This document shows, piece after piece, positions 1-64,000 of a DNA stretch of 64,000 nucleotides. Origin of the DNA: Succinimonas amylolytica DSM 2873 (GTDB lineage: Bacteria; Pseudomonadota; Gammaproteobacteria; Enterobacterales; Succinivibrionaceae). A program made the position numbers and the translations under genes. Numbering within the stretch: position 1 is the first letter of the stretch; each line of letters opens with the position of its first letter. The notes beneath the pieces were generated by a model. It was not told the origin of the DNA. It saw only the letters and a program-made list of their open reading frames with translations, and made no database searches. The stretch lies in the NCBI RefSeq assembly GCF_000378405.1, contig NZ_KB899637.1:554050-618049 (forward strand), read 5' to 3'.

Positions 1-37
1 GACAATACACAGATTTGATTTTAGAACTGTGATGAAG

Positions 38-63
38 TGCAAAATCATGAAAATGATTTTGCA
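38..63. repeat. Perfect 11-bp inverted repeat with GAAA loop
   Basis: TGCAAAATCAT and ATGATTTTGCA flank a GAAA tetraloop and would form a very stable hairpin in RNA. No T-run follows on either strand, so it is not a classical terminator. It lies downstream of the minus-strand fau gene and could protect a 3' end or be part of a dispersed repeat. Function unknown. Confidence 0.5.
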
Positions 64-178
64 GGGCGCCAGAAAAAACGGCATTTAGGGGCCGGGAGAC
101 CGGAGAAAAAATGACGCGAGGATGAGAAAAAAACAAAGAAGGCGATCCTTCAGGACCGCCCTCCGCCAGTGTCCGGAA

Positions 179-802
179 TTACGGACGGGGTTTTCCGGCC
201 GGTTCCCGGATGTTCTTTTCAAAAATAATGTCCCGGGTGGGGGTGATGATCTCCGGCAGCGGCACGTCCCAGATTTCAGTGGGGAGGCTTTCCACCTCCT
301 GGATGTCCAGAGCCAGTCCTACCGGAAACGGTCCCTCGCCTGTCTGATTGTAGATCTGCAGGGTGCGGTCGTAATAGCCGCCGCCCATGCCGAGACGGTT
401 TCCGTTGGAGTCATAGGCTACCAGGGGGGTACACATGATGTCGATGCGGTTCAGCGGAATAACATTTCTGACATCAAGCTCCGGCTCGGGGATACCGTAT
501 TTGTTGTTTACCATGACGGTGTTCTTGTCATAGTTCAGAAACAGCAAATGTCCCTTGGAGAAGGGATGCAGCACCGGAAGGGCAACCCGGATATTGTTGT
601 TGAGACACCAGTTAATTACTCCGGCGGTGTCAATCTCGCCGTCAACGCTCATGTACAGGGCAATGCAGGAGGCTCTGTTAATGCGCTCATGATGCATAAA
701 ACGGTCAACCAGCTGGGCTGAGTAGTGAGCATGCTGTTCGGGAGTAATGGTTTTACGCAGGTCGCGGATTTTCTGACGCAGAAGAGGACGTGATGTAGGC
801 AT
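179..802 (-). CDS. fau: 5-formyltetrahydrofolate cyclo-ligase
   Basis: Cytosolic enzyme that converts 5-formyl-THF to 5,10-methenyl-THF using ATP, recycling an inhibitory folate (5-FCL/YgfA family). The 207-residue length is normal for the family. The N-terminal RQKIRDLRK segment and the C-terminal GNRLGMGGGYYDR motif (about residues 135-147), which forms the nucleotide/folate site, are diagnostic. The gene follows 6S RNA on the same strand, the arrangement seen in enterobacteria where fau is co-transcribed with ssrS. No clear Shine-Dalgarno precedes the ATG. The C-terminal tail past IITPTRD is somewhat longer than usual. Function is well supported by family knowledge. Confidence 0.95.
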   Translation of the reverse strand: MPTSRPLLRQKIRDLRKTITPEQHAHYSAQLVDRFMHHERINRASCIALYMSVDGEIDTAGVINWCLNNNIRVALPVLHPFSKGHLLFLNYDKNTVMVNNKYGIPEPELDVRNVIPLNRIDIMCTPLVAYDSNGNRLGMGGGYYDRTLQIYNQTGEGPFPVGLALDIQEVESLPTEIWDVPLPEIITPTRDIIFEKNIREPAGKPRP

Positions 803-833
803 ATTGTTTTACAGCTAAAAAGTTACGGGTATT

Positions 834-858
834 AAAAAAGGCAGGTCAGACCTGCCTT
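834..858 (-). terminator. Rho-independent terminator after 6S RNA
   Basis: Read on the minus strand, GGCAGGT-CTG-ACCTGCC is followed by a run of six T. It lies between the 3' end of 6S RNA and the start of fau, so it would end most 6S transcripts and let some continue into fau. Confidence 0.8.
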
Positions 859-867
859 TCAGAATAA

Positions 868-1077
868 TCAATCACACCAGACTCCCAAACAATGTTAAGG
901 TCTGAAACCTTGAACCCGGAAGTTCAAAGCGGGGGACGCTGAAGTACACTTAGGCTTCCTGACGGGATTCCTGTTAAAGATCCGCAGGCCTGCACACCAT
1001 GTACCTTTAATCTCCCTAATCTGTATGTATCGGCTCAGGGACATAACCAAATACAATGCCTAAAAATCGGCGATTGA
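868..1077 (-). ncRNA. ssrS: 6S RNA
   Basis: Regulatory RNA that mimics an open promoter and holds sigma70 RNA polymerase in stationary phase. It is recognised by position (zapA - ssrS - fau, same strand) and by two segments shared with E. coli 6S: CCCTGAGCCGATA near the 5' end (minus strand, about 1040-1028) and the GAACTTCCGGGTTCAAGG hairpin near the 3' end. The closing stem is probably TCAATCGCC (1077-1069) with GGTGTGATTGA (878-868). That gives about 210 nt, a little longer than the E. coli RNA. Exact ends are inferred from pairing, not known. Confidence 0.85.
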
Positions 1078-1084
1078 AGAGAAT

Positions 1085-1432
1085 TCAGCCCTTGTTGCCC
1101 TTTAGGAGCTCCGCAAGCCTCCTTACTCTTGATTCCAGTGTATCGTTTATATCCTTTAATTGCAACGTTTTTTGGTTCAATTCGTGACAAAAATCTAAAG
1201 ATGCCAGAAGCGCTATCTTTTCCATTGACAGGCCCGGAGCCATTTTTCGGAGTTCCAGAATCTTGTCGTTGACCATGTTCTGGGCCCGGATCATGGCAGC
1301 AGCCTCTCCCTTGCGGCAGGTGATGCGCATAGTCTGTCCGGAAAGAGTAAGATTCACCTGTTCGGTGGACAGGGGTCTGATTTCCTGAGCTCCTGCGGCG
1401 GACTCCTGCTCTGGTTCGTTGTTGCTCTGCAT
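1085..1432 (-). CDS. zapA: Cell division protein ZapA
   Basis: Small cytosolic protein that bundles FtsZ filaments and stabilises the Z ring at mid-cell. The 115 residues comprise a divergent acidic N-terminus (1-20), the globular core with VNLTLSGQTMRITCRKGEAAAMIRAQNMV (about 26-54; shown in pieces in the family as the ZapA head), and a C-terminal coiled coil with heptads such as LNQKTLQLKDINDTL. The family and the conserved neighbour 6S RNA agree. A GGGAA stretch before the ATG can serve as ribosome binding site. It probably shares a transcript with the zinc-ribbon gene about 60 bp upstream. Confidence 0.9.
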   Translation of the reverse strand: MQSNNEPEQESAAGAQEIRPLSTEQVNLTLSGQTMRITCRKGEAAAMIRAQNMVNDKILELRKMAPGLSMEKIALLASLDFCHELNQKTLQLKDINDTLESRVRRLAELLKGNKG

Positions 1433-1496
1433 GGCTATTGTTCCCGCTCAAAAACTGAAGACGCGGGATGCCTGCGGCACCCCGCGCGGCATTTGC

Positions 1497-2012
1497 CTAC
1501 TCGGAACCGGCAGCGGATTCTGCGGTGTCCGCGCCGTTTTCCTCTCTGATTTCTTCCGGATCCGGCTTTTTCAGGGAAATTTCGGGTTTCGGATTTCCGC
1601 ATTCGGTGCAGAAGCGGCCCTGATTAATTTCCCCGCAGGAGCACTGCCAGACCACCCGGCTGCGCGGTGTGCCGCATTCCGAGCAGAATTTGCCGCTGTT
1701 CGTGTTGCCGCAGCGGCACTTCCAGATTACCCGGCAGGATTTTGCGGCAGCGGCTGAATTTCTTCTGCTGTTCTGGCGCTTCTCATGCTCGGCCAGGGCA
1801 AAAAGACGCATGGCCTCTCCGGTACCGAAGCCCATAAGCCCCTGTCCCAGCATGTAGCCGGTGCCGTAGAGGGAAGCCCCGAAAGGCGCGGGATAAAATC
1901 CGAAGGCCGGATAGATTCCCGGCCAGATGCCGCATCCCGGAAGACTTCCGGAATCGCAGTCCGGGAAACCGCCGGCAGCGCCGAAATCGCCCATGTCACC
2001 TGAATCGTCCAT
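1497..2012 (-). CDS. Double zinc-ribbon protein of unknown function
   Basis: About 171 residues when read from the ATG at 2012, which has a good AGGAG site seven bases upstream; the open frame continues further but without support. Residues 1-75 are rich in Gly, Pro, Phe and Tyr, suggesting a flexible or hydrophobic segment. The second half has two tandem zinc ribbons, CRCGNTNSGKFCSECG and CSCGEINQGRFCTECG, each with two CxC/CxxC knuckles, then an acidic tail. Such ribbons usually mediate protein or nucleic-acid contacts. The nearest relatives by pattern are SPFH-linked double zinc-ribbon proteins, but no SPFH domain is present. Specific function is unknown. Confidence 0.7.
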   Translation of the reverse strand: MDDSGDMGDFGAAGGFPDCDSGSLPGCGIWPGIYPAFGFYPAPFGASLYGTGYMLGQGLMGFGTGEAMRLFALAEHEKRQNSRRNSAAAAKSCRVIWKCRCGNTNSGKFCSECGTPRSRVVWQCSCGEINQGRFCTECGNPKPEISLKKPDPEEIREENGADTAESAAGSE

Positions 2013-2328
2013 AGAGTTCTCCTGCTGTTTTCTGTTATGCCGGCAGTTTTCTGTGCCCGGAAAGCCGCCGGTTCTCATTAATGATACCTGTTTTGACAGG
2101 ATTTGCCGTGCGCAGTTCCCGAAAACGCAAGAATTCTTAATTTTTGTCTGGATTTTCGGATTTTCCGGGAGCTCTTCTGTTCCTGTCCGGCACATTCAGG
2201 AGCAGCGCCCGGGGTACGGGAACCGGGCCGCTCCCGAAAAACCGGGGCTTTCGAATTAGGAAATCCGGATAATGAGTGCAGATTCCTGAATTCCGGCCCC
2301 CGAATTCCTGCCGGCTCGCAATAATTCT

Positions 2329-2357
2329 TTGCAAAGGCGGGGGTTAATGATTATAAT
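2329..2357 (+). promoter_or_regulatory. Sigma70-type promoter
   Basis: TTGCAA (2329-2334) and a perfect TATAAT (2352-2357) are separated by exactly 17 bp. The predicted start is near 2364. It is the best -10/-35 match I noticed in the window and points to the terminator at 2478-2500 rather than directly to rluB. Confidence 0.55.
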
Positions 2358-2363
2358 TCTCCC

Positions 2364-2500
2364 GTTCCCGTGAAGAATCGGGACTTTCAGTTCAAAGAAT
2401 CATATCCCTCAGTCGTTGTTTCCGAACCGGATGTGGCACGGCTGTCCTGGTATCCTGCCAGAGCTGTTATTCGGAATGCCCCGCTTGGCGGGCCTTTTTG
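2364..2500 (+). ncRNA. Candidate small RNA or attenuated leader upstream of rluB
   Basis: A segment of about 137 nt runs from a strong promoter to a hairpin with five T. It has no plausible reading frame with a ribosome site. TTCCGAA (2420-2426) can pair with TTCGGAA (2471-2477), enclosing a CTGG/CCAG inner stem, so the RNA looks folded. It matches neither SRP RNA, tmRNA nor RNase P as I know them. It may be a free sRNA, or a leader whose readthrough feeds rluB 80 bp downstream. Confidence 0.35.
2478..2500 (+). terminator. Rho-independent terminator
   Basis: CCCGC-TTG-GCGGG stem followed by CCTTTTT. It ends the candidate small RNA and lies 80 bp before rluB. Confidence 0.6.
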
Positions 2501-2576
2501 ATTGTCATTTGATTTTTTTTTCCTTCAGTAATTTTGCGCTTTGCCGTGAGGCAGTACAGCGCCGGGTTTTTTATTT

Positions 2577-3953
2577 ATGAGTGAAAAGTTGCATAAAGTT
2601 CTGGCAGAAACCGGACTCGGTTCCCGCCGTAATATGGAAGAGGCCATCAAGGAAGGCCGAGTTAGCGTTGACGGAAAGATTGCCGGACTCGGTGATCGGG
2701 TTGAGGGAACCGAAACCATCAGGGTGGACGGCAGGATAATTAAAACCGGAAATCAGGAAAAGCCGGTATGCCGCGTTCTTATGTATAACAAGCCTGAGGG
2801 GCAGATGTGCACCAGGATGGATCCTCAGGGCCGTCCTACGGTGTTCGACCGTCTTCCCCAGGTTTCCAATGGCCGCTGGATATATGTGGGGCGTCTGGAC
2901 GTGAATACCTCAGGACTTCTCCTCCTTACCACCGACGGGGCCCTTTCCAATGCCCTTACCCATCCGAGCCGTGAAATGGAGCGTGTCTATGCGGTCCGGG
3001 TTTTCGGTGATGTTACCCCGGATCATGTCCGGAAGCTGACCTCCGGTGTGGATCTGGAGGATGGTCCGGCTCATTTTGCCAAAGTGGAGCAGGGCGGCGG
3101 AGAAGGCATGAACAAGTGGTTCTATGTCACCCTTCGCGAGGGCCGCAAGCGTGAGGTCAGAAGACTCTGGGAGGCACTGGGGTTCCGGGTGAGCCGTCTC
3201 AAGAGGATCAGATACGCCTGCGTGGAGCTCGGCAAGCTTCCCGAGGGCGGCTGGCGGGAGCTGACTCTGAATGAGGTTAACGATCTCAGGAAGATGGTCG
3301 GACTGGCTCCGGAAAGCCGCACCGTGCTCACTGCCGATGATCAGCCCTCCGGGGCCCGGGAGGAGTATCTCGAGAGAAGACAGATGCAGAAATCATTCCG
3401 CCGCTACCGTGAGAAACAGGGGGTAGGCGGCAGAAACGGCGGATCCCGTTCTTCGGTGCCCGGAGGCGGGAGCTCCCGGATGCGGGACGCTGTGGCCCGG
3501 GATTCCGGTACCTCCTTTGTGAGTTCCTATCTCCCGAGCCGGAAGCCCAGACCATACATTCCGGTTACCGGTCTTAACCGGGACGATGAGCGGCTCGGAC
3601 TTGATTCTCCCTTTGCCGGAAAGCCCCGCCGGAATACGGGCCGCTCCGGCGATAAGTCCGGTGCAGCCAGATCCTTCGGCAGACGTTCCGGCGGACAGGA
3701 ATTCCCGGTCTGGGGAGAACGCAGCGAGCGCGGGGACAGGAGCGAATCCCGGCAGAAGAAGGGGGGCTTTTCCGGAAAATACTCCCGTTCATCTGAAAAT
3801 GGCGAAAGATCCCGGGATCGGGATCCGGACAGAAAGACGTTCCGCGATGCCCCCAGAAAGTCCCGCGGTGCTCAGGATTTCCGCCGGAAGTCCCCGGCCA
3901 GAAGCTCAGCCCGCGGTGCTTCCCGGAACAGCAGATCCGAAATCGATTTTTAG
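2577..3953 (+). CDS. rluB: 23S rRNA pseudouridine synthase RluB with long basic tail
   Basis: RluB/RsuA-family enzyme that isomerises a uridine in helix 89 of 23S rRNA (U2605 in E. coli). An S4 RNA-binding domain covers about residues 3-50 (LGSRRNMEEAIKEGRVSVDG). The catalytic domain follows with GRLDVNTSGLLLLTTDG, whose Asp (about 107) is the nucleophile, and the REGRKREVRRLWEALGF motif near 190. E. coli RluB has about 290 residues; this one has 458. The extra C-terminal 190 residues are Arg/Gly/Ser-rich and probably disordered RNA-binding sequence. Assignment to RluB rather than RluE or RsuA rests on length and overall pattern. Confidence 0.9.
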   Translation: MSEKLHKVLAETGLGSRRNMEEAIKEGRVSVDGKIAGLGDRVEGTETIRVDGRIIKTGNQEKPVCRVLMYNKPEGQMCTRMDPQGRPTVFDRLPQVSNGRWIYVGRLDVNTSGLLLLTTDGALSNALTHPSREMERVYAVRVFGDVTPDHVRKLTSGVDLEDGPAHFAKVEQGGGEGMNKWFYVTLREGRKREVRRLWEALGFRVSRLKRIRYACVELGKLPEGGWRELTLNEVNDLRKMVGLAPESRTVLTADDQPSGAREEYLERRQMQKSFRRYREKQGVGGRNGGSRSSVPGGGSSRMRDAVARDSGTSFVSSYLPSRKPRPYIPVTGLNRDDERLGLDSPFAGKPRRNTGRSGDKSGAARSFGRRSGGQEFPVWGERSERGDRSESRQKKGGFSGKYSRSSENGERSRDRDPDRKTFRDAPRKSRGAQDFRRKSPARSSARGASRNSRSEIDF

Positions 3954-3974
3954 AGCGGAAAGCATCCGCAGTAA

Positions 3975-4004
3975 GGGCCCGGTTTTCCTGCGGGCCTCGT
4001 TTTG
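3975..4004 (+). terminator. Terminator after rluB
   Basis: GGCCCG (3976-3981) pairs with CGGGCC (3991-3996) and is followed by TCGTTTT. It lies just after the rluB stop. Confidence 0.6.
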
Positions 4005-4023
4005 CCGTTCTGCAGGCGGTCCC

Positions 4024-4049
4024 AGGCTCTGTTTTTCAGGGCCTTTTTA
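4024..4049 (+). terminator. Second terminator after rluB
   Basis: AGGCTCTG (4024-4031) pairs along eight bases with CAGGGCCT (4037-4044), one G-T pair included, followed by TTTTATTAT. With the previous hairpin it forms a tandem terminator separating rluB from the TerC gene. Confidence 0.6.
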
Positions 4050-4174
4050 TTATCCGGACAGGTGTTTTTCGGCAGGAGTCCCGCAATTCGTCTGTTCCGG
4101 CAAGAAATTATCCCGTACAGGCTCTTTCTGTATGTATAATTGATTGAGTGCAGGTATCCGGAGAATATCTTAAA

Positions 4175-5749
4175 GTGTTTGACATGATGTGGGTTCACGA
4201 TCCTTCGGCATGGCTCGGGCTTCTTACCCTGGTGGTGCTGGAGATTGTCCTCGGAATAGACAATCTGGTTTTCATTGCCGTGCTGGCGTCAAAGCTGCCG
4301 CTCAGACTGCAGGACAAGGCCCGCTACATTGGACTGGGCATGGCGCTCGTGGTGCGGCTCATGCTGATTTCGGCCATCTCCTGGATCGTCACTCTTACCA
4401 AACCGGTTATGGAGCTTTTCGGTACCGGCTTTTCGGCCCGGGATATCATTATGCTTCTGGGCGGCGGATTCCTCCTTTACAAGGCCACCGCCGAGCTTCA
4501 TGACAAGCTGGAGGGGCACGAGGAGAAGGTTTCCTCGTCCCGGGCCGCAACTCACGCCTTCTGGCTGGTGGTGCTGCAGATTGTGGTGCTGGATGCGGTG
4601 TTCTCTCTGGATTCCGTGATTACCGCCGTGGGAATGTGCGAGCATGTTTTCATCATGATGTTCGCGGTTATTATTGCCATGATTATCATGGTCTGGAGCT
4701 CGCGGCCTCTCACAGTTTTTGTCAGCAGGCATCCCACGCTGGTGATTCTCTGTCTGAGCTTCCTTCTGATGATCGGCTTTTCACTCCTGGCCGAGGGGCT
4801 TCATATTCATGTTCCCAAGACCTACCTCTATGTGGCAATCGGCTTCTCCATCCTGATTGAAATCTTTAATCAGATCGCCAGGAAGAACAGCCTCAGACTG
4901 AGATCCGACATCAAGAACAGCCGGGAACTGGCGGCCTCGCTGGTGCTCCGGATTCTCGGATCCCGCAGCGACAGTCAGGTCCAGACTATCAAGGAGTCCA
5001 TTGTGGCCCCCCCGGAGGCAGTTTTTGATTCCGCAGAAAAGGATATGGTCTCCCGGGTGCTGCAGCTTTCCAATCAGCCGGTGCGATCCATTATGACTGC
5101 CCGCCGGGATGTGGTGATGGTTGATATCTCCCAGGATCGCCGGGAGATTATGAAGACTCTGGCTGAAAGTCCCTTCAGCCATCTTGTGGCCTACCGGGAC
5201 GGAAACCGGGATGCTCCCATTGGCATAATAAACAAGTCCGAGGTGCTGTCTCAGGAGGTTATGTCCGGCACGGAGGCTGTGGATTTTCAGAAGCTGGTCA
5301 AGCAGCCGCTCCTGATTCCGGAAACCGTCAGTGTGCTAAAGGCGCTGCAGGAGGCCAAGAACGCCAAGATCTACAACGTTCTTGTAGTTGACGAGTTTGG
5401 CAACTACGAGGGGCTGGTGACCATGCATGACATCATGGAGTGCTTTTCCGGAGACCTGCCGGAACGCAGCGAAATGGCCGAGATCAGAAAGCTGGATGAC
5501 GGATCCTTTCTGGTCCGGGCCGATATCTCGCTTTCGGAGCTGGAGATGCATTCCGGATGCCATATCGAGCCCAGCGCCCACTATCATACTCTTGCCGGCT
5601 TTGTTATTGAAACTCTGCAGAATCTTCCCGAGTCCGGCACTGAATTTTACCGGGATGGCTGGCTGTTCCGGATTACCGAGGTAGAAAACAATACCGTGGC
5701 GCAGGTACGGATCTTCCCCCCGAAACCCCTTGCTGCGGACAAAGAATAA
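4175..5749 (+). CDS. TerC-family membrane protein with CBS pair and CorC/HlyC domain (YegH/YoaE type)
   Basis: Inner-membrane protein of the YegH/YoaE family. TerC-type proteins are thought to handle metal ions, with recent work pointing to manganese export; the substrate here is not known. From the GTG at 4175, preceded by GGAG, it has about 524 residues, like E. coli YegH and YoaE; a GTG at 4148 would add nine. Residues about 10-235 are the seven-helix TerC domain with the paired acidic motifs LEIVLGIDNLVF and LDAVFSLDSVITA. About 290-425 is a CBS pair and 440-524 a transporter-associated CorC/HlyC domain. It is followed after 12 bp by a membrane glycosyltransferase-like gene, likely in one operon. 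Confidence 0.85.
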   Translation: MFDMMWVHDPSAWLGLLTLVVLEIVLGIDNLVFIAVLASKLPLRLQDKARYIGLGMALVVRLMLISAISWIVTLTKPVMELFGTGFSARDIIMLLGGGFLLYKATAELHDKLEGHEEKVSSSRAATHAFWLVVLQIVVLDAVFSLDSVITAVGMCEHVFIMMFAVIIAMIIMVWSSRPLTVFVSRHPTLVILCLSFLLMIGFSLLAEGLHIHVPKTYLYVAIGFSILIEIFNQIARKNSLRLRSDIKNSRELAASLVLRILGSRSDSQVQTIKESIVAPPEAVFDSAEKDMVSRVLQLSNQPVRSIMTARRDVVMVDISQDRREIMKTLAESPFSHLVAYRDGNRDAPIGIINKSEVLSQEVMSGTEAVDFQKLVKQPLLIPETVSVLKALQEAKNAKIYNVLVVDEFGNYEGLVTMHDIMECFSGDLPERSEMAEIRKLDDGSFLVRADISLSELEMHSGCHIEPSAHYHTLAGFVIETLQNLPESGTEFYRDGWLFRITEVENNTVAQVRIFPPKPLAADKE

Positions 5750-5761
5750 CGGAGGTATCAG

Positions 5762-7702
5762 ATGAGCAATCTTCTCAGCTCCTGGCTTAGGAATAACGAG
5801 CATGAGGTTATTCTCTGCTCCCTCTGCTTTCTGGCAGTGTCCTTTTCTTTTCTTAACCCTCTCTGGTTCGGTCAGGCCCCGGGGTTTGACGGTTCTCTTT
5901 TTGCAGTCATCGGAAAAATGTTTGCCGGCGGAGAGGTGCTTTACCGGGATATTATCGATATCAAGGGCCCCGGGATCTTCTTTATTGATCTTGTCGGCTA
6001 CCGGATCGGCGGCTTCCGGGGCATAGCCTTTATAGAAACCATTCTTCTGGTTTTTGGTGTTATTTCCGTGGATTTGGCGCTCCGGGTGTTCCGGCTGAGC
6101 CCTCTGGCCCGGTTCTGCTCCATAATGACAGTGCTGACCCTCCATGGGTTCAGATACCACTACGGTAATATGACCGAGGACTATGCGCTGTATTTTTCCA
6201 TGATTGCCAGCTACCCCTTCGCTCTGATGCTCGGCCTCCGGAGATTCAGCTGGAGAATGGGCTTTCTGATTTCCCTTCTGTTTGCGGCCACAGTTTCCAT
6301 GCGCATCAATAACGGGGCCTATTTCGGCGCCTGGTATGTCATGCTGTTTTTCTTCTTTCTGTCCAACAGAAAAATTCCGGATGCTCTGGGGCTTTTCCTG
6401 ACCAGTCTTACCGGGCTGGCGATAGTGTTCGGGGGATTTGGTCTCTATTTTTATTCCCAGGGCGGCATGGCTCTGGTGAACGAAGCGATTTTTTACAGCT
6501 TCTCCGTGTTCTTCAAGGATGGCGCCTACGGCTCTCCGGGATTCAATCTTCTGGCCGGCCTCACGGGACTGTTCCGGACCGGACTTCTGCCTTTGGTGCT
6601 CGGTACGGCGCTGGTGCTGTTCAGAAAGGACAACTATCTTATCATGAACGCCCGGTACAATGACCGGAACTGGTTTCTGTTCTATCTGCTTCTGGGAATT
6701 GTGTTTACTGTAATTGCCAACAGCATTTCAGGCCATGTTTATGATCATTATGACGAGCTTTTCCTGACGTTTATGTTCATTCCGCTGGGATTCCTGGTGC
6801 ATCGCTATCTGCATGTGATACAGGACATCAATATCAGCTTTCTGACCATCTTTTTTCTGATTATCTTTCTGCTGTCAGAGCATATCCTGTGGACCTGGGC
6901 TCACCATGAATGGTCGTACTTCACGGTCTGGTTCCATGTGGGAATCGATGCTCTCATTGCCGGAGCATTGGCAATGGGACTGTTTTTTCTGAGAAGACTG
7001 GCAGGAAGATACTGGCACAGTCACACCATGTTCCTGTGCATAAGCATTGTGGCGGCCTTAGTGCTGGGAGTCTACGCCATGATTCTGGGGCATTCCCGGG
7101 GCCGTCCCTGGGATGCGGAGACCCAGGAAATTGTGGATGTGGTCCGGATGCAGACTACGGATCAGGACCGGATCTGGGTGGAGGGCGATGCGCCGCAGTA
7201 CTATCTCTGGACTGACCGCAATGCTGCCGCCCCGCAGCTGTTTTTCGGCAATGTGAATCCTGGCTATGATGTCCGGATGAAGGTGCTGAGCTCCATCACC
7301 TTCTTCAAGCCCCGGTTTATCATTTTCACCGGAAAGAGGCTCAATGCCTATCGGGACGCCGAAGCCAGAAACATGGTGGAGACAGTGTTCAGCTATTCCG
7401 AACAGATGTTCTACCGCTATATCTTCACCAACTATGAAGAGATCCTGCCCCGGCTGTTCGCTCTTAAGACCTCTGAAAACTCCGCTGGCGGTCCGTCAGT
7501 GATTCCGGAGGATGTCGGAGAGGACGATTCCAAATCTCAGGAGGCCGGGAATGGTGCGGCGGCAGAACCGGAATCCGGTGAGCTCAGGCTTATTGACGGC
7601 GGTGTTTCCGAAAAATCTCCGGGCGAGGTACCTGCTCAGGCGCCCGCAGAATCCCGGAAGCCGGCCGGCGAGCCTATAGAGATGCCTCCCAGCAAGGGCT
7701 GA
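5762..7702 (+). CDS. GT-C type polytopic membrane protein (putative glycosyltransferase)
   Basis: 646 residues with about a dozen hydrophobic helices between residues 15 and 460. The first large loop carries GEVLYRDIIDIKGPG (about 57-71), resembling the LYRD-x5-K-x-P loop of GT-C (PMT/ArnT/GT39-like) glycosyltransferases that use polyprenyl-phosphate sugars. A soluble periplasmic-looking domain follows (about 460-570), then a 75-residue acidic, Pro/Ala/Ser-rich tail that looks disordered. The ATG has a textbook GGAGG site and begins 12 bp after the TerC gene. Donor and acceptor cannot be told from sequence. It ends four bases from convergent tilS. Confidence 0.6.
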   Translation: MSNLLSSWLRNNEHEVILCSLCFLAVSFSFLNPLWFGQAPGFDGSLFAVIGKMFAGGEVLYRDIIDIKGPGIFFIDLVGYRIGGFRGIAFIETILLVFGVISVDLALRVFRLSPLARFCSIMTVLTLHGFRYHYGNMTEDYALYFSMIASYPFALMLGLRRFSWRMGFLISLLFAATVSMRINNGAYFGAWYVMLFFFFLSNRKIPDALGLFLTSLTGLAIVFGGFGLYFYSQGGMALVNEAIFYSFSVFFKDGAYGSPGFNLLAGLTGLFRTGLLPLVLGTALVLFRKDNYLIMNARYNDRNWFLFYLLLGIVFTVIANSISGHVYDHYDELFLTFMFIPLGFLVHRYLHVIQDINISFLTIFFLIIFLLSEHILWTWAHHEWSYFTVWFHVGIDALIAGALAMGLFFLRRLAGRYWHSHTMFLCISIVAALVLGVYAMILGHSRGRPWDAETQEIVDVVRMQTTDQDRIWVEGDAPQYYLWTDRNAAAPQLFFGNVNPGYDVRMKVLSSITFFKPRFIIFTGKRLNAYRDAEARNMVETVFSYSEQMFYRYIFTNYEEILPRLFALKTSENSAGGPSVIPEDVGEDDSKSQEAGNGAAAEPESGELRLIDGGVSEKSPGEVPAQAPAESRKPAGEPIEMPPSKG

Positions 7703-7705
7703 TGG

Positions 7706-9112
7706 TTATTCTTTAGTGATCCGAAGCTCCCAGGCGGCACTGACGGGCAATGGAAAGCCCCGGGGATCCTGTTCCCGGGGGATCCCGAATTTCTCCCGCC
7801 CCCGAACCGTATCCCGCAGGTGCCAGACTCCCATGATTTCTCCGCCGGTGCTCCACAGGGGATAGCAGCATCTCAGATATACCGGAATCCGGTTTTCCTT
7901 CCAGAAATTTTTGATGAGGGTGCTCCCGCTGCGTCCTGGAAAGCGCAGCTTCTCCGAAAGTGCTGGCAGAAAATGCAGTGTAATTTCCGGAGGTAGCGGA
8001 AGGTCAGGGCCGCTGACTTCGGGATTTCTGACAATCCGGAAAATGTAATCCGGAGAATCTCCGGCGAGCTCCGGATTATCCGGCTGCCCCCCGGAAATCA
8101 GCCTTACGGTGCAGTTCTTCAGACGGTCATGGAAGAACGGTACTCTATGGATGCAGTCCCCGTATACGGTGATCCGGGTGCCGTTTTCCATAATATGCCC
8201 CGTTTTGTCAGGAACCGGAAAAAGCCACATTCTTAAAAGCTCCTCCAGCTTCCCGCGGGAAGGTGTCAGGTTCTGCCGTCTCAGAAACTCCCGGAGAACG
8301 AGCATGACCTCGTCGCGCTCCCGTTCCCGGGAAAAACCTCCGAGATTAAGTACGGGGATGGAGATTCCGGGAAATTTCTGAGTGTTTTCCTTCAGGAGCG
8401 CTGCAATATGACGTTCCAGCACACGTTCTTCCATGGCCAGGTGCTCTACAGTGAGGGCGGTGGCTTCGGCACAGTCAGGGAAGCGTTCTCTCAGGAGCGG
8501 TGTTACGCGGTTCCGGATAAAGTTCCGGTCATAGCAGTCCTTCAGGTTGGTGGGGTCGGTAACATACCGGATGCCATTGCTGCGGGCATATTCCTCGATT
8601 TCGGATCGGGTCATGGAGAGCAGTGGCCGTGCCAGGGTGCCGTTACGGAAGGTCTTTTCCGGCTTCAGGGACAGAAGCCCCCGGAGACTGCTCCCGCGAA
8701 ACAGTGCCAGTAAAACCGATTCCAGAAGGTCGTTTTTATGATGGGCCGTAAAGAGCACCGGGTTATGCAGGGCCTCCATGTGCCGGGAGAGTGCCTCGTA
8801 GCGGACTTTTCTGGCCTCGGCCTCTGTGGATCCCCGGGAGGTATCTACGGTAACGTGCTCGCAGGTGAACGGGATTCCGAGTTCCTGGCAGCGTTTCCGG
8901 CAGAAATCTTCCCAGGAATCGGCGACGGCCTGCAGGTGGTGGTGCACATAGACAGCCTCCAGGCTTGCGGCTTTCTGGCGATTTTTATGGGCCAGTGCCA
9001 AAAGCACGGAGGAATCTGCCCCGCCGCTCAGGGCGATGATCCATGGGCGGCCGGCCCAGCGGGACCAGTCGGGAAGGGCAATGCTGCTGTCAGAGGAGTT
9101 ATGGTGGTTCAT
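7706..9112 (-). CDS. tilS: tRNA(Ile)-lysidine synthetase TilS
   Basis: Essential enzyme that adds lysine to C34 of the CAU anticodon of tRNA-Ile2, changing its charging and decoding. The PP-loop motif SGGADSS (about residues 30-36) binds ATP. It is followed by VYVHHHLQ, by HHKNDLLESVLLALFRGSSLRGL typical of the N-terminal domain (about 120-142), the middle substrate-binding domain, and a C-terminal TilS_C domain ending WGVW-like with PVYLRCCYPLW. The length of 468 is within the family range (E. coli 432). GGAG precedes the ATG. Convergent with the preceding membrane protein gene. Confidence 0.95.
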   Translation of the reverse strand: MNHHNSSDSSIALPDWSRWAGRPWIIALSGGADSSVLLALAHKNRQKAASLEAVYVHHHLQAVADSWEDFCRKRCQELGIPFTCEHVTVDTSRGSTEAEARKVRYEALSRHMEALHNPVLFTAHHKNDLLESVLLALFRGSSLRGLLSLKPEKTFRNGTLARPLLSMTRSEIEEYARSNGIRYVTDPTNLKDCYDRNFIRNRVTPLLRERFPDCAEATALTVEHLAMEERVLERHIAALLKENTQKFPGISIPVLNLGGFSRERERDEVMLVLREFLRRQNLTPSRGKLEELLRMWLFPVPDKTGHIMENGTRITVYGDCIHRVPFFHDRLKNCTVRLISGGQPDNPELAGDSPDYIFRIVRNPEVSGPDLPLPPEITLHFLPALSEKLRFPGRSGSTLIKNFWKENRIPVYLRCCYPLWSTGGEIMGVWHLRDTVRGREKFGIPREQDPRGFPLPVSAAWELRITKE

Positions 9113-9330
9113 ACAGTCTCCGGGTAACCTGTCTCCTCCTATTTTACCGCAGTTTTGGGAAAGGATGATTCCGGCAGTGCTGCCGCGACCTTCCGGGAAA
9201 ATGCTCTTCGCAGATCTTTTCGGATACTGACGGGATAGCCGAAGCTCTCTGCCAGCTTATGAGAAGGTGTATCAGGGGCGTGAAAAGCGAGTACGGCCCT
9301 GGTGGCGGGAAAAGGGAATATGCCTGAACA

Positions 9331-9352
9331 TCAGGGCCCCCAGAGGCCCTGA
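9331..9352. repeat. 8-bp stem-loop between tilS and the next gene
   Basis: TCAGGGCC (9331-9338) and GGCCCTGA (9345-9352) form a perfect stem with a six-base loop. No T-run follows on either strand. It lies between two minus-strand genes and may mark the 3' end of the upstream transcript. Confidence 0.4.
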
Positions 9353-9408
9353 GGGGAGAGAAATAAGAAGGAAACTGCTGTGCTGCATGTCCCTAATGAA
9401 TGAAGTGC

Positions 9409-9924
9409 CTAATCCTCGTCGAAGAAATGCCGGGAGATTCTCTGCCGGGACCTAACCTTTTTCTCGGCACTGTGGGCTATAGCGGAAATGTACTCGCTCA
9501 GAAGATCCAGATTCCGGTTAACCAGGCTGAGGTCGTCATATTCGTCTGAAAATACCTCGGAGGTCCAGAAGCTGTTCAGGTGCACGATTCCGGAGCTGCG
9601 GCTTTTGACCACAATGTCCATGGCTCTCCTGACAATTTCGTCCGGAGAAAAAACTGAATCGCTGTGGGGGATCACTTCCGCGTAGGGAATTTCAAAGAAA
9701 TCCTCCAGCTTCATGACGGTTATGAGATTATCTTTTCTGGCTATCACCTTGCTGTTCCCGATGGCTATGCCGTGCTTCCAGGGCGAAGACAGTTCTGAGG
9801 GATCCGGCGTTCTCAGGTGGGTTCCCCGCGGGTACTCCTTTCTGGGCATATTTTCGGCTGTGAATTCCAGTCCCAGGGATTCGGATATGGTGTCAGGTAT
9901 TATAAGATTGTCAAAAAGATTCAT
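9409..9924 (-). CDS. Hypothetical protein, possibly LRAT/NlpC-like fold
   Basis: 171 residues with no signal peptide or membrane helix. The segment PWKHGIAIGNSKVI (about 48-61) resembles the H-x-G-I-x-G-x-x-x-V-I core of LRAT and related permuted papain-like domains. Near residue 118 the expected NCEHF cysteine motif reads NSFWTSEVF, so if the fold is right the catalytic cysteine may be missing. AAGGAAA before the ATG supports the start. It is divergently placed from the secreted protein at 10350. The family assignment is a weak inference; that it is a gene is reasonably sure. Confidence 0.55.
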   Translation of the reverse strand: MNLFDNLIIPDTISESLGLEFTAENMPRKEYPRGTHLRTPDPSELSSPWKHGIAIGNSKVIARKDNLITVMKLEDFFEIPYAEVIPHSDSVFSPDEIVRRAMDIVVKSRSSGIVHLNSFWTSEVFSDEYDDLSLVNRNLDLLSEYISAIAHSAEKKVRSRQRISRHFFDED

Positions 9925-10349
9925 GATGGCATTTCCTTAAATTATTACCAAGATAACGACTAATTTTTATTAAAATTATACTTATAGCACACCAGAGGAT
10001 AAAAATCCACAAAGATGTTATTATTCACCGCAGTATTGGATGAAAGTGGTAGCAGAGGCCGCTTTATTACAATTAGGGTACTGCAGAAATCCCGGGCGCT
10101 TCTGTTTTCCGGGAAATTGAAAAAGAACATTTTCAGAACCTGATTCCGGAATGCAGTGTCTGGCTTCCGGTACCGCCTCCGGAAGCCCCTGGAAGCCGAT
10201 TTATTATTCCCCGGTGGCGTTCCTGTTGAAATCTCCGGTGCCGGTGATCTATGATTCCGGAAATCCGCAATTCCAGAGCTGCAGTTTTCCCTGACTCCCG
10301 GGACGGCCGCCGGAACCGGAAGGTCATTATTTGCGAGGAGGGAAAATAT
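9925..10349. other. Divergent intergenic region, nothing recognised
   Basis: 425 bp between two divergently read genes, so it should hold both promoters. I see no convincing -10/-35 pair, RNA gene or repeat. An open minus-strand frame covers part of it but runs antisense into the secreted protein gene and has no family features. Confidence 0.5.
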
Positions 10350-11492
10350 ATGAAAAAACTCTTTTTGCCGGTATTTGCCGTGCTGCCGGTATTTTGTCAT
10401 CTTCAGGCAGCGGCCATGGATGAGCGGGAGGTGCAGGCGGAATGGGAGAATACCGTCATTTCCGTTACCAGGGATAACCGGGTGCCGGAGGACATTGCCC
10501 TCCTCAGGGCTTTTAACAAAACCTGGCAGGTTCCGGCTATTTCCGCTTACCTGAAAAAATGGAAGACCTCCGGAAAAAATACCGGGAAATCCGCCGGCCG
10601 AACTCTCACAATCCGGGGCTATGATGACTGCGACGAGGATAGCTGTACGGTTTTCGTGCGGGAAAATCCGGTACAGGATGATCATGCCCTGTTTTTTGTG
10701 ATTTTCGGGAGGGTATCAGACATTGTTTACACCGAGAATCTCCTGGTTTACGACTATGACAGGAATTCTGGGGCAATGAAGCCGCTTCCGGATTTCCCGG
10801 CCCGGAATCATTCCACCGGTCTTCGTACCAGCGGTTTGGATTACCAGGTCTATTCCTTTGATGACGGGGATAGCAGTCTCGTGATTTCCGACGGAGTGAC
10901 AGACGGACCTCTGGTCGGAGCCAGGTCGCTGTTTCGGCAGGAGGGGGCTTCTCTCAGATATGAGGGGGCGGAGATTACCGTCAACGGGGCCTCCATGAAG
11001 GAGCAGCTGGCAGCGCTGGATGCCGGAGAGTTTGCCTTTTACGATATTGACAGTGACGGAAATACGGAGCTTTTTCTGAAAAACTCTGCCGTCGGATGTA
11101 TTCTGGCGCTTTCAGTTGCGGGACGTCCGGAAACCCGGACAGCGGAATTTATCGACTTTAGCGAAAACGGCGCCTTCATTTTTTATGAAAAGGGCCTTTC
11201 TCGGGAAAGAAACTGCGGTCCCGGATGCTTTTCGGGAAGCTATGTTCTCATGGAGAACAGCGCTCCCGCCGCTATGCTTTCTGTATATGAACTCACGCCG
11301 CTACCGGGGAAAAAGGTTAATCCGGAGGAATCGCCGGTATATAAAATTCTGGGTCCGGAAGGCCGTGAAAGGCGGGTAACAGCAGCAGAAAAGGAAGAAT
11401 TCATTAAAAAAATGGGAAAAAAGGGTTCAGATGAGCTCACCTGGCAGCCTCTCCTGGGGATCAGGGTCGAATTTCCGGAGGACGGGGAGTAG
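10350..11492 (+). CDS. Secreted hypothetical protein with FG-GAP-like segment
   Basis: 380 residues from the ATG at 10350, which has an AGGAGGG site eight bases upstream. The N-terminus MKKLFLPVFAVLPVFCHLQAAA is a typical Sec signal peptide with cleavage after AAA. Around residue 233 FYDIDSDGNTELFL resembles the calcium-binding DxDxDG turn of FG-GAP/VCBS repeats. Paired cysteines (DDCDEDSC and RNCGPGC) suggest disulphides in the periplasm. I recognise no enzyme family. Confidence 0.6.
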   Translation: MKKLFLPVFAVLPVFCHLQAAAMDEREVQAEWENTVISVTRDNRVPEDIALLRAFNKTWQVPAISAYLKKWKTSGKNTGKSAGRTLTIRGYDDCDEDSCTVFVRENPVQDDHALFFVIFGRVSDIVYTENLLVYDYDRNSGAMKPLPDFPARNHSTGLRTSGLDYQVYSFDDGDSSLVISDGVTDGPLVGARSLFRQEGASLRYEGAEITVNGASMKEQLAALDAGEFAFYDIDSDGNTELFLKNSAVGCILALSVAGRPETRTAEFIDFSENGAFIFYEKGLSRERNCGPGCFSGSYVLMENSAPAAMLSVYELTPLPGKKVNPEESPVYKILGPEGRERRVTAAEKEEFIKKMGKKGSDELTWQPLLGIRVEFPEDGE

Positions 11493-11924
11493 GTACCGGA
11501 CGGAGTATGTGGTGTTTTCAGAAATGCCGTTACAGGCGGCGGGTGATTTTTAACATGATGTCTGCCCCTGTGCCGTGAGCTTTGCCAGAACGCGCGGATA
11601 CCGGCAGCCCCCGGAACCGAACCCCATCCGGAGGACTCGGGCAGTTTCTTTAAGGATTGCCCGGAAATGCTGTGCTTTCCCGGAAATTTTTGTTCAGAAA
11701 GCAGGATTTGAGTGTTTAGCACGGATGATTTTTATGTTTTTTTATCTTTCTGCTGATAAAATATACTCAGTGCTGATAAAGTTATGAGTTATGCCAGCTT
11801 TTTAAGACCGGATGCGCTGTGCTAGAATTACCGGCAATGAGGCTGGAACTTTTGTCAGGATCTGTTTTCCGCAGTTTTGAAATCCGGGGTAATCGTTATC
11901 TCCAGGGCTTTACGGGAGTGTGCT
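11493..11924. other. Intergenic region with a probable promoter
   Basis: 432 bp without a supported gene. An extended -10 element, TGCTAGAAT (11820-11828), lies about 95 bp before the repeat-protein start. The upstream T-rich stretch (11800-11805) gives a poor -35. Nothing else recognised. Confidence 0.4.
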
Positions 11925-12365
11925 ATGAAAAAATTGTTAATGGCAGCTACTTTTCTGACCGGGTGCTTTCTGTTTTCGGCAGATATTATAGCTGCTACAG
12001 AAGTGCTCAGAGATTCTCATGGAAACCGTACTGGTACGGCGGAGACTGATTCCAGCGGCAGGACAGTGTTCCGGGATCGCTACGGAAACCGCACCGGCAC
12101 GGCGGAAAGAGATTCCAGCGGCAGGACAGTGTTCCGGGATCGCTACGGAAACCGCACCGGCACGGCGGAAAGAGATTCCAGCGGCAGAACGGTGTTCCGG
12201 GATCGCTATGGAAACCGCACCGGCACGGCAGAGACCGATTCCCGTGGCAATACTGTTTACCGCGATGAATACGGAAACCGTACCGGCACCTCGGAGACTG
12301 ATTCCCAGGGCAACACTGTATATCGCGATAAATACGGAAACCGTACCGGAACCAGCAACCGCTGA
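11925..12365 (+). CDS. Secreted protein of 21-residue tandem repeats
   Basis: 146 residues: a signal peptide (MKKLLMAATFLTGCFLFSADIIAA) and then almost only repeats of 21 residues, of the form GNRTGTAERDSSGRTVFRDRY. About five copies are present. The central ones are nearly identical at DNA level with a 63-bp period, and the last two are diverged (SRGNTVYRDEY, SQGNTVYRDKY). Such sequence would form an extended beta structure. GGGAG lies seven bases before the ATG. A shortened copy of the 3' end is found 530 bp downstream inside a tandem duplication. Function unknown. Confidence 0.65.
   Translation: MKKLLMAATFLTGCFLFSADIIAATEVLRDSHGNRTGTAETDSSGRTVFRDRYGNRTGTAERDSSGRTVFRDRYGNRTGTAERDSSGRTVFRDRYGNRTGTAETDSRGNTVYRDEYGNRTGTSETDSQGNTVYRDKYGNRTGTSNR
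12053..12305 (+). repeat. 63-bp in-frame tandem repeats
   Basis: Repeat unit of 63 bp encoding 21 residues within the secreted repeat protein. The two central copies are almost identical, indicating recent expansion. Copy number could change by slippage or recombination without breaking the frame. Confidence 0.75.
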
Positions 12366-13390
12366 AGCCTGGTGCTGCTTCTGTAGCAGAAGCTCTAAGA
12401 GGCTTCCGGCAGAAAATCAGGAACTTCGGGAGTTGTGAGAAGGGGACTTTCTCAGGACAAAGACAGCTGCTTTCTGTATTCCTCCCGATCTTCTTCAGGA
12501 ACGCCGGCAATGGCCATTGCCCGTTCAGCGGAAACCTTAAAATTGTCAATAATGGCTCTGATTGTTTTAAGCCGGGTGATCCTGACACCCTCCGCCAAGC
12601 CCTCAGCATGTCCTTCAGCCCGTCCTTCAGCCCGTCCTTCAGCCCGTCCTTCAGCCCGTCCTTTTTCTTCGCCGTACCTCTCCAGGGCATCACCTAAGTT
12701 GCACATTTCACAAACCCCTGTTTGATTTCTTTAGTCATTGTTATTCCAAATTCATTTTTCAGAATTCTTCTTTCGTGCTGCAATGGTTAATTTTTCCATG
12801 CCAGTGTTATGTAGCATGCTAATTACGGGGATACTGCCGTCGCTTGCCGTCTGCACGATAAATAAGGAAACCGCACCGGAAACGGCAATCGCTGAAACCT
12901 GGTGCTGTTTCTGCACCAGAGTGTCAAAAGGATTCCGGCAGAAAATCAGGAACTTCGGGAGTTGTGAGAAGGGGCTTTCTCAGGACAAAGACAGCTGCTT
13001 TCTGTATTCCTCCCGATCTTCTTCAGGAACGCCGGCAATGGCCATTGCCCGTTCAGCGGAAACCTTAAAATTGTCAATAATGGCTCTGATTGTTTTAAGC
13101 CGGGTGATCCTGACACCCTCCGCCAAGCCCTCAGCATGTCCTTCAGCCCGTCCCTCAGCCCGTCCTTCAGCCCGTCCTTTTTCTTCGCCGTACCTCTCCA
13201 GGGCATCACCTAAGTTGCACATTTCACAAACCCCCTGTTTGATTTCTTCGGTCATTTTTATCCCAAATTCATTTTCCAGAATTTCTTTTCGTGCTGCAAT
13301 GCTTTTTTTGCGCGAGAATGTGTTACTCAGCATTTTTATTATCGGGATCTTGCTGTCGTTTTTCACGTCGGCAATGCCGATAAAAATAAT
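12325..13390. repeat. Tandem duplication of about 530 bp (two diverged copies)
   Basis: Copy A (about 12325-12855) and copy B (about 12855-13390) match from GATAAATA-GGAAACCG through the end of the repeat-protein gene, the intergenic hairpin region and the 3' part of the Rpn-type nuclease gene. The 3' nuclease part (12452-12706 against 12980-13222) is almost identical; the outer parts have drifted. Copy A has four and copy B three units of a 12-bp GRAE-encoding repeat. Confidence 0.75.
12452..12855 (-). pseudogene. Truncated duplicate of the Rpn-family nuclease gene
   Basis: Duplicate of the 3' third of the intact gene at 12980-14140. The last 84 codons, from MCNLGDALERYGEEKGRAEG to the common end QLSLS, are preserved. 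Upstream of them a run of five G in the intact gene is four G here, which shifts the frame. Beyond that the match to the parent weakens by 12780-12855 and the 5' two thirds are missing. Product, if any, would be an isolated C-terminal tail. Confidence 0.7.
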
Positions 13391-14140
13391 TTCCATCAAA
13401 TCATAGGTGTTACGACCCCTGATCTCGTTCAGAAAATCAGCGCTTTCATCAACGTATCCCCTTTTATTTTTCTTGAGAACTTCCATGTATGCGTCCTCGG
13501 GGGAAAGCTTAAACCTTACAAACGAATTGGAGCTTGTGTTTTTCGGATTAAGACAGATCCAGACAGAGTATACCTTGCGAATTGTTCCGTAATTAAAATT
13601 CTTTGCCTGGTTCGCTTGTTTTGAAATCAGCCGGCAGCAGTAGTAGATGGCCCGGCATTCCAGAGGATAGCCTGGTTTAAGGTCCTGCTGAATTTCAAGA
13701 TTGATGATGAGAATAACCTTTTCCGGGGTGTCAGTGGAGGTGGTGGTTTTGACGTCTTCTGAGTTGTTATTTCGGAACTGGAAGGATTTCATTTTGCTGC
13801 CAGGTGTGGAAGCACCTTCAGGAACTGCAGCCTGAAAAAGGATATCAAAACGTACGGTTCCTTCGGTAATTGTCGTATCCTCGTTGTTAAGACAGGCAAT
13901 ATTTTCAGATCCTTCGGGGGCATCCTGATCTACAGGAACAGTGCTGATCATCACGTCATCCTGAAGGCAGTTTGTTTTGATAAAGTTGATATCATAATTT
14001 TGAAATTCCGGAGTACAGTACCTCAGAATATTGGCAATAATATCTTTGTTTGCCAGCAGCTTTTTAGCAGCATTGTCTAAACGCGCCTTATCGGCGGCAG
14101 TCTCAAGGTTATTTGCAAAACCAGTGTTTCTGATGTTCAT
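12980..14140 (-). CDS. Rpn-family recombination-promoting nuclease / PD-(D/E)XK transposase-like protein
   Basis: 386 residues of the PDDEXK nuclease family often labelled putative transposase, whose E. coli members (RpnA-E) are DNA endonucleases that raise RecA-independent recombination. An N-terminal helix region (1-50) is followed by the likely nuclease core: RFDILFQA (Asp about 98) and VILIINLEIQQ (Glu about 140), giving a D...ExQ pattern. The C-terminus has a charged GRAE/GHAE/GLAE tetrapeptide repeat then a helical end, both typical of the family. Such genes expand within genomes, and its 3' part is duplicated immediately downstream. No inverted repeats or target duplication seen. Confidence 0.75.
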   Translation of the reverse strand: MNIRNTGFANNLETAADKARLDNAAKKLLANKDIIANILRYCTPEFQNYDINFIKTNCLQDDVMISTVPVDQDAPEGSENIACLNNEDTTITEGTVRFDILFQAAVPEGASTPGSKMKSFQFRNNNSEDVKTTTSTDTPEKVILIINLEIQQDLKPGYPLECRAIYYCCRLISKQANQAKNFNYGTIRKVYSVWICLNPKNTSSNSFVRFKLSPEDAYMEVLKKNKRGYVDESADFLNEIRGRNTYDLMEIIFIGIADVKNDSKIPIIKMLSNTFSRKKSIAARKEILENEFGIKMTEEIKQGVCEMCNLGDALERYGEEKGRAEGRAEGRAEGHAEGLAEGVRITRLKTIRAIIDNFKVSAERAMAIAGVPEEDREEYRKQLSLS

Positions 14141-14917
14141 TTTTTTACAGCTTATTCAGTAATAATTTAAAACGGAGTTCGAATTATAAAAATTTAATAG
14201 TATTTGTCAAATTGTTTATGGTTTGTATAAAATATGAACGGTATAGCAATTTCAAAAACTTTTAGGATGAAATGGCTTTGGAGCGGTTTTTTATGCGTTT
14301 TTCGGCCGCCTTTATCTCTGTTTGAAAATTTATTTTGCAGGTGTTTCTGGAAATCAGGGGGGGCTGAAATTGGGGGGGCTGCGTTTTCCGGAATCACACT
14401 TTTTTGGAGTGATAGCTGTCACTTAGCTGTGGCCGCGTCTTTGGAGTGATAAAGGAGGTTTTAGAGGGGACGGTCTGACTTTTATGTATAGCATGGTGGA
14501 CAGTTCCGCCAGGAAAGCGGATACATCTCCTGAGTCCCGGCCGGAATGGCCTGAAAGAGCCCCCCGGTCAATACTGGGACAGAACGAGGAGCAGGAATAT
14601 TCTGTATGTTCAAAAACACTCGTTTTATTTTTATAAAAATGAAGATGCGGCAGAAAATTCGCTTTGTTTTCGGTGTTGTAATACCCTGTAAAAATTTTTA
14701 GAAATGTGATGTAGTTCACATTTTATAAACAAACCCCAAAATCTAAGCGTAAAAAAGGCGAATATTTTACACAAGTCTCATTTTTTGAAATAAAATAGGA
14801 AAATTTTATTTGTCTGTTAAAGATATCGACGGTTCAGTGCGGCCGGTGTCACAGACCGCCCGGAAGCCCCGCTTCCGGTATGAACTATTTGTTAAAAGTT
14901 AGGAGTAATCTGCTTCA
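14141..14917. other. Long leader region upstream of rpoBC
   Basis: 777 bp without a credible gene where gammaproteobacteria usually have rplL. It holds a CRP-type site (14702-14723), an AT-rich stretch with possible -10 boxes (about 14763 and 14795), a GGAAGC-CCC-GCTTCC hairpin (about 14870) close to rpoB, and a duplicated TTTGGAGTGATA motif near 14404 and 14440. The rpoBC promoter must lie here. Confidence 0.55.
14702..14723. promoter_or_regulatory. CRP (cAMP receptor protein) binding site
   Basis: Perfect TGTGA-N6-TCACA (14705-14720) embedded in AAA...TTT, matching the CRP consensus at every scored position outside the spacer. A TATTTT about 40 bp downstream on the plus strand would place the site near -61.5, a class I position. 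It lies about 195 bp before rpoB; the controlled transcript is inferred to be rpoBC. Confidence 0.65.
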
Positions 14918-17900
14918 ATGAAGATATCCAACACCGAAAAGAAGCGCATCCGCAAGAGCTTTGGTCAGAGACCTCAGTTTATCGACGTGCCTTATCTGCT
15001 TTCCATTCAGGTCGATTCCTATGACCGTTTCATTACCCCGGACCATAACGGAGAATGCAGACTTTCAAATGCCATCAAAAGCGTTTTCCCGATAGTCAGC
15101 GCCAATGGTCAGGCCATTCTGGAATACGATTCCTTCCGGCTTGAGGAACCTGAATTCAACGTTCGCGAGTGCCTTATCCGCGGTGCCTCATACCAGTCCT
15201 CTCTCCGGGTGAAGCTCCGTTATGTGCAGAAGGAAAAGGACGGCAAGGTAGTAAACGTCAAGGAGCAGGAAGTATACATGGGCGAGATTCCGCTCATGAC
15301 TGAAAACGGCACCTTCGTTATCAACGGTACCGAACGCGTGGTGGTTTCCCAGCTGCACAGATCTCCTGGTGTCTTCTTTGACAGCGACAAGGGCAAGAAC
15401 TATCCGGGCCGTACGATTTTCGGAGCCCGTGTCATCCCGGCCCGCGGTTCCTGGCTGGATTTTGAGTTCGATCACAAGGATAATCTTTTTGTCCGTATTG
15501 ACCGCAAGAGAAAGCTTCCGGCAACCCAGCTGCTCCGTGCCTACGGTTTTGACAACGAACAGATTATCAATATCTTCTTTGATACCACCTTCTTTGAAGT
15601 CAAGAACGGCAAGATCTGGATGGAGGTTATTCCGGAAAGACTTGACGGCCAGACCCTTAACTTCGACATTAAGGTTGGAGACAAGGTTATTGTCGAGAAG
15701 AACAAGAAGATCTCCAAGCGCCACATAAGACAGCTGGCCAAAGCCGATATTACCAATACCATTGAGGTATCCAAGGGCGTTAAGGTCAAGGCTGTCGAGA
15801 TCCCCGAGGAATACCTCTTCGACAAGCTGCTGGCCCGTAATTACTATGATAAGCAGGGCAATCTTATCGCCGAAGTGAACACAAATGTCACTGCCGACGT
15901 GCTCCTGGCACTGGCCGAGAACAAGATCAAGAAGTTCGAGGTTATCTACACCAGCAATGTCGATGACGGTCCGTTTATTTCCTCTACGCTCACCATCGAT
16001 CCCACTGTTACCAGAAAGGACGCTCTTTACAGCATCTATGCCACCATGCGTCCCGGCGATCGTCTTGACGAGGAAACAGCCAGCGATTTCGTGAACCGGA
16101 TGTTCTTCAATTTCGACCACTACGATCTTTCTGAAGTAGGCAGGATGAAGTTTGACGAGCATTTTAAGGAAAACGAGGCTCTGGCCAATGGCGTCAAGTA
16201 TTTTGTATCCGCCGGCGAATACAACAAGGAGGATTCAACCCTCTTTATCAAGGACGGCGTGGTATACATGGAATTCCCGGCCTTCCTGAAGGCGGTAGCC
16301 ACAACCAAGGACAAGACTGCTGAGCTTATTCCTTCCCGAGTTCCGGATCGCGGCTATTTCAAGTTCTTTGACAATGTCCGCCGTTCCGTGATTCCTGCCG
16401 TGGCTGATGAGGATGCCACCAACGAGAAGCGCTATATCCGCGATGTAACTGTTGACGGCGTTGCCAAGAAGATGTTCGCCATCAGACTTTCTGATGTGCC
16501 TCTGGACATGAACTGCGAGAACTTCGCCGGCACCATTGAGGACAGCTCAAAGATCCCTGCTGTCGCTGATTATGTATTCCCCGAGCCGGAGAGAGTTCTC
16601 TCTACCAATGACATCATCCGGGTAATGCGCTATCTTATCAAGATCAGAAACGGCAAGACCAGCGTTGACGATATCGACCATCTCGGCAACCGCCGTATCA
16701 GAAGTGTGGGCGAGCAGACCGCCAATCACTTCCGTATCGGTCTTCTGCGTATCGAAAAGGCTGTTAAGGAGCGTTTCAACAAGGGCGAGCTTGATGCTAT
16801 CACCCCCGAGGATCTGATTAACGCCAAGCCGGTTTCTGCTGCAGTGAAGGAATTCTTCTCATCCTCGCAGCTCTCTCAGTTCATGGATCAGAACAACCCG
16901 CTTTCCGAGGTTTCCCACAAGCGCCGTATCAGCGCCCTGGGTCCCGGCGGTCTTACCCGTGAACGTGCCGGCTTCGAGGTTCGAGACGTTCACCCGACCC
17001 ATTACGGCCGTCTCTGCCCCATTGAGACTCCGGAAGGTCCGAATATCGGTCTTATTAACTCTCTCTCAGTTTACTCCCGCTGCAACGATTACGGCTTCCT
17101 TGAGACTCCGTACCGCCGCGTGGTGGATGGCCAGGTTACTGACGACTTCGATTATCTGTCCGCTGTTGACGAGGGCAACTATGTAATTGCTCAGGCCAAT
17201 GCAGACCTCGATGAGAACAACTACTTCAAGAATGAAATCATACCGTGCCGCTTCCAGGGTGATTCCACCTTCAAGCGTGCCAGTGAAATCCGCTACATGG
17301 ACGTTTCTCCGCAGCAGATTATTTCAGTATCCGCTTCTCTGATTCCGTTCCTGGAGCACGATGACGCTAACCGTGCCCTCATGGGATGTAACATGCAGCG
17401 TCAGGCCGTTCCGACCATCATTTCGGAAAAGCCCTTTGTAGGTACTGGCATTGAACGTGCTGTGGCCGAGGACTCCGGTGTTACCACCATGGCCAGACAC
17501 GGCGGCGAGGTTATCTATGTTGACGGCTCCCGTATTGTGGTGAAGGTAAATCTGGAGGAGGTTGTTCCCGGGGATCCCGGCATTGATATCTACAATCTTT
17601 CCAAGTACACCCGTTCCAACCAGAATACCTGCCTTAACAAGCGTCCATGCGTATCGCTTGGCGAAAAGGTCAAGGTTGGTGACGTAATTGCCGACGGTTC
17701 CTCCACCGACATGGGCGAGCTGGCTCTGGGACAGAACCTCCGCATTGCGTTCATGCCGTGGAATGGCTTCAACTTCGAAGACTCCATCATGGTATCCGAG
17801 AGAGTTGCCAACAACGACCGTCTGACCACCATTCATATTCTTGACTTCACCTGCCAGGCACGTGATACCAAGCTCGGACCAGAGGACATTACCTGCGACA

Positions 17901-19369
17901 TTCCGAACGTGGGCGAGTCTGCTCTCAACAAGCTGGATAAGTCCGGTATTGTTTATGTTGGCGCTGAGGTCAAGGGCGGCGATATTCTGGTGGGCAAGGT
18001 AACCCCGAAGGGCGAAACCCAGCTGACCCCTGAAGAGAAGCTCCTGCGTGCCATCTTTGGCGAAAAGGCTTCCGATGTTAAGGATACTTCGCTCCGTCTC
18101 CCGGCCGGCACCAACGCCACTGTGGTGGATGTTCAGGTGTTCACCCGTGACGGCATGGAGAAGGACGACCGTGCCAAGGCCATCGAGGCGCAGCAGATTG
18201 CCCAGGCCAAGAAGGATCTTTCCGAAGAGCTTAACTTCCTGTCCTCCGGTATTTACCGCAATGCGCGTCATCTTCTTTCCCGGAACGGTGTGAAGAATGC
18301 CAAGAACCTGGCTGATCGTGAGGTGTTCCAGCAGAAGCTTTCCGATGAAAAGGTGCAGAGACAGCTTGAGGAAATGCAGAATAAGCTGGTGCAGCTCCGT
18401 GCTGAATACGACCGCAAGCTGGAACTTCAGAAGAAGAAGATCCAGAAGGGCGACGATCTGCCTCCGGGAGTACTCAAGATGGTCAAGGTTTATGTGGCCG
18501 TCAAGCGTCATATCCAGCCGGGCGACAAGCTTTCAGGCCGTCATGGTAACAAGGGCGTTATCTCCCGCATTACCGCCATTGAGGATATGCCCTATGATGA
18601 AAACGGTGTGCCTGTAGATATCGTACTCAACCCTCTGGGCGTACCTTCCCGTATGAACATCGGACAGGTACTGGAAGTGCATCTCGGCATGGCCGCCAAG
18701 GGTATTGGCGACAAGATCAATGCTATGCTGGAGCAGAAGCGGAAGATTCAGGATCTCCGTGAGTTCCTGCAGAAGGTCTACGATATCGGCAATTCCGCGC
18801 AGAATGTCCAGATCTCCGAGCTTACCGACGATGAGGTGATGGTTCTTGCAGAAAACCTCAGAAGCGGCATGCCGGTAGCTACTCCGGTATTCGACGGTGC
18901 CAGTGAAAAGACCATTAAGGAAATGCTCCGTCTGGCCGATCTTCCTGAGTCCGGGCAGATTACCCTTTATGACGGACGTACCGGCATTCCTTTCGATCGC
19001 AAGGTAACCGTGGGCATTATGTATATGCTCAAGCTCAACCACCTTGTTGATGACAAGATGCATGCCCGTTCCACCGGCTCCTACTCCCTGGTTACCCAGC
19101 AGCCGCTCGGCGGTAAGGCCCAGTTCGGCGGTCAGCGCTTCGGTGAAATGGAAGTGTGGGCACTTGAAGCCTATGGTGCTGCATACACCCTGAGAGAAAT
19201 GCTTACTGTTAAGTCAGATGACGTCAACGGCCGTACCAAGATGTACAAGAACATTGTTGCCGGAGACTACACCATGGAAGCAGGTATCCCTGAATCCTTC
19301 AACGTTCTCCTCAAGGAAATTCGTTCCCTCGGTATCGATATTTCCCTGGAAAACAAGAATCAGGCCTAA
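14918..19369 (+). CDS. rpoB: RNA polymerase beta subunit
   Basis: Catalytic subunit of RNA polymerase, 1483 residues against 1342 in E. coli. The rifampicin region [16 protein letters not shown] (about 650-665) with [13 protein letters not shown] is identical to the sensitive E. coli form at the usual resistance positions. Other landmarks are [39 protein letters not shown] and the C-terminal [20 protein letters not shown]. The extra length is mainly one insertion of about 134 residues between GRMKF (about 408) and [10 protein letters not shown] (about 560), where E. coli has 16. AGGAG stands 12 bases before the ATG. Transcribed with rpoC 56 bp downstream. Confidence 0.98.
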
Positions 19370-19425
19370 CATTTTAATCAATGTCTCCGGCTGTTATGGC
19401 CGGAGGCTTACAGAGGTATATTATT

Positions 19426-22400
19426 GTGAGCGATAACGAAATCCAAAACATTTTTGGAGCGGGCGCTTCCGTACTGGCCGATACCAGTATAACCCGCAGG
19501 ATGTCAGAGCTTGGCCGTGAGGCTCAGCGTCAGAAGGATAGCGCCGATTTTGACGCCATCAAAATCAGTCTGGCCTCTCCTGAGAAGATCCGCGCCTGGT
19601 CCTGGGGCGAGGTTAAGAAGCCTGAGACCATTAATTACCGTACCTTCAAGCCGGAGCGTGACGGTCTTTTCTGTGCCAAGATCTTCGGACCGGTGAAGGA
19701 TTACGAGTGTCTTTGCGGCAAGTACAAGCGCCTCAAGCATCGCGGTACTGTCTGTGACAAGTGCGGTGTTGAGGTGACTCTCTCCAAGGTACGCCGTGAA
19801 CGTATGGGACACATTGATCTTGCAGCTCCGGTAGCACATATCTGGTTCCTGAAGTCTCTGCCTTCCCGTATCGGCCTTATTCTGGACATGAAGCTTAAGG
19901 ATATTGAAAGTGTTCTTTATTTCGAAAGCTATGTGGTAACTGATCCTGCTGATACCGACCTGGAAACCGGTCAGATTCTGTCCGAGGACGAATACTATGA
20001 GCGCGTCAGCAATGATGAGTATTTTGAGGCCAGAATGGGCGCCGAGGCTCTTTTGGAGCTTCTTAAGAATGTGGACCTCAGCCTTGAAATCACCAAGGTG
20101 CGCGAGGAGCTGGACAGCACCACTTCTGAGACTGTCAGAAAGAACCTGACCCGCCGTCTTAAGCTTATGGAGGACTTTGTGGCCTCTGGAAACCGTCCGG
20201 AATGGATGATCCTTACCGTCCTTCCGGTACTTCCTCCGGATCTCCGGCCGCTGGTACCGCTGGAGGGTGGCCGCTTTGCGACCTCTGATCTTAATGAGCT
20301 CTACAGACGTGTTATTAACAGAAATAACCGTCTTAAGAGACTTCTCGAGCTTAATGCCCCGGATATCATTGTCAGAAACGAAAAGCGTATGCTCCAGGAG
20401 TCTGTGGACGCTCTGATGGACAACGGCCGCCGTGGCAGACTGGTCACCGGCTCTAACAAGAGAGCTCTCAAGTCTCTGGCAGACATGATTAAGGGCAAGC
20501 AGGGCCGCTTCCGTCAGAATCTTCTCGGCAAGCGCGTTGACTATTCCGGACGTTCTGTAATCACCGTAGGTCCTTTCCTGAGAATGCATCAGTGCGGTCT
20601 TCCCAAGAAGATGGCCCTGGAACTTTACAAGCCGTTCATTTACGGCCGTCTCGAGGCCTCCGGATTTGCCACCACCATCAAGGCTGCCAAGCGCATGGTA
20701 GAACGCGAGGATCCCGAGGTATGGGATATCCTGGATGAGGTGGTTCGTGAGCATCCGGTGATGCTGAACCGTGCTCCGACTCTCCACCGTCTCGGTATTC
20801 AGGCATTTGAGCCCGTTCTTATTGAAGGCAAGGCTATCAGACTTCATCCTCTGGTATGTACCGGCTTTAACGCCGACTTCGACGGCGACCAGATGGCAGT
20901 GCACCTGCCGCTGACCCTGGAGGCTCAGCTCGAAGCACGTGCGCTCATGCTTTCCACCAACAATCTGCTTTCACCGGCTTCCGGCGAACCTATTATCGTT
21001 CCTTCTCAGGACGTGGTTCTGGGGCTTTACTACATGACCAGAATGCGCGTGGGTGCCAAGGGCGAGGGTATGATTGTGGCCGATGCCGAAGAGGCAGAGC
21101 GTCTGTACCGTACCGGACTTGCCGATCTCCAGGCCCGTATCAGATGCCGCATTGTAGACTACCGCAAGCTGCCTGACGGTACCTTCGAGGAAAACTCCTC
21201 TATTCGTACCACTACTATCGGCCGTGCCATCCTCTCGGTGCTGATTCTCCCGAAGGGACTCAGCTATGATCTCATTGATCCTCCGAGAAAGCTTACCGCT
21301 GAGGAGCAGGAATCCCTCAGACAGCATCCTGAGAGCTGGTTCAAGTACGTTTCCAATGAACCTCTTGGCAAGAAAAAGATCGGAGCGCTTCTGAATGCCT
21401 GCTACCGTGCTCTCGGCCTTAAGGACACTGTAATGTTCGCCGACCGTATTATGTACACCGGCTTCAGATTTGCAGCTCTTTCCGGCTGCTCCATCTGCAC
21501 CGACGACATTCTTATCCCCAAGAGCAAGGCAACTCTGCTTTCTGAGGCCGAGAAGGCGGTTAACGAAATTCAGAGCCAGTACGAAGGCGGTGAAATCACT
21601 GTGGGCGAACGCTACAACAAGGTGGTGGATATCTGGGACCGCGCTTCCAAGAACCTTTCCCGCGTGATGATGGAAAACCTCCGTACCGAGGAGGCTGTCA
21701 ACATCCTGGGTGAAACCGAGAAGCAGGCATCCTTCAATACCATTTATATGTACGCCGACTCCGGTGCCCGTGGTTCCGAGAAGCAGATTTCCCAGCTGGC
21801 AGCCATGCGCGGACTTATGTCAAAGCCGGACGGCGCCATCATCGAGACTCCTATTACCTCCAACTTCCTTGAAGGTCTGGACGTTCTTCAGTACTTCATC
21901 TCGACTCACGGTGCGCGCAAGGGTCTTTCCGATACCGCGCTCAAGACCGCTAACTCCGGTTATCTGACCCGCCGTCTTGTTGACGTGGCTCAGGATCTCG
22001 TGATTACCGAGGATGACTGTGGCAGTACCGACGGTCTCTGGATTACTCCGCTTTCCTCCGGCAACAGCGCTGTGGAAAGTCTCCGTGACCGTGCTCTCGG
22101 CAGAGTGCTGGCTGAGGATGTTATTAAGCCGGGTACCAAGGATGAGGTGGTTATTCCCTATAACACTCTCCTGGACGAAAAGCTTTGCGATCTCCTTGAA
22201 GCTAATGGCATTGACCGTATCAAGGTGCGTTCTGCCATTACCTGTAACGCCAGATACGGTATTTGCGCTCACTGCTACGGCCGCGATCTGGCCCGCGGTA
22301 TCCTGGTGAACCGCGGCGAAGCAGTAGGCGTTATGGCTGCTCAGTCCATCGGCGAGCCTGGTACTCAGCTTACCATGCGTACCTTCCACATCGGCGGTGC

Positions 22401-24018
22401 GGCATCAGCAGCAGCTGCGGACAATACCGTAGTGGTCAAGCGCGCTGGCAAGGTGATTATCAATGCCCGTACCATCACCCGTGAGGATGGCAAGCTGGTG
22501 GTGGTTTCCCGTTCCGCTCATCTCTATGTTGATGACGAAAAGTTCGAGAGCCATAAGCTTCCGTACGGCGCTGTGCTTTATGTCAAGAACGGCGAGAAGG
22601 TTGTCAGCAACACCACTGTGGCAGAGTGGGATGCCCACGCGCATCCGACGGTTTCGGAATACCATGGTTTTGTGAAGTTCCGCGATATGGAAATCGGTGT
22701 TACCATCGACCGCAAGGAAGACGAGGGTACCGGTAACTCCTATATCGAGGTTCGTGAATCTGCAAACCGCAAGGTAGCTCCGGTGAACCCTGGAAAGCCC
22801 AAGTTCAATCCTGGCGAGATGCCGGTGCTGTCCGATGAGGATTGCAAGGACACCGAGAAGGTCAAGGAATTTGAGGTTCGCCTGGCTCAGTGGAAGTCAG
22901 ACAAGAAGCTTTACGATGCCCAGGAAAAGAATTACCGCAACTACATGTCTCAGATGAACGCGTACAAGGCCGTTATTGACATGCGTCCTACCATCTATCT
23001 GGTGGACGAGAACGGCTCTCCGGTACTTGATGCCAACGGCAAGGAAGTTTCCTACATGCTTCACGCCAAGTCCATTGTGCGTATTGAGGAAGACCAGGAA
23101 ATCTATCCGGGTGATGTTATTGCTTCCATTCCGCAGAAGGCTGCCGGAACCAAGGACATCACCGGCGGTCTGCCGAGAGTGGCCGACCTGTTTGAAGCCA
23201 GAAATCCGAAGGAACCGGCAATTCTTGCCGAGTACTCCGGTGTGGTATCATTCGGCAAGGAAACCCGCATCAAGAAGAAGCTGGTGATTACTCCTACTGA
23301 GCTCGGTCCTGACGGCAAGCCTCTTGAGCCGTTCGAGATCGCCGTTTCCTCTTCACGTGACGTTAATGTCATCGAGGGCGACGAGGTTAAGAAGGGCGAG
23401 CCCATTGCTGACGGTCCGGAATCTCCCCATGATATTCTGCGCCTCCGCGGTGTTGAGGCGGTTGCCAACTACATTGTTTCCGAGGTTCAGCAGGTATACC
23501 GTCTCCAGGGCGTTAAGATCAACGATAAGCATATTGAGATGATTGCCCGTCAGATGCTGAGAAAGTGTGAAATCGTTGATCCGGGCGATTCCAAGGAGTT
23601 CATCAAGGGCGAACAGGCTGAGTATTCCTACGTGAAGAGCGATAATGAGGAGCTTAACAGACTGCACAAGAGACCGGTAACCTTTAACCGGATTCTCATG
23701 GGTATCACCAAGGCATCTCTCAATAACGAGTCCTTTATCAGTGCCGCCTCCTTCCAGGAGACCACCAGAGTTCTCACCGAAGCGGCAGTGGCCGGCAAGG
23801 TTGATGAACTGCGCGGTCTTAAGGAAAACGTCATTGTGGGACGTCTTATCCCGGCAGGTACCGGCTTCAGCTATCATGAGAGACGCCGCCGGGCAGCTGA
23901 GCTCCGGGCTCTTCAGTCCCGCGAGGGATCTGACAGCGTTGCTCAGACCGCAGCCGAAATTGCTTCCGATGAGCTTGCCAGAGGGCTTAGCGAGCTTGGC
24001 AGCATTACCAATGACTGA
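19426..24018 (+). CDS. rpoC: RNA polymerase beta' subunit
   Basis: Large catalytic subunit, about 1530 residues from the GTG at 19426, which has AGAGG ten bases upstream; an ATG at 19381 lacks such a site. The zinc-binding [20 protein letters not shown] lies near the N-terminus and the Mg-binding [12 protein letters not shown] at about 482-493. Bridge and trigger regions such as [21 protein letters not shown] are conserved. Compared with E. coli (1407 residues) it has an N-terminal extension of about 25, an insertion of about 25 near residue 630 ([20 protein letters not shown]) and one of about 63 near 1130 that is Lys/Tyr-rich and lies within the SI3 region. Confidence 0.98.
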
Positions 24019-24043
24019 CAGTCGTAACGGACTTTGATTTGTG

Positions 24044-24066
24044 AGCGGCTTTCGGGCCGCTTTTTC
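24044..24066 (+). terminator. Terminator of rpoBC
   Basis: AGCGGC (24044-24049) pairs with GCCGCT (24056-24061), followed by TTTTTC, 26 bp after the rpoC stop. Confidence 0.8.
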
Positions 24067-24235
24067 ATATCCTGGGAGTTCTGCGATGCCGTTCTGACTG
24101 TTTTCATTCCGGCCTGTTCATTTTGCTGCTGCCATAGCAGCGGGATGGGGGCTGGAAATGCGGGCGGTGACTGCCGCTCCAAGGTCTGGATGTTATGAGC
24201 AGTTTTATGTAACTTGTTTTTGAAATGAAGAGTTA

Positions 24236-24240
24236 GCTTT
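24236..24240. repeat. Target site duplication, left copy (GCTTT)
   Basis: GCTTT directly before the terminal TGT of the transposon. The same five bases follow its other end at 28992-28996. A 5-bp duplication is the hallmark of Tn7/Mu-type DDE transposition. Confidence 0.9.
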
Positions 24241-24309
24241 TGTACTTTGCTAAATAAAACTGTTGTTATATGCTAATCTAAACTGTTGCTTTTGTTAATT
24301 TAAACTGTT
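24241..24309. repeat. Left transposon end with three TnsB-type sites
   Basis: Three copies of a G(C/T)TAA-x-(T)AAACTGTT motif at about 24244-24264, 24270-24287 and 24292-24309, spaced 21-26 bp. The innermost overlaps the tnsC stop codon. These are the expected binding sites for the TnsB transposase by analogy with Tn7. Confidence 0.8.
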
Positions 24310-25981
24310 ATTTAGGTACATCCTCTATAGGCAGGTCGCTGCTAAGTGCAACCGTCATTTTGGCCTCATCCTTTTCTTTGGATTCGCTGGTTGCTATTTC
24401 TTTGAAACGTTTAGAAATCTCACTTATCACCTTGTTCCAAATAGGGACGATATCCCCTGTCTTTTGCTCTCTGATTTTAAGATGAAGCATTTCTATGAGA
24501 TTCATGTTGGACAGGTCATATTCGCAGCCGGCGGCAATACTCAGGCAGTCTTCAATGATTTCATCATCAGTTGCCAGATCAGTAGTGCTGACAGTTTGCC
24601 TGGCAGTCTCTGCGATTCTGGCACGTGATTTATTCAGGGCTTCAGTAAAAACCGGTTTCGGAATTATCAGATCCTGATATTCGTTAATCTTTTGAATATC
24701 GTTATCCTTAAGAGCTCTGATCATGGGCTCAATTGATTGAAAGTTATCGTTAAAAACCGTTTTGATGGCACTGGCAGAGAGAGTTTCTCTGCCTATTTCC
24801 ATTTCGCGCATCTCCGCCAGGACGAACAATTTCATGAGGATATCTATCACTCCCTGACTGCATTCATAAAGGGTTTTCCGGATGTCATCGGGAATCAATA
24901 CCGGATCATTCTTCAGGATCCGGTGTGACCAAAGATCTATGATAAATTCATCCCACTCGCCTACAGTTCCATTATTGCCTGGTATCAGACGGTTCCAGTA
25001 GTAAACACCGCAGCTGGCAAAACGCCGGGCGATCCTCAGATTATCTTGAAAGAACTGCAACGCCTTGGGGGTGCCAACATAGAGAACCGGTATTTTCAGG
25101 GTGTTGGAGAGACTGACCAGGAAATTAAACAGGATCTCATGATTGTGCCGGTAATGAACAAGATTCTGGATTTCGTCAATAATGAGAAGTCCCACCTTGT
25201 GCTTATCCATAAGCCTCAGCGCGCGGGCCATCAGTATTTCCAAAGTTATGCGGCGGCTGTTAAGAAAGCCATCCGCATAATTCTGCCTCACGCAGTTTGC
25301 CAATTCGGAGATTATTCTGGTAAAAAGAACTTTGACGCTGCCGTCTGCGGGACAATCCACCTTCAGGTAAATTGCCTGAATAAAATCCTCTTCCCCTTTG
25401 CGCTTATGCCGAACAGCTCGCGGAAAGAGGCCTAAAATCTTCTCTATCGCATAGGATTTGCCGATGCCGGAACATCCAATGACAGCTGCAGAGAGACAGC
25501 TCTGCGTCTTGCTGAAGGGCTCATTTATTTTGTACTGCTCTTTAACCTCTTCCAGAGTGGGAATATGGTCTGCCTCTTCGTCTATGCTCCTGTTTTTGTA
25601 TCCCAGTTTAAGTAGCAAAACAATAAGATTATGGATTTGAATATGACGTGCCAGAGGGAAGAAAGCATCTGTTGCCAGAGACATGAGGTAGTCTGAGCGC
25701 TGAATTCTGTTGGCATAGTCATTCGTCCTTTGCGGTTCGCTTTTCAGATGATCGCAGATGGTTCTGGTGGTCATGGAACTGAAGTCGGGCAGCACTGCTG
25801 TCAGAGGATTGGCTGTAATACTGGCATCCCGGCTGTATGAATAATTTGAAGGAGTAGCTTCCTGTATCTGACACTGCTGCCCGTTCGACGAAATCAGCTT
25901 GCCGGCATCGCAGGCCTCATCAGTGCCGCGGGCATTAACGGATACGCTATCAGCTTTTGATTCTGTCGTTGTTTCAGTCAT
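24308..25981 (-). CDS. tnsC: TnsC-like AAA+ transposition regulator
   Basis: ATP-dependent protein that in Tn7 bridges target DNA or target selector and the TnsAB transposase. 557 residues from the ATG at 25981 (AAGGA site), which overlaps the tnsB stop as ATGACTGA, implying coupled translation. Walker A GCSGIGKS lies near 170 and Walker B LLIIDEIQ near 267, followed by a sensor region (LYVGTPKAL). The Ser/Thr-rich N-terminal 60 residues look disordered. At the C-terminus a helical region could contact TnsAB. Because the element lacks TnsD/TniQ, this protein may choose targets itself, as MuB does; that is inference. Confidence 0.88.
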   Translation of the reverse strand: MTETTTESKADSVSVNARGTDEACDAGKLISSNGQQCQIQEATPSNYSYSRDASITANPLTAVLPDFSSMTTRTICDHLKSEPQRTNDYANRIQRSDYLMSLATDAFFPLARHIQIHNLIVLLLKLGYKNRSIDEEADHIPTLEEVKEQYKINEPFSKTQSCLSAAVIGCSGIGKSYAIEKILGLFPRAVRHKRKGEEDFIQAIYLKVDCPADGSVKVLFTRIISELANCVRQNYADGFLNSRRITLEILMARALRLMDKHKVGLLIIDEIQNLVHYRHNHEILFNFLVSLSNTLKIPVLYVGTPKALQFFQDNLRIARRFASCGVYYWNRLIPGNNGTVGEWDEFIIDLWSHRILKNDPVLIPDDIRKTLYECSQGVIDILMKLFVLAEMREMEIGRETLSASAIKTVFNDNFQSIEPMIRALKDNDIQKINEYQDLIIPKPVFTEALNKSRARIAETARQTVSTTDLATDDEIIEDCLSIAAGCEYDLSNMNLIEMLHLKIREQKTGDIVPIWNKVISEISKRFKEIATSESKEKDEAKMTVALSSDLPIEDVPK

Positions 25982-28055
25982 GAATGTCCTTAATTGAAGT
26001 TGGATAATGATAATCTGACTCAGACTGTTCCATGCCAGAGGTTTCATTTACTTCTGATGGTGCGGCTGCGGATAATGCATTATCGGAAGTACCGGAAGCA
26101 CTGTCTTCCGCATCTGATGAATTCGGAGCAGGCACACGCCGGTTATTCTTTTGCTCCCGACTGAATTCCTCCTTCCGGGCTTCGACCAGATCCTTAATTT
26201 TCTTTTTGGCTTCCTTTGTATCCGCGGTTTTCCGCTTCTCCGCTTCGCCGCATATTTCGCTCACTTTGCGGTTTGCCTTTTTTCTCATCTGGTCATACTC
26301 TTCCTGAGCTGCCTTATATGCCTCCTGCCGGGATTTGTTCAGATGCTGACCTTCCCATAATGTCATATTTTTGTACTGAGAGCACTGCGGAGCGAGCTGA
26401 CATACCTTGTAATTTGTAATATTGTCTGGCTCATCAAAGAGATATGCCACTGATATATCTGCCGGATCCAGAGCAATCCATGCATTTTTTGGGCGATATG
26501 GCGTGCTGTTTCTGATAAATGCTCCGCTGGCGTCAAGTTCGCTGTTCCAATATCTCAGTGAGGTTATCGGTGCTCCTGAAGCCAGAATCCCTTCCCTGGA
26601 AAATGAGGCTTCATAGCGGGGCAGCATCAAGATTCTAATGGTGGCAATGCTGATTGTGTTAAGCAGACAGTTTCTTCCGGTTTTTTGCCCCCATTTCCAT
26701 ATTTCTATGCTGGAGGGCTTGCCATCCTGAGGATAGCCGTCAGGCAAGTAATCCCTCAGATGGTTATTGCATGCAATCGCCATTGTGATGGCAATTTCCA
26801 TATATTTGGATAGTGTCAGCGTCGCATAAGGACGCAGATCTTCGGCTCCGGCTTTTTTCAGCTTAACCTTGCTGGGTTTTGCTTTAATAAACTCTGATAC
26901 TGAACTCTGAATGAGTTCTATAAGCCTTTCCACATTGCCTTTCTGATCACCGCGGTAGGAGCCTGTATTGTGCAGTGTTATTCCCAGATTTCCGACCAGA
27001 AGATCGCTCTGATACCCCATAAGTTCAGCGTTATCGCACACTATTTGCGCCGGAATTCCGCTGCATGGCCACGCATCTTCAGTGATTTCCACTCCGTAAC
27101 GCCTGCAAAACTCTGCTTTAGGAGCAAATGCTGAATAGAGAGTATCCGATGCGGAATTAAATGTTGCAGACTCTAAGGTTACATTGATGCCGACAATCAT
27201 TCCGGAGAAGACATCAGAAACTATGTAGAGGGTAGGTCTGCCGACAACCTGATTAGGATCTCTGGAACTTACGAGATAGACATCATCAGTGGTTGAGTCA
27301 ATTTCATAAATCCCTCCCGGCCCCTCTGTCATATCAGCTGCCTTACCTCTGAGCGACCTTATGTCCTTATTAAACCTGATGGCGGTATTCTGTTTTATGG
27401 CTCTCTCAAGTTTGGTGTAATGCTGTTCAAAGTAGTATCGCAGCTGTGTTCTGCTTGGTGCCGGCGTGCCTGGATACTTCCTTTCCCACTCATCAAGACT
27501 GTGTATGTACGCCTTGTCCATGGATACATGATTCTGTTTCAGCAGGTATTTTTTGCAGATCATTTCCAGATGAGCTTCCATTTCCGGGGAACGCGGGCAT
27601 TTTCCCTTGCGTCCGCTGCTATGAATTCCTGTTGTCCGGCCGCTTTCCGGAATAAGAGCAGTTACAGAAAGTCCTTTTTTCCAAAAGGCTAACAGATTCC
27701 TTTTCAGCTTGATAAGCAGTTTTTTATCGCCTCCGGCTGCATCTCTGAAGACAGCCTTTCTGGTGATCGGATTGTACAGCCTGGGATCGCTGACCAGTTC
27801 CTGAATTGAATCAAATCTGCTTTGCGCCCGTTCCAGGAGTTTTGGCGAAACAGCGGACATCCTGAGCCCCTCATAGGGATCCCGCAGATTTTTTGCCGCT
27901 CCGTTTTTGAAGGCATCAGCAATTTGCTCAGCAGAATAATTCTCCAGTTCCAAAGTATCGTGGTACAGAGGGAAAAGAACAAACTCATTCTCCATCTGCC
28001 AGATAATGCGAAAGCAGGTGCCATCAATTTCCAAAACATCATTTACCGCTGTCAT
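25974..28055 (-). CDS. tnsB: TnsB-like DDE transposase
   Basis: Strand-transfer transposase, 693 residues. It has N-terminal DNA-binding region(s) (about 1-230, basic), then an rve/RNase H-like catalytic core with the triad Asp in YEIDSTTDD (about 252), Asp in VCDNAE (about 340) and Glu in KGNVERLIE (about 375). The 35-residue D-E spacing is right for the family. A beta-barrel region follows. The C-terminal 130 residues are Lys/Glu-rich then Ser/acidic, where TnsB contacts TnsC in Tn7. A GGAGAG stretch precedes the ATG. It should bind the three sites at each transposon end. Confidence 0.92.
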   Translation of the reverse strand: MTAVNDVLEIDGTCFRIIWQMENEFVLFPLYHDTLELENYSAEQIADAFKNGAAKNLRDPYEGLRMSAVSPKLLERAQSRFDSIQELVSDPRLYNPITRKAVFRDAAGGDKKLLIKLKRNLLAFWKKGLSVTALIPESGRTTGIHSSGRKGKCPRSPEMEAHLEMICKKYLLKQNHVSMDKAYIHSLDEWERKYPGTPAPSRTQLRYYFEQHYTKLERAIKQNTAIRFNKDIRSLRGKAADMTEGPGGIYEIDSTTDDVYLVSSRDPNQVVGRPTLYIVSDVFSGMIVGINVTLESATFNSASDTLYSAFAPKAEFCRRYGVEITEDAWPCSGIPAQIVCDNAELMGYQSDLLVGNLGITLHNTGSYRGDQKGNVERLIELIQSSVSEFIKAKPSKVKLKKAGAEDLRPYATLTLSKYMEIAITMAIACNNHLRDYLPDGYPQDGKPSSIEIWKWGQKTGRNCLLNTISIATIRILMLPRYEASFSREGILASGAPITSLRYWNSELDASGAFIRNSTPYRPKNAWIALDPADISVAYLFDEPDNITNYKVCQLAPQCSQYKNMTLWEGQHLNKSRQEAYKAAQEEYDQMRKKANRKVSEICGEAEKRKTADTKEAKKKIKDLVEARKEEFSREQKNNRRVPAPNSSDAEDSASGTSDNALSAAAPSEVNETSGMEQSESDYHYPTSIKDIHD

Positions 28056-28090
28056 GACTTGTCTCTCCGTCTGCTTGTTTCTGTGACATC

Positions 28091-28888
28091 TTAGAACCCT
28101 ATGGGGGTGAAATCCTTAAGAAGCGAAGATGTTATGGGTTTTTCGGACATGGGAAAATGCCAGAGGTTCCAGGCCACAAGCATGCGGAGGCAGTCATTGA
28201 TCCTCAGTGGATATCCATGCAGTTCAATAATCTCACTGCATTCACTGTACGGAAGTTCCGGGGCTGTCGCTGTGATCTCCTTCATAAGTTCACTGATGGC
28301 ATTTCTGTCATCATCAGTTATTTCTGTCAGGATATTTCGAGTGCCTGAAATAAGTTTGAAATTGGATTTAAGAATGGGCGAGAAATCTGATGACAGCCAG
28401 ATGGCGAAAGGGATCCCTTTGCGTTCCCAATACTTTCGTTCTATCTGGAGCTTGCTGTTGGTGCGCGGATCCATAATCGTCTGTTTTGAATCCTTTACCT
28501 GAATAGCTTTGTAGTATAAATGATCGCCTTTCTTATACGTCACCAGAAAATCAGTGGTCATGACTATATCACGACCTCCGATTCCGGGGTGGATCAGACG
28601 CATTTCCTTGCAAATATCCCTGGTGTTTGCTGGATCAATCGGAAACTGTTCCCTGACGTCCGCTACATCATTCTGCCATTCAAGGATATAAAAAGCTATT
28701 GCTTCGCCAAATGACAAAACATTAATGACACGCTGTAGCTTCCTGCTCCACATGCGACTGCATCCGACAGGTGATCTAACATCTCTTACCGTTAGCCATG
28801 AGACATAATCTTTAAGCTCGCCTTGTCCTCTTCCGAGCTGTACCCATCTCTCATAATCATCAGCAAAGTTTGTCCTTGCTTTTGGCAT
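28091..28888 (-). CDS. tnsA: TnsA-like endonuclease
   Basis: Restriction-enzyme-like nuclease that cuts the 5' strands at the transposon ends, turning copy-in into cut-and-paste transposition. 265 residues from the ATG at 28888, which has a perfect GGAGG eight bases upstream. The likely active site is Glu about 62 (FGEAIAFY), Asp about 113 (MTTDFLV) and Lys about 132 (IQVKDSKQ), almost the same positions as E63, D114 and K132 in Tn7 TnsA. A C-terminal helical domain for TnsC contact follows. First gene of tnsABC, 35 bp before tnsB. Confidence 0.9.
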   Translation of the reverse strand: MPKARTNFADDYERWVQLGRGQGELKDYVSWLTVRDVRSPVGCSRMWSRKLQRVINVLSFGEAIAFYILEWQNDVADVREQFPIDPANTRDICKEMRLIHPGIGGRDIVMTTDFLVTYKKGDHLYYKAIQVKDSKQTIMDPRTNSKLQIERKYWERKGIPFAIWLSSDFSPILKSNFKLISGTRNILTEITDDDRNAISELMKEITATAPELPYSECSEIIELHGYPLRINDCLRMLVAWNLWHFPMSEKPITSSLLKDFTPIGF

Positions 28889-28921
28889 AAAACCATCCTC
28901 CACAAACGTTATGAGTTCATG

Positions 28922-28991
28922 GTAACAGTTTATTTAGCAAAGTAAACAAGTTAATTTAGCAATTTACAACTGTTTTATTTAGCAAAGTACA
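28922..28991. repeat. Right transposon end with three TnsB-type sites
   Basis: On the minus strand the end reads inward with three copies of a TTTGCTAAATAAAAC-type motif at about 28969-28991, 28947-28965 and 28922-28944. The outermost 20 bp equal those of the other end. The inner sites sit between the end and the tnsA start, where bound TnsB could also repress the operon. Confidence 0.8.
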
Positions 28992-28996
28992 GCTTT
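28992..28996. repeat. Target site duplication, right copy (GCTTT)
   Basis: Identical to 24236-24240 and immediately followed by the ATG of the HAD phosphatase gene. Confidence 0.9.
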
Positions 28997-30166
28997 ATGA
29001 ACAGAATTAATAAATCCCTGGCAGCTGCCACTGTGGTTCTGGGAGTTGGTTTTGCAGCGTTACTGACGCATACCCTTACGGAGGTGCCGGCAGATCCTTC
29101 CTGTTCCGGCATTCCGGAGCTTCAGGCCGGGAGCTCTGCAGTATCTGCCGCCCCGGGGGTTAAAAGGGAGGCCCTGAGTCTCTGGACTAATGAAGCCCCG
29201 GCTAAAAAGGCGCTTCTGGAATATCTGGAAGCCATTACCGAAAAATCCGGAACTGACTATATTCCGGAGCAGGATCGTATTGCTGTTTTCGATCTGGACG
29301 GCACCCTGTTCTGTGAAACAGATCCGAACTATTTTGATTATATGCTTCTTAAGTATCGGGTTCTTGATGATCCGGACTATCGGGATCGGGCTTCCGAATT
29401 TGAGCGGAAAGTGGCCCTGAAGATTCAGGAGCAGAATGAAACCGGCAAGGCCTTTCTCGGTCTTGAGACCGAGCATGGCCAGGCAGTGGCTTCAGCCTTT
29501 CGCGGCCTGACAATGGAACAGTTTGATGCCTATATCCAGGAATTTAAGAAACAGCCTATGCCCGGCTATGACGGAATGCTGCGGGGGCAGGGCTTCTACC
29601 GCCCTATGCTGGAGATTGTGGATCTGCTTCATGATAACGGTTTTACCGTTTATGTAGTCAGCGGTACCGACCGGTTTATTGTCAGGGGAATTCTCCATAA
29701 TTCTCCTTTGGCGCTTCCGGATCGTCTGATTATCGGATCGGATGAAAACCTGATTGCCTCCGGGCAGGGGGAGACTGCCGGTCTTAGCTATACCATGACC
29801 CGGGATGATTCTCTTGTTCTGGGCGGCGAGTTCCTCATTAAGAACCTTAAAATGAACAAGGTGACGGTTATTATGCAGGAAATCGGTCAGAAGCCGGTTC
29901 TGGCTTTTGGCAACAGTACCGGAGACAGCAGCATGGCCCAGTTTGTAACCTCCGGGAACAAATACCGCAGCCTCGCATTTATGCTGGCGGCGGATGATCT
30001 GGTCCGGGAAAATGGCAGCATGGCCAAGGCCGAAAAGATGTATGACCTCTGTCACCAGTTCAGCTGGATTCCCATTTCCATGAAAAGTGACTGGAAAACT
30101 ATTTATGGCGACGGGGTAACCAGAAAGGTTCCGGTTGCTGCAGCCGGGGAACAGTCTTCTAAATAA
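28997..30166 (+). CDS. Exported HAD-superfamily phosphatase
   Basis: 389 residues. A long N-terminal hydrophobic segment (about 8-26) acts as signal peptide or anchor. HAD motif I FDLDGTLF is near residue 99 (first Asp nucleophile, second Asp acid/base), motif II VVSGTDRF near 220, and motif III/IV FGNSTGDSSM near 300, so all catalytic groups are present. The pattern is that of phosphoserine-phosphatase-like HAD proteins found in the periplasm; substrate unknown. The ATG directly follows the target duplication of the Tn7-like element. The former leader with its weak GAAGAG site is now 4.75 kb away, so expression depends on the transposon end. Confidence 0.8.
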   Translation: MNRINKSLAAATVVLGVGFAALLTHTLTEVPADPSCSGIPELQAGSSAVSAAPGVKREALSLWTNEAPAKKALLEYLEAITEKSGTDYIPEQDRIAVFDLDGTLFCETDPNYFDYMLLKYRVLDDPDYRDRASEFERKVALKIQEQNETGKAFLGLETEHGQAVASAFRGLTMEQFDAYIQEFKKQPMPGYDGMLRGQGFYRPMLEIVDLLHDNGFTVYVVSGTDRFIVRGILHNSPLALPDRLIIGSDENLIASGQGETAGLSYTMTRDDSLVLGGEFLIKNLKMNKVTVIMQEIGQKPVLAFGNSTGDSSMAQFVTSGNKYRSLAFMLAADDLVRENGSMAKAEKMYDLCHQFSWIPISMKSDWKTIYGDGVTRKVPVAAAGEQSSK

Positions 30167-30319
30167 CCGCAAAATCTCCCCGGGACTCCGGGGGCGGGAA
30201 TCACGGGGCTTTCAGAGCGGAGGATGCCGGAGAAGGGCTAAAGGCAAATTCTCCGGCGCAGATCTTCTGAGGGCGGTCTCCCGGGAACAGGCCCTGAGAA
30301 CTGCCGCCGGCCGGCAAGG

Positions 30320-31999
30320 CTAGTCAGTCATGCGATCCCCGGTTTCCTGCACATACTCCTCCCGGAGTTCAATGATATTGATATGGTCCAGGCCGCGTTT
30401 TATCCTGGCGGACAGCCAGTTCATAAAGCGCTCTCCCTTTTTGTTAAGTCTCCCGGGACTTTCCTTCTGGCGGAGAAGCAAGCCGGCGGCGGTACGCAGT
30501 TTTTTCCAGAAAGAATAAAAGGGGAGCTTGATCTTCACCATATACCCCGAAGCGTCCTCGATTACATACCCTTCTACATGCTCGGCCAGGAGATCCGGAG
30601 TTTCCTGCCGCTGTTCGTTATACCAGCTCTGAAACTCCTCCGGTGAATTAAGAACGGTACAGAGTTTTTTAACCGGAAGTCCGAGACGTTCTCCCAGGGC
30701 AGTGAGCTCCTGGTAGCTCCTCCGGGAGAATTCCATAGTGTTCTCCACAATGTCCAGCAGTACCACACTGCTTTCGGGATAACGGATAATGTGGGGATCG
30801 TTGACGGTATCGATGCATTCTGTCACCAGGGTTACCGGGTTTTCCGCCAGGTATTCCCGGAGGGCCTCCGGATCCTGGCACTTTTCATCCAGCAGCTTTC
30901 GGAAAAAACCGGCATATTCCGCCAGGGGGTTGGACTTGGAGGTGGTGAAGAGTTCCCCGTTATAGAGGGATACCAGCCCCAGAAAGCCGTTCTCCTTCCG
31001 GAAGACCCGTACCGGGAAACGCAGTGAGGCTTTAAGGGCTTCCAGTCTGGTTTCCGGACGTTCCTCAATATTGAAGAATTTGCGGTACCCCCGGGCTACC
31101 ACGGTTCCGGTCCCGGTATCGATAAAAAGCCCCCGGGCGGTAATGGTCTGCTCATTCCAGATTTTTCGTTCAAAGGCCTGGGTGGTGAAATTGAAGGAGG
31201 AGACGCTGCCGAAATTCTTCTCGATAATGAACCGGTTTTTGCGCAGCTGTTCTACCAGCTCCGGAACGTCGAGGCTGCGGGAGGGATCAAAGATCCGGTT
31301 TTGGTATTCCCGGGACGTGATGGCGTTTTCGGATATTTCCAGAACCCGGAGATTGCCGCCGCACTCCACCTTTCCCTCCAGACAGTACACGTTGTCAGAA
31401 AGCCGTACCGGCGCCTCCTTGCTGCTCCGGTGTCCGAATACCTGGATAAAGTCATGCGGCTGTGTCCGGGCCCAGGAGGCGGCGATCTTGTCAGAATCCG
31501 CATAGGATCCCACGCCGTAAATGAGATCCCGGGCCGCAACTCCCGGAAGTCCCAGAGGCGGGAGAGCCGGAATGCCTCCGTGGCATACCAGAAAGGTTTT
31601 TCCGAAACAGGAGAAGTACTCGCACTGGCGCAGCCGGCGGCAGAACATGCGGATCTCCTTTTTGTCGATCCCTGCGATCTCGTCTTTGGTGCGCCGGAGG
31701 AATTCACTGTCGGTTACGGGGACGTCCTCGGCGTAGCTTCTTAGCGATTCCTCGTGGTTACCCTCGATGAAATGACAGTTTTTGCGATCCCGGATCCCGA
31801 GCATGAATTTCAGAACGGCGGCGTTTTCAAGGCCGCGATCCAGAAAGTCGCCGATAAAGATATAGAGTTCGTCATCCCGGATTTCGGGAAGAGCTTCCCT
31901 GAGTACGGTGTGGCAGCCGTGGATATCTCCAATGACATGGATTTTTTTCCAGCAGGAGTAATCTGCGGGTTTCAGGATAATGGCCGGTTTCTCAGTCAT
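30320..31999 (-). CDS. Metallophosphoesterase-RNA ligase fusion (Pnkp-like end healing and sealing)
   Basis: 559 residues. The N-terminal half is a calcineurin-type phosphoesterase with GDIHGC, GDFLDRG, GNHEE and VCHGG, which in Pnkp enzymes removes 2',3'-cyclic or 3' phosphates from RNA ends. From about residue 250 follows an ATP-dependent RNA ligase related to T4 Rnl1: motif I KENG (Lys about 336), motif IV EGYVIED (about 476) and motif V VKIK (about 488). A helical, basic C-terminal domain ends the protein. It starts 10 bp after the polynucleotide kinase gene with an AGGAG site. Together they supply the three activities of Clostridium thermocellum Pnkp, but split over two proteins. Confidence 0.8.
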   Translation of the reverse strand: MTEKPAIILKPADYSCWKKIHVIGDIHGCHTVLREALPEIRDDELYIFIGDFLDRGLENAAVLKFMLGIRDRKNCHFIEGNHEESLRSYAEDVPVTDSEFLRRTKDEIAGIDKKEIRMFCRRLRQCEYFSCFGKTFLVCHGGIPALPPLGLPGVAARDLIYGVGSYADSDKIAASWARTQPHDFIQVFGHRSSKEAPVRLSDNVYCLEGKVECGGNLRVLEISENAITSREYQNRIFDPSRSLDVPELVEQLRKNRFIIEKNFGSVSSFNFTTQAFERKIWNEQTITARGLFIDTGTGTVVARGYRKFFNIEERPETRLEALKASLRFPVRVFRKENGFLGLVSLYNGELFTTSKSNPLAEYAGFFRKLLDEKCQDPEALREYLAENPVTLVTECIDTVNDPHIIRYPESSVVLLDIVENTMEFSRRSYQELTALGERLGLPVKKLCTVLNSPEEFQSWYNEQRQETPDLLAEHVEGYVIEDASGYMVKIKLPFYSFWKKLRTAAGLLLRQKESPGRLNKKGERFMNWLSARIKRGLDHINIIELREEYVQETGDRMTD

Positions 32000-32009
32000 T
32001 TTTGTGCTC

Positions 32010-32495
32010 CTAAATAATAATTTCTTCGTTATGGCTGAAGATTCGGATACAGGACGGCACCTCGCATTTAAGAAGATTCCGGTGCATTCTCAGAATTTCC
32101 CGTTCCGGAACTGCCTCCAGCGGCGGTCTTTCCTGATTCCGGCGCAGGCATTCCTCCAGGGGCACGTCAGAAAAATCCGCCATGAGTACCCGGTACCGCC
32201 GTTCCTTTGCGAGGTGGCGGTATCTGATGTAGTCCTGGGTTTTTACGTGGCAGGCATCCACTACGGTGAAGTCGCCCCTGGAGATCCGGTTCTCCAGCAT
32301 TTCGTCAAAGCATTCGAATACCAGTCTATTAACCTTCTGGGAGATGCCGATTTTGCCAGCGGTGTCCATCAGCGGTGCGGAGAACATGAGCCGCAGCCTG
32401 TCGGGGGAGATGGTGTAGGATTCAAGATGGTGTTCGCGAATCCAGGTGGATTTCCCGGAACCCGGTAGTCCCCGGGTGATAAGAAGAATTCTCAT
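32010..32495 (-). CDS. Polynucleotide kinase-like P-loop protein
   Basis: 161 residues with Walker A GLPGSGKST (about 9-17), a DACHVKTQDYIRYRHLAKERRY segment around 80-101 and an EECLRRNQERP lid region near 120. These features are those of the kinase domain of T4 Pnk and bacterial Pnkp, which phosphorylates 5'-OH RNA ends. It directly precedes the phosphatase-ligase gene, so 5' phosphorylation, 3' healing and sealing would be produced from one operon. GGAGC precedes the ATG. A general AAA/zeta-toxin-like kinase is the alternative, but the neighbour argues for RNA repair. Confidence 0.75.
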   Translation of the reverse strand: MRILLITRGLPGSGKSTWIREHHLESYTISPDRLRLMFSAPLMDTAGKIGISQKVNRLVFECFDEMLENRISRGDFTVVDACHVKTQDYIRYRHLAKERRYRVLMADFSDVPLEECLRRNQERPPLEAVPEREILRMHRNLLKCEVPSCIRIFSHNEEIII

Positions 32496-33264
32496 TTGCT
32501 GCTCCTGTTTATTCTGGCTGTGCTGATAATGCTATAAGTTTGTAATAAAGGGGACTGATTTTAAGGCAGTGCGAAACAGGACAGAGGGCTTTTGTTTTAC
32601 AGCCAGTCTGTCTTAGGAAATGCGGTATGCTCAGGAATGTTTCCGGCGGCAGAAAAAGCGGCAGGAATAAACAGTTTGCCGATCATGCTGTCCAATGCTG
32701 TCTGAACTTGATTTAAGATCCCAAACCGGTATCGGAAGGGATACAGAACGTTATCCTACTACACAGATTACTGGATTTTTTCGAATCCGGAGAACAGAGG
32801 AGATGATCAGTGAACAGGTTCACAGTTTTTCTTCGTAAGACCGGTGATTCCCCGAATCAGGACCCGGCGGTGTGCCAGCTTTTTGAAAACGTCTGGTCCC
32901 AAGGAACCGTGCGGAGGTCAGAAATGCAGATTGCCTTTCCGTTCTTGTGCCATGACAATGAGGTTCAGATGAGAGAAATGCAATAATGCAGTGATGATTT
33001 CAGCATTTACAGGGAATAATATCCATGATCCGGGAAAGATATGAGATACTGTCCGGACCCGGGGCGTACGCTGCGGCGTTAGTCTCCGTGCTTCCGGGAA
33101 GAACCTTAAATGCAGCGCGCTGAGCTTAAGATTTTCGCCGGAAGCTCCCGGGACTTTATTCTTACTGCTGCTGTCCGGAAGAAACTTCAGGCGGCACTGC
33201 TGTCGTCCGGGGCGGTAATAGTGCCGGGAAGGGGAATCGATGGGAATGACCGGAAACACTGACA
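32496..33264. other. Intergenic stretch with one possible very small gene
   Basis: Promoter region of the RNA-repair operon (minus strand) plus sequence with no recognisable RNA gene or repeat. A 58-codon frame at 32810-32986 is the only candidate gene. Confidence 0.45.
32810..32986 (+). CDS. Possible small protein, 58 residues
   Basis: Opens at GTG 32810 with GGAG eight bases upstream and ends at TAA 32986. Sequence begins VNRFTVFLRKTGDSPNQ and has no hydrophobic segment or known motif. Without homologues I cannot say whether it is expressed. Confidence 0.25.
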   Translation: MNRFTVFLRKTGDSPNQDPAVCQLFENVWSQGTVRRSEMQIAFPFLCHDNEVQMREMQ

Positions 33265-33411
33265 ATGCAGGGGGGGGCAATGCCTAAGAGACCAGGAAGG
33301 GCTTTTTTGCTTTCTTTAGCCGGTGTCTGGGAGGCGGTCTGTTTGATGACGGCCTGTCCGGAAGCCTTGGGTGCGGCACCTAAGGCTTCGGATGAACACG
33401 GGATAACGACC

Positions 33412-34086
33412 ATGGTCAGGGAACAAAAAACTGTAAGATGCCAGGTATGCGGTGCTCTGGAGCCTGAGACCTCCAAATTCTGCAGCGAATGCGGTGCCGT
33501 GCTGGATCGGAACGGAGGAGTTCCGGTGCCGGAAATCAATTCCGGGAATGCCGGTTCCGCCGCAGGCCCCTCGTGCTTTCCGAACGGCGTGACTGGAATT
33601 GCTGAAGGAATGAGTTATTTGCCGGAAGATGATGTTCCGCCGGGGCCCGATGACAGCGGACTTAAGCTTCTTGTGGACTGCTGCCGGAAGACTATTGCCA
33701 CTAGTCTGGGGGACGGCCATGAGGAAACGGTTCTGTATCTTGACGAAAAAAACGGTGATTACCAGATTCATACCTATGTCAAAAATCCGGGAGCCCGCCG
33801 GGAACGCCATCGGGGGTTTAGAACGGACCGGGCGGCACTGGATGCGGTGATGACACGGATTGCAGAAAAGGAGCTTGGGCAGTTTTCCGGGCACAGGGAG
33901 TTTCCGATGACTGGCGGAGAATATGTCTGCAAGTATCTCTCCTCTGACGGCCGGATTATCCGGCTTTCCACGTCGAATGTTCCTTACAGGATGCATGGCG
34001 AGCTTTACGGTGTGGGAATGCTTCTGAATAGCTTTATTGACCAGAGGAGAGAGATTTTGCCGGAAGAATCCGTTCAGGAACAGTAG
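33412..34086 (+). CDS. Zinc-ribbon protein of unknown function
   Basis: About 224 residues from the ATG at 33412; the frame is open to 33265, and a start at 33280 after a G-rich stretch would add a hydrophobic N-terminus. I prefer 33412 because the zinc ribbon CQVCGALEPETSKFCSECG then stands near the N-terminus, as is usual. The remainder (from GLKLLVDCCRKT) is a mixed alpha/beta domain without recognised motif. The CSECG knuckle resembles that of the protein at 1497-2012. Function unknown and start uncertain. Confidence 0.55.
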   Translation: MVREQKTVRCQVCGALEPETSKFCSECGAVLDRNGGVPVPEINSGNAGSAAGPSCFPNGVTGIAEGMSYLPEDDVPPGPDDSGLKLLVDCCRKTIATSLGDGHEETVLYLDEKNGDYQIHTYVKNPGARRERHRGFRTDRAALDAVMTRIAEKELGQFSGHREFPMTGGEYVCKYLSSDGRIIRLSTSNVPYRMHGELYGVGMLLNSFIDQRREILPEESVQEQ

Positions 34087-34207
34087 TGCCGGAACAGGCA
34101 TGGCAAATGCGGAGATATCCGGATTTTGGAAAAGTACCGGTAAATGGTATTGAAACATGTGATATTATGGATACGCGTTCGGATTGTCTTTTTGAAGGAG
34201 TCAAATA

Positions 34208-34651
34208 ATGAAATCAGCAAAATTTGCGGCCACTGCCGTGATGCTTCTGGCTTTTACGTCTGCAGAGGCAGGGTTTTCAGACGGATTTTCCGCTGATAAG
34301 TCCGGTAGTTTTGAGGGCTTTTACAGCAATGGCTATCACTATTCGGTGGAAATTGAAAAGAACGGGGACGATACCTACAGCATGACCTACGGGGATTCCC
34401 AGGGGGCTTTGAATATCACAAGCTGCACGGCTACGGCCCGGAAAGATGGGGCACGTCTGGTGCTGACAACCCCGAAGTCCTGTGTGGATATTGAAATCGA
34501 TGCCCAGTCCGGAAATGAAACGGTGACCAGAAGGTATGATGAGCCCGATACTCTGGTCTATGAGATAACCGCTGACGGCCTAAGAGAGGTTAGACAGGAC
34601 AATTCCGGGGAGGTTACCGAGCTGAGCCGGGCCATTAAAGCAGGGAATTAG
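34208..34651 (+). CDS. Secreted hypothetical protein
   Basis: 147 residues with a Sec signal peptide (MKSAKFAATAVMLLAFTSAEA, cleavage after AEA). The mature part of about 126 residues is acidic, has two cysteines (SCTATA and KSC) that could form a disulphide, and looks beta-rich. GAAGGAG precedes the ATG. A terminator follows 60 bp after the stop. No family recognised. Confidence 0.7.
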   Translation: MKSAKFAATAVMLLAFTSAEAGFSDGFSADKSGSFEGFYSNGYHYSVEIEKNGDDTYSMTYGDSQGALNITSCTATARKDGARLVLTTPKSCVDIEIDAQSGNETVTRRYDEPDTLVYEITADGLREVRQDNSGEVTELSRAIKAGN

Positions 34652-34711
34652 AAAGCAGGCCCCAGGAAGGACCAGAGGGGATTACCTCCGGTCCGGTTAC
34701 CGGAATAGAAT

Positions 34712-34749
34712 ACTCCCAGGTTTTTGATTGAGAGCCTGGGAGTTTTTTG
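34712..34749 (+). terminator. Terminator
   Basis: ACTCCCAGG (34712-34720) and CCTGGGAGT (34735-34743) form a nine-base stem followed by TTTTT. It ends the secreted-protein gene and is the last core feature before the foreign region. Confidence 0.85.
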
Positions 34750-34767
34750 TGTGCTCGGCATGTTCTA

Positions 34768-34890
34768 TATCTGTAGGGTGAAAGTCCCGAACACGACCGC
34801 TGGTGGTAAGTGTTAGCGAAGTCTCTACTCCGAGTTTGATACCGAGCCATGTGATATAATGCTCTAGGCTCGTTCGGGTCGATGGGCTTG
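34768..34890 (+). other. Possible group II intron 5' fragment at the element border
   Basis: The segment has GGGTGAAAGTCCC and a later GCGAAGTCTCTAC, plus a CGAGCC/GGCTCG stem (34844-34872). These resemble domain I pieces of bacterial group II introns. No intron-encoded reverse transcriptase and no domain V are seen. Just after it the sequence turns AT-rich, so it may be a relic cut by the incoming element or contain its attachment site. Tentative. Confidence 0.25.
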
Positions 34891-34900
34891 CTATAAATTT

Positions 34901-35512
34901 TTGACTTGGTACTTAGCCTTGATTGATAAAGTGGAGGACTTTGAATTGTTATATGATTCCTTTAAGAAAGTTTATATTTGTGACTTTAAGATTCTTGAGG
35001 ATGAACTTTTAGGCACTGACAAGTACGTCTCGATTGATAAGAAAAATTATAAAACATTCTCATCAAAATACATGCAGCTATTCTTGAGTATTTGTAGCGG
35101 GATAGACTCTTTAGCTGAAGAATTCTGCTCTGCTTTGGATGAATCCAACAATGTAAAAAATAAAAGAAGTAGTATGTTGCAAAGGTTCCAGCAGATAAAA
35201 AATGATTATTGCGGAAACATTGCGAATGAAATTGTGGAAGTTAATTTTGTTGGTTGTAGAGCATCTATTCATCCTTTTTCAAAATTTTCTGAACAGTCGT
35301 GTGGTGATTGGTGGCAAGATTATAATCACGTAAAACATAGAAGAGCAGGTGAAGTAGAATCTTCTAATGGAAATATGTTTAACTATGAATTGGCTAATTT
35401 AAAGAATGTCCTACAAGCTTTATCGGCATATTATTTATTGATTTCTTTGGTAAACCGCTTTTTGAGCCCAAACGGTGAACCAGTTGAGTCTCAGTTGTTT
35501 TCGTGTAAGTGA
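34901..35512 (+). CDS. Hypothetical helical protein, HEPN-like in appearance
   Basis: About 203 residues, AT-rich gene. The start is doubtful: TTG at 34901 has no ribosome site and other TTG/GTG codons follow. The protein is mostly helical and has DWWQDYNHVKHRR near residue 140, a WW-x-x-YN-x-x-KH pattern seen in HEPN-like proteins, but the R-x4-H nuclease motif of HEPN RNases is not present. It is alone on the plus strand at the edge of the element and ends at its own terminator, a position typical for moron or defence genes. Function unknown. Confidence 0.55.
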   Translation: MTWYLALIDKVEDFELLYDSFKKVYICDFKILEDELLGTDKYVSIDKKNYKTFSSKYMQLFLSICSGIDSLAEEFCSALDESNNVKNKRSSMLQRFQQIKNDYCGNIANEIVEVNFVGCRASIHPFSKFSEQSCGDWWQDYNHVKHRRAGEVESSNGNMFNYELANLKNVLQALSAYYLLISLVNRFLSPNGEPVESQLFSCK

Positions 35513-35522
35513 TAGCAATATT

Positions 35523-35560
35523 TCCCGACCACCGTTATCGATGATCGGGATTTTTCTTTT
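35523..35560 (+). terminator. Terminator after the edge gene
   Basis: TCCCGA (35523-35528) and TCGGGA (35545-35550) pair, followed by TTTTTCTTTT. It separates the plus-strand gene from the convergent recombinase genes. Confidence 0.6.
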
Positions 35561-37148
35561 ACCCCAAAAATTCAGAACCGTTTTTGAACCGGAAAATCAG
35601 TCTGCCATCAGTATATGCCGTAACATAATCTAGCAGACCGCACCAGAGATTTTCGCTGAACTCCGAAATTTGCCCATTCTGCTCCTTTAGCTTTCTAATG
35701 AAATTCTCGATGATGTTGCGATGCTTGAGAAGATCACTAAGTTTTTTATCGACGAGCTTTTTCTGTTCTTCCGCTGAGCTAAATTTTTGAGCAATCGCAT
35801 CGTAGCTTTTACGGTATTCGTTCTGATCCTGTGCAGTGGTAGCGTTCTGATGGATTAGCTGCCGTAAAGCTGAATCGTGCGTCTGCATCTCGGTCAAGAG
35901 ACTATGCTGTTTCTGCTCCAGCTCAGAGGTATTAAGGGTGGCGGCAAGAGCCTCCTCACAGGCTCTGATTGCATTTACAGAACCTGTTAATAGCTTATTG
36001 ACGGCAATTGTGAATCGTTCTTTAATCTGATTCTCATCAAGGTAAGGTGTGGTGCAGCGTTTATCTTTGTTCTTGTATTTGTTATTGCACTGCCAGATGA
36101 TTCTTCGGAACTTATCGTTGGAGTGCCATACCTTTGAGCCGTACCATCCGCCGCAGTCACCGCACTTGATTTTGTTTGAAAGGAGGTGAACGCCACTGTG
36201 ACGGTTGTTCCCGGATGTGCGACGTGCAAGTTCAGCCTGAACCATGTCAAAGGTTTGCGGATCGATAATGGCTTCATGGTTATTTTCCACATAATACTGC
36301 GGCACTTCGCCCTGATTGAGTTTCATCTTCTTGGTCAGAAAATCCTCGCAAAAAGTCTTCTGGAGTAGGGCATCTCCTTTGTATTTTTCGTTGGAAAGAA
36401 TGCTTTTTACTGAACTGCTGCTCCATGTATCACGACCTGCCGGAGTCTTGATTTTCTCCTCTGTCAGTTTTCGTGCAATAGTGTGCGGAGTCATTCCTTT
36501 CAGGAACATGGCGTAGATCTGCTTAACGACTTCAGCCTGTTTCTTGTTAAGCACCAAATTGCCATCCTCGCCCCGGTCGTAGCCGATAAAATGCTTAAAG
36601 GGAACAGTTACCTTGCCGTCAGCAAATCTCTTGCGCTGTCCCCATGTGCAGTTTTCAGAAATTGAACGGCTTTCCTCCTGGGCGAGTGAGGACATGATGG
36701 TCAGTAGCACTTCGCCTTTGGCATCGAAAGTCCAGATATTTTCCTTCTCGAAATACACCTCCGTGCCGTTTTCCTTGAGCTGTCTGATGGTTGTGAGACT
36801 GTCTACCGTATTACGGGCAAAACGGCTCACAGACTTGGTGACGATAAGATCAATTTTACCATCAAGGGCATCAGCAATCATTCGCTTAAAGCCTTCACGG
36901 CGTTTGGTGCTGGTTCCGGTGATGCCCTCATCGGTGTACACATCCACAAACTCCCAGTCATCACGGCCTTTGATGTAGTTGGTGTAATAATCAACCTGTG
37001 CCGTGTAGCTTGAGAACTGATCGTCATGATCCGTTGAGACTCGCGCGTAACCTGCAACTTTCCTTTTATGCTTTGATGCGATGGGGGCAGACGAGAATCT
37101 GCCTAATGTCGCCGGTATGGTCTGAACCTTTCTAACTGTTACTGTCAT
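35559..37148 (-). CDS. Large serine recombinase (second of tandem pair)
   Basis: 529 residues. Resolvase-type catalytic domain with GYARVSTDHDDQ (nucleophilic Ser about residue 39) and the VTKSVSRFARNTVD motif; Recombinase domain with the THHTIARKL-like segment GMTPHTIARKLTEEKI; zinc ribbon KCGDCGGWYG with a later CNN...C pair; then a coiled coil of about 100 residues (LEQKQHSLLTEMQTHDSALRQL) as in phage and ICE integrases. Such enzymes integrate and excise elements at specific att sites. Its start overlaps the end of the upstream recombinase gene by four bases (ATGA), so the two are co-translated. Confidence 0.9.
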   Translation of the reverse strand: MTVTVRKVQTIPATLGRFSSAPIASKHKRKVAGYARVSTDHDDQFSSYTAQVDYYTNYIKGRDDWEFVDVYTDEGITGTSTKRREGFKRMIADALDGKIDLIVTKSVSRFARNTVDSLTTIRQLKENGTEVYFEKENIWTFDAKGEVLLTIMSSLAQEESRSISENCTWGQRKRFADGKVTVPFKHFIGYDRGEDGNLVLNKKQAEVVKQIYAMFLKGMTPHTIARKLTEEKIKTPAGRDTWSSSSVKSILSNEKYKGDALLQKTFCEDFLTKKMKLNQGEVPQYYVENNHEAIIDPQTFDMVQAELARRTSGNNRHSGVHLLSNKIKCGDCGGWYGSKVWHSNDKFRRIIWQCNNKYKNKDKRCTTPYLDENQIKERFTIAVNKLLTGSVNAIRACEEALAATLNTSELEQKQHSLLTEMQTHDSALRQLIHQNATTAQDQNEYRKSYDAIAQKFSSAEEQKKLVDKKLSDLLKHRNIIENFIRKLKEQNGQISEFSENLWCGLLDYVTAYTDGRLIFRFKNGSEFLG

Positions 37149-38872
37149 TTTTTCTTTGCCTCCTTTAACTGTTTAAGTCTTTCGCTCATTGCCTTACGTC
37201 GTTCTTCAGTCCATTTTGTCTGTCTGACCTTGATGCAGTATTCAGCCTGCTCAGTATGACCATCAGTGAAGGTAAATTCCATAAGCCCGCTTCTGACCAT
37301 TGTGATGTGGTCAATTTGTTTCATGAAAGCCTCACTGTCAAATTCCTCAAGTCCTAAAATACCAGCCGATATTTCCTTGAGTTCTTCTTCCGGAATGCCT
37401 TTAATGCCACAACCATTGCGGCATCTCCAGAATACTTTGTGATTTACTGATTTGTGTTCAGATTGACGTTTGACATTTTCACCGCAGCATCCGCATTTGA
37501 TCCTGCATGTAAAAGGGTAGAAAGGTCCAATGCCTTTCAACATATAGTTCCGTCGAGATTCTCGATGTTTGTTTTTTAGCTCATCAGTCCAACAGTCTGT
37601 TCTGGCCTTAGAATGCCATTCTTTGCTGATCACTCCACCTTCTACGAAATTGAAAAGCAGAATACCTTGGCAGGGGACATCGATTCGTTCAATTCGTTTG
37701 CTAAAAATCTGCTCATCAAATTCATCAAGTCCTAAAACTTCAGAGCAACACTTCTTAATGATTGTTTCGGGAATTTCATTGGTTTCACAGAGTGCTGTGT
37801 TCTTGCGATGCCGACCGCAGTTCCAAGTGCGGTAATACCCATTGGCAGGTTGCAATGTTGAGTGGTATTTAACCCTGATTGATCTCGTGCATCTTATGAA
37901 GGAACTACCACATTTGCCACATCGGAGTTTTCTGGTAAAGCATGTAGTATTGAGGCTTTTATTAGCGAAAGGTCCCAATTCTCTTCGTCTGGCCATTTCC
38001 TCCTGAACAAAGCGGAATGTTTTCATGTCGATTATCGGCTCATGGGTATTTTCCACGAAATACTGAGGTAACTGACCAGTATTTTTAATATGCTTTTTGG
38101 TAATCGGATCATCGGTAAATTCTTTTTGCAGGAGCAGATTGCCTGTGTAGGTTATGTTGGTGAGCACAGTCTTAATACTGTGATCTCGCCATCGGCACCC
38201 ATTTCTTGTTGTGATGCCTTCTGCTGCAAACTCTCTCTCTGTTTCAAGACGTGATTTCCCATCAAGGAAGTTCTGATAGATGCGTTTTACAATTTCGGCT
38301 TCATTAGGAATGATGACCAGATGATCACCTTCCCATCTGTAGCCGAAAACTCTTACTCGACCATGGGGAATGCCTTTCTGAAATCTTTTCCTAGCTCCCC
38401 ATTTGACATTTTCCGAAATGCTCCGACTTTCCTCCTGGGCGAAAGAGGCAAGGAGCGTCAGCATCAGTTCACCATCGCCCGACAGTGAACGAATACGTTC
38501 TTTCTCGAACTGTACCTCGATGCCTAACTCCTTGAGCCTCCTCACCGTCTTGAGCAGGTCTACCGTGTTTCGGGCAAAACGGCTGATGGACTTTGTGAGA
38601 ATAATGTCAATCTTCCCGTCCTCGCAGTCTCGTATCATTCGTTGAAACTCAGCTCTACGTTCAACATTTGTCCCGGAAATGAAACTGTCGGCATATATTC
38701 CTGCAAAGTCCCATTCAGGATTGTTCTGAATGAGATCGTTGTAGTAGCTGATCTGAGCTGACAGGGAATGATCCAATCTGTCAGATTCCATCGATACTCT
38801 GGCATATGCCGCCACTCGTTTTCGAGTGGGTGGGACAATTCTTTTTACATCAATTTTCTTTATCGTTTTCAT
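37145..38872 (-). CDS. Large serine recombinase (first of tandem pair)
   Basis: 575 residues. Catalytic domain with AAYARVSMESDRLDHSLSAQ (Ser about 25), TKSISRFARNTVDLL and EESRSISENVKWG; Recombinase domain with NFLDGKSRLETEREF; a first zinc ribbon LRCGKCGSSF and, unusually, a second cysteine pair set IKCGCCGENV...CRNGCG near residue 460. It lacks the long coiled coil seen in its partner. Two different serine recombinases encoded together occur in CcrAB and in many Firmicutes elements, where both may be needed. Confidence 0.9.
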   Translation of the reverse strand: MKTIKKIDVKRIVPPTRKRVAAYARVSMESDRLDHSLSAQISYYNDLIQNNPEWDFAGIYADSFISGTNVERRAEFQRMIRDCEDGKIDIILTKSISRFARNTVDLLKTVRRLKELGIEVQFEKERIRSLSGDGELMLTLLASFAQEESRSISENVKWGARKRFQKGIPHGRVRVFGYRWEGDHLVIIPNEAEIVKRIYQNFLDGKSRLETEREFAAEGITTRNGCRWRDHSIKTVLTNITYTGNLLLQKEFTDDPITKKHIKNTGQLPQYFVENTHEPIIDMKTFRFVQEEMARRRELGPFANKSLNTTCFTRKLRCGKCGSSFIRCTRSIRVKYHSTLQPANGYYRTWNCGRHRKNTALCETNEIPETIIKKCCSEVLGLDEFDEQIFSKRIERIDVPCQGILLFNFVEGGVISKEWHSKARTDCWTDELKNKHRESRRNYMLKGIGPFYPFTCRIKCGCCGENVKRQSEHKSVNHKVFWRCRNGCGIKGIPEEELKEISAGILGLEEFDSEAFMKQIDHITMVRSGLMEFTFTDGHTEQAEYCIKVRQTKWTEERRKAMSERLKQLKEAKKK

Positions 38873-38899
38873 AGCTATACCCCCGTTTTGATACCACTA

Positions 38900-39094
38900 T
38901 TACTCACTCTTATCGCCTGACTTATCAAGTGATAGTGTTAAGAGTTTTCCAATAAGCGGGGTGAATGTCCTAATAAGAAAATCGTCGATTTTCTTGAACT
39001 CGGTTTTGGTAAATAACCCTTGTCTCATAAAGCATTCTGCAATATGGCGAGTAGTTAAATAGTTAAGTTCGGACTCAAACTGTTTCGGCGACAT
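38900..39094 (-). CDS. Small SHOCT-like protein of the recombinase module
   Basis: 64 residues. The segment HIAECFMRQGLFTKTEFKKIDDFLI fits the pattern of short SHOCT-like domains (helix, G-x-(I/L)-(S/T)-x-x-E-(Y/F)), and the end PLIGKLLTLSLDKS resembles the proteins that sit beside tandem recombinase genes in Clostridia elements. It overlaps the upstream regulator gene by 20 bp, so translation is coupled. A role in controlling recombination is inferred from position only. Confidence 0.6.
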   Translation of the reverse strand: MSPKQFESELNYLTTRHIAECFMRQGLFTKTEFKKIDDFLIRTFTPLIGKLLTLSLDKSGDKSE

Positions 39095-39518
39095 ACGTTA
39101 CTCCTTCATACCGGTGTTTGATGTAGCACGGATGGCTACAGAACTTCTGTGGATTTGGACCGTAGTAGGTGAATTCTTTTCCGCAACAGAGACAATTGAC
39201 TGTGTGCGGATTACGGCGCTTGACCTGTTCAAGGTGCGAGTTCCACCAGGTTATACGACATTCATCAGTACAGAAGATGCGGCGTTTAACTTTTTCTTTC
39301 TGGGTGATCTGCTTGCCGCAACATCTGCAGAAAGATGGCAATACTGATGGTTTAAGATGATTGCTCCTGCATGCCTCTTTGCGGTTACCGGCAAGCCCCG
39401 AACGTTGGCAGTAACTTTTCACGGTGCTGACGGTCAGCCCAAGGGTATTGGCAATGGCGTTATAACTGAAGTTCTGTTGGCGCAGAGTTTTGATTACGGA
39501 TTTCTGTTGTTCTGTCAT
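39075..39518 (-). CDS. HTH and zinc-finger regulator of the recombinase module
   Basis: 147 residues. An N-terminal sigma-70 region 4-like helix-turn-helix (QQNFSYNAIANTLGLTVSTVKSYCQR, residues about 14-39) is followed by two cysteine clusters, CRCCGKQ...FCTDEC and CLCCGKEF...FCSHPC, two zinc fingers. Proteins of this build are often annotated as sigma-70-like and accompany serine recombinases in Firmicutes mobile elements. AGGAGG precedes the ATG, the strongest site in the module. As first gene of the operon it may control expression of the recombinases. Confidence 0.7.
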   Translation of the reverse strand: MTEQQKSVIKTLRQQNFSYNAIANTLGLTVSTVKSYCQRSGLAGNRKEACRSNHLKPSVLPSFCRCCGKQITQKEKVKRRIFCTDECRITWWNSHLEQVKRRNPHTVNCLCCGKEFTYYGPNPQKFCSHPCYIKHRYEGVTYVAETV

Positions 39519-40008
39519 GAATCTTTAACCTCCTACTTATCTAATGGACATGAAAGAGGTGTTTTGACGAAATTGACAGAAAAATATTTTTGAGTGATTA
39601 AGTGTTATACAGCGTAGTTTCGAGATGAAGGTTAAGGTAAGGTGCAAATCGGGAATGTGGCTGAGAGTTGATGAACAGATTTCGACAGGAGTAATAAATG
39701 AGGTGTGGCACAAGTTTAAAAATTTGTAATTTTACAAATTGAACACAAATGAACCACGGAATTTTGGTGAAAGTTGGCGAGAAAAACAAGGGAAACTTAT
39801 GGATATAATTTCAGTGAAAGGAATAAAAAAAGTGGACTATCTTAATGTTTTTTATTCAGTACATTCATGCCTGGTCAATAATGAGTCTGGTACAAAAAAT
39901 CTAAATATGCAATTTTACCAAAACACAACAAAATGAAGATTTCATCTCTGTGTTTTCGATATGAAAGGAGCTTTGTACAGTGCATAATTTATGCATAACT
40001 ATGCTGAT
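39519..40008. other. AT-rich intergenic region, nothing recognised
   Basis: 490 bp between the regulator and the ATPase gene. It must hold the promoter of the recombinase operon. A 65-codon plus-strand frame at 39739-39936 exists but has no ribosome site or motif. No tRNA, repeat or terminator seen. Confidence 0.45.
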
Positions 40009-42387
40009 TTATATCACAGCCGCTTTTGCTTTTATTTCATTACACCAACGATCTAGGGTACTACTAACATTACCGAGATGGGCAAGCATATGTTCTTTGT
40101 TTAAAAGATAGATGAAGCAGATTATCTCTTGGGCAGTACGTCTTTTCTCTGTTTCCGATATAACCGACAGGAAATCAATTCCTAGGCTCTGAGTTTGTTC
40201 TTCTCTGTGGCTACCATTGTTTAAAACGATTCGGTACATAAGGTTTTTAAAGTAGGATTTATGTTCGGGACACATTCTAGACAAAATAGTCTCATCAGTC
40301 GAAACCTCAATAATTCCCTTCTTGTACTCAAAAGTTGCAAATGCTTCTAGTGCCTGTCGCATAATATTGCCTATGACAATATCGTATTCACCACCATCGC
40401 CACAGCCATAACGATAAATCATCTTAACAAGTTCTGTGTATTCCTGTCGCTTATACTCAAATCGTTTTAAAGCACAATTCTTTAATTCCAATAGATTGTA
40501 TTTTGCTGCTTGCCCCGAAAATATTCTTTTCCATTCCGCTGATAATTCATTACAGATTTTTTCTAGATCAAATAATGTCAGTAAATCATGAGTTGTCACA
40601 ATAGCTCTGCTGGTTGGATTTCCATTCAAGAATTGACCAAGCTTGTATTTTAGGAAGGATAAGATTCCGATTTTGTTTTCAAAATCAAAACTGGATATTG
40701 GATCATCAATAACAAGTAGATATTCGTCATTATAAGCAGTATCTTTATTCTTACCTTTCATTATACTGGTGAAGAAATAACAGAGCCCGATTATATTTCT
40801 CTCTCCAACGGACACATTCTTTGGAGGCACAGGTTTACCATTGGACAGAAGTTTATAGAAATCACCATCCCGTTCTATGGCAAGTCTATTTTCAGTAAAA
40901 AATATGTATTTTAACCCATTGTTGATGATATCAATTGCTATGTCAATCCGTTTCCTACGCCCATTTAATTCATCCAAGTTTTTACTTTTTTGGTTCATAT
41001 CAGAAATAGCATCATCACATTCCTTTTTCACAGAGAGCTTTTCATTAGTTTGTTCATCAAGCTGTTTAGAAAAATCAATAACATCATAGTAAGCAATTTG
41101 ATCATTTATAGATATTAGTGCATCAACTATGGGCTTTGTATTCACTGCGTTACTATTATGAGTTTCTTTCTCTACTTCAAGTGATGCTAGAGCTTTATCC
41201 AGTTTATTAATTAATTCGTCAATCTCTGAAAGTTCTTTATCAACAATTGGCGAATATGGTTCACATATTTTTTGTTGAAGCAACGTGTTGTTTGATCGTA
41301 AAGTAGTGTTTATTTCTACAGTCAAATTTACGCATTTTTGATATGATGGTAATGATGAAAAAGGAGAAAGTTCTAATATCAGTTCACTAGTTATTTGAGA
41401 ATTTAACTCTGTCTGATGGCTCTTGACCTCATCTGATAATACCTGCTTAATTTTAGCAACCAAGTTTCTTTTGTAATCTTGTGTTAAATCCTGAAGACAA
41501 TATGGACAGAACGTCGTTTTCTCATCTCTGATTTGAGCTATGCGTGCGTTTAATTCATCTGCTTTTCCTGACGCTACCATCGACAATAGATATTGCTCAC
41601 GATCTGAAAGTTCTGGCCTTTCAATTTTCTTTTTGATTAGTTCATTAGCCGAGGAGACTGAATACTCCTTATAACTAGAAGGAATAGCAGGCACAACAGC
41701 AACAATTGTGGATGTACCTTTCTTTGCGTCTTCTAGCTCCTTCATCTTATTACTGAACTCAACAATAAGTTCATCTTTAGATTTCGTAGGGGACAGGTTA
41801 ATAAACCTTTTGTATGTATCGTCATTCACGCGAGAATTCTGGCGTAATCCCCTTGCTTTACTGTCTCTTCCTGCCCATCCTTCATCTCGCTGAAGGGTGC
41901 AATGGATTTTATTGATATAATATCGAGGTGCCTTTGGGTTTGTACTGGTCTGATACTCTTCAAATCTATCTTTTGTTGATTTTACTAAGGCTTCTGCCAG
42001 CTCAAGTTCGCTCTTAGCCTGTTCAATCTGGGCTGTTAAATCAGCTTGTTCACCAAGCATAACAATAGATTCAAGTTTGTTTCCTACTATGCATACATTT
42101 TTAGATACATAATCCTCATCAAAAACATAAATGCTAGCTTTTTCGGTCTCTGATAATGTGATAGTCTGTTTCGCAGAATCAAGTGGGGTAGCTGTAATAG
42201 CACTAGAAAAATCTTCTCCCTTGATTTTCCGAAAAGACTTAGCAATTGTGCTTTTACCAGCACCATTACGACCATAAATTAATGAAATCTTAGAATACTT
42301 TTCATCTGATGAATCAAGTACAGGCAAATCGGTTTCTGAGGAGAAGTTTGCCCCCTGTAATTTGATTAAAGATAAATCTTTTAGCAT
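40009..42387 (-). CDS. AAA_13-family ATPase with zinc hook, candidate PrrC/RloC-like anticodon nuclease
   Basis: 792 residues, strongly AT-rich gene. Walker A GRNGAGKST lies near 39, an ABC-type signature VSVGERN near 520 and Walker B LLVIDDPISSFD near 560. Between them run long coiled coils broken by CPYC (about 295), as in the zinc hook of Rad50 and RloC. The C-terminal region has R-x3-E in MRQALEAF (about 680) and a later NNGSH, which can be aligned with the Arg-Glu-His triad of PrrC/RloC tRNA nucleases, though the E-to-H distance (46) is longer than in PrrC. RloC cleaves tRNA anticodons as an antiphage response. ATPase call is firm; nuclease is inference. Confidence 0.75.
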   Translation of the reverse strand: MLKDLSLIKLQGANFSSETDLPVLDSSDEKYSKISLIYGRNGAGKSTIAKSFRKIKGEDFSSAITATPLDSAKQTITLSETEKASIYVFDEDYVSKNVCIVGNKLESIVMLGEQADLTAQIEQAKSELELAEALVKSTKDRFEEYQTSTNPKAPRYYINKIHCTLQRDEGWAGRDSKARGLRQNSRVNDDTYKRFINLSPTKSKDELIVEFSNKMKELEDAKKGTSTIVAVVPAIPSSYKEYSVSSANELIKKKIERPELSDREQYLLSMVASGKADELNARIAQIRDEKTTFCPYCLQDLTQDYKRNLVAKIKQVLSDEVKSHQTELNSQITSELILELSPFSSLPSYQKCVNLTVEINTTLRSNNTLLQQKICEPYSPIVDKELSEIDELINKLDKALASLEVEKETHNSNAVNTKPIVDALISINDQIAYYDVIDFSKQLDEQTNEKLSVKKECDDAISDMNQKSKNLDELNGRRKRIDIAIDIINNGLKYIFFTENRLAIERDGDFYKLLSNGKPVPPKNVSVGERNIIGLCYFFTSIMKGKNKDTAYNDEYLLVIDDPISSFDFENKIGILSFLKYKLGQFLNGNPTSRAIVTTHDLLTLFDLEKICNELSAEWKRIFSGQAAKYNLLELKNCALKRFEYKRQEYTELVKMIYRYGCGDGGEYDIVIGNIMRQALEAFATFEYKKGIIEVSTDETILSRMCPEHKSYFKNLMYRIVLNNGSHREEQTQSLGIDFLSVISETEKRRTAQEIICFIYLLNKEHMLAHLGNVSSTLDRWCNEIKAKAAVI

Positions 42388-42562
42388 AGTGTTGTACCTT
42401 CAATAAACTAAAACATCTATTATGCATTACAGAAGTACACGGTAAGTAAAGCAACCGAGCAATTCAAGCAAAAAAGTAGCAAGATGTCATAATGTTATAC
42501 CATTTCTTATAATTATGAAACGGTTTAGATACTCGACATTATACAGACTTGTTAATTTATTA

Positions 42563-43102
42563 CTATATTCCCAGTTTTCCATTAACATCGTCCGCAAAAC
42601 TGCTTAATCGTTCCATTAGCCAGTTTCCAGGACAGGATTTCCTAGCGAACCACCTATGAACGGTCAGAAGCATTTCATTCTCCTTAACCTCATATCTTAA
42701 GGCTTTCTCCCGATCTGCAATCCATACAAGACGCTTTTTTCCATTCCTTCTGCAGATATCGACACAGAGTTTCACCAATGCAGAATACACCTCCGGTTTC
42801 ATGGCATACGGCTCAGTCAGATCTGATGCGCATTCAATGGTTACGGCACGCTGGTCGTTGTCTCTTGATGATGAGCACCAGGATCGGTTCTGCTCATCAA
42901 CGCAAAGGCCGATTCTGCCGTCAGCACCGATTGCATAGTTGCAGCTTGCCTGTCTGCTTCTGTCCTTAAAGCAGTCACAGATCCTCTCAACACTAAGCTG
43001 ACCGACAACGGCATGAGGTGTGATTCTGCTGATGGAACAGGTCCTTTTCCCAGAATGGTTCGGACTCAATTTTGTAAAACTCACTAATGGACTATTTGCC
43101 AT
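42563..43102 (-). CDS. Phage endolysin, N-acetylmuramoyl-L-alanine amidase type
   Basis: 179 residues of the Amidase_2/PGRP fold. Zinc ligands are probably His in ITPHAVVG (about 28) and His in TVHRWFARKSCPG (about 148) with the nearby Cys. NYAIGADGRIGLCVDEQNRSW and RAVTIECA match phage amidases, many of them from Clostridia phages. It cuts the amide bond between MurNAc and the peptide. No signal peptide, so it needs the holin encoded just upstream, whose stop it overlaps. Confidence 0.88.
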   Translation of the reverse strand: MANSPLVSFTKLSPNHSGKRTCSISRITPHAVVGQLSVERICDCFKDRSRQASCNYAIGADGRIGLCVDEQNRSWCSSSRDNDQRAVTIECASDLTEPYAMKPEVYSALVKLCVDICRRNGKKRLVWIADREKALRYEVKENEMLLTVHRWFARKSCPGNWLMERLSSFADDVNGKLGI

Positions 43103-43517
43103 TTTCGTTCTCCTTATTTTCTGATTTATCGTGTAACTGGTTTAAAGCCTTTTTGACCACAGTCGGTATCGGCAGACCAAGGTGTGATGCATTCTCAAGA
43201 AGGCTGATGCCTTCGTTTGAGAGGTAAAAGAAAATTACTGCAGTCCGCAGAACACTCCCGGTCTGAAAGATCCTCGTATCCAGAATGGTGGCAACACCAA
43301 CAAGCATGAACACGATTACCTTTCTGCAGATCCCTTTAAAGCCGATGGAGCTGGATAGATTGTTATCGACTATCCCGCACATGACACCGCTGATGTAGTC
43401 GATAACCGTAAAGGCAATCAGGGCATAAAGAAGACCATCACATCCTCCGAGAAAGTAACCCAGCCATCCGCCTATGCCCGTGAACATTGCCTGGAGCATA
43501 TTCCAAAGCTCTCTCAT
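43092..43517 (-). CDS. Phage holin
   Basis: About 141 residues from the ATG at 43517, which has GGGAG nine bases upstream. Two or three membrane helices: GYFLGGCDGLLYALIAFTVIDYISGV and VIVFMLVGVATIL are in the pattern of the Phage_holin_4 (toxin secretion/lysis holin) family, with the conserved DYxSG turn. The C-terminus is hydrophilic. It forms membrane holes that release the amidase; the two genes overlap by 11 bp. A terminator hairpin lies directly before its ribosome site. Confidence 0.85.
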   Translation of the reverse strand: MRELWNMLQAMFTGIGGWLGYFLGGCDGLLYALIAFTVIDYISGVMCGIVDNNLSSSIGFKGICRKVIVFMLVGVATILDTRIFQTGSVLRTAVIFFYLSNEGISLLENASHLGLPIPTVVKKALNQLHDKSENKENENGK

Positions 43518-43532
43518 TTTGTTTCTCCCAAT

Positions 43533-43557
43533 AAAAAAGGCGACCTTTAAGCCGCCC
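43533..43557 (-). terminator. Terminator between glycosyltransferase and lysis genes
   Basis: On the minus strand GGCGGC pairs with GTCGCC and is followed by six T, right after the glycosyltransferase stop and before the holin ribosome site. It would reduce readthrough of the late transcript into lysis genes. Confidence 0.6.
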
Positions 43558-43558
43558 G

Positions 43559-44392
43559 TCATTTCACTCTGTTTACGTTACTTCGTACTCGTCCGATAAA
43601 GTCTCTGTCGAGATATCCTTCCACCCGTTCGCAGGCAGAGAGGTATTTCTTCCACCAGGCATAGGCTCGAAAATCAAGATAGATGAATTTATTCCATGGT
43701 TTCTCCATTGAGAGGTAATGCACCATCAGCGGTGCCATTTCCTTGTAGCCCGGATTGAACCAGATTGCATTAAACTCATTGGCAAGCGGATATTTCTTCT
43801 TGAAATGCAGATTCACGAAGTCCTGCTCCGGGCAGTACATGAAGTTTCCTTTTTCCTCAATTGTTTTGATAAATTTCTGATACAGCCCTTTGCATTCAGC
43901 CTTGTAGCACATAAGTCCGGTATTGAAATACAGCGGAGTGTTAACTACCTCCTTAAGGTTCATCTGCTTCATCCATCTGTCGCGGTTTTCACGTTCACTG
44001 ACTCCGAAGATACCGGTCTTGTACTTTGATGTAATCTCCTCAAGCAGAGGAACCACAGAGCCGAGAAACAGAGTGTCCAAATCGAAGTTCAGGACACAGT
44101 CGGTTTCGGCAGAAACCTCCTCAAGAGCCTTAATCCTTTGTGCAATAGCAGGAACGGCACTGCGATGAATCATGAGTCTGTTACCTCCCACAGTGGCAAA
44201 AAGGTCATGCTGCGGAAATGAAACATAACGAACCTCCACCAGTTCCTCCGGGACTACCGCAAGAACTCTACTGAGGTCAGTACCTTTTTCAGCGTAAATG
44301 ATGAGTTCAATGCGGTTGTATTTGAAAAATGAGCTGAGGGATACCACCGCCTGATTGATGTACCCCTCATCCAGAACTACGAATGCCTTCAT
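43559..44392 (-). CDS. Glycosyltransferase-like protein in the prophage tail region
   Basis: 277 residues. The fold pattern is GT-A: an N-terminal FVVLDEGYINQAVVSLSSFFKYN, then NFDLDTLFLG (about 98-107) with the DxD metal/nucleotide-sugar motif, and a C-terminal part with PEQDFVNLHF typical of GT8-like enzymes. Its start overlaps the stop of the tail tip gene (ATGA), so it is part of the late operon. It might modify a tail protein or host surface sugars; which one is not visible. Confidence 0.7.
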   Translation of the reverse strand: MKAFVVLDEGYINQAVVSLSSFFKYNRIELIIYAEKGTDLSRVLAVVPEELVEVRYVSFPQHDLFATVGGNRLMIHRSAVPAIAQRIKALEEVSAETDCVLNFDLDTLFLGSVVPLLEEITSKYKTGIFGVSERENRDRWMKQMNLKEVVNTPLYFNTGLMCYKAECKGLYQKFIKTIEEKGNFMYCPEQDFVNLHFKKKYPLANEFNAIWFNPGYKEMAPLMVHYLSMEKPWNKFIYLDFRAYAWWKKYLSACERVEGYLDRDFIGRVRSNVNRVK

Positions 44393-47300
44393 TGGTTATT
44401 CTCCTTTATGTCGTCTTTAAAAATGTCCTCTGAATAATTGATGAGCTTAAGTGAACAGCGGTTGCCGCTTTCCGGTTTAACGGCAGTAACCCAGCAGAGT
44501 TGCAGTTCACCGATGGCAAAAAGCGGATATTCGAGAGACTTGCCAAACTCGCTGTCCCAATCAATATCCGGGTAGGTATCAAGATAAAGTGTATGGCTGT
44601 CATTACGGTAAAAGGTATATTCACCATAGGAGCCATCCTTTCTTGAGATATACACGATGCCTTCCCACACATCATCCGGTATCTCAATATCGGTGGTAAC
44701 GGTCTGGCCGTTTATTCCGGTTATTCTTCCGGTGATGTTGGATAAGTTCTCATCAAGCATAAGTCCAACAAGGTCGTTAAACTGACAGTTGAGACCGTTA
44801 AGCTCGGTTTTGATTTCATAGGTAACTCTGGTATTTCTGAGATACCTGAGTCTCCTCATGCCAAGAGCTACAGCATGGTCATAGTCTGTTACTCCCCAGG
44901 CATCAAGCTGCTCCTGATTATCGGATTCAGGGTAGGAGGTAATGCGCTTATTCCCGTCAGCATCAACATGGCAGTACACCGTTTCGGTCTTGTAGGTCTT
45001 AGGCGAGGTGAAATTTACCACCACCTCATCAACATCATCCTCCTTTGGCAGAGAACAGGTGATCACTGGACTTGAGGTCATATTGCTTTTGGTAAAAATC
45101 TGCGTTGGAGTTGCTCCCGCATAAAGCCTCTTAACCGATAAGGTATTGTCCCTTACCACCGGAACCGCAAATCCGCAGTTAAGAACATCCCTTAAACTTT
45201 CAAGTAATGTGCTGTCACTGTCGATAGAGCCGTTACATTCAAGTCCCTGAGAGCGCCAGAGCTCATCAAAATCCATCAGCGTATCGACATCAAGAATATT
45301 GCGGTATTTGGAGTTCCGCACGATGTACTGAACCACGGGAGCAATATCTCTTGTTTCCACCAGAGGCAGATTATCTGAATACCCGAGAGCAGGAAGTTTT
45401 CTTGTCCAGTAAGTGGCAAGCTGATTTTCGGAAAGCTCGGATAAGGTTTCGTTTCCTTTGAACCTGCAGATGAGTACCGTCATGTTGTCATATCGGTCAA
45501 TGGTGCTGATTACGCTTTTAAGGCCTACCCATTTAATCTCCTCAAGAGCACGGGTAGAGCCGTCCTCCTGGGAGGTTCTTAGAACCCTGAACTCATAATT
45601 TCCGGCGGTTGCAAGTTCGATTCTTACCGTTTCAGCAAGCTGGTCATTGGTGTTGTTGATCCAGGTTTTCTCAATCACGGTGTACGGCTCATTTGAACCT
45701 GCTCGGCGGTACTCAATTTGAATGCTGATAGAAAGCTTGTCGAACTCACCATCATCGTTAAGCTTGCCGAGACCTCCCGGCATGGAGAAATCCAGCTCAA
45801 AGATTTTTGATTCAGCACCATACGGACATGCCCGGTAAGGTCCAACATAACCGCCGTCACTTGCCTGACCGCTTACCAGAGTAAAAAGCACATGCTCCTG
45901 ATTGACTCCGGTGGAATAAAAGCCATGCCAGTCTGAAATCTCACCGTAGCTGTCGTTAAGACGCTTAACCGTGTAGACACCGTTGATGTAATCAAGAATT
46001 TCATAAAGGCCGTTATCCTCATATGGATAATCCGCAGGCATCGGCTGAAACACAGAGCCAGCCAGGTGATTTGCCGTAGCGGTTATTTTCGTGTAGGGCT
46101 GAGACGGAGTAACCTCCTCGGGGTATGCAGGAACAGTCAAATCTGAACTGTCGAACTTTAGCGTAACATTCTCACCGGACCTTATCACTTCGAGTATTTC
46201 ACAGAGCGCCTCGGTGGTATTCGCCTCATCTTCGGTTACGGTTTTACCGCCGCTGCAGCCTGACGGAATGGTATCGTAGGTAATAGAAGTTACGGCAGAA
46301 AGAGTAACCTTCAAATAATCACCATTACGGGTAATTACCTCGGTCCCGGTTTCCTCGTCAACGCTGGTCTGAATTTCTGTGGCTCTTGCACGGAAAAACT
46401 CATCAGACTTAAATCCGTCAGTGCATTTCAGCGTGAGCGTAGTAATACCAGATGCGGCATCAGTTTCTGCTGCAACAATCTCAGTACCGACAAGACGTGT
46501 GTTTCCTGCTCCGCTTAACTCAAAGATTGTGCCGTTCGCCCATTTCAAATCAAGGTTCTGTTTAATGTGTACCGTCTCAGTACCGCCACCGGAGCAACCA
46601 CCGTAACCGATGCTGTATATCCTGTAGTTGCAGCCGCTGAAGGTATTGCCCTTAAACTCAAGATTCACACCGTTCATGGAGGAGGTGTCGATTTTACCCT
46701 GACCGCTTTTTAAGGTATGACCGCTCTGGGTAACCTCGGTTGATGAGTACCAGCAGTACCAGGATTTGTCCTCCGGGGAATTTTCAGCGGTAATCTTTAC
46801 TCCCGGTTCAATGACATAAGCGGAGCAACCCTTGAGTTCACTGATTGGCGTCTCGCCGATGTAGATGTCTGAGTGATCTGACTTGTAGTCATAATGCCCG
46901 ATCCCTTGGCATAAAATCATGTCACAGAAAAGAGTATTGTTGCGGTAAAACACATGACGGTCAGCGAGGTAATCAGGGAATCTCTTGAAGAAGCCAAAGT
47001 TCTCCGGGATGATTTCCATGAGCTTTACCTTATTGCCCTGGACATTTACATCATAGATGGAGTTTCCCTGTTTGGTGTTTTTCTGTTTATTCTTGCCGAG
47101 CTTATGCATACTCACCATGGCATAAACGGCACTCGCCACACCAATCACCACGGAAATGATGGCAGCGATGGCAGTACCGGTTACACCGGGTTCGATGACG
47201 AATTTTAAGTGATCGCATTTCTGGATTAAGAGTGCAGGCCATTCAGTCTGTTCTACCTTTCTGCCGTTAACAAAGAGCGACAGATAAGGTTTCAGTTCAG

Positions 47301-47418
47301 GATTGTATGAAGCAATCTGTGAGTGGAGCAGTGAGGTCAAACTGCCGCTGTATTCCGGCAGTTCAAGCTGCTCGAGTACCTGGTTTAGGTCCTCTCTGGT
47401 TACAATTTCAAGTTTCAT
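44389..47418 (-). CDS. Tail tip / host specificity protein (J-like)
   Basis: 1009 residues. Lambda J-type central tail tip protein: N-terminal beta-grasp-like region (1-70), a hydrophobic glycine-rich segment TGTAIAAIISVVIGVASAVYAMVS (about 80-103), then large beta-rich tail-associated domains. Conserved pieces such as LADRHVFYRNNTLFCDMILCQGIGHYDY and IYIGETPISEL match J homologues of Gram-negative siphophages. Shorter than lambda J (1132); the C-terminal receptor-binding part ends early. Overlaps the NlpC/P60 gene by 11 bp. Confidence 0.85.
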   Translation of the reverse strand: MKLEIVTREDLNQVLEQLELPEYSGSLTSLLHSQIASYNPELKPYLSLFVNGRKVEQTEWPALLIQKCDHLKFVIEPGVTGTAIAAIISVVIGVASAVYAMVSMHKLGKNKQKNTKQGNSIYDVNVQGNKVKLMEIIPENFGFFKRFPDYLADRHVFYRNNTLFCDMILCQGIGHYDYKSDHSDIYIGETPISELKGCSAYVIEPGVKITAENSPEDKSWYCWYSSTEVTQSGHTLKSGQGKIDTSSMNGVNLEFKGNTFSGCNYRIYSIGYGGCSGGGTETVHIKQNLDLKWANGTIFELSGAGNTRLVGTEIVAAETDAASGITTLTLKCTDGFKSDEFFRARATEIQTSVDEETGTEVITRNGDYLKVTLSAVTSITYDTIPSGCSGGKTVTEDEANTTEALCEILEVIRSGENVTLKFDSSDLTVPAYPEEVTPSQPYTKITATANHLAGSVFQPMPADYPYEDNGLYEILDYINGVYTVKRLNDSYGEISDWHGFYSTGVNQEHVLFTLVSGQASDGGYVGPYRACPYGAESKIFELDFSMPGGLGKLNDDGEFDKLSISIQIEYRRAGSNEPYTVIEKTWINNTNDQLAETVRIELATAGNYEFRVLRTSQEDGSTRALEEIKWVGLKSVISTIDRYDNMTVLICRFKGNETLSELSENQLATYWTRKLPALGYSDNLPLVETRDIAPVVQYIVRNSKYRNILDVDTLMDFDELWRSQGLECNGSIDSDSTLLESLRDVLNCGFAVPVVRDNTLSVKRLYAGATPTQIFTKSNMTSSPVITCSLPKEDDVDEVVVNFTSPKTYKTETVYCHVDADGNKRITSYPESDNQEQLDAWGVTDYDHAVALGMRRLRYLRNTRVTYEIKTELNGLNCQFNDLVGLMLDENLSNITGRITGINGQTVTTDIEIPDDVWEGIVYISRKDGSYGEYTFYRNDSHTLYLDTYPDIDWDSEFGKSLEYPLFAIGELQLCWVTAVKPESGNRCSLKLINYSEDIFKDDIKENNQ

Positions 47419-47803
47419 TTTTCCTCTTTGGAAGATTTGTATGTCTGTAGATCTTTGTTTCTACAAACTGCATTGATTTGATCTTTTCAACTCTGGCATG
47501 ACGATTAAGACCGGTATGCAGCATTTCTCCTTTACCGAGATGTACCGCCACATGAAAGATTTGGCCATGCCGGAAGAAGGCAATTACATCACCGAACTTC
47601 GCCTCGTCAGCAGTAATCTCCCGAAAGGAATTCCGGGAAGTTTCCTTCTCGTATCCGTCCTTAATGCAGAAATCTGTGTAGTCATCAAGCTCTATGCCAA
47701 GCTCCCGGCGGTAGAACTCGATGACAAGTCCCCAGCAGTCAAGGAATGGGTATTTTCTGCCGTTTGGTGTGTGTCTGATGAGAAGATAATGATTAAGCCA
47801 CAT
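47408..47803 (-). CDS. NlpC/P60 tail peptidase (lambda K-like)
   Basis: 131 residues from the ATG at 47803, which overlaps the preceding gene's stop. Catalytic Cys in FLDCWGLV (about 31) and His in FHVAVHLG (about 93) with a further His give the NlpC/P60 active site. In phage tails this domain locally opens peptidoglycan during DNA entry. Lies between L-like and J-like tail genes as in lambda. Confidence 0.85.
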   Translation of the reverse strand: MWLNHYLLIRHTPNGRKYPFLDCWGLVIEFYRRELGIELDDYTDFCIKDGYEKETSRNSFREITADEAKFGDVIAFFRHGQIFHVAVHLGKGEMLHTGLNRHARVEKIKSMQFVETKIYRHTNLPKRKNET

Positions 47804-48257
47804 ATTTAAGCCCCGGTGCATTTGATGCGGTATAGCGAAGGCGCGGAAACTCAAGATTCAGCATGTCGCAGAAGGATGCGGTAAAGGTTGCTGATTCCCG
47901 GGTGATGCGCCCGCCGGTGATGGTTAAGGTGAGTTCCGAGAGCTTGTTGTGGCTCTCGTAATGCCACTGGGTAACGGTGATGTAGGTCGGCGTCTGAGCT
48001 TCAATAACCCGTTTCATGTATTCGTAGGCTTCACCGCTTACTCCGTCAACACCGAAGGACAGATCTGAAAATCCGCTGTCAGACCTTTCCGGCATGGAGA
48101 CAGTAAAGGCTGACTTCTTGTATTCGTCTCCCCAAAGTGTCAAATCCTCATAACCAAGTACATAACGCAATGTGCCTATGGTTTCATTCTCTATGGTGAG
48201 AGTTACAACGGGGAGCCTGCCGCCACTCGCGTAGATTTCTTCAAGTGAATAAAGCAT
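47793..48257 (-). CDS. Minor tail protein (DUF1833/L-like)
   Basis: 154 residues, beta-rich. The pattern with VVTLTIENETIGTLRYVLGYEDLTL, a central YEYMKRVIEAQTPTYITVTQ and a C-terminal region lining up with lambda L-type distal tail proteins matches DUF1833 proteins that sit before the NlpC/P60 gene. Length and position fit. Iron-sulphur cysteines found in lambda L are not seen. Confidence 0.7.
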   Translation of the reverse strand: MLYSLEEIYASGGRLPVVTLTIENETIGTLRYVLGYEDLTLWGDEYKKSAFTVSMPERSDSGFSDLSFGVDGVSGEAYEYMKRVIEAQTPTYITVTQWHYESHNKLSELTLTITGGRITRESATFTASFCDMLNLEFPRLRYTASNAPGLKYVA

Positions 48258-48266
48258 AATGCCTCC

Positions 48267-48941
48267 TTAACTGAACCAGGATAGGTATTCCACCTCACTA
48301 GAATCAGGCTTAACCTTGATAATGCGGCCAGCCCAGTCATCGATTTCATAGGAATAAAAGCTCCAGGTGGTATTGCCGTTGTTGTCGTTAAATTCCACAT
48401 ATCCGTCATACGGATAACCTTTGAGAAGATTCAGCTTAAAAACGTAATAGCCGAGTTTATTCTTTTTGAGCTTGATACCCGGCCACTCGTAATTGGTGTA
48501 ATAGGCCACCCAGATATAGGCATAAAGATCATCCCAGCCTTCAGGGTCAATCCATACTTCATCACCGCCAATACCGGGTTCTACATCAAGTCGGCACTGT
48601 ACCGACCATAACGGACCATCGCTGTTAACGCAGTTAAGCGTGGTGGAGAGTTCTCCTTTCTGTATGCGGCAGAGCGATTCTGTACCGCCGTACTCGTTAA
48701 GAAGCTGCATATAGAACCAGTCCTGACCGTAGCTGATGTCGTTGCGGTACCATGCCATGAATTCCTGATATTGACTCTGGGTAAACATGAAGGTAACTGA
48801 AAGCTCATGCGGTGTTCCGGTATTAACCAGTCTCTGCCTTACGTGGCCATCTGCCATCTGGGTTCTGATGATGTTGGGTTTTATTTTGTAGCTGTAGCCT
48901 CTCTGCTGTGGAGGCGGCAGAGAGGAAGGATAATAGTTCAT
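48267..48941 (-). CDS. Minor tail protein (M-like) with C-terminal starch-binding-like module
   Basis: 224 residues. Residues 1-125 look like lambda M-type tail proteins (YYPSSLPPPQQRGYSYK, FMFTQSQYQEFMAWYRND, WSVQCRLDVEPG). From about 135 on, AYIWVAYYTNYEWPGIKL, GYYVFKLN, YDGYVEFNDNNGNTTWSF and a short end resemble a CBM25/26-type starch-binding module, whose core has W-P-G and F-N-D motifs with sugar-binding aromatics. Such a fusion could anchor the virion to alpha-glucan or host surface polysaccharide. Tail assignment firm from context; CBM by pattern only. Confidence 0.75.
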   Translation of the reverse strand: MNYYPSSLPPPQQRGYSYKIKPNIIRTQMADGHVRQRLVNTGTPHELSVTFMFTQSQYQEFMAWYRNDISYGQDWFYMQLLNEYGGTESLCRIQKGELSTTLNCVNSDGPLWSVQCRLDVEPGIGGDEVWIDPEGWDDLYAYIWVAYYTNYEWPGIKLKKNKLGYYVFKLNLLKGYPYDGYVEFNDNNGNTTWSFYSYEIDDWAGRIIKVKPDSSEVEYLSWFS

Positions 48942-48944
48942 GAA

Positions 48945-49721
48945 TTAACTCCCCATACGGTTGAGGTTGAAGGTATTCTGAATCGCCATGCTCATAGAGC
49001 CGCCATGCCGGATATCGGAAACAAATATGTCTACGATTCGGGTTTCGTCATCATCACGGGTTTCTACGGTTCCTGCTTTCTCGGTACTCTCGTAAAGATT
49101 CACGATGACACCGCCACCATAACCGGAGGAGCCATTAACGGCAGAACGGGCAAGCTCCGCTGTTTCCTTTCGTGAGGTGATAGACATCGGTCCCTGAACG
49201 AGTTCCGGTCCGTATTCCCCCACAATACCCCATTCACCAGCTTTGAGCTGTCCGCCTTTATCATGCATAGATACAGAGGTAAGTTGGGAAATAGCTGATG
49301 TGGTGGTTGCCATGGCAGAGGCATAATTGGCGAGTTTCTGAGGCCAGGTAACCGCTGACGGATCATTTAAAGCAGCAATCCATGCTTTTATCGCGTCCAT
49401 GGTGGCACTGGCTACTGCAAAACTTTTCTGAACCGCAAACAGAGCACGATAGGCACCGGAGGATTCATCCATGCTGTCGGTAAGACTTGCAAAGGCATCG
49501 GAGATGTCCAGAGTGGCATCAGCCATTTTCTCGTAGGGCTCGGTCATCTTTTTAAGTTCATCAGCCTGTTTACGCTGCTTTACCGTGGTGCTGTCAGAGG
49601 TGTATTTATCCATGAGCTGAGTGCGGCTCTGCTGATAGGCTTCCTCGGAAATAAGCTGGTCGTTGTGGAACTGCTCCAGGAGTTCAAGCTTTCTGCCGTA
49701 ACCTTCCTGAATACGCAGAAT
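48945..49721 (-). pseudogene. C-terminal part of the tape measure gene, cut off by an in-frame TAA
   Basis: The frame of the large tape measure gene continues after its TAA without shift: the next codons read ILRIQEGYGRKLELLEQF and lead into MDKYTSDSTTV and on to a normal C-terminus with GGVIVNLYESTEKAG and SMAIQNTF. A restart at ATG 49613 would give 222 residues. The whole reading frame 48945-51662 would be 905 residues. The TAA is one base from AAA or GAA, so a nonsense mutation is the simplest view; readthrough is possible but has no special context that I can see. Confidence 0.8.
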
Positions 49722-51662
49722 TTACTCTTCCTCGGGATTAAGTGAACGCAGAAAGTCCTGTGCTTCTTTCTCGATTTCTGCCCTCTGGGTCTGATAGTCC
49801 TGCTCGATGATGAGGAGTGCATTATTCTTCTCAATTTCAGAGATTTGAGCATTCTCGGCAATAACCGCATTAAGCTCCTGAAGCTTTTTGATGTGTTCAC
49901 GCTCGAGCCTTTCAAGGTCGCTCTTTGACTTCATGTCGAGTTCAAGAATCTGCTCGTAATAAGGCGTCCAGGTATCACGAGCCTCGGCAGATTTGGAGAG
50001 AGCACCGCCGGAGCTTTTACCTTTGCCGGAGTCCTTATTTGCGCCAATCTTTAAGCCTTCATCAGACTGGGTGCCTTCACCCACAGGTTTATTCTGGTAC
50101 TTTTCAGCGATGCGCTTACGCTCAGCGGCAATACGGTTCTGAGACTCGGTGATGTCCTTTTCAATTCCGGCAATGGTAGCCTTGTAGATTTTTGCAGTTT
50201 CCTCTGCTTCTCTTTTGGTTCGCTCTCTGGCAAAATCAAAGCCTTCCGAGAAGGTTCCTCCGGAAAGAGAAGTTCCGATACCTTCACCAATGGCATTGAG
50301 GTAGCCGATAGTGTTATCCCAGAGTTCTCCGACTTTCTGACTAAGCTCAAGAAGACCAATCTGGGCAAACTGAAAAAAGTTTGAAAAGAAGAGCTTCCAG
50401 CTCCCGGTACCGTCCTTCATCTCAACACCGATAAGCTCAAGGGTGTCACTGAAAAAGTCCTTCACACCTTCCCATGCGGTGCGTATTCCTTCAAAGGTCT
50501 CTTTTACCGTTTTGGCAAGATTGTGGAACCACTCAATTACCGCAGGATCATCCAGCCATTCAGAAATTCCGTTCAGGGTATTGGCAAGAAAGTCATTACC
50601 CATAATGATGAGTTCTCCGAAACCGCCGTTTGACTGCATGAGTCTGGTGCAGAAAGTCCCCCAGGCATTATCCAGTCTTCCGGTGGCGGCAGATACAGTG
50701 TTGAGTTTAGCTTCCAGTACGCCATCAAAGTTGTTCTTTGCCAAATCAGAGAGATAGGAATCCAGAGCCTTGCTGTTCTTTTCAATCTCGGTGGTGGAGC
50801 CTTTGTAGGTTAAGGAGATGGTGTCACCATTGTCCTTTGCGGTGATGCCAAACTGCCTGAGAGCCTTGGTAGAGCCCTGGGAGAAAGCAATAACCGCATC
50901 AGTTAAGGTGTTGATGTCTCTTCCGGTGCCATGAGCAATGGTGGCGTAGGTCTTAAGCTGCTCATTTGAGTTGGTAAGTCCGTTATTGCCTAAATCCACA
51001 AAGGCTTTAGCGAGTTTGTCAGTAGCGGTAGCAGTCTCGTCCTCAAGACCGTTAAGGCTCCAGAAGGTTTTCTGAGCAGTTTCCAAATCACCAACCAGTG
51101 GAGTCAGTCTTGCCGACATATCCTCGTAAACCCGTGAGGCTTCAAGTCCGGTGGAGATTATGCTCTTAAAACCGTCCACGATTTCAGAGGCAAACTTAAT
51201 GGCAAAGCCTGTCATCAGCATTTTCCAGCCGGAGGCGTTTTTCTGCAGAACTCCGGTCTGATTGTCCACGGCTTTGGTGACCTTTTTGATTTCAGCTTCC
51301 TGCTCCTGCATGATCTTCTTCTGCTCGGCAAGCGTGGTATTGGCATCCTTCTGTTGAGAGTTCTGGGTTTCAAGAGCCTTGCTGATTTCCTTTGTAACCT
51401 TGCTCTGCTTCGCACCGAGGTCGGTTACGGTTTTAGTCTGAGCTTCAATTGAATCCGTTACGGTCTTAACGCTCTCATCAAGTCCGTGAATGGCGGCATT
51501 GGTAGCCTCTGCCTGTTTTGCGGATGCATCAAAGTTTGCTCCTATAGCCGCAGCCGAGGAGGAAACAGCGTCCTTCATGGCCGTCATCTCTTCGGCAATT
51601 TTGCTGAGTGAGTCAGTCAGAGCAGACGTGTCGGCAGAAAGCCTGATGGTGCTGTCGTTCAT
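49722..51662 (-). CDS. Tail tape measure protein, N-terminal part
   Basis: 646 residues before the in-frame TAA. It starts MNDSTIRLSADTSALTDSL, with long coiled coils (residues 15-130), hydrophobic segments around 150-170 and 380-400, and Ala/Lys-rich helices at the end (EREHIKKLQELNAVIAENAQ). The tape measure sets tail length and enters the host membrane at infection. Position between the G/GT chaperones and minor tail proteins is standard. Truncation removes about 258 C-terminal residues and should prevent normal tail assembly. Confidence 0.85.
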   Translation of the reverse strand: MNDSTIRLSADTSALTDSLSKIAEEMTAMKDAVSSSAAAIGANFDASAKQAEATNAAIHGLDESVKTVTDSIEAQTKTVTDLGAKQSKVTKEISKALETQNSQQKDANTTLAEQKKIMQEQEAEIKKVTKAVDNQTGVLQKNASGWKMLMTGFAIKFASEIVDGFKSIISTGLEASRVYEDMSARLTPLVGDLETAQKTFWSLNGLEDETATATDKLAKAFVDLGNNGLTNSNEQLKTYATIAHGTGRDINTLTDAVIAFSQGSTKALRQFGITAKDNGDTISLTYKGSTTEIEKNSKALDSYLSDLAKNNFDGVLEAKLNTVSAATGRLDNAWGTFCTRLMQSNGGFGELIIMGNDFLANTLNGISEWLDDPAVIEWFHNLAKTVKETFEGIRTAWEGVKDFFSDTLELIGVEMKDGTGSWKLFFSNFFQFAQIGLLELSQKVGELWDNTIGYLNAIGEGIGTSLSGGTFSEGFDFARERTKREAEETAKIYKATIAGIEKDITESQNRIAAERKRIAEKYQNKPVGEGTQSDEGLKIGANKDSGKGKSSGGALSKSAEARDTWTPYYEQILELDMKSKSDLERLEREHIKKLQELNAVIAENAQISEIEKNNALLIIEQDYQTQRAEIEKEAQDFLRSLNPEEE

Positions 51663-51900
51663 TTTGATCTCCTCTGTGAATTCATCATTCGCTTAAACTT
51701 CTCAATCTCCCCGGCACAATCGCATTCAGTCATACCGCTTTGGTACCTTTCATGGGGATGTGCCTCATAGTATTCCTCCTGAAAAACCACCGACCAGTAG
51801 TTGAACTCGGTGGTGGGGTACTCAAGAACTTCTGAGATTGGGCGGTGAAGCTCCCGGGCAATTCTCACCGCCAGTCTGAATACAAAACTGCCCCGGATTA
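51659..51900 (-). CDS. T part of the G/GT tail assembly chaperone (made by -1 frameshift)
   Basis: Open in the -1 frame relative to the preceding gene G. Read from the slippery site it continues KLIRGSFVFRLAVRIARELHRP and ends at 51659, directly overlapping the tape measure start. No ribosome site supports the GTG near 51868, so expression as a G-T fusion of about 181 residues is expected. Residues HRPISEVLEYPTTEFNYWSVVFQEEYYEAHP match tail chaperone T segments of the DUF4035/GpT kind. Confidence 0.7.
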
Positions 51901-52203
51901 GTTTTTTAAGTGTGTCTCACCAGTGATGTTAAGAGCCGAGAAGGCATTAACGAGCTGGAGCAGTACCTTATTCGGCACGGATTCCATAAAGGCATTAAAG
52001 TCATCCGGCTTTTCGGTGAGGTTACCGTCAGCATCACAGAGAGATGCGTGCATCATCTTAAGGCCCCGAAGCTGTAAATCCTTCTCGCCTTCAAAGTCGA
52101 GACGCGCCTTGCCTGAAAGTTCACGCAGGTAAAAGTCCACACCGTCAACGGTTACCTTGCTGACTTTGAATTTCAGCCCCTTGATTTGATCTAAATAAGA
52201 CAT
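51898..52203 (-). CDS. Tail assembly chaperone (G-like)
   Basis: 101 residues: LDQIKGLKFKVSKVTVDGVDFYLRELSG, then an acidic helix-rich segment ending NITGETHLKN. Proteins of this build between tail tube and tape measure act as chaperones that coat the tape measure during tail assembly. The ratio of G to G-T is set by the frameshift site at the 3' end. Confidence 0.75.
   Translation of the reverse strand: MSYLDQIKGLKFKVSKVTVDGVDFYLRELSGKARLDFEGEKDLQLRGLKMMHASLCDADGNLTEKPDDFNAFMESVPNKVLLQLVNAFSALNITGETHLKN
51901..51907 (-). promoter_or_regulatory. Programmed -1 ribosomal frameshift site A-AAA-AAC
   Basis: Minus strand codons TTA AAA AAC TAA at the end of gene G hold the canonical heptamer A AAA AAC in the right phase, one codon before the stop. 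A slip of one base opens the T frame, as in lambda G/GT. Confidence 0.8.
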
Positions 52204-52205
52204 GG

Positions 52206-52697
52206 TTATTCTCCTTCGTTATCAGTAGTTTGAGTCTGTTCAGCCACATCGGCATTTGACCACACAACATCAGATGCCTGTCTGCCAGAAACCTTAAGCT
52301 GCATAAAGCCGTCAGCAGAGCCGGACATAATCTGATAGCCGAGAAGCTTCAAATCGTAGGTAGCTCTGGTGCCGTTCGGCCACTGATGACGAATTCGGAC
52401 AGTCTGTTGTGCCTCGGCGGCAGCAATGAGAGCCTGCTGGTCAGCGTCATCATCGTAGTAATAGATGGTGAGTTCCTTTTCAGCAGAATCCTTCAAACCA
52501 CCGCAGTAAACCTTTCTGTCATCATCGATGGTGGTGCATTCCACGGATTCGGCAATGTCACCGATATCCCCAAGCTCTTGAGCGCCTTTAAGCGGCAACC
52601 AGGTAACTCCATCATCGGTTGAGAACTGGGAATGAGTACCTCCGAGAAGTACCGGCTCCTTTGCCTTGTAATCGTAAAGCTGTGTATGTTTAGCCAT
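52206..52697 (-). CDS. Major tail tube protein
   Basis: 163 residues, beta-rich, starting MAKHTQLYDYKAKEPVLLGG with a conserved core VECTTIDDDRKVYCGGLKDSAEKELTIYYYDDD and QWPNGTRATYDLKLLGYQI. This matches the phage tail tube family (lambda V/HK97 tail tube without the Ig-like domain). Position between neck proteins and G chaperone agrees. Confidence 0.8.
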   Translation of the reverse strand: MAKHTQLYDYKAKEPVLLGGTHSQFSTDDGVTWLPLKGAQELGDIGDIAESVECTTIDDDRKVYCGGLKDSAEKELTIYYYDDDADQQALIAAAEAQQTVRIRHQWPNGTRATYDLKLLGYQIMSGSADGFMQLKVSGRQASDVVWSNADVAEQTQTTDNEGE

Positions 52698-52709
52698 TTC
52701 TGTTTTCTC

Positions 52710-53399
52710 CTATTTCAATAAATCGGCCATAGAGGTTTCAACCTGCTGAACCACAATGGCCACTGCGTTTTGATCTACCCTGCGTTGTATCGCTTCAATA
52801 AAATGACGGGCAGATATGCCCTTAACCTTGCCGCCATGCTGACTGGCTTTTTTCGTAGTTTTTGCCTTAACCGCAGCAAGCTTTTTTGTATTCCTTTCCA
52901 TCATAGCCTGATACCGCTCCCGCTGTTTCTGCGTTTTGGCAGATGCGAGATAAAGGCGAGCCTTGTTGATGGCAATTTGATATTTGTTGGCAATAAGCTG
53001 CTGAATTACCCTGTTGCCTTCAAGACTTGAGCCTTTACCGACAGTGTGATCACGGGTACCGGCATTAAGCCAGTGATTGAGAGTCTTTGGTGGAATGTGA
53101 GGCTTTTTGCCTTCCTTGCCACCTTTGACCTTACTCACCGGCAGAAAGTGTATGTACGAGATAATGCGGTTTGGGTCTGAACGTACTCTTGCTGACTTGA
53201 TGCCGGATACGGATTTACGGTAAATGCCGGTATGGGCTTTAAAGTGAGTGCTGATGTAACCTGTGAGTTCTTCCCTTGCTCCTGTTTCCTTAAGAGCCTC
53301 CTTCAGAATCACACGGCTGATTTTGGTCTGAAGTTTTGCTGGCAGACCTTTGAGCTTTTCTGCAAGAACATCAGCACCGGAGGTATCTGCTTTAATCAT
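52710..53399 (-). CDS. HK97 gp10-like neck/tail completion protein
   Basis: 229 residues. N-terminal KLKGLPAKLQTKISRVILKEALK and GISARHFIEAIQRRVDQN near the end fit the HK97 gp10/lambda Z type family of tail completion proteins. A long basic helical middle (KARLYLASAKTQKQRERYQAMMERNTKKL) makes it longer than usual. Start overlaps the upstream gene by four bases. Confidence 0.75.
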   Translation of the reverse strand: MIKADTSGADVLAEKLKGLPAKLQTKISRVILKEALKETGAREELTGYISTHFKAHTGIYRKSVSGIKSARVRSDPNRIISYIHFLPVSKVKGGKEGKKPHIPPKTLNHWLNAGTRDHTVGKGSSLEGNRVIQQLIANKYQIAINKARLYLASAKTQKQRERYQAMMERNTKKLAAVKAKTTKKASQHGGKVKGISARHFIEAIQRRVDQNAVAIVVQQVETSMADLLK

Positions 53400-53770
53400 C
53401 GTTCAACAAACTCCATACTTACCGCATTGCCCCAGAATCCAACCTCGGGGTCGTACTCTGTTGGTGTTATGCTGTTTACAATGATGAGCCGAAAATCCTC
53501 CGAGTATTTACCGTCAGTGGCAGCCACCAGCCGGTCCGTAATGGCATCACAGGTGTCAGCACTTACAAACGAGAAGATAAATATCTCAAAGCCATGGCGC
53601 ACATCATGGGCATCGCCGTCAACGGTTCTGCCGGAGAACTCGGTAGCCTGTCTGGTTATCAGCGAGGCAGTTTTAACGTTATTCGGAACAATGTCAAAGT
53701 AGGCTTTCTGCCCGGTGATGTCCTCCACCAGAGCCTTAACCTTTGCTTTCATTTCACTGATTGAAATCAT
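53396..53770 (-). CDS. Tail terminator protein
   Basis: 124 residues, alpha/beta, with KVKALVEDITGQKAYFDIVPNN at the N-terminus and FEIFIFSFVSADTCDAITDRLVAATDG in the middle, as in lambda U-like proteins that cap the tail tube and join it to the head. Four-base overlaps with both neighbours show a tightly packed neck operon. Assignment rests on position and length. Confidence 0.6.
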   Translation of the reverse strand: MISISEMKAKVKALVEDITGQKAYFDIVPNNVKTASLITRQATEFSGRTVDGDAHDVRHGFEIFIFSFVSADTCDAITDRLVAATDGKYSEDFRLIIVNSITPTEYDPEVGFWGNAVSMEFVER

Positions 53771-54102
53771 GTGGTAATCCTCTGATTGTCGTTAAGCCCC
53801 GAGTAGCTGCAGCCAAGCAGGATTTCTCCTTTGTGCCTGTCTGCTGAGAGGTTATCGATGCTGAAAAACTTCTCATTCCACCGAATTAGGCAGTCATCCG
53901 AAAGACCGGAAAGATACCGGATAAGCACGGTAATCTGCCCGCTCTGAACATCGATGCCGGAGCGCATCTGGTCACGGGTGGTAACCGACTTTACATTCGC
54001 CCAGACTGTTCCGGAAAGCTCGTAGTCATCAAGACTGGTAAGGTTCCTCTCAGCCTTTGGTTCATAAATCTGTATGCGTTCGTTTAAGGTTCCGGTTTCC
54101 AT
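53767..54102 (-). CDS. Head-tail adaptor / head closure protein
   Basis: 111 residues, beta-rich: METGTLNERIQIYEPKAERN, VWANVKSVTTRDQMRSGIDVQSGQITVLIRY and WNEKFFSIDNLSADRHKGEI are typical of SPP1 gp16/head-closure proteins. It would plug the connector below the portal. Confidence 0.8.
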   Translation of the reverse strand: METGTLNERIQIYEPKAERNLTSLDDYELSGTVWANVKSVTTRDQMRSGIDVQSGQITVLIRYLSGLSDDCLIRWNEKFFSIDNLSADRHKGEILLGCSYSGLNDNQRITT

Positions 54103-54377
54103 CAGAATGCCTCCTGTCTTGAGCCGAACAGCATGGAGCGCAACGACAGCGTAAGAGACTTAAAGTCAGCTTCGGTTCTGTGTTCAAACATGTAGTTGAC
54201 GGCATACATCACCGCAGCCTTGCCGTACTTCGAACCGTAAAGCACCCTGGTATCATCCGTTCTTATCACATCCATGCAGAGCCTTTCAGCAGAGCTGATA
54301 AGAGAGCGAATCAGTGTGTCATCCTCGCTGCTGTCAACACGCAGATAGTTCTTCATTTCCTTAAGGGTAATGCTCAT
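54102..54377 (-). CDS. Head-tail connector protein (HK97 gp6-like)
   Basis: 91 residues, all helical: LKEMKNYLRVDSSEDDTLIRSLISSAE is the hallmark of gp6-like connectors. It forms the ring that binds the portal. Shares one base with the adaptor gene. Confidence 0.82.
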   Translation of the reverse strand: MSITLKEMKNYLRVDSSEDDTLIRSLISSAERLCMDVIRTDDTRVLYGSKYGKAAVMYAVNYMFEHRTEADFKSLTLSLRSMLFGSRQEAF

Positions 54378-54423
54378 GTCAAAACTCCAAAAAAGCCTCC
54401 TCCGTTTTTCAACAGAGAAGGCA

Positions 54424-54447
54424 TAAAAAAAGCTCCGTTATGGAGCC
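54424..54447 (-). terminator. Terminator after the capsid gene
   Basis: On the minus strand GGCTCC-ATAAC-GGAGCT is followed by seven T, directly after the capsid stop. Partial termination would make capsid mRNA more abundant than neck mRNA. Confidence 0.7.
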
Positions 54448-55644
54448 TTAGGGTTTCACGGTCTTACCGCCGGTGATGGTCATAATCTGCACCGCTTCCG
54501 GCAGGATTAACTTGCCGTCCACTCGCTCTTTAGCCACATAACCAATCATGCCATTACCTGCAAAGAGCTCGGTTAACTGTTTGAAGGAGCGGGTACCGCG
54601 GTCACCGATGTTGTAGTAGCTGTAGTCACCAAAGGCAATCTTGCCTTCCGGACAGAACGGTGAGGTGTACACATCATATCCCAGGAGCTTATCCGGTTCA
54701 CCGGAAGTCAGTGCCGGCTGCCAGAGATATACACCGTTGTTATCCTTAAGCTGTCTGATGGCAGCCACCAGCTTGTCATGCATAATGAACTTTGCAGACT
54801 TGCGGTACGGACGCTTTAAGGTGTAAATAAGCTGCATAAGGTGGTCAGCAGTTACAGATGCGGCAGACAAAGCAGCAGTACCGCCACCGGTTTCTGCAAA
54901 GAGACCGAGTGGCTGACCGCGACCGGTACCGTTCAGGAATGCATCCTCCTCAGCGTTTGCGAGAGCCTTGCCGAACTGGTCAATGATGTAGTTTTCCAGT
55001 GGGAACTGGGCATCATAGAGAAGTTCCTCGGTTACCTTGATGGCCACATGAAGCTTATGGGCATCAAGCAAAATCTGATCAAAGGTAGCCTCACCAAAGG
55101 ACAGTGCTCCACCTTCCTCAATCCATGCGGCAGCAGGCTTGGTGGCAGCAATGTTAATCTTGTGCTCGCCTGAGGTGGTGATGATGTTACCCAGAGTTCG
55201 CATGATGTTTTCTTCGGTAAGTACATCGATAAGACGGGAGTCGTATTCCTCCGGTACCAGGTAACCGCCGTCGGCATCCACACCTTCCTGCAGAACGTTG
55301 GAAACCTGTTTGAAGTTGGAGCGGAGAGCCTTAAGCATTCCTGCCCTGTATTCATCGGAGGCACGACCGCGCTTTACCACAGAGTCAGAAGCAGGAGATA
55401 CAGAGGCAGGCTTGGATGTAAGGGGCTGATTAACGGGACGGGAAAGTTCTGCATCAATTGCCTCCTGGCGTTCAAGTCTGGCGATTTCCCTGCTCAAATC
55501 GGTAATGTCCTGCTCCATGCGGGTATAGGTGGCATCATCCTCGGCGGTAAGAGTTCCCTTGTCGGTACGGCGGGATTCAAGAAAGGCCTTAGCGGCATTC
55601 CATGCAGTTGCTCGCTTTTCGCGAAGTTCATTTACAGTAGTCAT
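54448..55644 (-). CDS. Major capsid protein (HK97 fold)
   Basis: 398 residues. Residues 1-105 form a helical, charged delta/scaffold domain (RTDKGTLTAEDDATYTRMEQDITDLSREIARLERQ) normally removed by the prohead protease. The shell domain starts near DEYRAGMLKALRS and contains GGYLVPEEYDSRLIDVLTEENIMRTLGNII, AWIEEGGALSFGEATFDQI and FLNGTGRGQPLGLF, all typical of HK97-type capsids. AGGAG precedes the ATG. The upstream gene encodes the protease. Confidence 0.93.
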   Translation of the reverse strand: MTTVNELREKRATAWNAAKAFLESRRTDKGTLTAEDDATYTRMEQDITDLSREIARLERQEAIDAELSRPVNQPLTSKPASVSPASDSVVKRGRASDEYRAGMLKALRSNFKQVSNVLQEGVDADGGYLVPEEYDSRLIDVLTEENIMRTLGNIITTSGEHKINIAATKPAAAWIEEGGALSFGEATFDQILLDAHKLHVAIKVTEELLYDAQFPLENYIIDQFGKALANAEEDAFLNGTGRGQPLGLFAETGGGTAALSAASVTADHLMQLIYTLKRPYRKSAKFIMHDKLVAAIRQLKDNNGVYLWQPALTSGEPDKLLGYDVYTSPFCPEGKIAFGDYSYYNIGDRGTRSFKQLTELFAGNGMIGYVAKERVDGKLILPEAVQIMTITGGKTVKP

Positions 55645-55652
55645 AAATTCTC

Positions 55653-56420
55653 CTAATTTCTAATAAGGTTAAGACGCTCCATCAAATCAGCAACGGAGCG
55701 TTCAGTATTGGTTGGTTTTGGTTCGGTTGGTTTAGCTGAGATGCGGCATCTGGCAGAGAGCTTTTCCATGAGGGAGTTCGTTACCGCAGCCTTGGAAAAT
55801 GCTGTAGCGTCAGCCGTTTCAGACACATTCTCAGGCTCTGTGCTTCGTTCCAGAATTGCATCCGCAAATCCAAGCTCCACGGCCTTATTGGCATTCATCC
55901 ATGTTTCTGCGTCCATTAGCCTTGAGAGCTTGGCTCGGCTAAGACTGGTCTTAAGCTCGTATGCATTGATGATGGATTCCTTGACTTCGCCCAGCATGTC
56001 GATGGCTTTCTGCATTTCTGCCGTGTTGCCGAAAGCCATGGTCATCGGATTGTGAATCATCAGCATGGAAACGGGGCTCATCATTACCCTGGTTCCTGCC
56101 ATAGCGATTACCGAAGCTGCAGAGGCGGCAATGCCGTCAATCTTCACGGTGACGCTTCCCGGGTATTCCATCAGCATGTTGTAGATCTGTGCGGCAGCCA
56201 CACAGTCACCGCCGGGAGAGTTAATCCAGACCGTAATATTTCCCGAACCGCTCATCAGTTCATCTTTGAAAAGCTGCGGTGTAATGTCATCGTCAAACCA
56301 GCTTTCCTCAGCGATGGTGCCGTTCAGGAACAGGATCCTTTCCGGGTTCGGTACGTTTTGGCTTTGTTCCTCCGGGTTCTCCGGCTCCGTCTGGTTCTTC
56401 CACTTCCAGAACTTCTTCAT
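55653..56420 (-). CDS. Head maturation protease, ClpP-like
   Basis: 255 residues from the ATG at 56420 (AAGGAG site). ClpP fold with WINSPGGDCVAAAQIYNMLMEYPG, nucleophile Ser in GIAASAASVIAMAG (about 105) and His in SMLMIHNPM (about 130). It cleaves the scaffold domain of the capsid protein. Its first 113 bp lie inside the 3' end of the portal gene in another frame. The C-terminal region is helical and Glu/Asn-rich. Confidence 0.9.
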   Translation of the reverse strand: MKKFWKWKNQTEPENPEEQSQNVPNPERILFLNGTIAEESWFDDDITPQLFKDELMSGSGNITVWINSPGGDCVAAAQIYNMLMEYPGSVTVKIDGIAASAASVIAMAGTRVMMSPVSMLMIHNPMTMAFGNTAEMQKAIDMLGEVKESIINAYELKTSLSRAKLSRLMDAETWMNANKAVELGFADAILERSTEPENVSETADATAFSKAAVTNSLMEKLSARCRISAKPTEPKPTNTERSVADLMERLNLIRN

Positions 56421-57657
56421 TGTTATTCTCCTTGTTTGCAAAAATTCCTGCGTCCTGCAGTTTGGTCATGTTTCCGTTGATGAGATACAGATTCCCGCCA
56501 AGCTCATCCGGAATGAGATCAAGCTGTTCTAAACTTCTGATATCATTGGCTGACATCCAGCCGTTCTGCCGGGCAATGGCATAGCCGTTCATGCGGCTCT
56601 GGTAATCACCGCGGAGGAGTCCGTCTACATTGAATTTCACGAAGTAGTCAGACTTTTCAGTCTCAGTAAGTAAAGCCCGGTTAAGGGATTGCTCCCATCT
56701 GATAATCCATGGCTCCAAGGTGTATTTCACGAACTCGAGAGACTGCTGTTCGATGTTTGAGAAGCTCGATTTTTCAAGGTCACCAACCATGTGAGGTGGC
56801 ACTCTGAAAATACGGGCTATCTCATCAATCTGAAACTTTCTGGTCTCAAGAAACTGTGCCTGCTCCGGTGAAATGGAAATCGGCGTGTATTTCATGCCTT
56901 CCTCAAGTATCGCAACCTTATGGGCGTTGTTTCCCGAGAAGCCTTTATTCCAGCTTTCGCGGATTGATTCAGGATTTTTCACTGTTCCCGGAAACTCCAG
57001 AATGCCTCCCGGAGTAGCACCGTTGGCAAAGAACCGTGCTCCATATTCCTCAGTGGCAATGGAGAGCCCGATGGCATTTTTAGCCATAGCAATGGGGGAG
57101 TATCCGACAAGTCCGTCAAAGCCGAGTCCTGGAATGTGCAGCACATCAGAGGGCTTTAGAGTTACATTGCCAGACTTGCCTGTGTGCGCATCGGAATCCT
57201 GCATTTGGTAGCGATAGCAGATTTTCCCGAAAGCATCCCTGTCCACCGTCATGCGGTTCGGCATCAGCGGGTAAAGGCCAATAACCTCACCTTTGCCGTT
57301 ACGGATAATCTGAGCGTAGGCATTGCCCCAGAGCAAAAGATGCGTCATCAGAGTTTCCCGGAATACGAATGAGGTCATTTCGGGATTCGGCTCATCATGC
57401 AGAATTCGGTAGAGGGGATGTTTTACGGCTCTTGTTTTACTGCCTTCATCCTGATTCTGATAAAGGTGAACCGGCAGACTCGCAATTGACTCTGACAGAA
57501 TTCTCACGCAGGCATACACCGCTGTCATCTGCATGGCTGAACGTTCATTGACGTGTTTGCCGGAGGTGCTTCCTCCCATCATGAAACGATAGCCGCTGCC
57601 TGCCGTGCGGTTGCTGGGCTTGTCTCTGGAACGGAAGAGACCGTCGAAAATGCTCAT
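56308..57657 (-). CDS. Portal protein (HK97 family)
   Basis: 449 residues from the ATG at 57657, with AAGGAG ten bases upstream. Dodecameric ring at the head vertex through which DNA enters and leaves. MSIFDGLFRSRDKP, MQMTAVYACVRILSESIASLPVHLYQ, HIPGLGFDGLVGYSPI, FFANGATPGGILEFPG and FRVPPHMVGDLEKSSFSNIEQQ are classical for the family. The C-terminal 45 residues are Glu/Pro/Gly-rich and translated from DNA that also encodes the protease N-terminus. Confidence 0.92.
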   Translation of the reverse strand: MSIFDGLFRSRDKPSNRTAGSGYRFMMGGSTSGKHVNERSAMQMTAVYACVRILSESIASLPVHLYQNQDEGSKTRAVKHPLYRILHDEPNPEMTSFVFRETLMTHLLLWGNAYAQIIRNGKGEVIGLYPLMPNRMTVDRDAFGKICYRYQMQDSDAHTGKSGNVTLKPSDVLHIPGLGFDGLVGYSPIAMAKNAIGLSIATEEYGARFFANGATPGGILEFPGTVKNPESIRESWNKGFSGNNAHKVAILEEGMKYTPISISPEQAQFLETRKFQIDEIARIFRVPPHMVGDLEKSSFSNIEQQSLEFVKYTLEPWIIRWEQSLNRALLTETEKSDYFVKFNVDGLLRGDYQSRMNGYAIARQNGWMSANDIRSLEQLDLIPDELGGNLYLINGNMTKLQDAGIFANKENNNEEVLEVEEPDGAGEPGGTKPKRTEPGKDPVPERHHR

Positions 57658-57774
57658 GTGAATCAACTCCTTTGAGAAATGAAATGCCGTCAGCCTTTTA
57701 AAACAGTGCTGCGGCATGGTATCATGCACGTAATTACCGGGTTGCCGACCTGTGGAATATGGAGGCGAATTGCG

Positions 57775-58476
57775 ATGAAAGAGGAATGCCTTATTTGTAA
57801 AGCACCGTTAGAATACCTTGACGCAGACGAAATGATGGAATGTGCAATTTGCCACAAGAAGGAAAACAGTAAGACTCGCTGTATCCATGGTCACTATGTC
57901 TGCAATGATTGTCATACCGCTGGCATGGATACGATTATCGGTCTCTGCTTGGCTGAGTCATCAAAGAATCCTGTCGAGATCATCGAGAAGATGATGGCCT
58001 TGCCGTTTTGCCATATGCACGGCCCAGAGCATCATGTCATGGTTGGGGCTTCACTCCTGACTGCATACAAAAACGCGGGAGGAGCAATTGATCTTGAGTC
58101 AGCACTTGCAGAAATGATGAATCGAGGGAAGAACGTACCCGGCGGGGCCTGCGGCTTCTGGGGTGCTTGCGGTGCGGGTATCAGTTCCGGCATGTTTGTA
58201 TCCATCATTTCAAAATCTACACCTCTTTCGCAGCAGCCGTTTGCGCTATCACACCGCATGACTGCTAAATCACTGGGTGCTATCGGTGAGATCGGAGGCC
58301 CACGCTGCTGCAAGCGAGATTCATTTCTTTCAATTTTCTCGGCCATCGACTTTGTAAAAGAATACTTCGGGATCGAGATGGAAAAGCCCGATATTGTTTG
58401 CACACACTCTTCTCAGAACAATCAGTGCATTGGAAAACGCTGCCCCTTTGCAAAGGCAAACCATAAAAGCACCTAA
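57775..58476 (+). CDS. Cysteine-rich DUF5714-like protein inserted in the phage head module
   Basis: 233 residues from the ATG at 57775 with GGAGG nine bases upstream; read opposite to all surrounding phage genes. N-terminal zinc-ribbon CLICKAPL...CAICHK, then CIHGHYVCNDCHTAG, GGACGFWGACGAGISSG and GGPRCCKRDS; many cysteines suggest metal or Fe-S binding. The pattern fits the DUF5714 family of Clostridia and methanogens, function unknown as far as I know. As an oppositely read gene between terminase and portal it is a moron. Confidence 0.7.
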   Translation: MKEECLICKAPLEYLDADEMMECAICHKKENSKTRCIHGHYVCNDCHTAGMDTIIGLCLAESSKNPVEIIEKMMALPFCHMHGPEHHVMVGASLLTAYKNAGGAIDLESALAEMMNRGKNVPGGACGFWGACGAGISSGMFVSIISKSTPLSQQPFALSHRMTAKSLGAIGEIGGPRCCKRDSFLSIFSAIDFVKEYFGIEMEKPDIVCTHSSQNNQCIGKRCPFAKANHKST

Positions 58477-58479
58477 ATC

Positions 58480-60087
58480 TCAGATAAACAGAATGCCGCG
58501 TTCATCGTAGACTGAGGCTCCGTTGTCATTGCCACATCGGATGGCTCTGTCGAGTCCCATGATGGTGGCAATCGCACCGTCAATCTTCTCGGTGGATTTT
58601 TCCTTGTCGGCCTTGATGTTGCCTGCCGGGTCAGTTCTGATGTAAATGTTGTCCATCATCCATCGCAATACCGGATGACCGCCGTGAGCAAGTTTCTGCT
58701 CCAGCGTGAGTTTCATAAGCTCTTTGGTCGGCGGGGACATGTCCTTAAAGCCCTGACCGAAAGGAACTACGGTAAAACCCATGCCCTCAAGGTTTTGCAC
58801 CATCTGTACGGCTCCCCAGCGGTCAAAGGCAATTTCACGGATGTTGTATCGGGTACCCAGGTTCTCGATGAACTTTTCGATGTATCCGTAATGCACTACG
58901 TTGCCCTCAGTAGTTTCCAGAAATCCCTGTTTATGCCATACGTCGTAAGGCACGTGATCACGTCTCACTCTCAGTTCCATGGTGTCCTCGGGGATCCAGA
59001 AGAACGGCATGATGTAATACTTGTCATCCTCATCATTCGGCGGGAACACCAAGACGAAAGCGGTAATGTCGGTGGTGCTGGACAGGTCAAGACCTCCGTA
59101 ACATACACGGCCTTCAAGCTCATCAGGATTAACCGCAAAGGAACAGCCATCCCATTTCTCAAGCGGCATCCAGCGGATTGACTGTTTTACCCATTGGTTG
59201 AGACGGAGCTGTCTGAAGGCATTCTCCTCTCCGGGATTCTGCCTTGCTGATTCGCAGGCAGCTTGAACCTTATCAATACCGACGGTAATTCCGAGAGATG
59301 GATTAGCCTTTTTCCAGACTTCCGGATCTGTCCAGTCATCATCCTCGGCAGCCCCGTAAATCACCGGATAAAAAGTTGGATCGATCTTCCTGCCCTCAAG
59401 GATGTCCTTTGCCTTCTGATGAGTTTCGTAGCAGATGGAATTCGTATCAGTTCCGGCAGTTGTGATAAGGAAATACAGCGGTTGCATTCGGGCATCACCG
59501 GAGCCCTTGGTCATAACGTCAAAAAGCTTTCTGTCCGGCTGAGTATGCAACTCATCAAAGACCACGCCGTGAATGTTGAAGCCGTGCTTTGAGTAAGCTT
59601 CCGCAGAAAGAACCTGATAAAAGCTGTTGGTCGGTGTGTAGATGATGCGTTTCTGCGAGGCAAGAATTTTGACTCGCTTGTTCAGAGCCGGACACATCCT
59701 CACCATATCTGCAGCCACATCAAATACGATTGTTGCCTGCTGGCGGTCTGCGGCACAGCCGTAAACCTCGGCACGCTCTTCTCCGTCACCGCAGGTAAGA
59801 AGCAGTGCCACAGCGGCAGCAAGCTCTGATTTTCCTTGCTTCTTGGCTATCTCTATGTACGCCGTATTAAACTGCCGGTAGCCGTTCGGCTTTAAGATCC
59901 CAAACAAATCCCGGATAATCTGCTCCTGCCAGTCGATAAGTTCAAAAGGCTTACCGGCCCAGGTTCCCTTGGTGTGGCAGAGAGCCTGAATAAAGTTCAC
60001 TGCATAGTCAGCGGCATCCTTGTCATACACGGACTTCTTTGCCTTGAACTTGGTAGGGACGTATTTTTTAAGTTTCCGCATTGCCAT
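58480..60087 (-). CDS. Terminase large subunit
   Basis: 535 residues. DNA packaging motor: ATPase domain with Walker A-like YIEIAKKQGKSELAAA (about 78-93) and Walker B GVVFDELHTQ (about 168-177), C-terminal RNase H-like nuclease with GGLDLSSTTDITAF (about 332-345; Asp) and AFDRWGA (about 430). It belongs to the Terminase_1/HK97-type group. No small terminase could be recognised upstream within the window. Confidence 0.92.
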   Translation of the reverse strand: MAMRKLKKYVPTKFKAKKSVYDKDAADYAVNFIQALCHTKGTWAGKPFELIDWQEQIIRDLFGILKPNGYRQFNTAYIEIAKKQGKSELAAAVALLLTCGDGEERAEVYGCAADRQQATIVFDVAADMVRMCPALNKRVKILASQKRIIYTPTNSFYQVLSAEAYSKHGFNIHGVVFDELHTQPDRKLFDVMTKGSGDARMQPLYFLITTAGTDTNSICYETHQKAKDILEGRKIDPTFYPVIYGAAEDDDWTDPEVWKKANPSLGITVGIDKVQAACESARQNPGEENAFRQLRLNQWVKQSIRWMPLEKWDGCSFAVNPDELEGRVCYGGLDLSSTTDITAFVLVFPPNDEDDKYYIMPFFWIPEDTMELRVRRDHVPYDVWHKQGFLETTEGNVVHYGYIEKFIENLGTRYNIREIAFDRWGAVQMVQNLEGMGFTVVPFGQGFKDMSPPTKELMKLTLEQKLAHGGHPVLRWMMDNIYIRTDPAGNIKADKEKSTEKIDGAIATIMGLDRAIRCGNDNGASVYDERGILFI

Positions 60088-60109
60088 CTGCTCACCTCCT
60101 TACAGGCAT

Positions 60110-60132
60110 AAAAAAAGACCGCCGAAGCGATC
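60110..60132 (-). terminator. Terminator before terminase, proximal
   Basis: Minus strand GATCGC-TTCG-GCGGTC with seven T, between the small gene at 60169 and the terminase. Confidence 0.6.
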
Positions 60133-60143
60133 TCTTTGGGTAT

Positions 60144-60165
60144 AAAAAAGGAGCCGTTAAGCTCC
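60144..60165 (-). terminator. Terminator before terminase, distal
   Basis: Minus strand GGAGC-TTAACG-GCTCC with six T, overlapping the end region of the small gene at 60169. Together with the next hairpin it insulates the accessory genes from the late operon. Confidence 0.65.
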
Positions 60166-60168
60166 GTA

Positions 60169-60456
60169 CTAATTGTTGGCGTTCTTCATCGCCCATTCAA
60201 GAGCATGGCCGTCATCCATAAAATCGACACCACTTACCTCCCGAAGCCCGATCTCGGCCTCGCAGCCGGTGTCTTCGGTGAGGAACTCGTAAACCGCGCC
60301 GTAGTAGGATGGCTTGCCTGCTCCGTTGTAGTAATGTCCTGCCAGGATTACCTTATCACCGAATCTTAAGGTCTTGCTCCAGCGACATTCCAGATCCTCC
60401 GGAGTGGTAGGATTTGGTAATCTGTAGGTTCTTGCTCTTTCTGTCATCTTGCTCAT
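60169..60456 (-). CDS. Small phage protein of unknown function
   Basis: 95 residues from the ATG at 60456 (GGAGA site). Mixed composition with a central beta-rich TLRFGDKVILAGHYYNGAGKP and a helix at the end (HALEWAMKNA). Not recognised. It is preceded by one of the repeated promoters of this region and followed by two terminators, so it is an independent unit. Confidence 0.6.
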   Translation of the reverse strand: MSKMTERARTYRLPNPTTPEDLECRWSKTLRFGDKVILAGHYYNGAGKPSYYGAVYEFLTEDTGCEAEIGLREVSGVDFMDDGHALEWAMKNANN

Positions 60457-60490
60457 TTTTAAGTCTCCGTTGTTGTTCTCGATGACTGTA

Positions 60491-60526
60491 TATTCGCTCT
60501 GTACCAAAGGTATAGCAAGTCAATAA
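60491..60526 (-). promoter_or_regulatory. Repeated promoter element, copy 1
   Basis: Minus strand TTATTGACTTGCTATA then ACAGAGCGAATAT. TGCTATA forms an extended -10. Shares its layout with copies at 61141, 61491 and 63115. Confidence 0.6.
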
Positions 60527-60615
60527 GTACGTATTTCTGTACTATTTTTTTCTTCTAACCAATCGTTCTTTTCTTCTAAAATCAGGCAAAAATAGAAGAA
60601 AGATAAAATAATGAG

Positions 60616-60645
60616 AAGAAAAAAGGAGGCCTCTCTGACCTCCCG
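60616..60645 (-). terminator. Terminator
   Basis: Minus strand GGAGG and CCTCC stem (GGTCAGAGAGGC between) followed by six T, right after the gene at 60655. Confidence 0.65.
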
Positions 60646-60654
60646 CACTTCACC

Positions 60655-61092
60655 TTACCCCGCGACTCTGAAAAGGTAGCCGTGGGCTTTTTCGTGTTCG
60701 TCGCTGTTCCATCCGGTGTAGCGGCTGTTGATTTCAACCAGCCCCTCGAGGGTGCATCCTGCCTCTTTGAAAAGCCATGCGGTTTCTACTGCGTGACTCC
60801 ATCCGGAGGAAAAGGTGAACCTCTCGATTCCGTTCTGCCTCATGGCTTCAATCAGCTTTGCCGCTTCGTTATCCCATACCACTTCGCTGATGTCGAGGTA
60901 ATCGTTGCCGCTGTCCCGGGAAACCTCGTACTCGTTAAAAAGTCGGCAGGCTTCTCTGCCAAGTTCCTTTAGTTCATCCCAGACTGCCTTGTAGGCGGCT
61001 CTGGCGGCGTTCAGCTCATCCTCGTTCTTTGCTATGTCGTAGGCGTTCTTTGCAGCCTTGATGCGGTTGTAAAAGTTCTCGAAAGTGTTCAT
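60655..61092 (-). CDS. Phage accessory protein of unknown function
   Basis: 145 residues from the ATG at 61092, with AAGGAG eight bases upstream. N-terminal two thirds helical and charged (NRIKAAKNAYDIAKNEDELNAARAAYKAVW); C-terminal part RFTFSSGWSHAVETAWLFKEAGC and SRYTGWNSDEHEKAHGYLFRV, a pattern I have seen only in proteins of unknown function on Clostridia elements. Has its own copy of the repeated promoter. Confidence 0.65.
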   Translation of the reverse strand: MNTFENFYNRIKAAKNAYDIAKNEDELNAARAAYKAVWDELKELGREACRLFNEYEVSRDSGNDYLDISEVVWDNEAAKLIEAMRQNGIERFTFSSGWSHAVETAWLFKEAGCTLEGLVEINSRYTGWNSDEHEKAHGYLFRVAG

Positions 61093-61140
61093 GTTTAACT
61101 CCTTGAAAAATGTACCTTCGCTGTTCGTTTTGTTGTGTTC

Positions 61141-61177
61141 ATATTCGCTCTGAAGGTACACTATAGCAAGTCAATAA
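61141..61177 (-). promoter_or_regulatory. Repeated promoter element, copy 2
   Basis: Minus strand TTATTGACTTGCTATAGTGT then ACCTTCAGAGCGAATATGAAC. The best preserved copy. The extended -10 TGCTATAGT predicts a start about 50 bp before the gene. Confidence 0.6.
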
Positions 61178-61192
61178 ACCCAGTATTTTCAA

Positions 61193-61405
61193 CTATTTAC
61201 AAGGTTTTTCAGCGAGCTTTTCGCGGGTGATTTCGAGGACTTTTTCCTGCTTTTCCTTCGGTATTCCGGCAGCCTCCAAAGCCTCCAGAGTTCCGCAGTC
61301 GGGGCAGATTGGAGTGGTGTTGTCCTTTCGGGAAAGAGCCGGAACTTCGGTGTAGGTTCTGCCGCAGAGCGGGCATACTTTCGGTTCGTTTTTATCAGTC
61401 TTCAT
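61193..61405 (-). CDS. Small zinc-ribbon protein
   Basis: 70 residues with CPLCGRTY and CPDCGTLEAL, two CxxC knuckles 22 residues apart, followed by a charged helix. Probably a small DNA- or protein-binding regulator of the element. AAGGA precedes the ATG, and a copy of the repeated promoter lies upstream. Confidence 0.65.
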   Translation of the reverse strand: MKTDKNEPKVCPLCGRTYTEVPALSRKDNTTPICPDCGTLEALEAAGIPKEKQEKVLEITREKLAEKPCK

Positions 61406-61490
61406 TCTGTAATCCTTATGATGGAATTAAATCGTTAAACCGGGCGGTGCGGGAGTTTTGGACTCTCCGCCATCCGCCTTACGGTGTTCA

Positions 61491-61527
61491 TATTTGCTCT
61501 TAATGCACACCTTATCAAGTCAATAAA
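61491..61527 (-). promoter_or_regulatory. Repeated promoter element, copy 3
   Basis: Minus strand TTATTGACTTGATAAGGTGT then GCATTAAGAGCAAATATGAAC; the most diverged -10 (TGATAAGGT) of the four. Confidence 0.5.
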
Positions 61528-61537
61528 TCCTTTATTT

Positions 61538-62020
61538 TCAATGGTTTAACGTTATTTCATCACTGGTTTCCAGACTTATGTTGAGAGCCTCATAAATGAA
61601 GTTTTCGTCAAAGCCGAAGGCTTCATAACCGTCAAGGCAGATATCAACGTACCGCTGGGAAGGAACGCCGATTTCGCGCTCTTCGTGCATGATGTAGATG
61701 AAGGCCTTAAGCTTTCTTACCTTGCGATCACTAATGCCGATAACCGGAATTTCCACTTCCGTCTTGTAGTAGAAATTCGGATAACCTTCGTAGCGGTCAA
61801 GGGAAAGCTCATCATCAGCCGTTACCTCCCATACCGCCACAGGAACACACGATCCTTTCTTTGGCTCGATGGTAAGGTAGGCACCGCTCTTACTTCCCTT
61901 AAAGAGAAGCTCAAAATCCGGTATTTCCGATGTGCCTACAACCTTTGCGCCGGGGCAGCGGTAGCTCATCTGGTCAATGTTCAGGTTGCTGCCGTAGGCG
62001 ATGTAATATCTCTTTGTCAT
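61538..62020 (-). CDS. Gamma-glutamylcyclotransferase-like protein
   Basis: 160 residues of the GGCT/AIG2-like fold: YYIAYGSNLNIDQM (residues 5-18) is the diagnostic substrate loop and Glu in DRYEGYPNFYYKTEV (about 78) the catalytic acid. Such enzymes release gamma-glutamyl residues as 5-oxoproline from peptides or amines. It lies 100 bp after an amidoligase gene, which would form such bonds; the pairing of both types is known from bacterial mobile elements. AGGA precedes the ATG. Substrate unknown. Confidence 0.8.
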   Translation of the reverse strand: MTKRYYIAYGSNLNIDQMSYRCPGAKVVGTSEIPDFELLFKGSKSGAYLTIEPKKGSCVPVAVWEVTADDELSLDRYEGYPNFYYKTEVEIPVIGISDRKVRKLKAFIYIMHEEREIGVPSQRYVDICLDGYEAFGFDENFIYEALNISLETSDEITLNH

Positions 62021-62073
62021 AATCTTTTCCTTTCGTTTTTGTTTAACTTCGGAAGGCTTACCCTTCTACTGCC

Positions 62074-62103
62074 GAAACCCCACTCAAGGGGCCGGCAGGA
62101 GGA
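62074..62103 (-). other. Stable hairpin in the leader of the cyclotransferase gene
   Basis: On the minus strand CTGCCG pairs with CGGCAG and an inner CCCC with GGGG. No T-run follows. It lies between the amidoligase stop and the cyclotransferase start and may stabilise or attenuate the message. Confidence 0.4.
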
Positions 62104-62124
62104 GGCTAAGTCCTCGCTGGGGGT

Positions 62125-63069
62125 TTAGGCTCTTCCGAACCGGAAGGCTGCGTTTCCGCTAAGGTTGCGGGTTAAAATCTCGCGGGCGGTTGCAAATTCC
62201 TCGCCGATGAAGCCGAGGCGCAGGAGCCAGGTTCTCATCGCGAACTTAGGATTCTCATGCTGCTGTGGCTTTGGGCTTGCGGTTCTTACTTCCTTTGCCA
62301 TCTCGCTTAAGGCCAGGCAAAGCTGAATGTAGCTCTTAAGCTGTCCGGCGTGGATGCCGTTCTGCTTTCCGCCTGCTGGTGCATCGAACTGGAAAAGTCT
62401 GAACTCAACCGTGCCCTTGGTGAAGGTGGCGTGGAGGTTAAGCATTCTGTAGCGTGATGCGTTGTAATGGTGGTCTCTGCCGTAGGTTTCACCCTGGCTG
62501 GTGTACCAGATGTCGCTAAGTTCTTCTTTTGTCTGTGGCTTCTTTTTGTTGAGCTCCTTAAGGAATCTTGGGTCTACCGTTCTGCAGTATCTTGCCATGC
62601 GGTGCTGGTCAAGCTTCAGGGCTTCGGCTAAAAGGCTCTCGTGGCTTGCCATCAGGTTCGCAAGGTTGCGCAGGGTCTTTGCGGTGTGGTCTGCCGCACC
62701 GATGTGGATGTGAACTCCGCATCCGCGGGTAGCGTCGCTCTTTGCTCCGGCCTTGCGAAGTCTTCTGCAAAGCTCCTGCAGGGTTTCGATGTCGCTGTAG
62801 TTAAGGATCGGGGTAACCATCTCACACTTGTGTGCGTCGTCGCCGGCGATGCTTACATCCTTCTGGAACTTCCATTCGCGGCCTTCGGCGTCCCAGGCGC
62901 TAACCGTGCTGTAGCCGTTGCGGTAGGCGGTATCTTCAACCCTGTGTGTTCCGAAGAATTCTGCGGCAATCTTGGCGGCCTCGAGGCGGGTAATGCTGTT
63001 CATCTCAACTTCAACTCCGATGGTCTGGTTCTTGAGGTTTGCTATCTGCTTTAAGGTTTTTTCTTTCAT
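62125..63069 (-). CDS. Amidoligase family protein
   Basis: 314 residues from the ATG at 63069. ATP-grasp/glutamine-synthetase-like amidoligase pattern: IGVEVEMNSITRLEAAK (about 16-32), KFQKDVSIAGD (about 68-78), CEMVTPILNYSD (about 82-93), GCGVHIHIGA (about 117-126) and TVEFRLFQFDAP (about 226-237), giving the metal- and ATP-binding Glu/His set. These enzymes link glutamate or amines to peptides or proteins. The end LLRLGFIGEEFATAREILTRNL recurs in the next-but-one upstream gene. Copy 4 of the repeated promoter precedes it. Confidence 0.8.
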   Translation of the reverse strand: MKEKTLKQIANLKNQTIGVEVEMNSITRLEAAKIAAEFFGTHRVEDTAYRNGYSTVSAWDAEGREWKFQKDVSIAGDDAHKCEMVTPILNYSDIETLQELCRRLRKAGAKSDATRGCGVHIHIGAADHTAKTLRNLANLMASHESLLAEALKLDQHRMARYCRTVDPRFLKELNKKKPQTKEELSDIWYTSQGETYGRDHHYNASRYRMLNLHATFTKGTVEFRLFQFDAPAGGKQNGIHAGQLKSYIQLCLALSEMAKEVRTASPKPQQHENPKFAMRTWLLRLGFIGEEFATAREILTRNLSGNAAFRFGRA

Positions 63070-63114
63070 TTTTGTGCCTTCTTTTTGGTTAATGTTTGTT
63101 CGTTTTGTTGTGTG

Positions 63115-63152
63115 TATATTCACTCTGAAGGCACACTATAGCAACTTAATAA
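63115..63152 (-). promoter_or_regulatory. Repeated promoter element, copy 4
   Basis: Minus strand TTATTAAGTTGCTATAGTGT then GCCTTCAGAGTGAATATACAC. Same extended -10 and spacing as copy 2; precedes the amidoligase. Confidence 0.6.
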
Positions 63153-63194
63153 TCGATTATATTTCGATATTTGTTTTGTATATAAATCATTGAT

Positions 63195-63428
63195 TTACTT
63201 GCTATTTTTTACAATTCTACATACGTCTTCACCATATGCGATTCCAAGACTTGAGCCCGTGTTCCATCTCACATGGATCGTTCCGATGTCGTCAACGAAG
63301 ATCACTGTTCCTCGGGTTCCCGCAGGTGGGGCATGGTCATCATTCATGTGTACCAACTCAACCGCTGTCCCTGCGGGATAAGTTCTGCGGAGGTGCTCTA
63401 TGATTTCTCTATTCGGAAAGTTCATCAT
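63195..63428 (-). CDS. DUF4314 protein
   Basis: 77 residues from ATG 63428. NFPNREIIEHLRRTYPAGTAVELVHMND, PPAGTRGTVIFVDDIGTIHVRW and NTGSSLGIAYGED follow the DUF4314 pattern closely: a small SH3-like barrel found on mobile elements of gut Firmicutes and others. Overlaps the end of the upstream gene by 20 bp. Function unknown. Confidence 0.8.
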   Translation of the reverse strand: MMNFPNREIIEHLRRTYPAGTAVELVHMNDDHAPPAGTRGTVIFVDDIGTIHVRWNTGSSLGIAYGEDVCRIVKNSK

Positions 63429-64000
63429 GGACCTCCTCATTGTTTTCGGCTGATTCAGCTAGAGCGGTGGGGAGGTTTTCCTTCACCGTCTTGAAGGCGG
63501 AACTTCCATCAAGGTTCGTAAGCAGGATCTTGCGGCTCTTTTTGAACTCATCGCCGATAAAACCCAGACGTAGCAGGAAACATCTGAAGGCGTACTTCTC
63601 GTTGTCGATATCTCGGACTCTTGCAGTAACTCGTTTCTGCTCGGTGCTCATTTTGCAGATGGCGGCAATGAACTGGGTGTAAGCCAAGGCATGGTCGGGT
63701 GCCGGATCAATAAACCATGGGAAGGAAACTCTGTCCTCATGGATTTCAAAGGCCAGGTTATCAATCCCCAGAGCCTTGCGGATGAGCGCTCCTTTGGCAT
63801 CAAGGAGCTTCTGAAGGTTACCTGTATTGACCTTGTCGGCAGGCATCTCAATGGTGAGGATATTCGGTTCTGGAACTTTAAGCTCTTTGTCTTCGGACTT
63901 ATCGGCGGTTCCTTCAAAGCCTGCCTCGGCAAGTTCGTTTAAAAGTTCACCCGGATCAACCTTATCATCGTAGACCAGATTGCCCTCCCTGGTAACTGTG
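63409..64000 (-). CDS. Partial phage accessory protein sharing its C-terminus with the amidoligase
   Basis: The frame is open to the window edge, so the N-terminus is missing; 197 residues are visible. A linker rich in Glu and Lys is followed by EPNILTIEMPADKVNTGNL and FRCFLLRLGFIGDEFKKSRKILLTNL. The latter matches the amidoligase end (LLRLGFIGEEFATAREILTRNL), suggesting a common C-terminal module. It may encode a phage-borne protein with a metal-independent partner role; no catalytic motif is visible in this part. Confidence 0.65.
   Translation of the reverse strand, partial: TVTREGNLVYDDKVDPGELLNELAEAGFEGTADKSEDKELKVPEPNILTIEMPADKVNTGNLQKLLDAKGALIRKALGIDNLAFEIHEDRVSFPWFIDPAPDHALAYTQFIAAICKMSTEQKRVTARVRDIDNEKYAFRCFLLRLGFIGDEFKKSRKILLTNLDGSSAFKTVKENLPTALAESAENNEEVHDELSE

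Follow-up and report, generated by a model that had tools for sequence, protein, structure and literature searches.

A Tn7-like transposon reduced to tnsABC in Succinimonas amylolytica: a candidate three-gene insertion sequence without a target selector of its own

Organization of the element

The window, a 64,000-nucleotide stretch of the Succinimonas amylolytica DSM 2873 genome, carries at positions 24241–28991 a Tn7-like element of 4,751 bp with TGT...ACA ends. Both ends terminate in the same 20 bases and hold three TnsB-type repeats each, spaced 22–23 bp apart. The inverted end arms extend over 63 nt with 78% complementarity, whereas the longest inverted pair of the region in which the ends take no part spans 26 nt (77%). 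The locus is built as follows:

19381–24018, plus strand: upstream neighbour, which from the look of its sequence we take to be rpoC
24236–24240: target-site duplication GCTTT, left copy
24241–24309, plus strand: left end, TGT terminus and three TnsB-type repeats (24248–24264, 24271–24287, 24293–24309)
24308–25981, minus strand: tnsC, AAA+ regulator (Pfam TniB/AAA_22; Tn7 TnsC, E = 4e-62)
25974–28055, minus strand: tnsB, DDE transposase (Tn7 TnsB, E = 1.9e-70)
28091–28888, minus strand: tnsA, endonuclease (Pfam Tn7_TnsA-like_N; Tn7 TnsA, E = 1.3e-39)
28929–28991, minus strand: right end, three TnsB-type repeats (28929–28944, 28951–28966, 28974–28989) and ACA terminus
28992–28996: target-site duplication GCTTT, right copy
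28997–30166, plus strand: host gene for a HAD-type hydrolase, its ATG immediately after the right duplication

The boundaries, identical termini, repeat arrays and duplication proposed in the first-pass annotation all lie exactly where it had placed them, and its gene content of tnsA, tnsB and tnsC only is borne out, each gene encoding a clear homologue of the corresponding Tn7 protein. The E values above come from comparison with the sequences of solved structures, and the matches to the Tn7 proteins cover query residues 6–188 of 270 (TnsA), 3–653 of 693 (TnsB), and 79–486 of 579 (TnsC). The tnsC reading frame is open up to 26047, and for tnsA a GTG at 28903 is another possible start; judging by alignments with Tn7 and with a counterpart in another genome, described below as G005, translation probably begins at ATG 25981 (tnsC) and ATG 28888 (tnsA). 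The catalytic columns, located through the active-site residues of Tn7, are intact, in agreement with the earlier claim that all such residues are present: E67, D118, Q135, and K137 in TnsA; D253, D341, and E376 in TnsB. TnsC retains a Walker A motif (GCSGIGKS) and a Walker B motif (LLIIDE).

The 3′ end of tnsC overlaps the innermost left-end repeat, an arrangement that illustrates the degree to which such transposons can be reduced. Once genes and ends are counted, about 60–75 bases inside the element are unassigned, which leaves no room for a guide RNA.

Search for a target selector

A TniQ model matched none of the window's open reading frames of at least 60 amino acids at E values up to 0.01, and no further recognisable gene lies inside the element, which upholds its description as intact but devoid of a selector or cargo. 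A hidden gene or guide RNA inside the element was considered and rejected on the same grounds of space and model matches, and features of a CRISPR-associated transposon are likewise absent from 24241–28991. The search for a stand-alone tniQ elsewhere in the genome, proposed with the initial annotation, gave a negative answer that holds for the readable sequence: no TniQ or TnsE match exceeded the cut-off there (PF06527, a subfamily TniQ model, PF18623), and PF15978 (TnsD) gave only matches under the cut-off. Three of these searches, PF18623 included, do match other genomes. Of 12 genomes searched with PF18623 (TnsE), the 7 entered as likely positives scored over the cut-off; neither the window's genome (G000) nor G005 did.

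Among 29 tnsABC loci that could be judged, tniQ/tnsD follows tnsC within 1.8 kb in 22 and lies 9.5 kb away in one. The six loci without it are the window element, its G005 counterpart, and four loci beside glmS that look like losses in place.

A second tnsABC-only element and signs of selection

G005 belongs to a different genus of the same family and carries a tnsABC-only element of 4,891 bp with intact ends and no match to the TniQ model. Its duplication (ACAAG), insertion site and flanks differ from those of the window element, and the TnsABC proteins of the two are 61–68% identical. Comparison of the two elements gave a dN of 0.25 and a dS of 2.99 for tnsA, 0.25 and 2.47 for tnsB, and a dN of 0.32 for tnsC, for which dS was not computable. 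Synonymous divergence is thus at or past saturation while dN stays at about 0.25–0.32 across tnsABC, and therefore the three genes remained under selection without tniQ. In addition, another contig of G000 holds a 34-bp right end identical to that of the window element, ~430 bp ahead of a Tn916-type integrase gene.

The tnsABC-only element was found in only two species among 56 family genomes. Contig scans have low sensitivity, as the first such scan passed over G005. No viral contig carried the element by TnsB alignment and end pattern, no phage record held TnsC, and all 702 plasmid records with TnsB were below 60% identity.

These data bear on whether the element is what decay or deletion left of a TniQ-bearing transposon, moved in the past only with help and is now static. 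In a TnsB tree, a clade with support of 100/100 groups the tnsABC-only type with tnsABC-tniQ elements (G005 C49/C8, G049 C175, G038, G044) at about 31–35% TnsB identity; since these other members carry tniQ, the gene was most likely lost on the tnsABC-only branch, and the four glmS-adjacent loci look like cases of such loss in place. However, the reduced form is common to two genera, at different sites and with intact ends; the substitution pattern is that of selection on tnsABC; and the identical right end elsewhere in G000 also argues against a static remnant. The first-pass annotation had named a related copy with tniQ as the sign of a deletion product, and the nearest relative gives no such sign. 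We regard decay as very improbable.

Insertion sites

The window insertion lies between the presumed rpoC and the HAD-type hydrolase gene, with no glmS match in the window. It cuts the hydrolase gene off from its upstream sequence, with a GAAGAG stretch on one side, the ATG of the gene on the other, and a terminator-like hairpin (24043–24062) between rpoC and the insertion. Such a position hardly resembles a safe site selected for insertion. When the empty site was sought in three relatives, rpoC was not found within the 3.7–4.2 kb examined around the HAD-type gene (four loci). As just two species carry the element, the known insertion sites number only three, one of which is read from its right side alone, and their flanks share no common motif by eye.

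For the window TnsC, the part of target selector might fall to a protein of the host or to a gene elsewhere that escaped recognition. Host factors do join such complexes: PMC11406308 describes L29 and ACP with Tn7 TnsD, and S15 with ShCAST. Against this, no candidate was seen and the sites have no visible feature in common. We consider a selector of this kind unlikely.

Companion elements

Besides its tnsABC-only element, each of the two genomes contains a second, related Tn7-like transposon, here called the companion. In G005, the companion (C49/C8) carries two copies of tniQ, one intact and one truncated; its terminus lies ~100 bp past tniQ, so that it resembles the window element in having no cargo at that end, and its duplication, GTTAA, is present on both contigs. 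In G000, the companion tnsB is split by an IS66-type insertion, and the tniQ position is unreadable.

It is thus possible that TniQ is supplied in trans by the companion, the main rival to the reading we prefer. In the TnsB tree the two companions are sister to each other (100/99), the G049 element being their next neighbour, and this closest pair occurs in exactly the two tnsABC-only genomes. Other subfamily elements with tnsA and tnsB occur in 5 of 56 family genomes (G000, G005, G038, G044, G049), both tnsABC-only hosts among them (hypergeometric probability 0.0065, with genome relatedness ignored). However, over the pieces that can be compared, the TnsC proteins of companion and tnsABC-only element are far apart, at 34.6% identity over 78 residues in G000 (C1) and 32% over 53 residues in G005. 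The split tnsB and the unreadable tniQ position of the G000 companion also speak against help in trans, as does partner specificity in another case: TnsF is reported to bind the TniQ of Tn6022 and none of five others (PMC10293859). On balance, we find help in trans rather doubtful, if less so than a host selector.

Sequence features of TnsC

Gain-of-function work on Tn7 TnsC, reportedly by Stellwagen and Craig in 1997, concerns positions that we take to be A225, E273, A282, and S401. The window TnsC has K, Q, A, and Q there. These positions were set aside as an explanation; TniQ-bearing relatives vary at them too, so nothing follows for the window protein.

We also aligned 20 TnsC sequences and defined conservation on 13 TniQ-bearing rows, which leave out five: three TniQ-less ones from glmS loci (G126, G122, G246) and two truncated at contig ends (G359, G049b). 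Of the 62 conserved columns, 48 persist in the two tnsABC-only proteins alike. An N-terminal NPxIxALP motif has its I and A replaced by T and V in both, while I and A occur in 18 of 18 other rows. A tie between this change and selector loss is a lead only, because the fraction of conserved columns kept (0.77 and 0.82) falls within the leave-one-out range of divergent TniQ-bearing members (0.59–1.0). Nor is the motif a proven TnsD contact, since Tn7 TnsC 86–555 works with TnsD, according to an unpublished observation reported in PMC2918618. The predicted TnsC structure has a mean pLDDT of 35.9, and no conclusion rests on it.

Relation to known systems and proposed mechanism

Compared with E. 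coli Tn7 (tnsABCDE), the window element shares homologous TnsA, TnsB, and TnsC, repeated TnsB-type sites and the 5-bp duplication, but it has no tnsD, tnsE, or cargo and does not reside at glmS. It also differs in having three evenly spaced repeats at both ends, whereas the Tn7 ends are unequal. Phage Mu (MuA/MuB) and IS21 (IstA/IstB) combine a transposase with an AAA+ target-capture protein and are not known to have a TniQ. The likeness to them lies in the proposed way of working; unlike them, the window element encodes a TnsA endonuclease and proteins of the Tn7 type, and we claim no membership.

Tn7-like elements are recognised by a TnsB-type transposase beside at least one other Tn7 protein (PMC8649781), and here TnsA and TnsC adjoin TnsB, together with the TGT/ACA ends, repeat arrays and 5-bp duplication of this group. 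TniQ/TnsD, which the element lacks, is called near-universal in PMC11406308 and is present in 73–97% of elements per clade in PMC8649781, and is therefore usual rather than strictly defining. Elements of the tnsABC-tniQ type in this host family share the TnsB clade of the window element but carry tniQ. Tn5469 of Fremyella diplosiphon, compared by description only, is similarly cargo-less and apparently only untargeted, but has one TniQ (PMC11406308).

We favour, with a probability of roughly 55%, the reading that the window element is an autonomous, IS-like Tn7-like transposon that has lost its target selector and whose TnsC captures targets with no selector encoded by the element. Its support at the sequence level consists of the gene set, the ends, the duplications, the signature of selection, a complete insertion in each of two genera, and the additional right end in G000. 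In such a pathway, the three repeats of either end would be binding sites for TnsB, which would bring the two ends together. Excision would fall to TnsA and TnsB; the presence of TnsA suggests that it proceeds by cut-and-paste. TnsC, loaded on target DNA with ATP and without placement by TniQ/TnsD, would recruit and activate TnsAB, and insertion would follow at loosely chosen sites, MuB-like as for Mu, to yield 5-bp duplications. TnsABC alone would then suffice for transposition, and target choice would be loose. That this is a long-lived Tn7 lineage living as a three-gene insertion sequence, with a TnsC self-sufficient for both target capture and transposase activation, we consider evenly balanced.

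Tn7-like elements are tightly restrained until a dedicated selector recognises the target, as set out in PMC11406308. If our reading is true, this strict dependence has been undone in nature, and the tnsABC-only elements of two genera may represent a Tn7 lineage that inserts without a guide of its own. A natural, selected lineage of this kind would make it possible to study which features of TnsC impose or lift this restraint, and would be a compact candidate tool for guide-free insertion.

A Tn7-like element of tnsABC only

The first-pass annotation described a Tn7-like element made up of tnsABC alone, and its boundaries, termini and gene content were borne out throughout. The left end starts with TGTACTTTGCTAAATAAAAC at 24241, and the right end, an inverted copy, finishes at 28991. 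The two ends share their first 20 bases exactly, each carries three repeats at 22–23 bp spacing, and the duplication GCTTT lies on both sides.

Window 24241-28991, all three genes on the minus strand: Tn7-like element of 4,751 bp, filled by tnsA, tnsB and tnsC only

Reportedly, 96% of Tn7-like elements in a large survey carry cargo. TnsA and TnsC are recognised by Pfam, and TnsB has no Pfam match at E 0.01; a phmmer search of sequences of solved structures related all three to E. coli Tn7 (TnsB 1.9e-70, TnsC 4e-62, TnsA 1.3e-39).

The insertion starts 217 bp after the stop codon of a gene we take to be rpoC, past a terminator-like hairpin, and its right GCTTT duplication directly abuts the ATG of a HAD-type gene. 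Since the rejoined flanks read GAAGAGTTAGCTTT-ATG, the insertion has probably severed this gene from its ribosome-binding site.

A second element and a further copy

TnsB relatives are present in 7 of 56 Succinivibrionaceae genomes, and a close one (67%) occurs, besides the window's own genome (G000), only in G005, a genome of another genus. The G005 counterpart (4,891 bp) also consists of tnsABC only, with three repeats per end and the duplication ACAAG, at a different genomic location, on the downstream side of a gene resembling C39 peptidases (Pfam 23.9 bits, marginally short of the cut-off of 24). Its TnsC is also encoded on a contig of the metagenome-assembled genome RUG12740, an uncultured Aeromonadales bacterium. 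The two elements share 64% identity in TnsA, 68% in TnsB and 61% in TnsC, with dN of 0.25, 0.25 and 0.32 and dS of 3.0 in tnsA, 2.5 in tnsB and not computable for tnsC. These values indicate that the reduced form is old and has been maintained under selection. A TnsC-alignment scan of genome contigs returned a single relative, the contig of the G005 counterpart; the TnsB scan returned none and overlooked that contig too, so such scans are of limited sensitivity.

Searching G000 DNA with the left end recovered three sites: the element's own two ends, and one on a different contig at which the 34 readable bases match the right end exactly. This third copy probably sits inside an integrative element, because a Tn916-type integrase gene (PF00589 1.4e-28, PF02920 1.6e-27) lies nearby.

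L085:7419-8603 (G000 C5): Tn916-type integrase gene, ~430 bp downstream of the further right end

When the end search was extended to all 56 family genomes, as the first pass had proposed, G000 and G005 accounted for all five strong matches, and the remaining 17 rows (E 0.001 to 0.09) were regarded as chance. No target motif shared by the three insertion sites is visible by eye. Over 100 bp of flanking sequence, GC content is 48 and 51% at the window insertion, 55 and 54% at that of G005, and 44% on the right side of the third site.

How unusual is the absence of tniQ

TniQ/TnsD is the usual Tn7-like target selector. A TniQ model derived from 16 seeds was applied to the ORFs of 42 stretches, comprising the window and 41 others and drawn from 33 genomes; the stretches were selected by match to the window's TnsB and are therefore not a random sample. 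All three of tnsA, tnsB and tnsC are present in 33 stretches, of which 29 were judged, three having fewer than 150 bases after tnsC and one being unreadable there. Some judged loci have split or short tns genes (e.g., L123, L126, L135). TniQ/tnsD lies within 1.8 kb after tnsC in 22 of the 29 loci, 9.5 kb away in one, and is absent by this model from six; because the seeds overlap the scored loci, these figures record presence and do not test the model independently. Four of the six adjoin glmS (L127, L128, L131 and L134, the first two nearly identical) and are easily read as tnsD loss in place. That leaves the window element and its counterpart in G005. Separately, L094 (G059) has tnsA and tnsB beside glmS and no detectable tnsC.

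The proposed TnsB phylogeny was built from 33 rows, with 7 of the 40 tnsB-bearing stretches excluded for being partial, distant or near-duplicate, and a midpoint root for drawing only. The two TniQ-less elements pair (100/100) and are nested in a set of 10 host-family rows (100/100). This set includes tniQ-bearing elements (G005 C49/C8, G038, G044, G049), a G049 element cut by a contig end, two lone TnsB genes and the second G000 element; the branching order among its four sublineages was not recovered. Since tniQ occurs both within and outside the set, the simplest reading is that it was lost on the TniQ-less branch.

Three further loci were noted. The lone TnsB-like genes L093:9107-10951 (G015, 614 aa, DDE-like motifs kept, by eye) and L095:1938-3851 (G023, 637 aa, two DDE-like motifs seemingly lost, by eye) have no tnsA or tnsC match nearby and no paired ends were found. 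L091 (G049 C175, 5,816 bp), a contig with little beyond one tnsABC-tniQ unit and a right end TGTACA, suggests a collapsed multi-copy, cargo-less element.

Selectors elsewhere in the genome

A stand-alone tniQ was sought in G000, and none exceeded the cut-off in readable sequence with either PF06527 or a subfamily TniQ model. PF06527 matched nothing at E 0.001, in a search where no control matched; up to E 1 it gave one match under the cut-off (15.4 bits, two stops). PF06527 is over the cut-off in 11 of 15 genomes searched with it. The subfamily model, without a match in readable G000 sequence, matched 4 of 8 genomes; its rows came from three of these, and the fourth has an almost identical element. 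TnsE_C is over the cut-off in 7 of 7 likely-positive genomes and in the readable sequence of neither G000 nor G005. The nine G000 matches to the TnsD model PF15978 all fall short of its cut-off; several lie in ORFs of 443 aa that recur on several contigs and are probably a multi-copy insertion sequence.

A companion element

G005 also carries a related, distinct Tn7-like element, spread over a contig with the tnsAB end and one with the tniQ end and the last part of tnsC; both have the same terminal sequence and the duplication GTTAA. This companion holds the sole intact tniQ found in G005; its tniQ end recurs in truncated form at L179:1395-2001 (C16; 96% identical over 607 bp). G000 carries its sister, with the tniQ position unreadable.

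L084:14427-15239 (G000 C1): companion tnsA
L084:13601-14440 and 8960-10285: companion tnsB pieces, split by an IS66-type insertion

Both hosts of TniQ-less elements thus also host a companion. Subfamily elements other than the TniQ-less type occur in 5 of 56 genomes, counting G000 although the tniQ of its companion was not seen, and the TniQ-less type in 2, both among those 5 (hypergeometric 0.0065, ignoring genome relatedness and mobile-element load). Of all the evidence, this co-occurrence argues most strongly against the TniQ-less element being fully autonomous.

Implications for target selection

In the literature passages searched, no description of an intact tnsABC-only element was found. 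A survey of 6,549 Tn7-like elements gives median lengths of 14–29 kb and tnsD in 73–97% per clade, a figure that already implies TniQ-less loci as such (PMC8649781). In Tn7, TnsC is a sequence-nonspecific DNA-binding protein that regulates TnsA and TnsB, and its residues 1-293 contain the region contacted by TnsD (PMC2918618). Beyond the gene content, ends, duplications, selection and copies observed here, the TnsC of the TniQ-less lineage would engage target DNA and activate TnsAB without TniQ.
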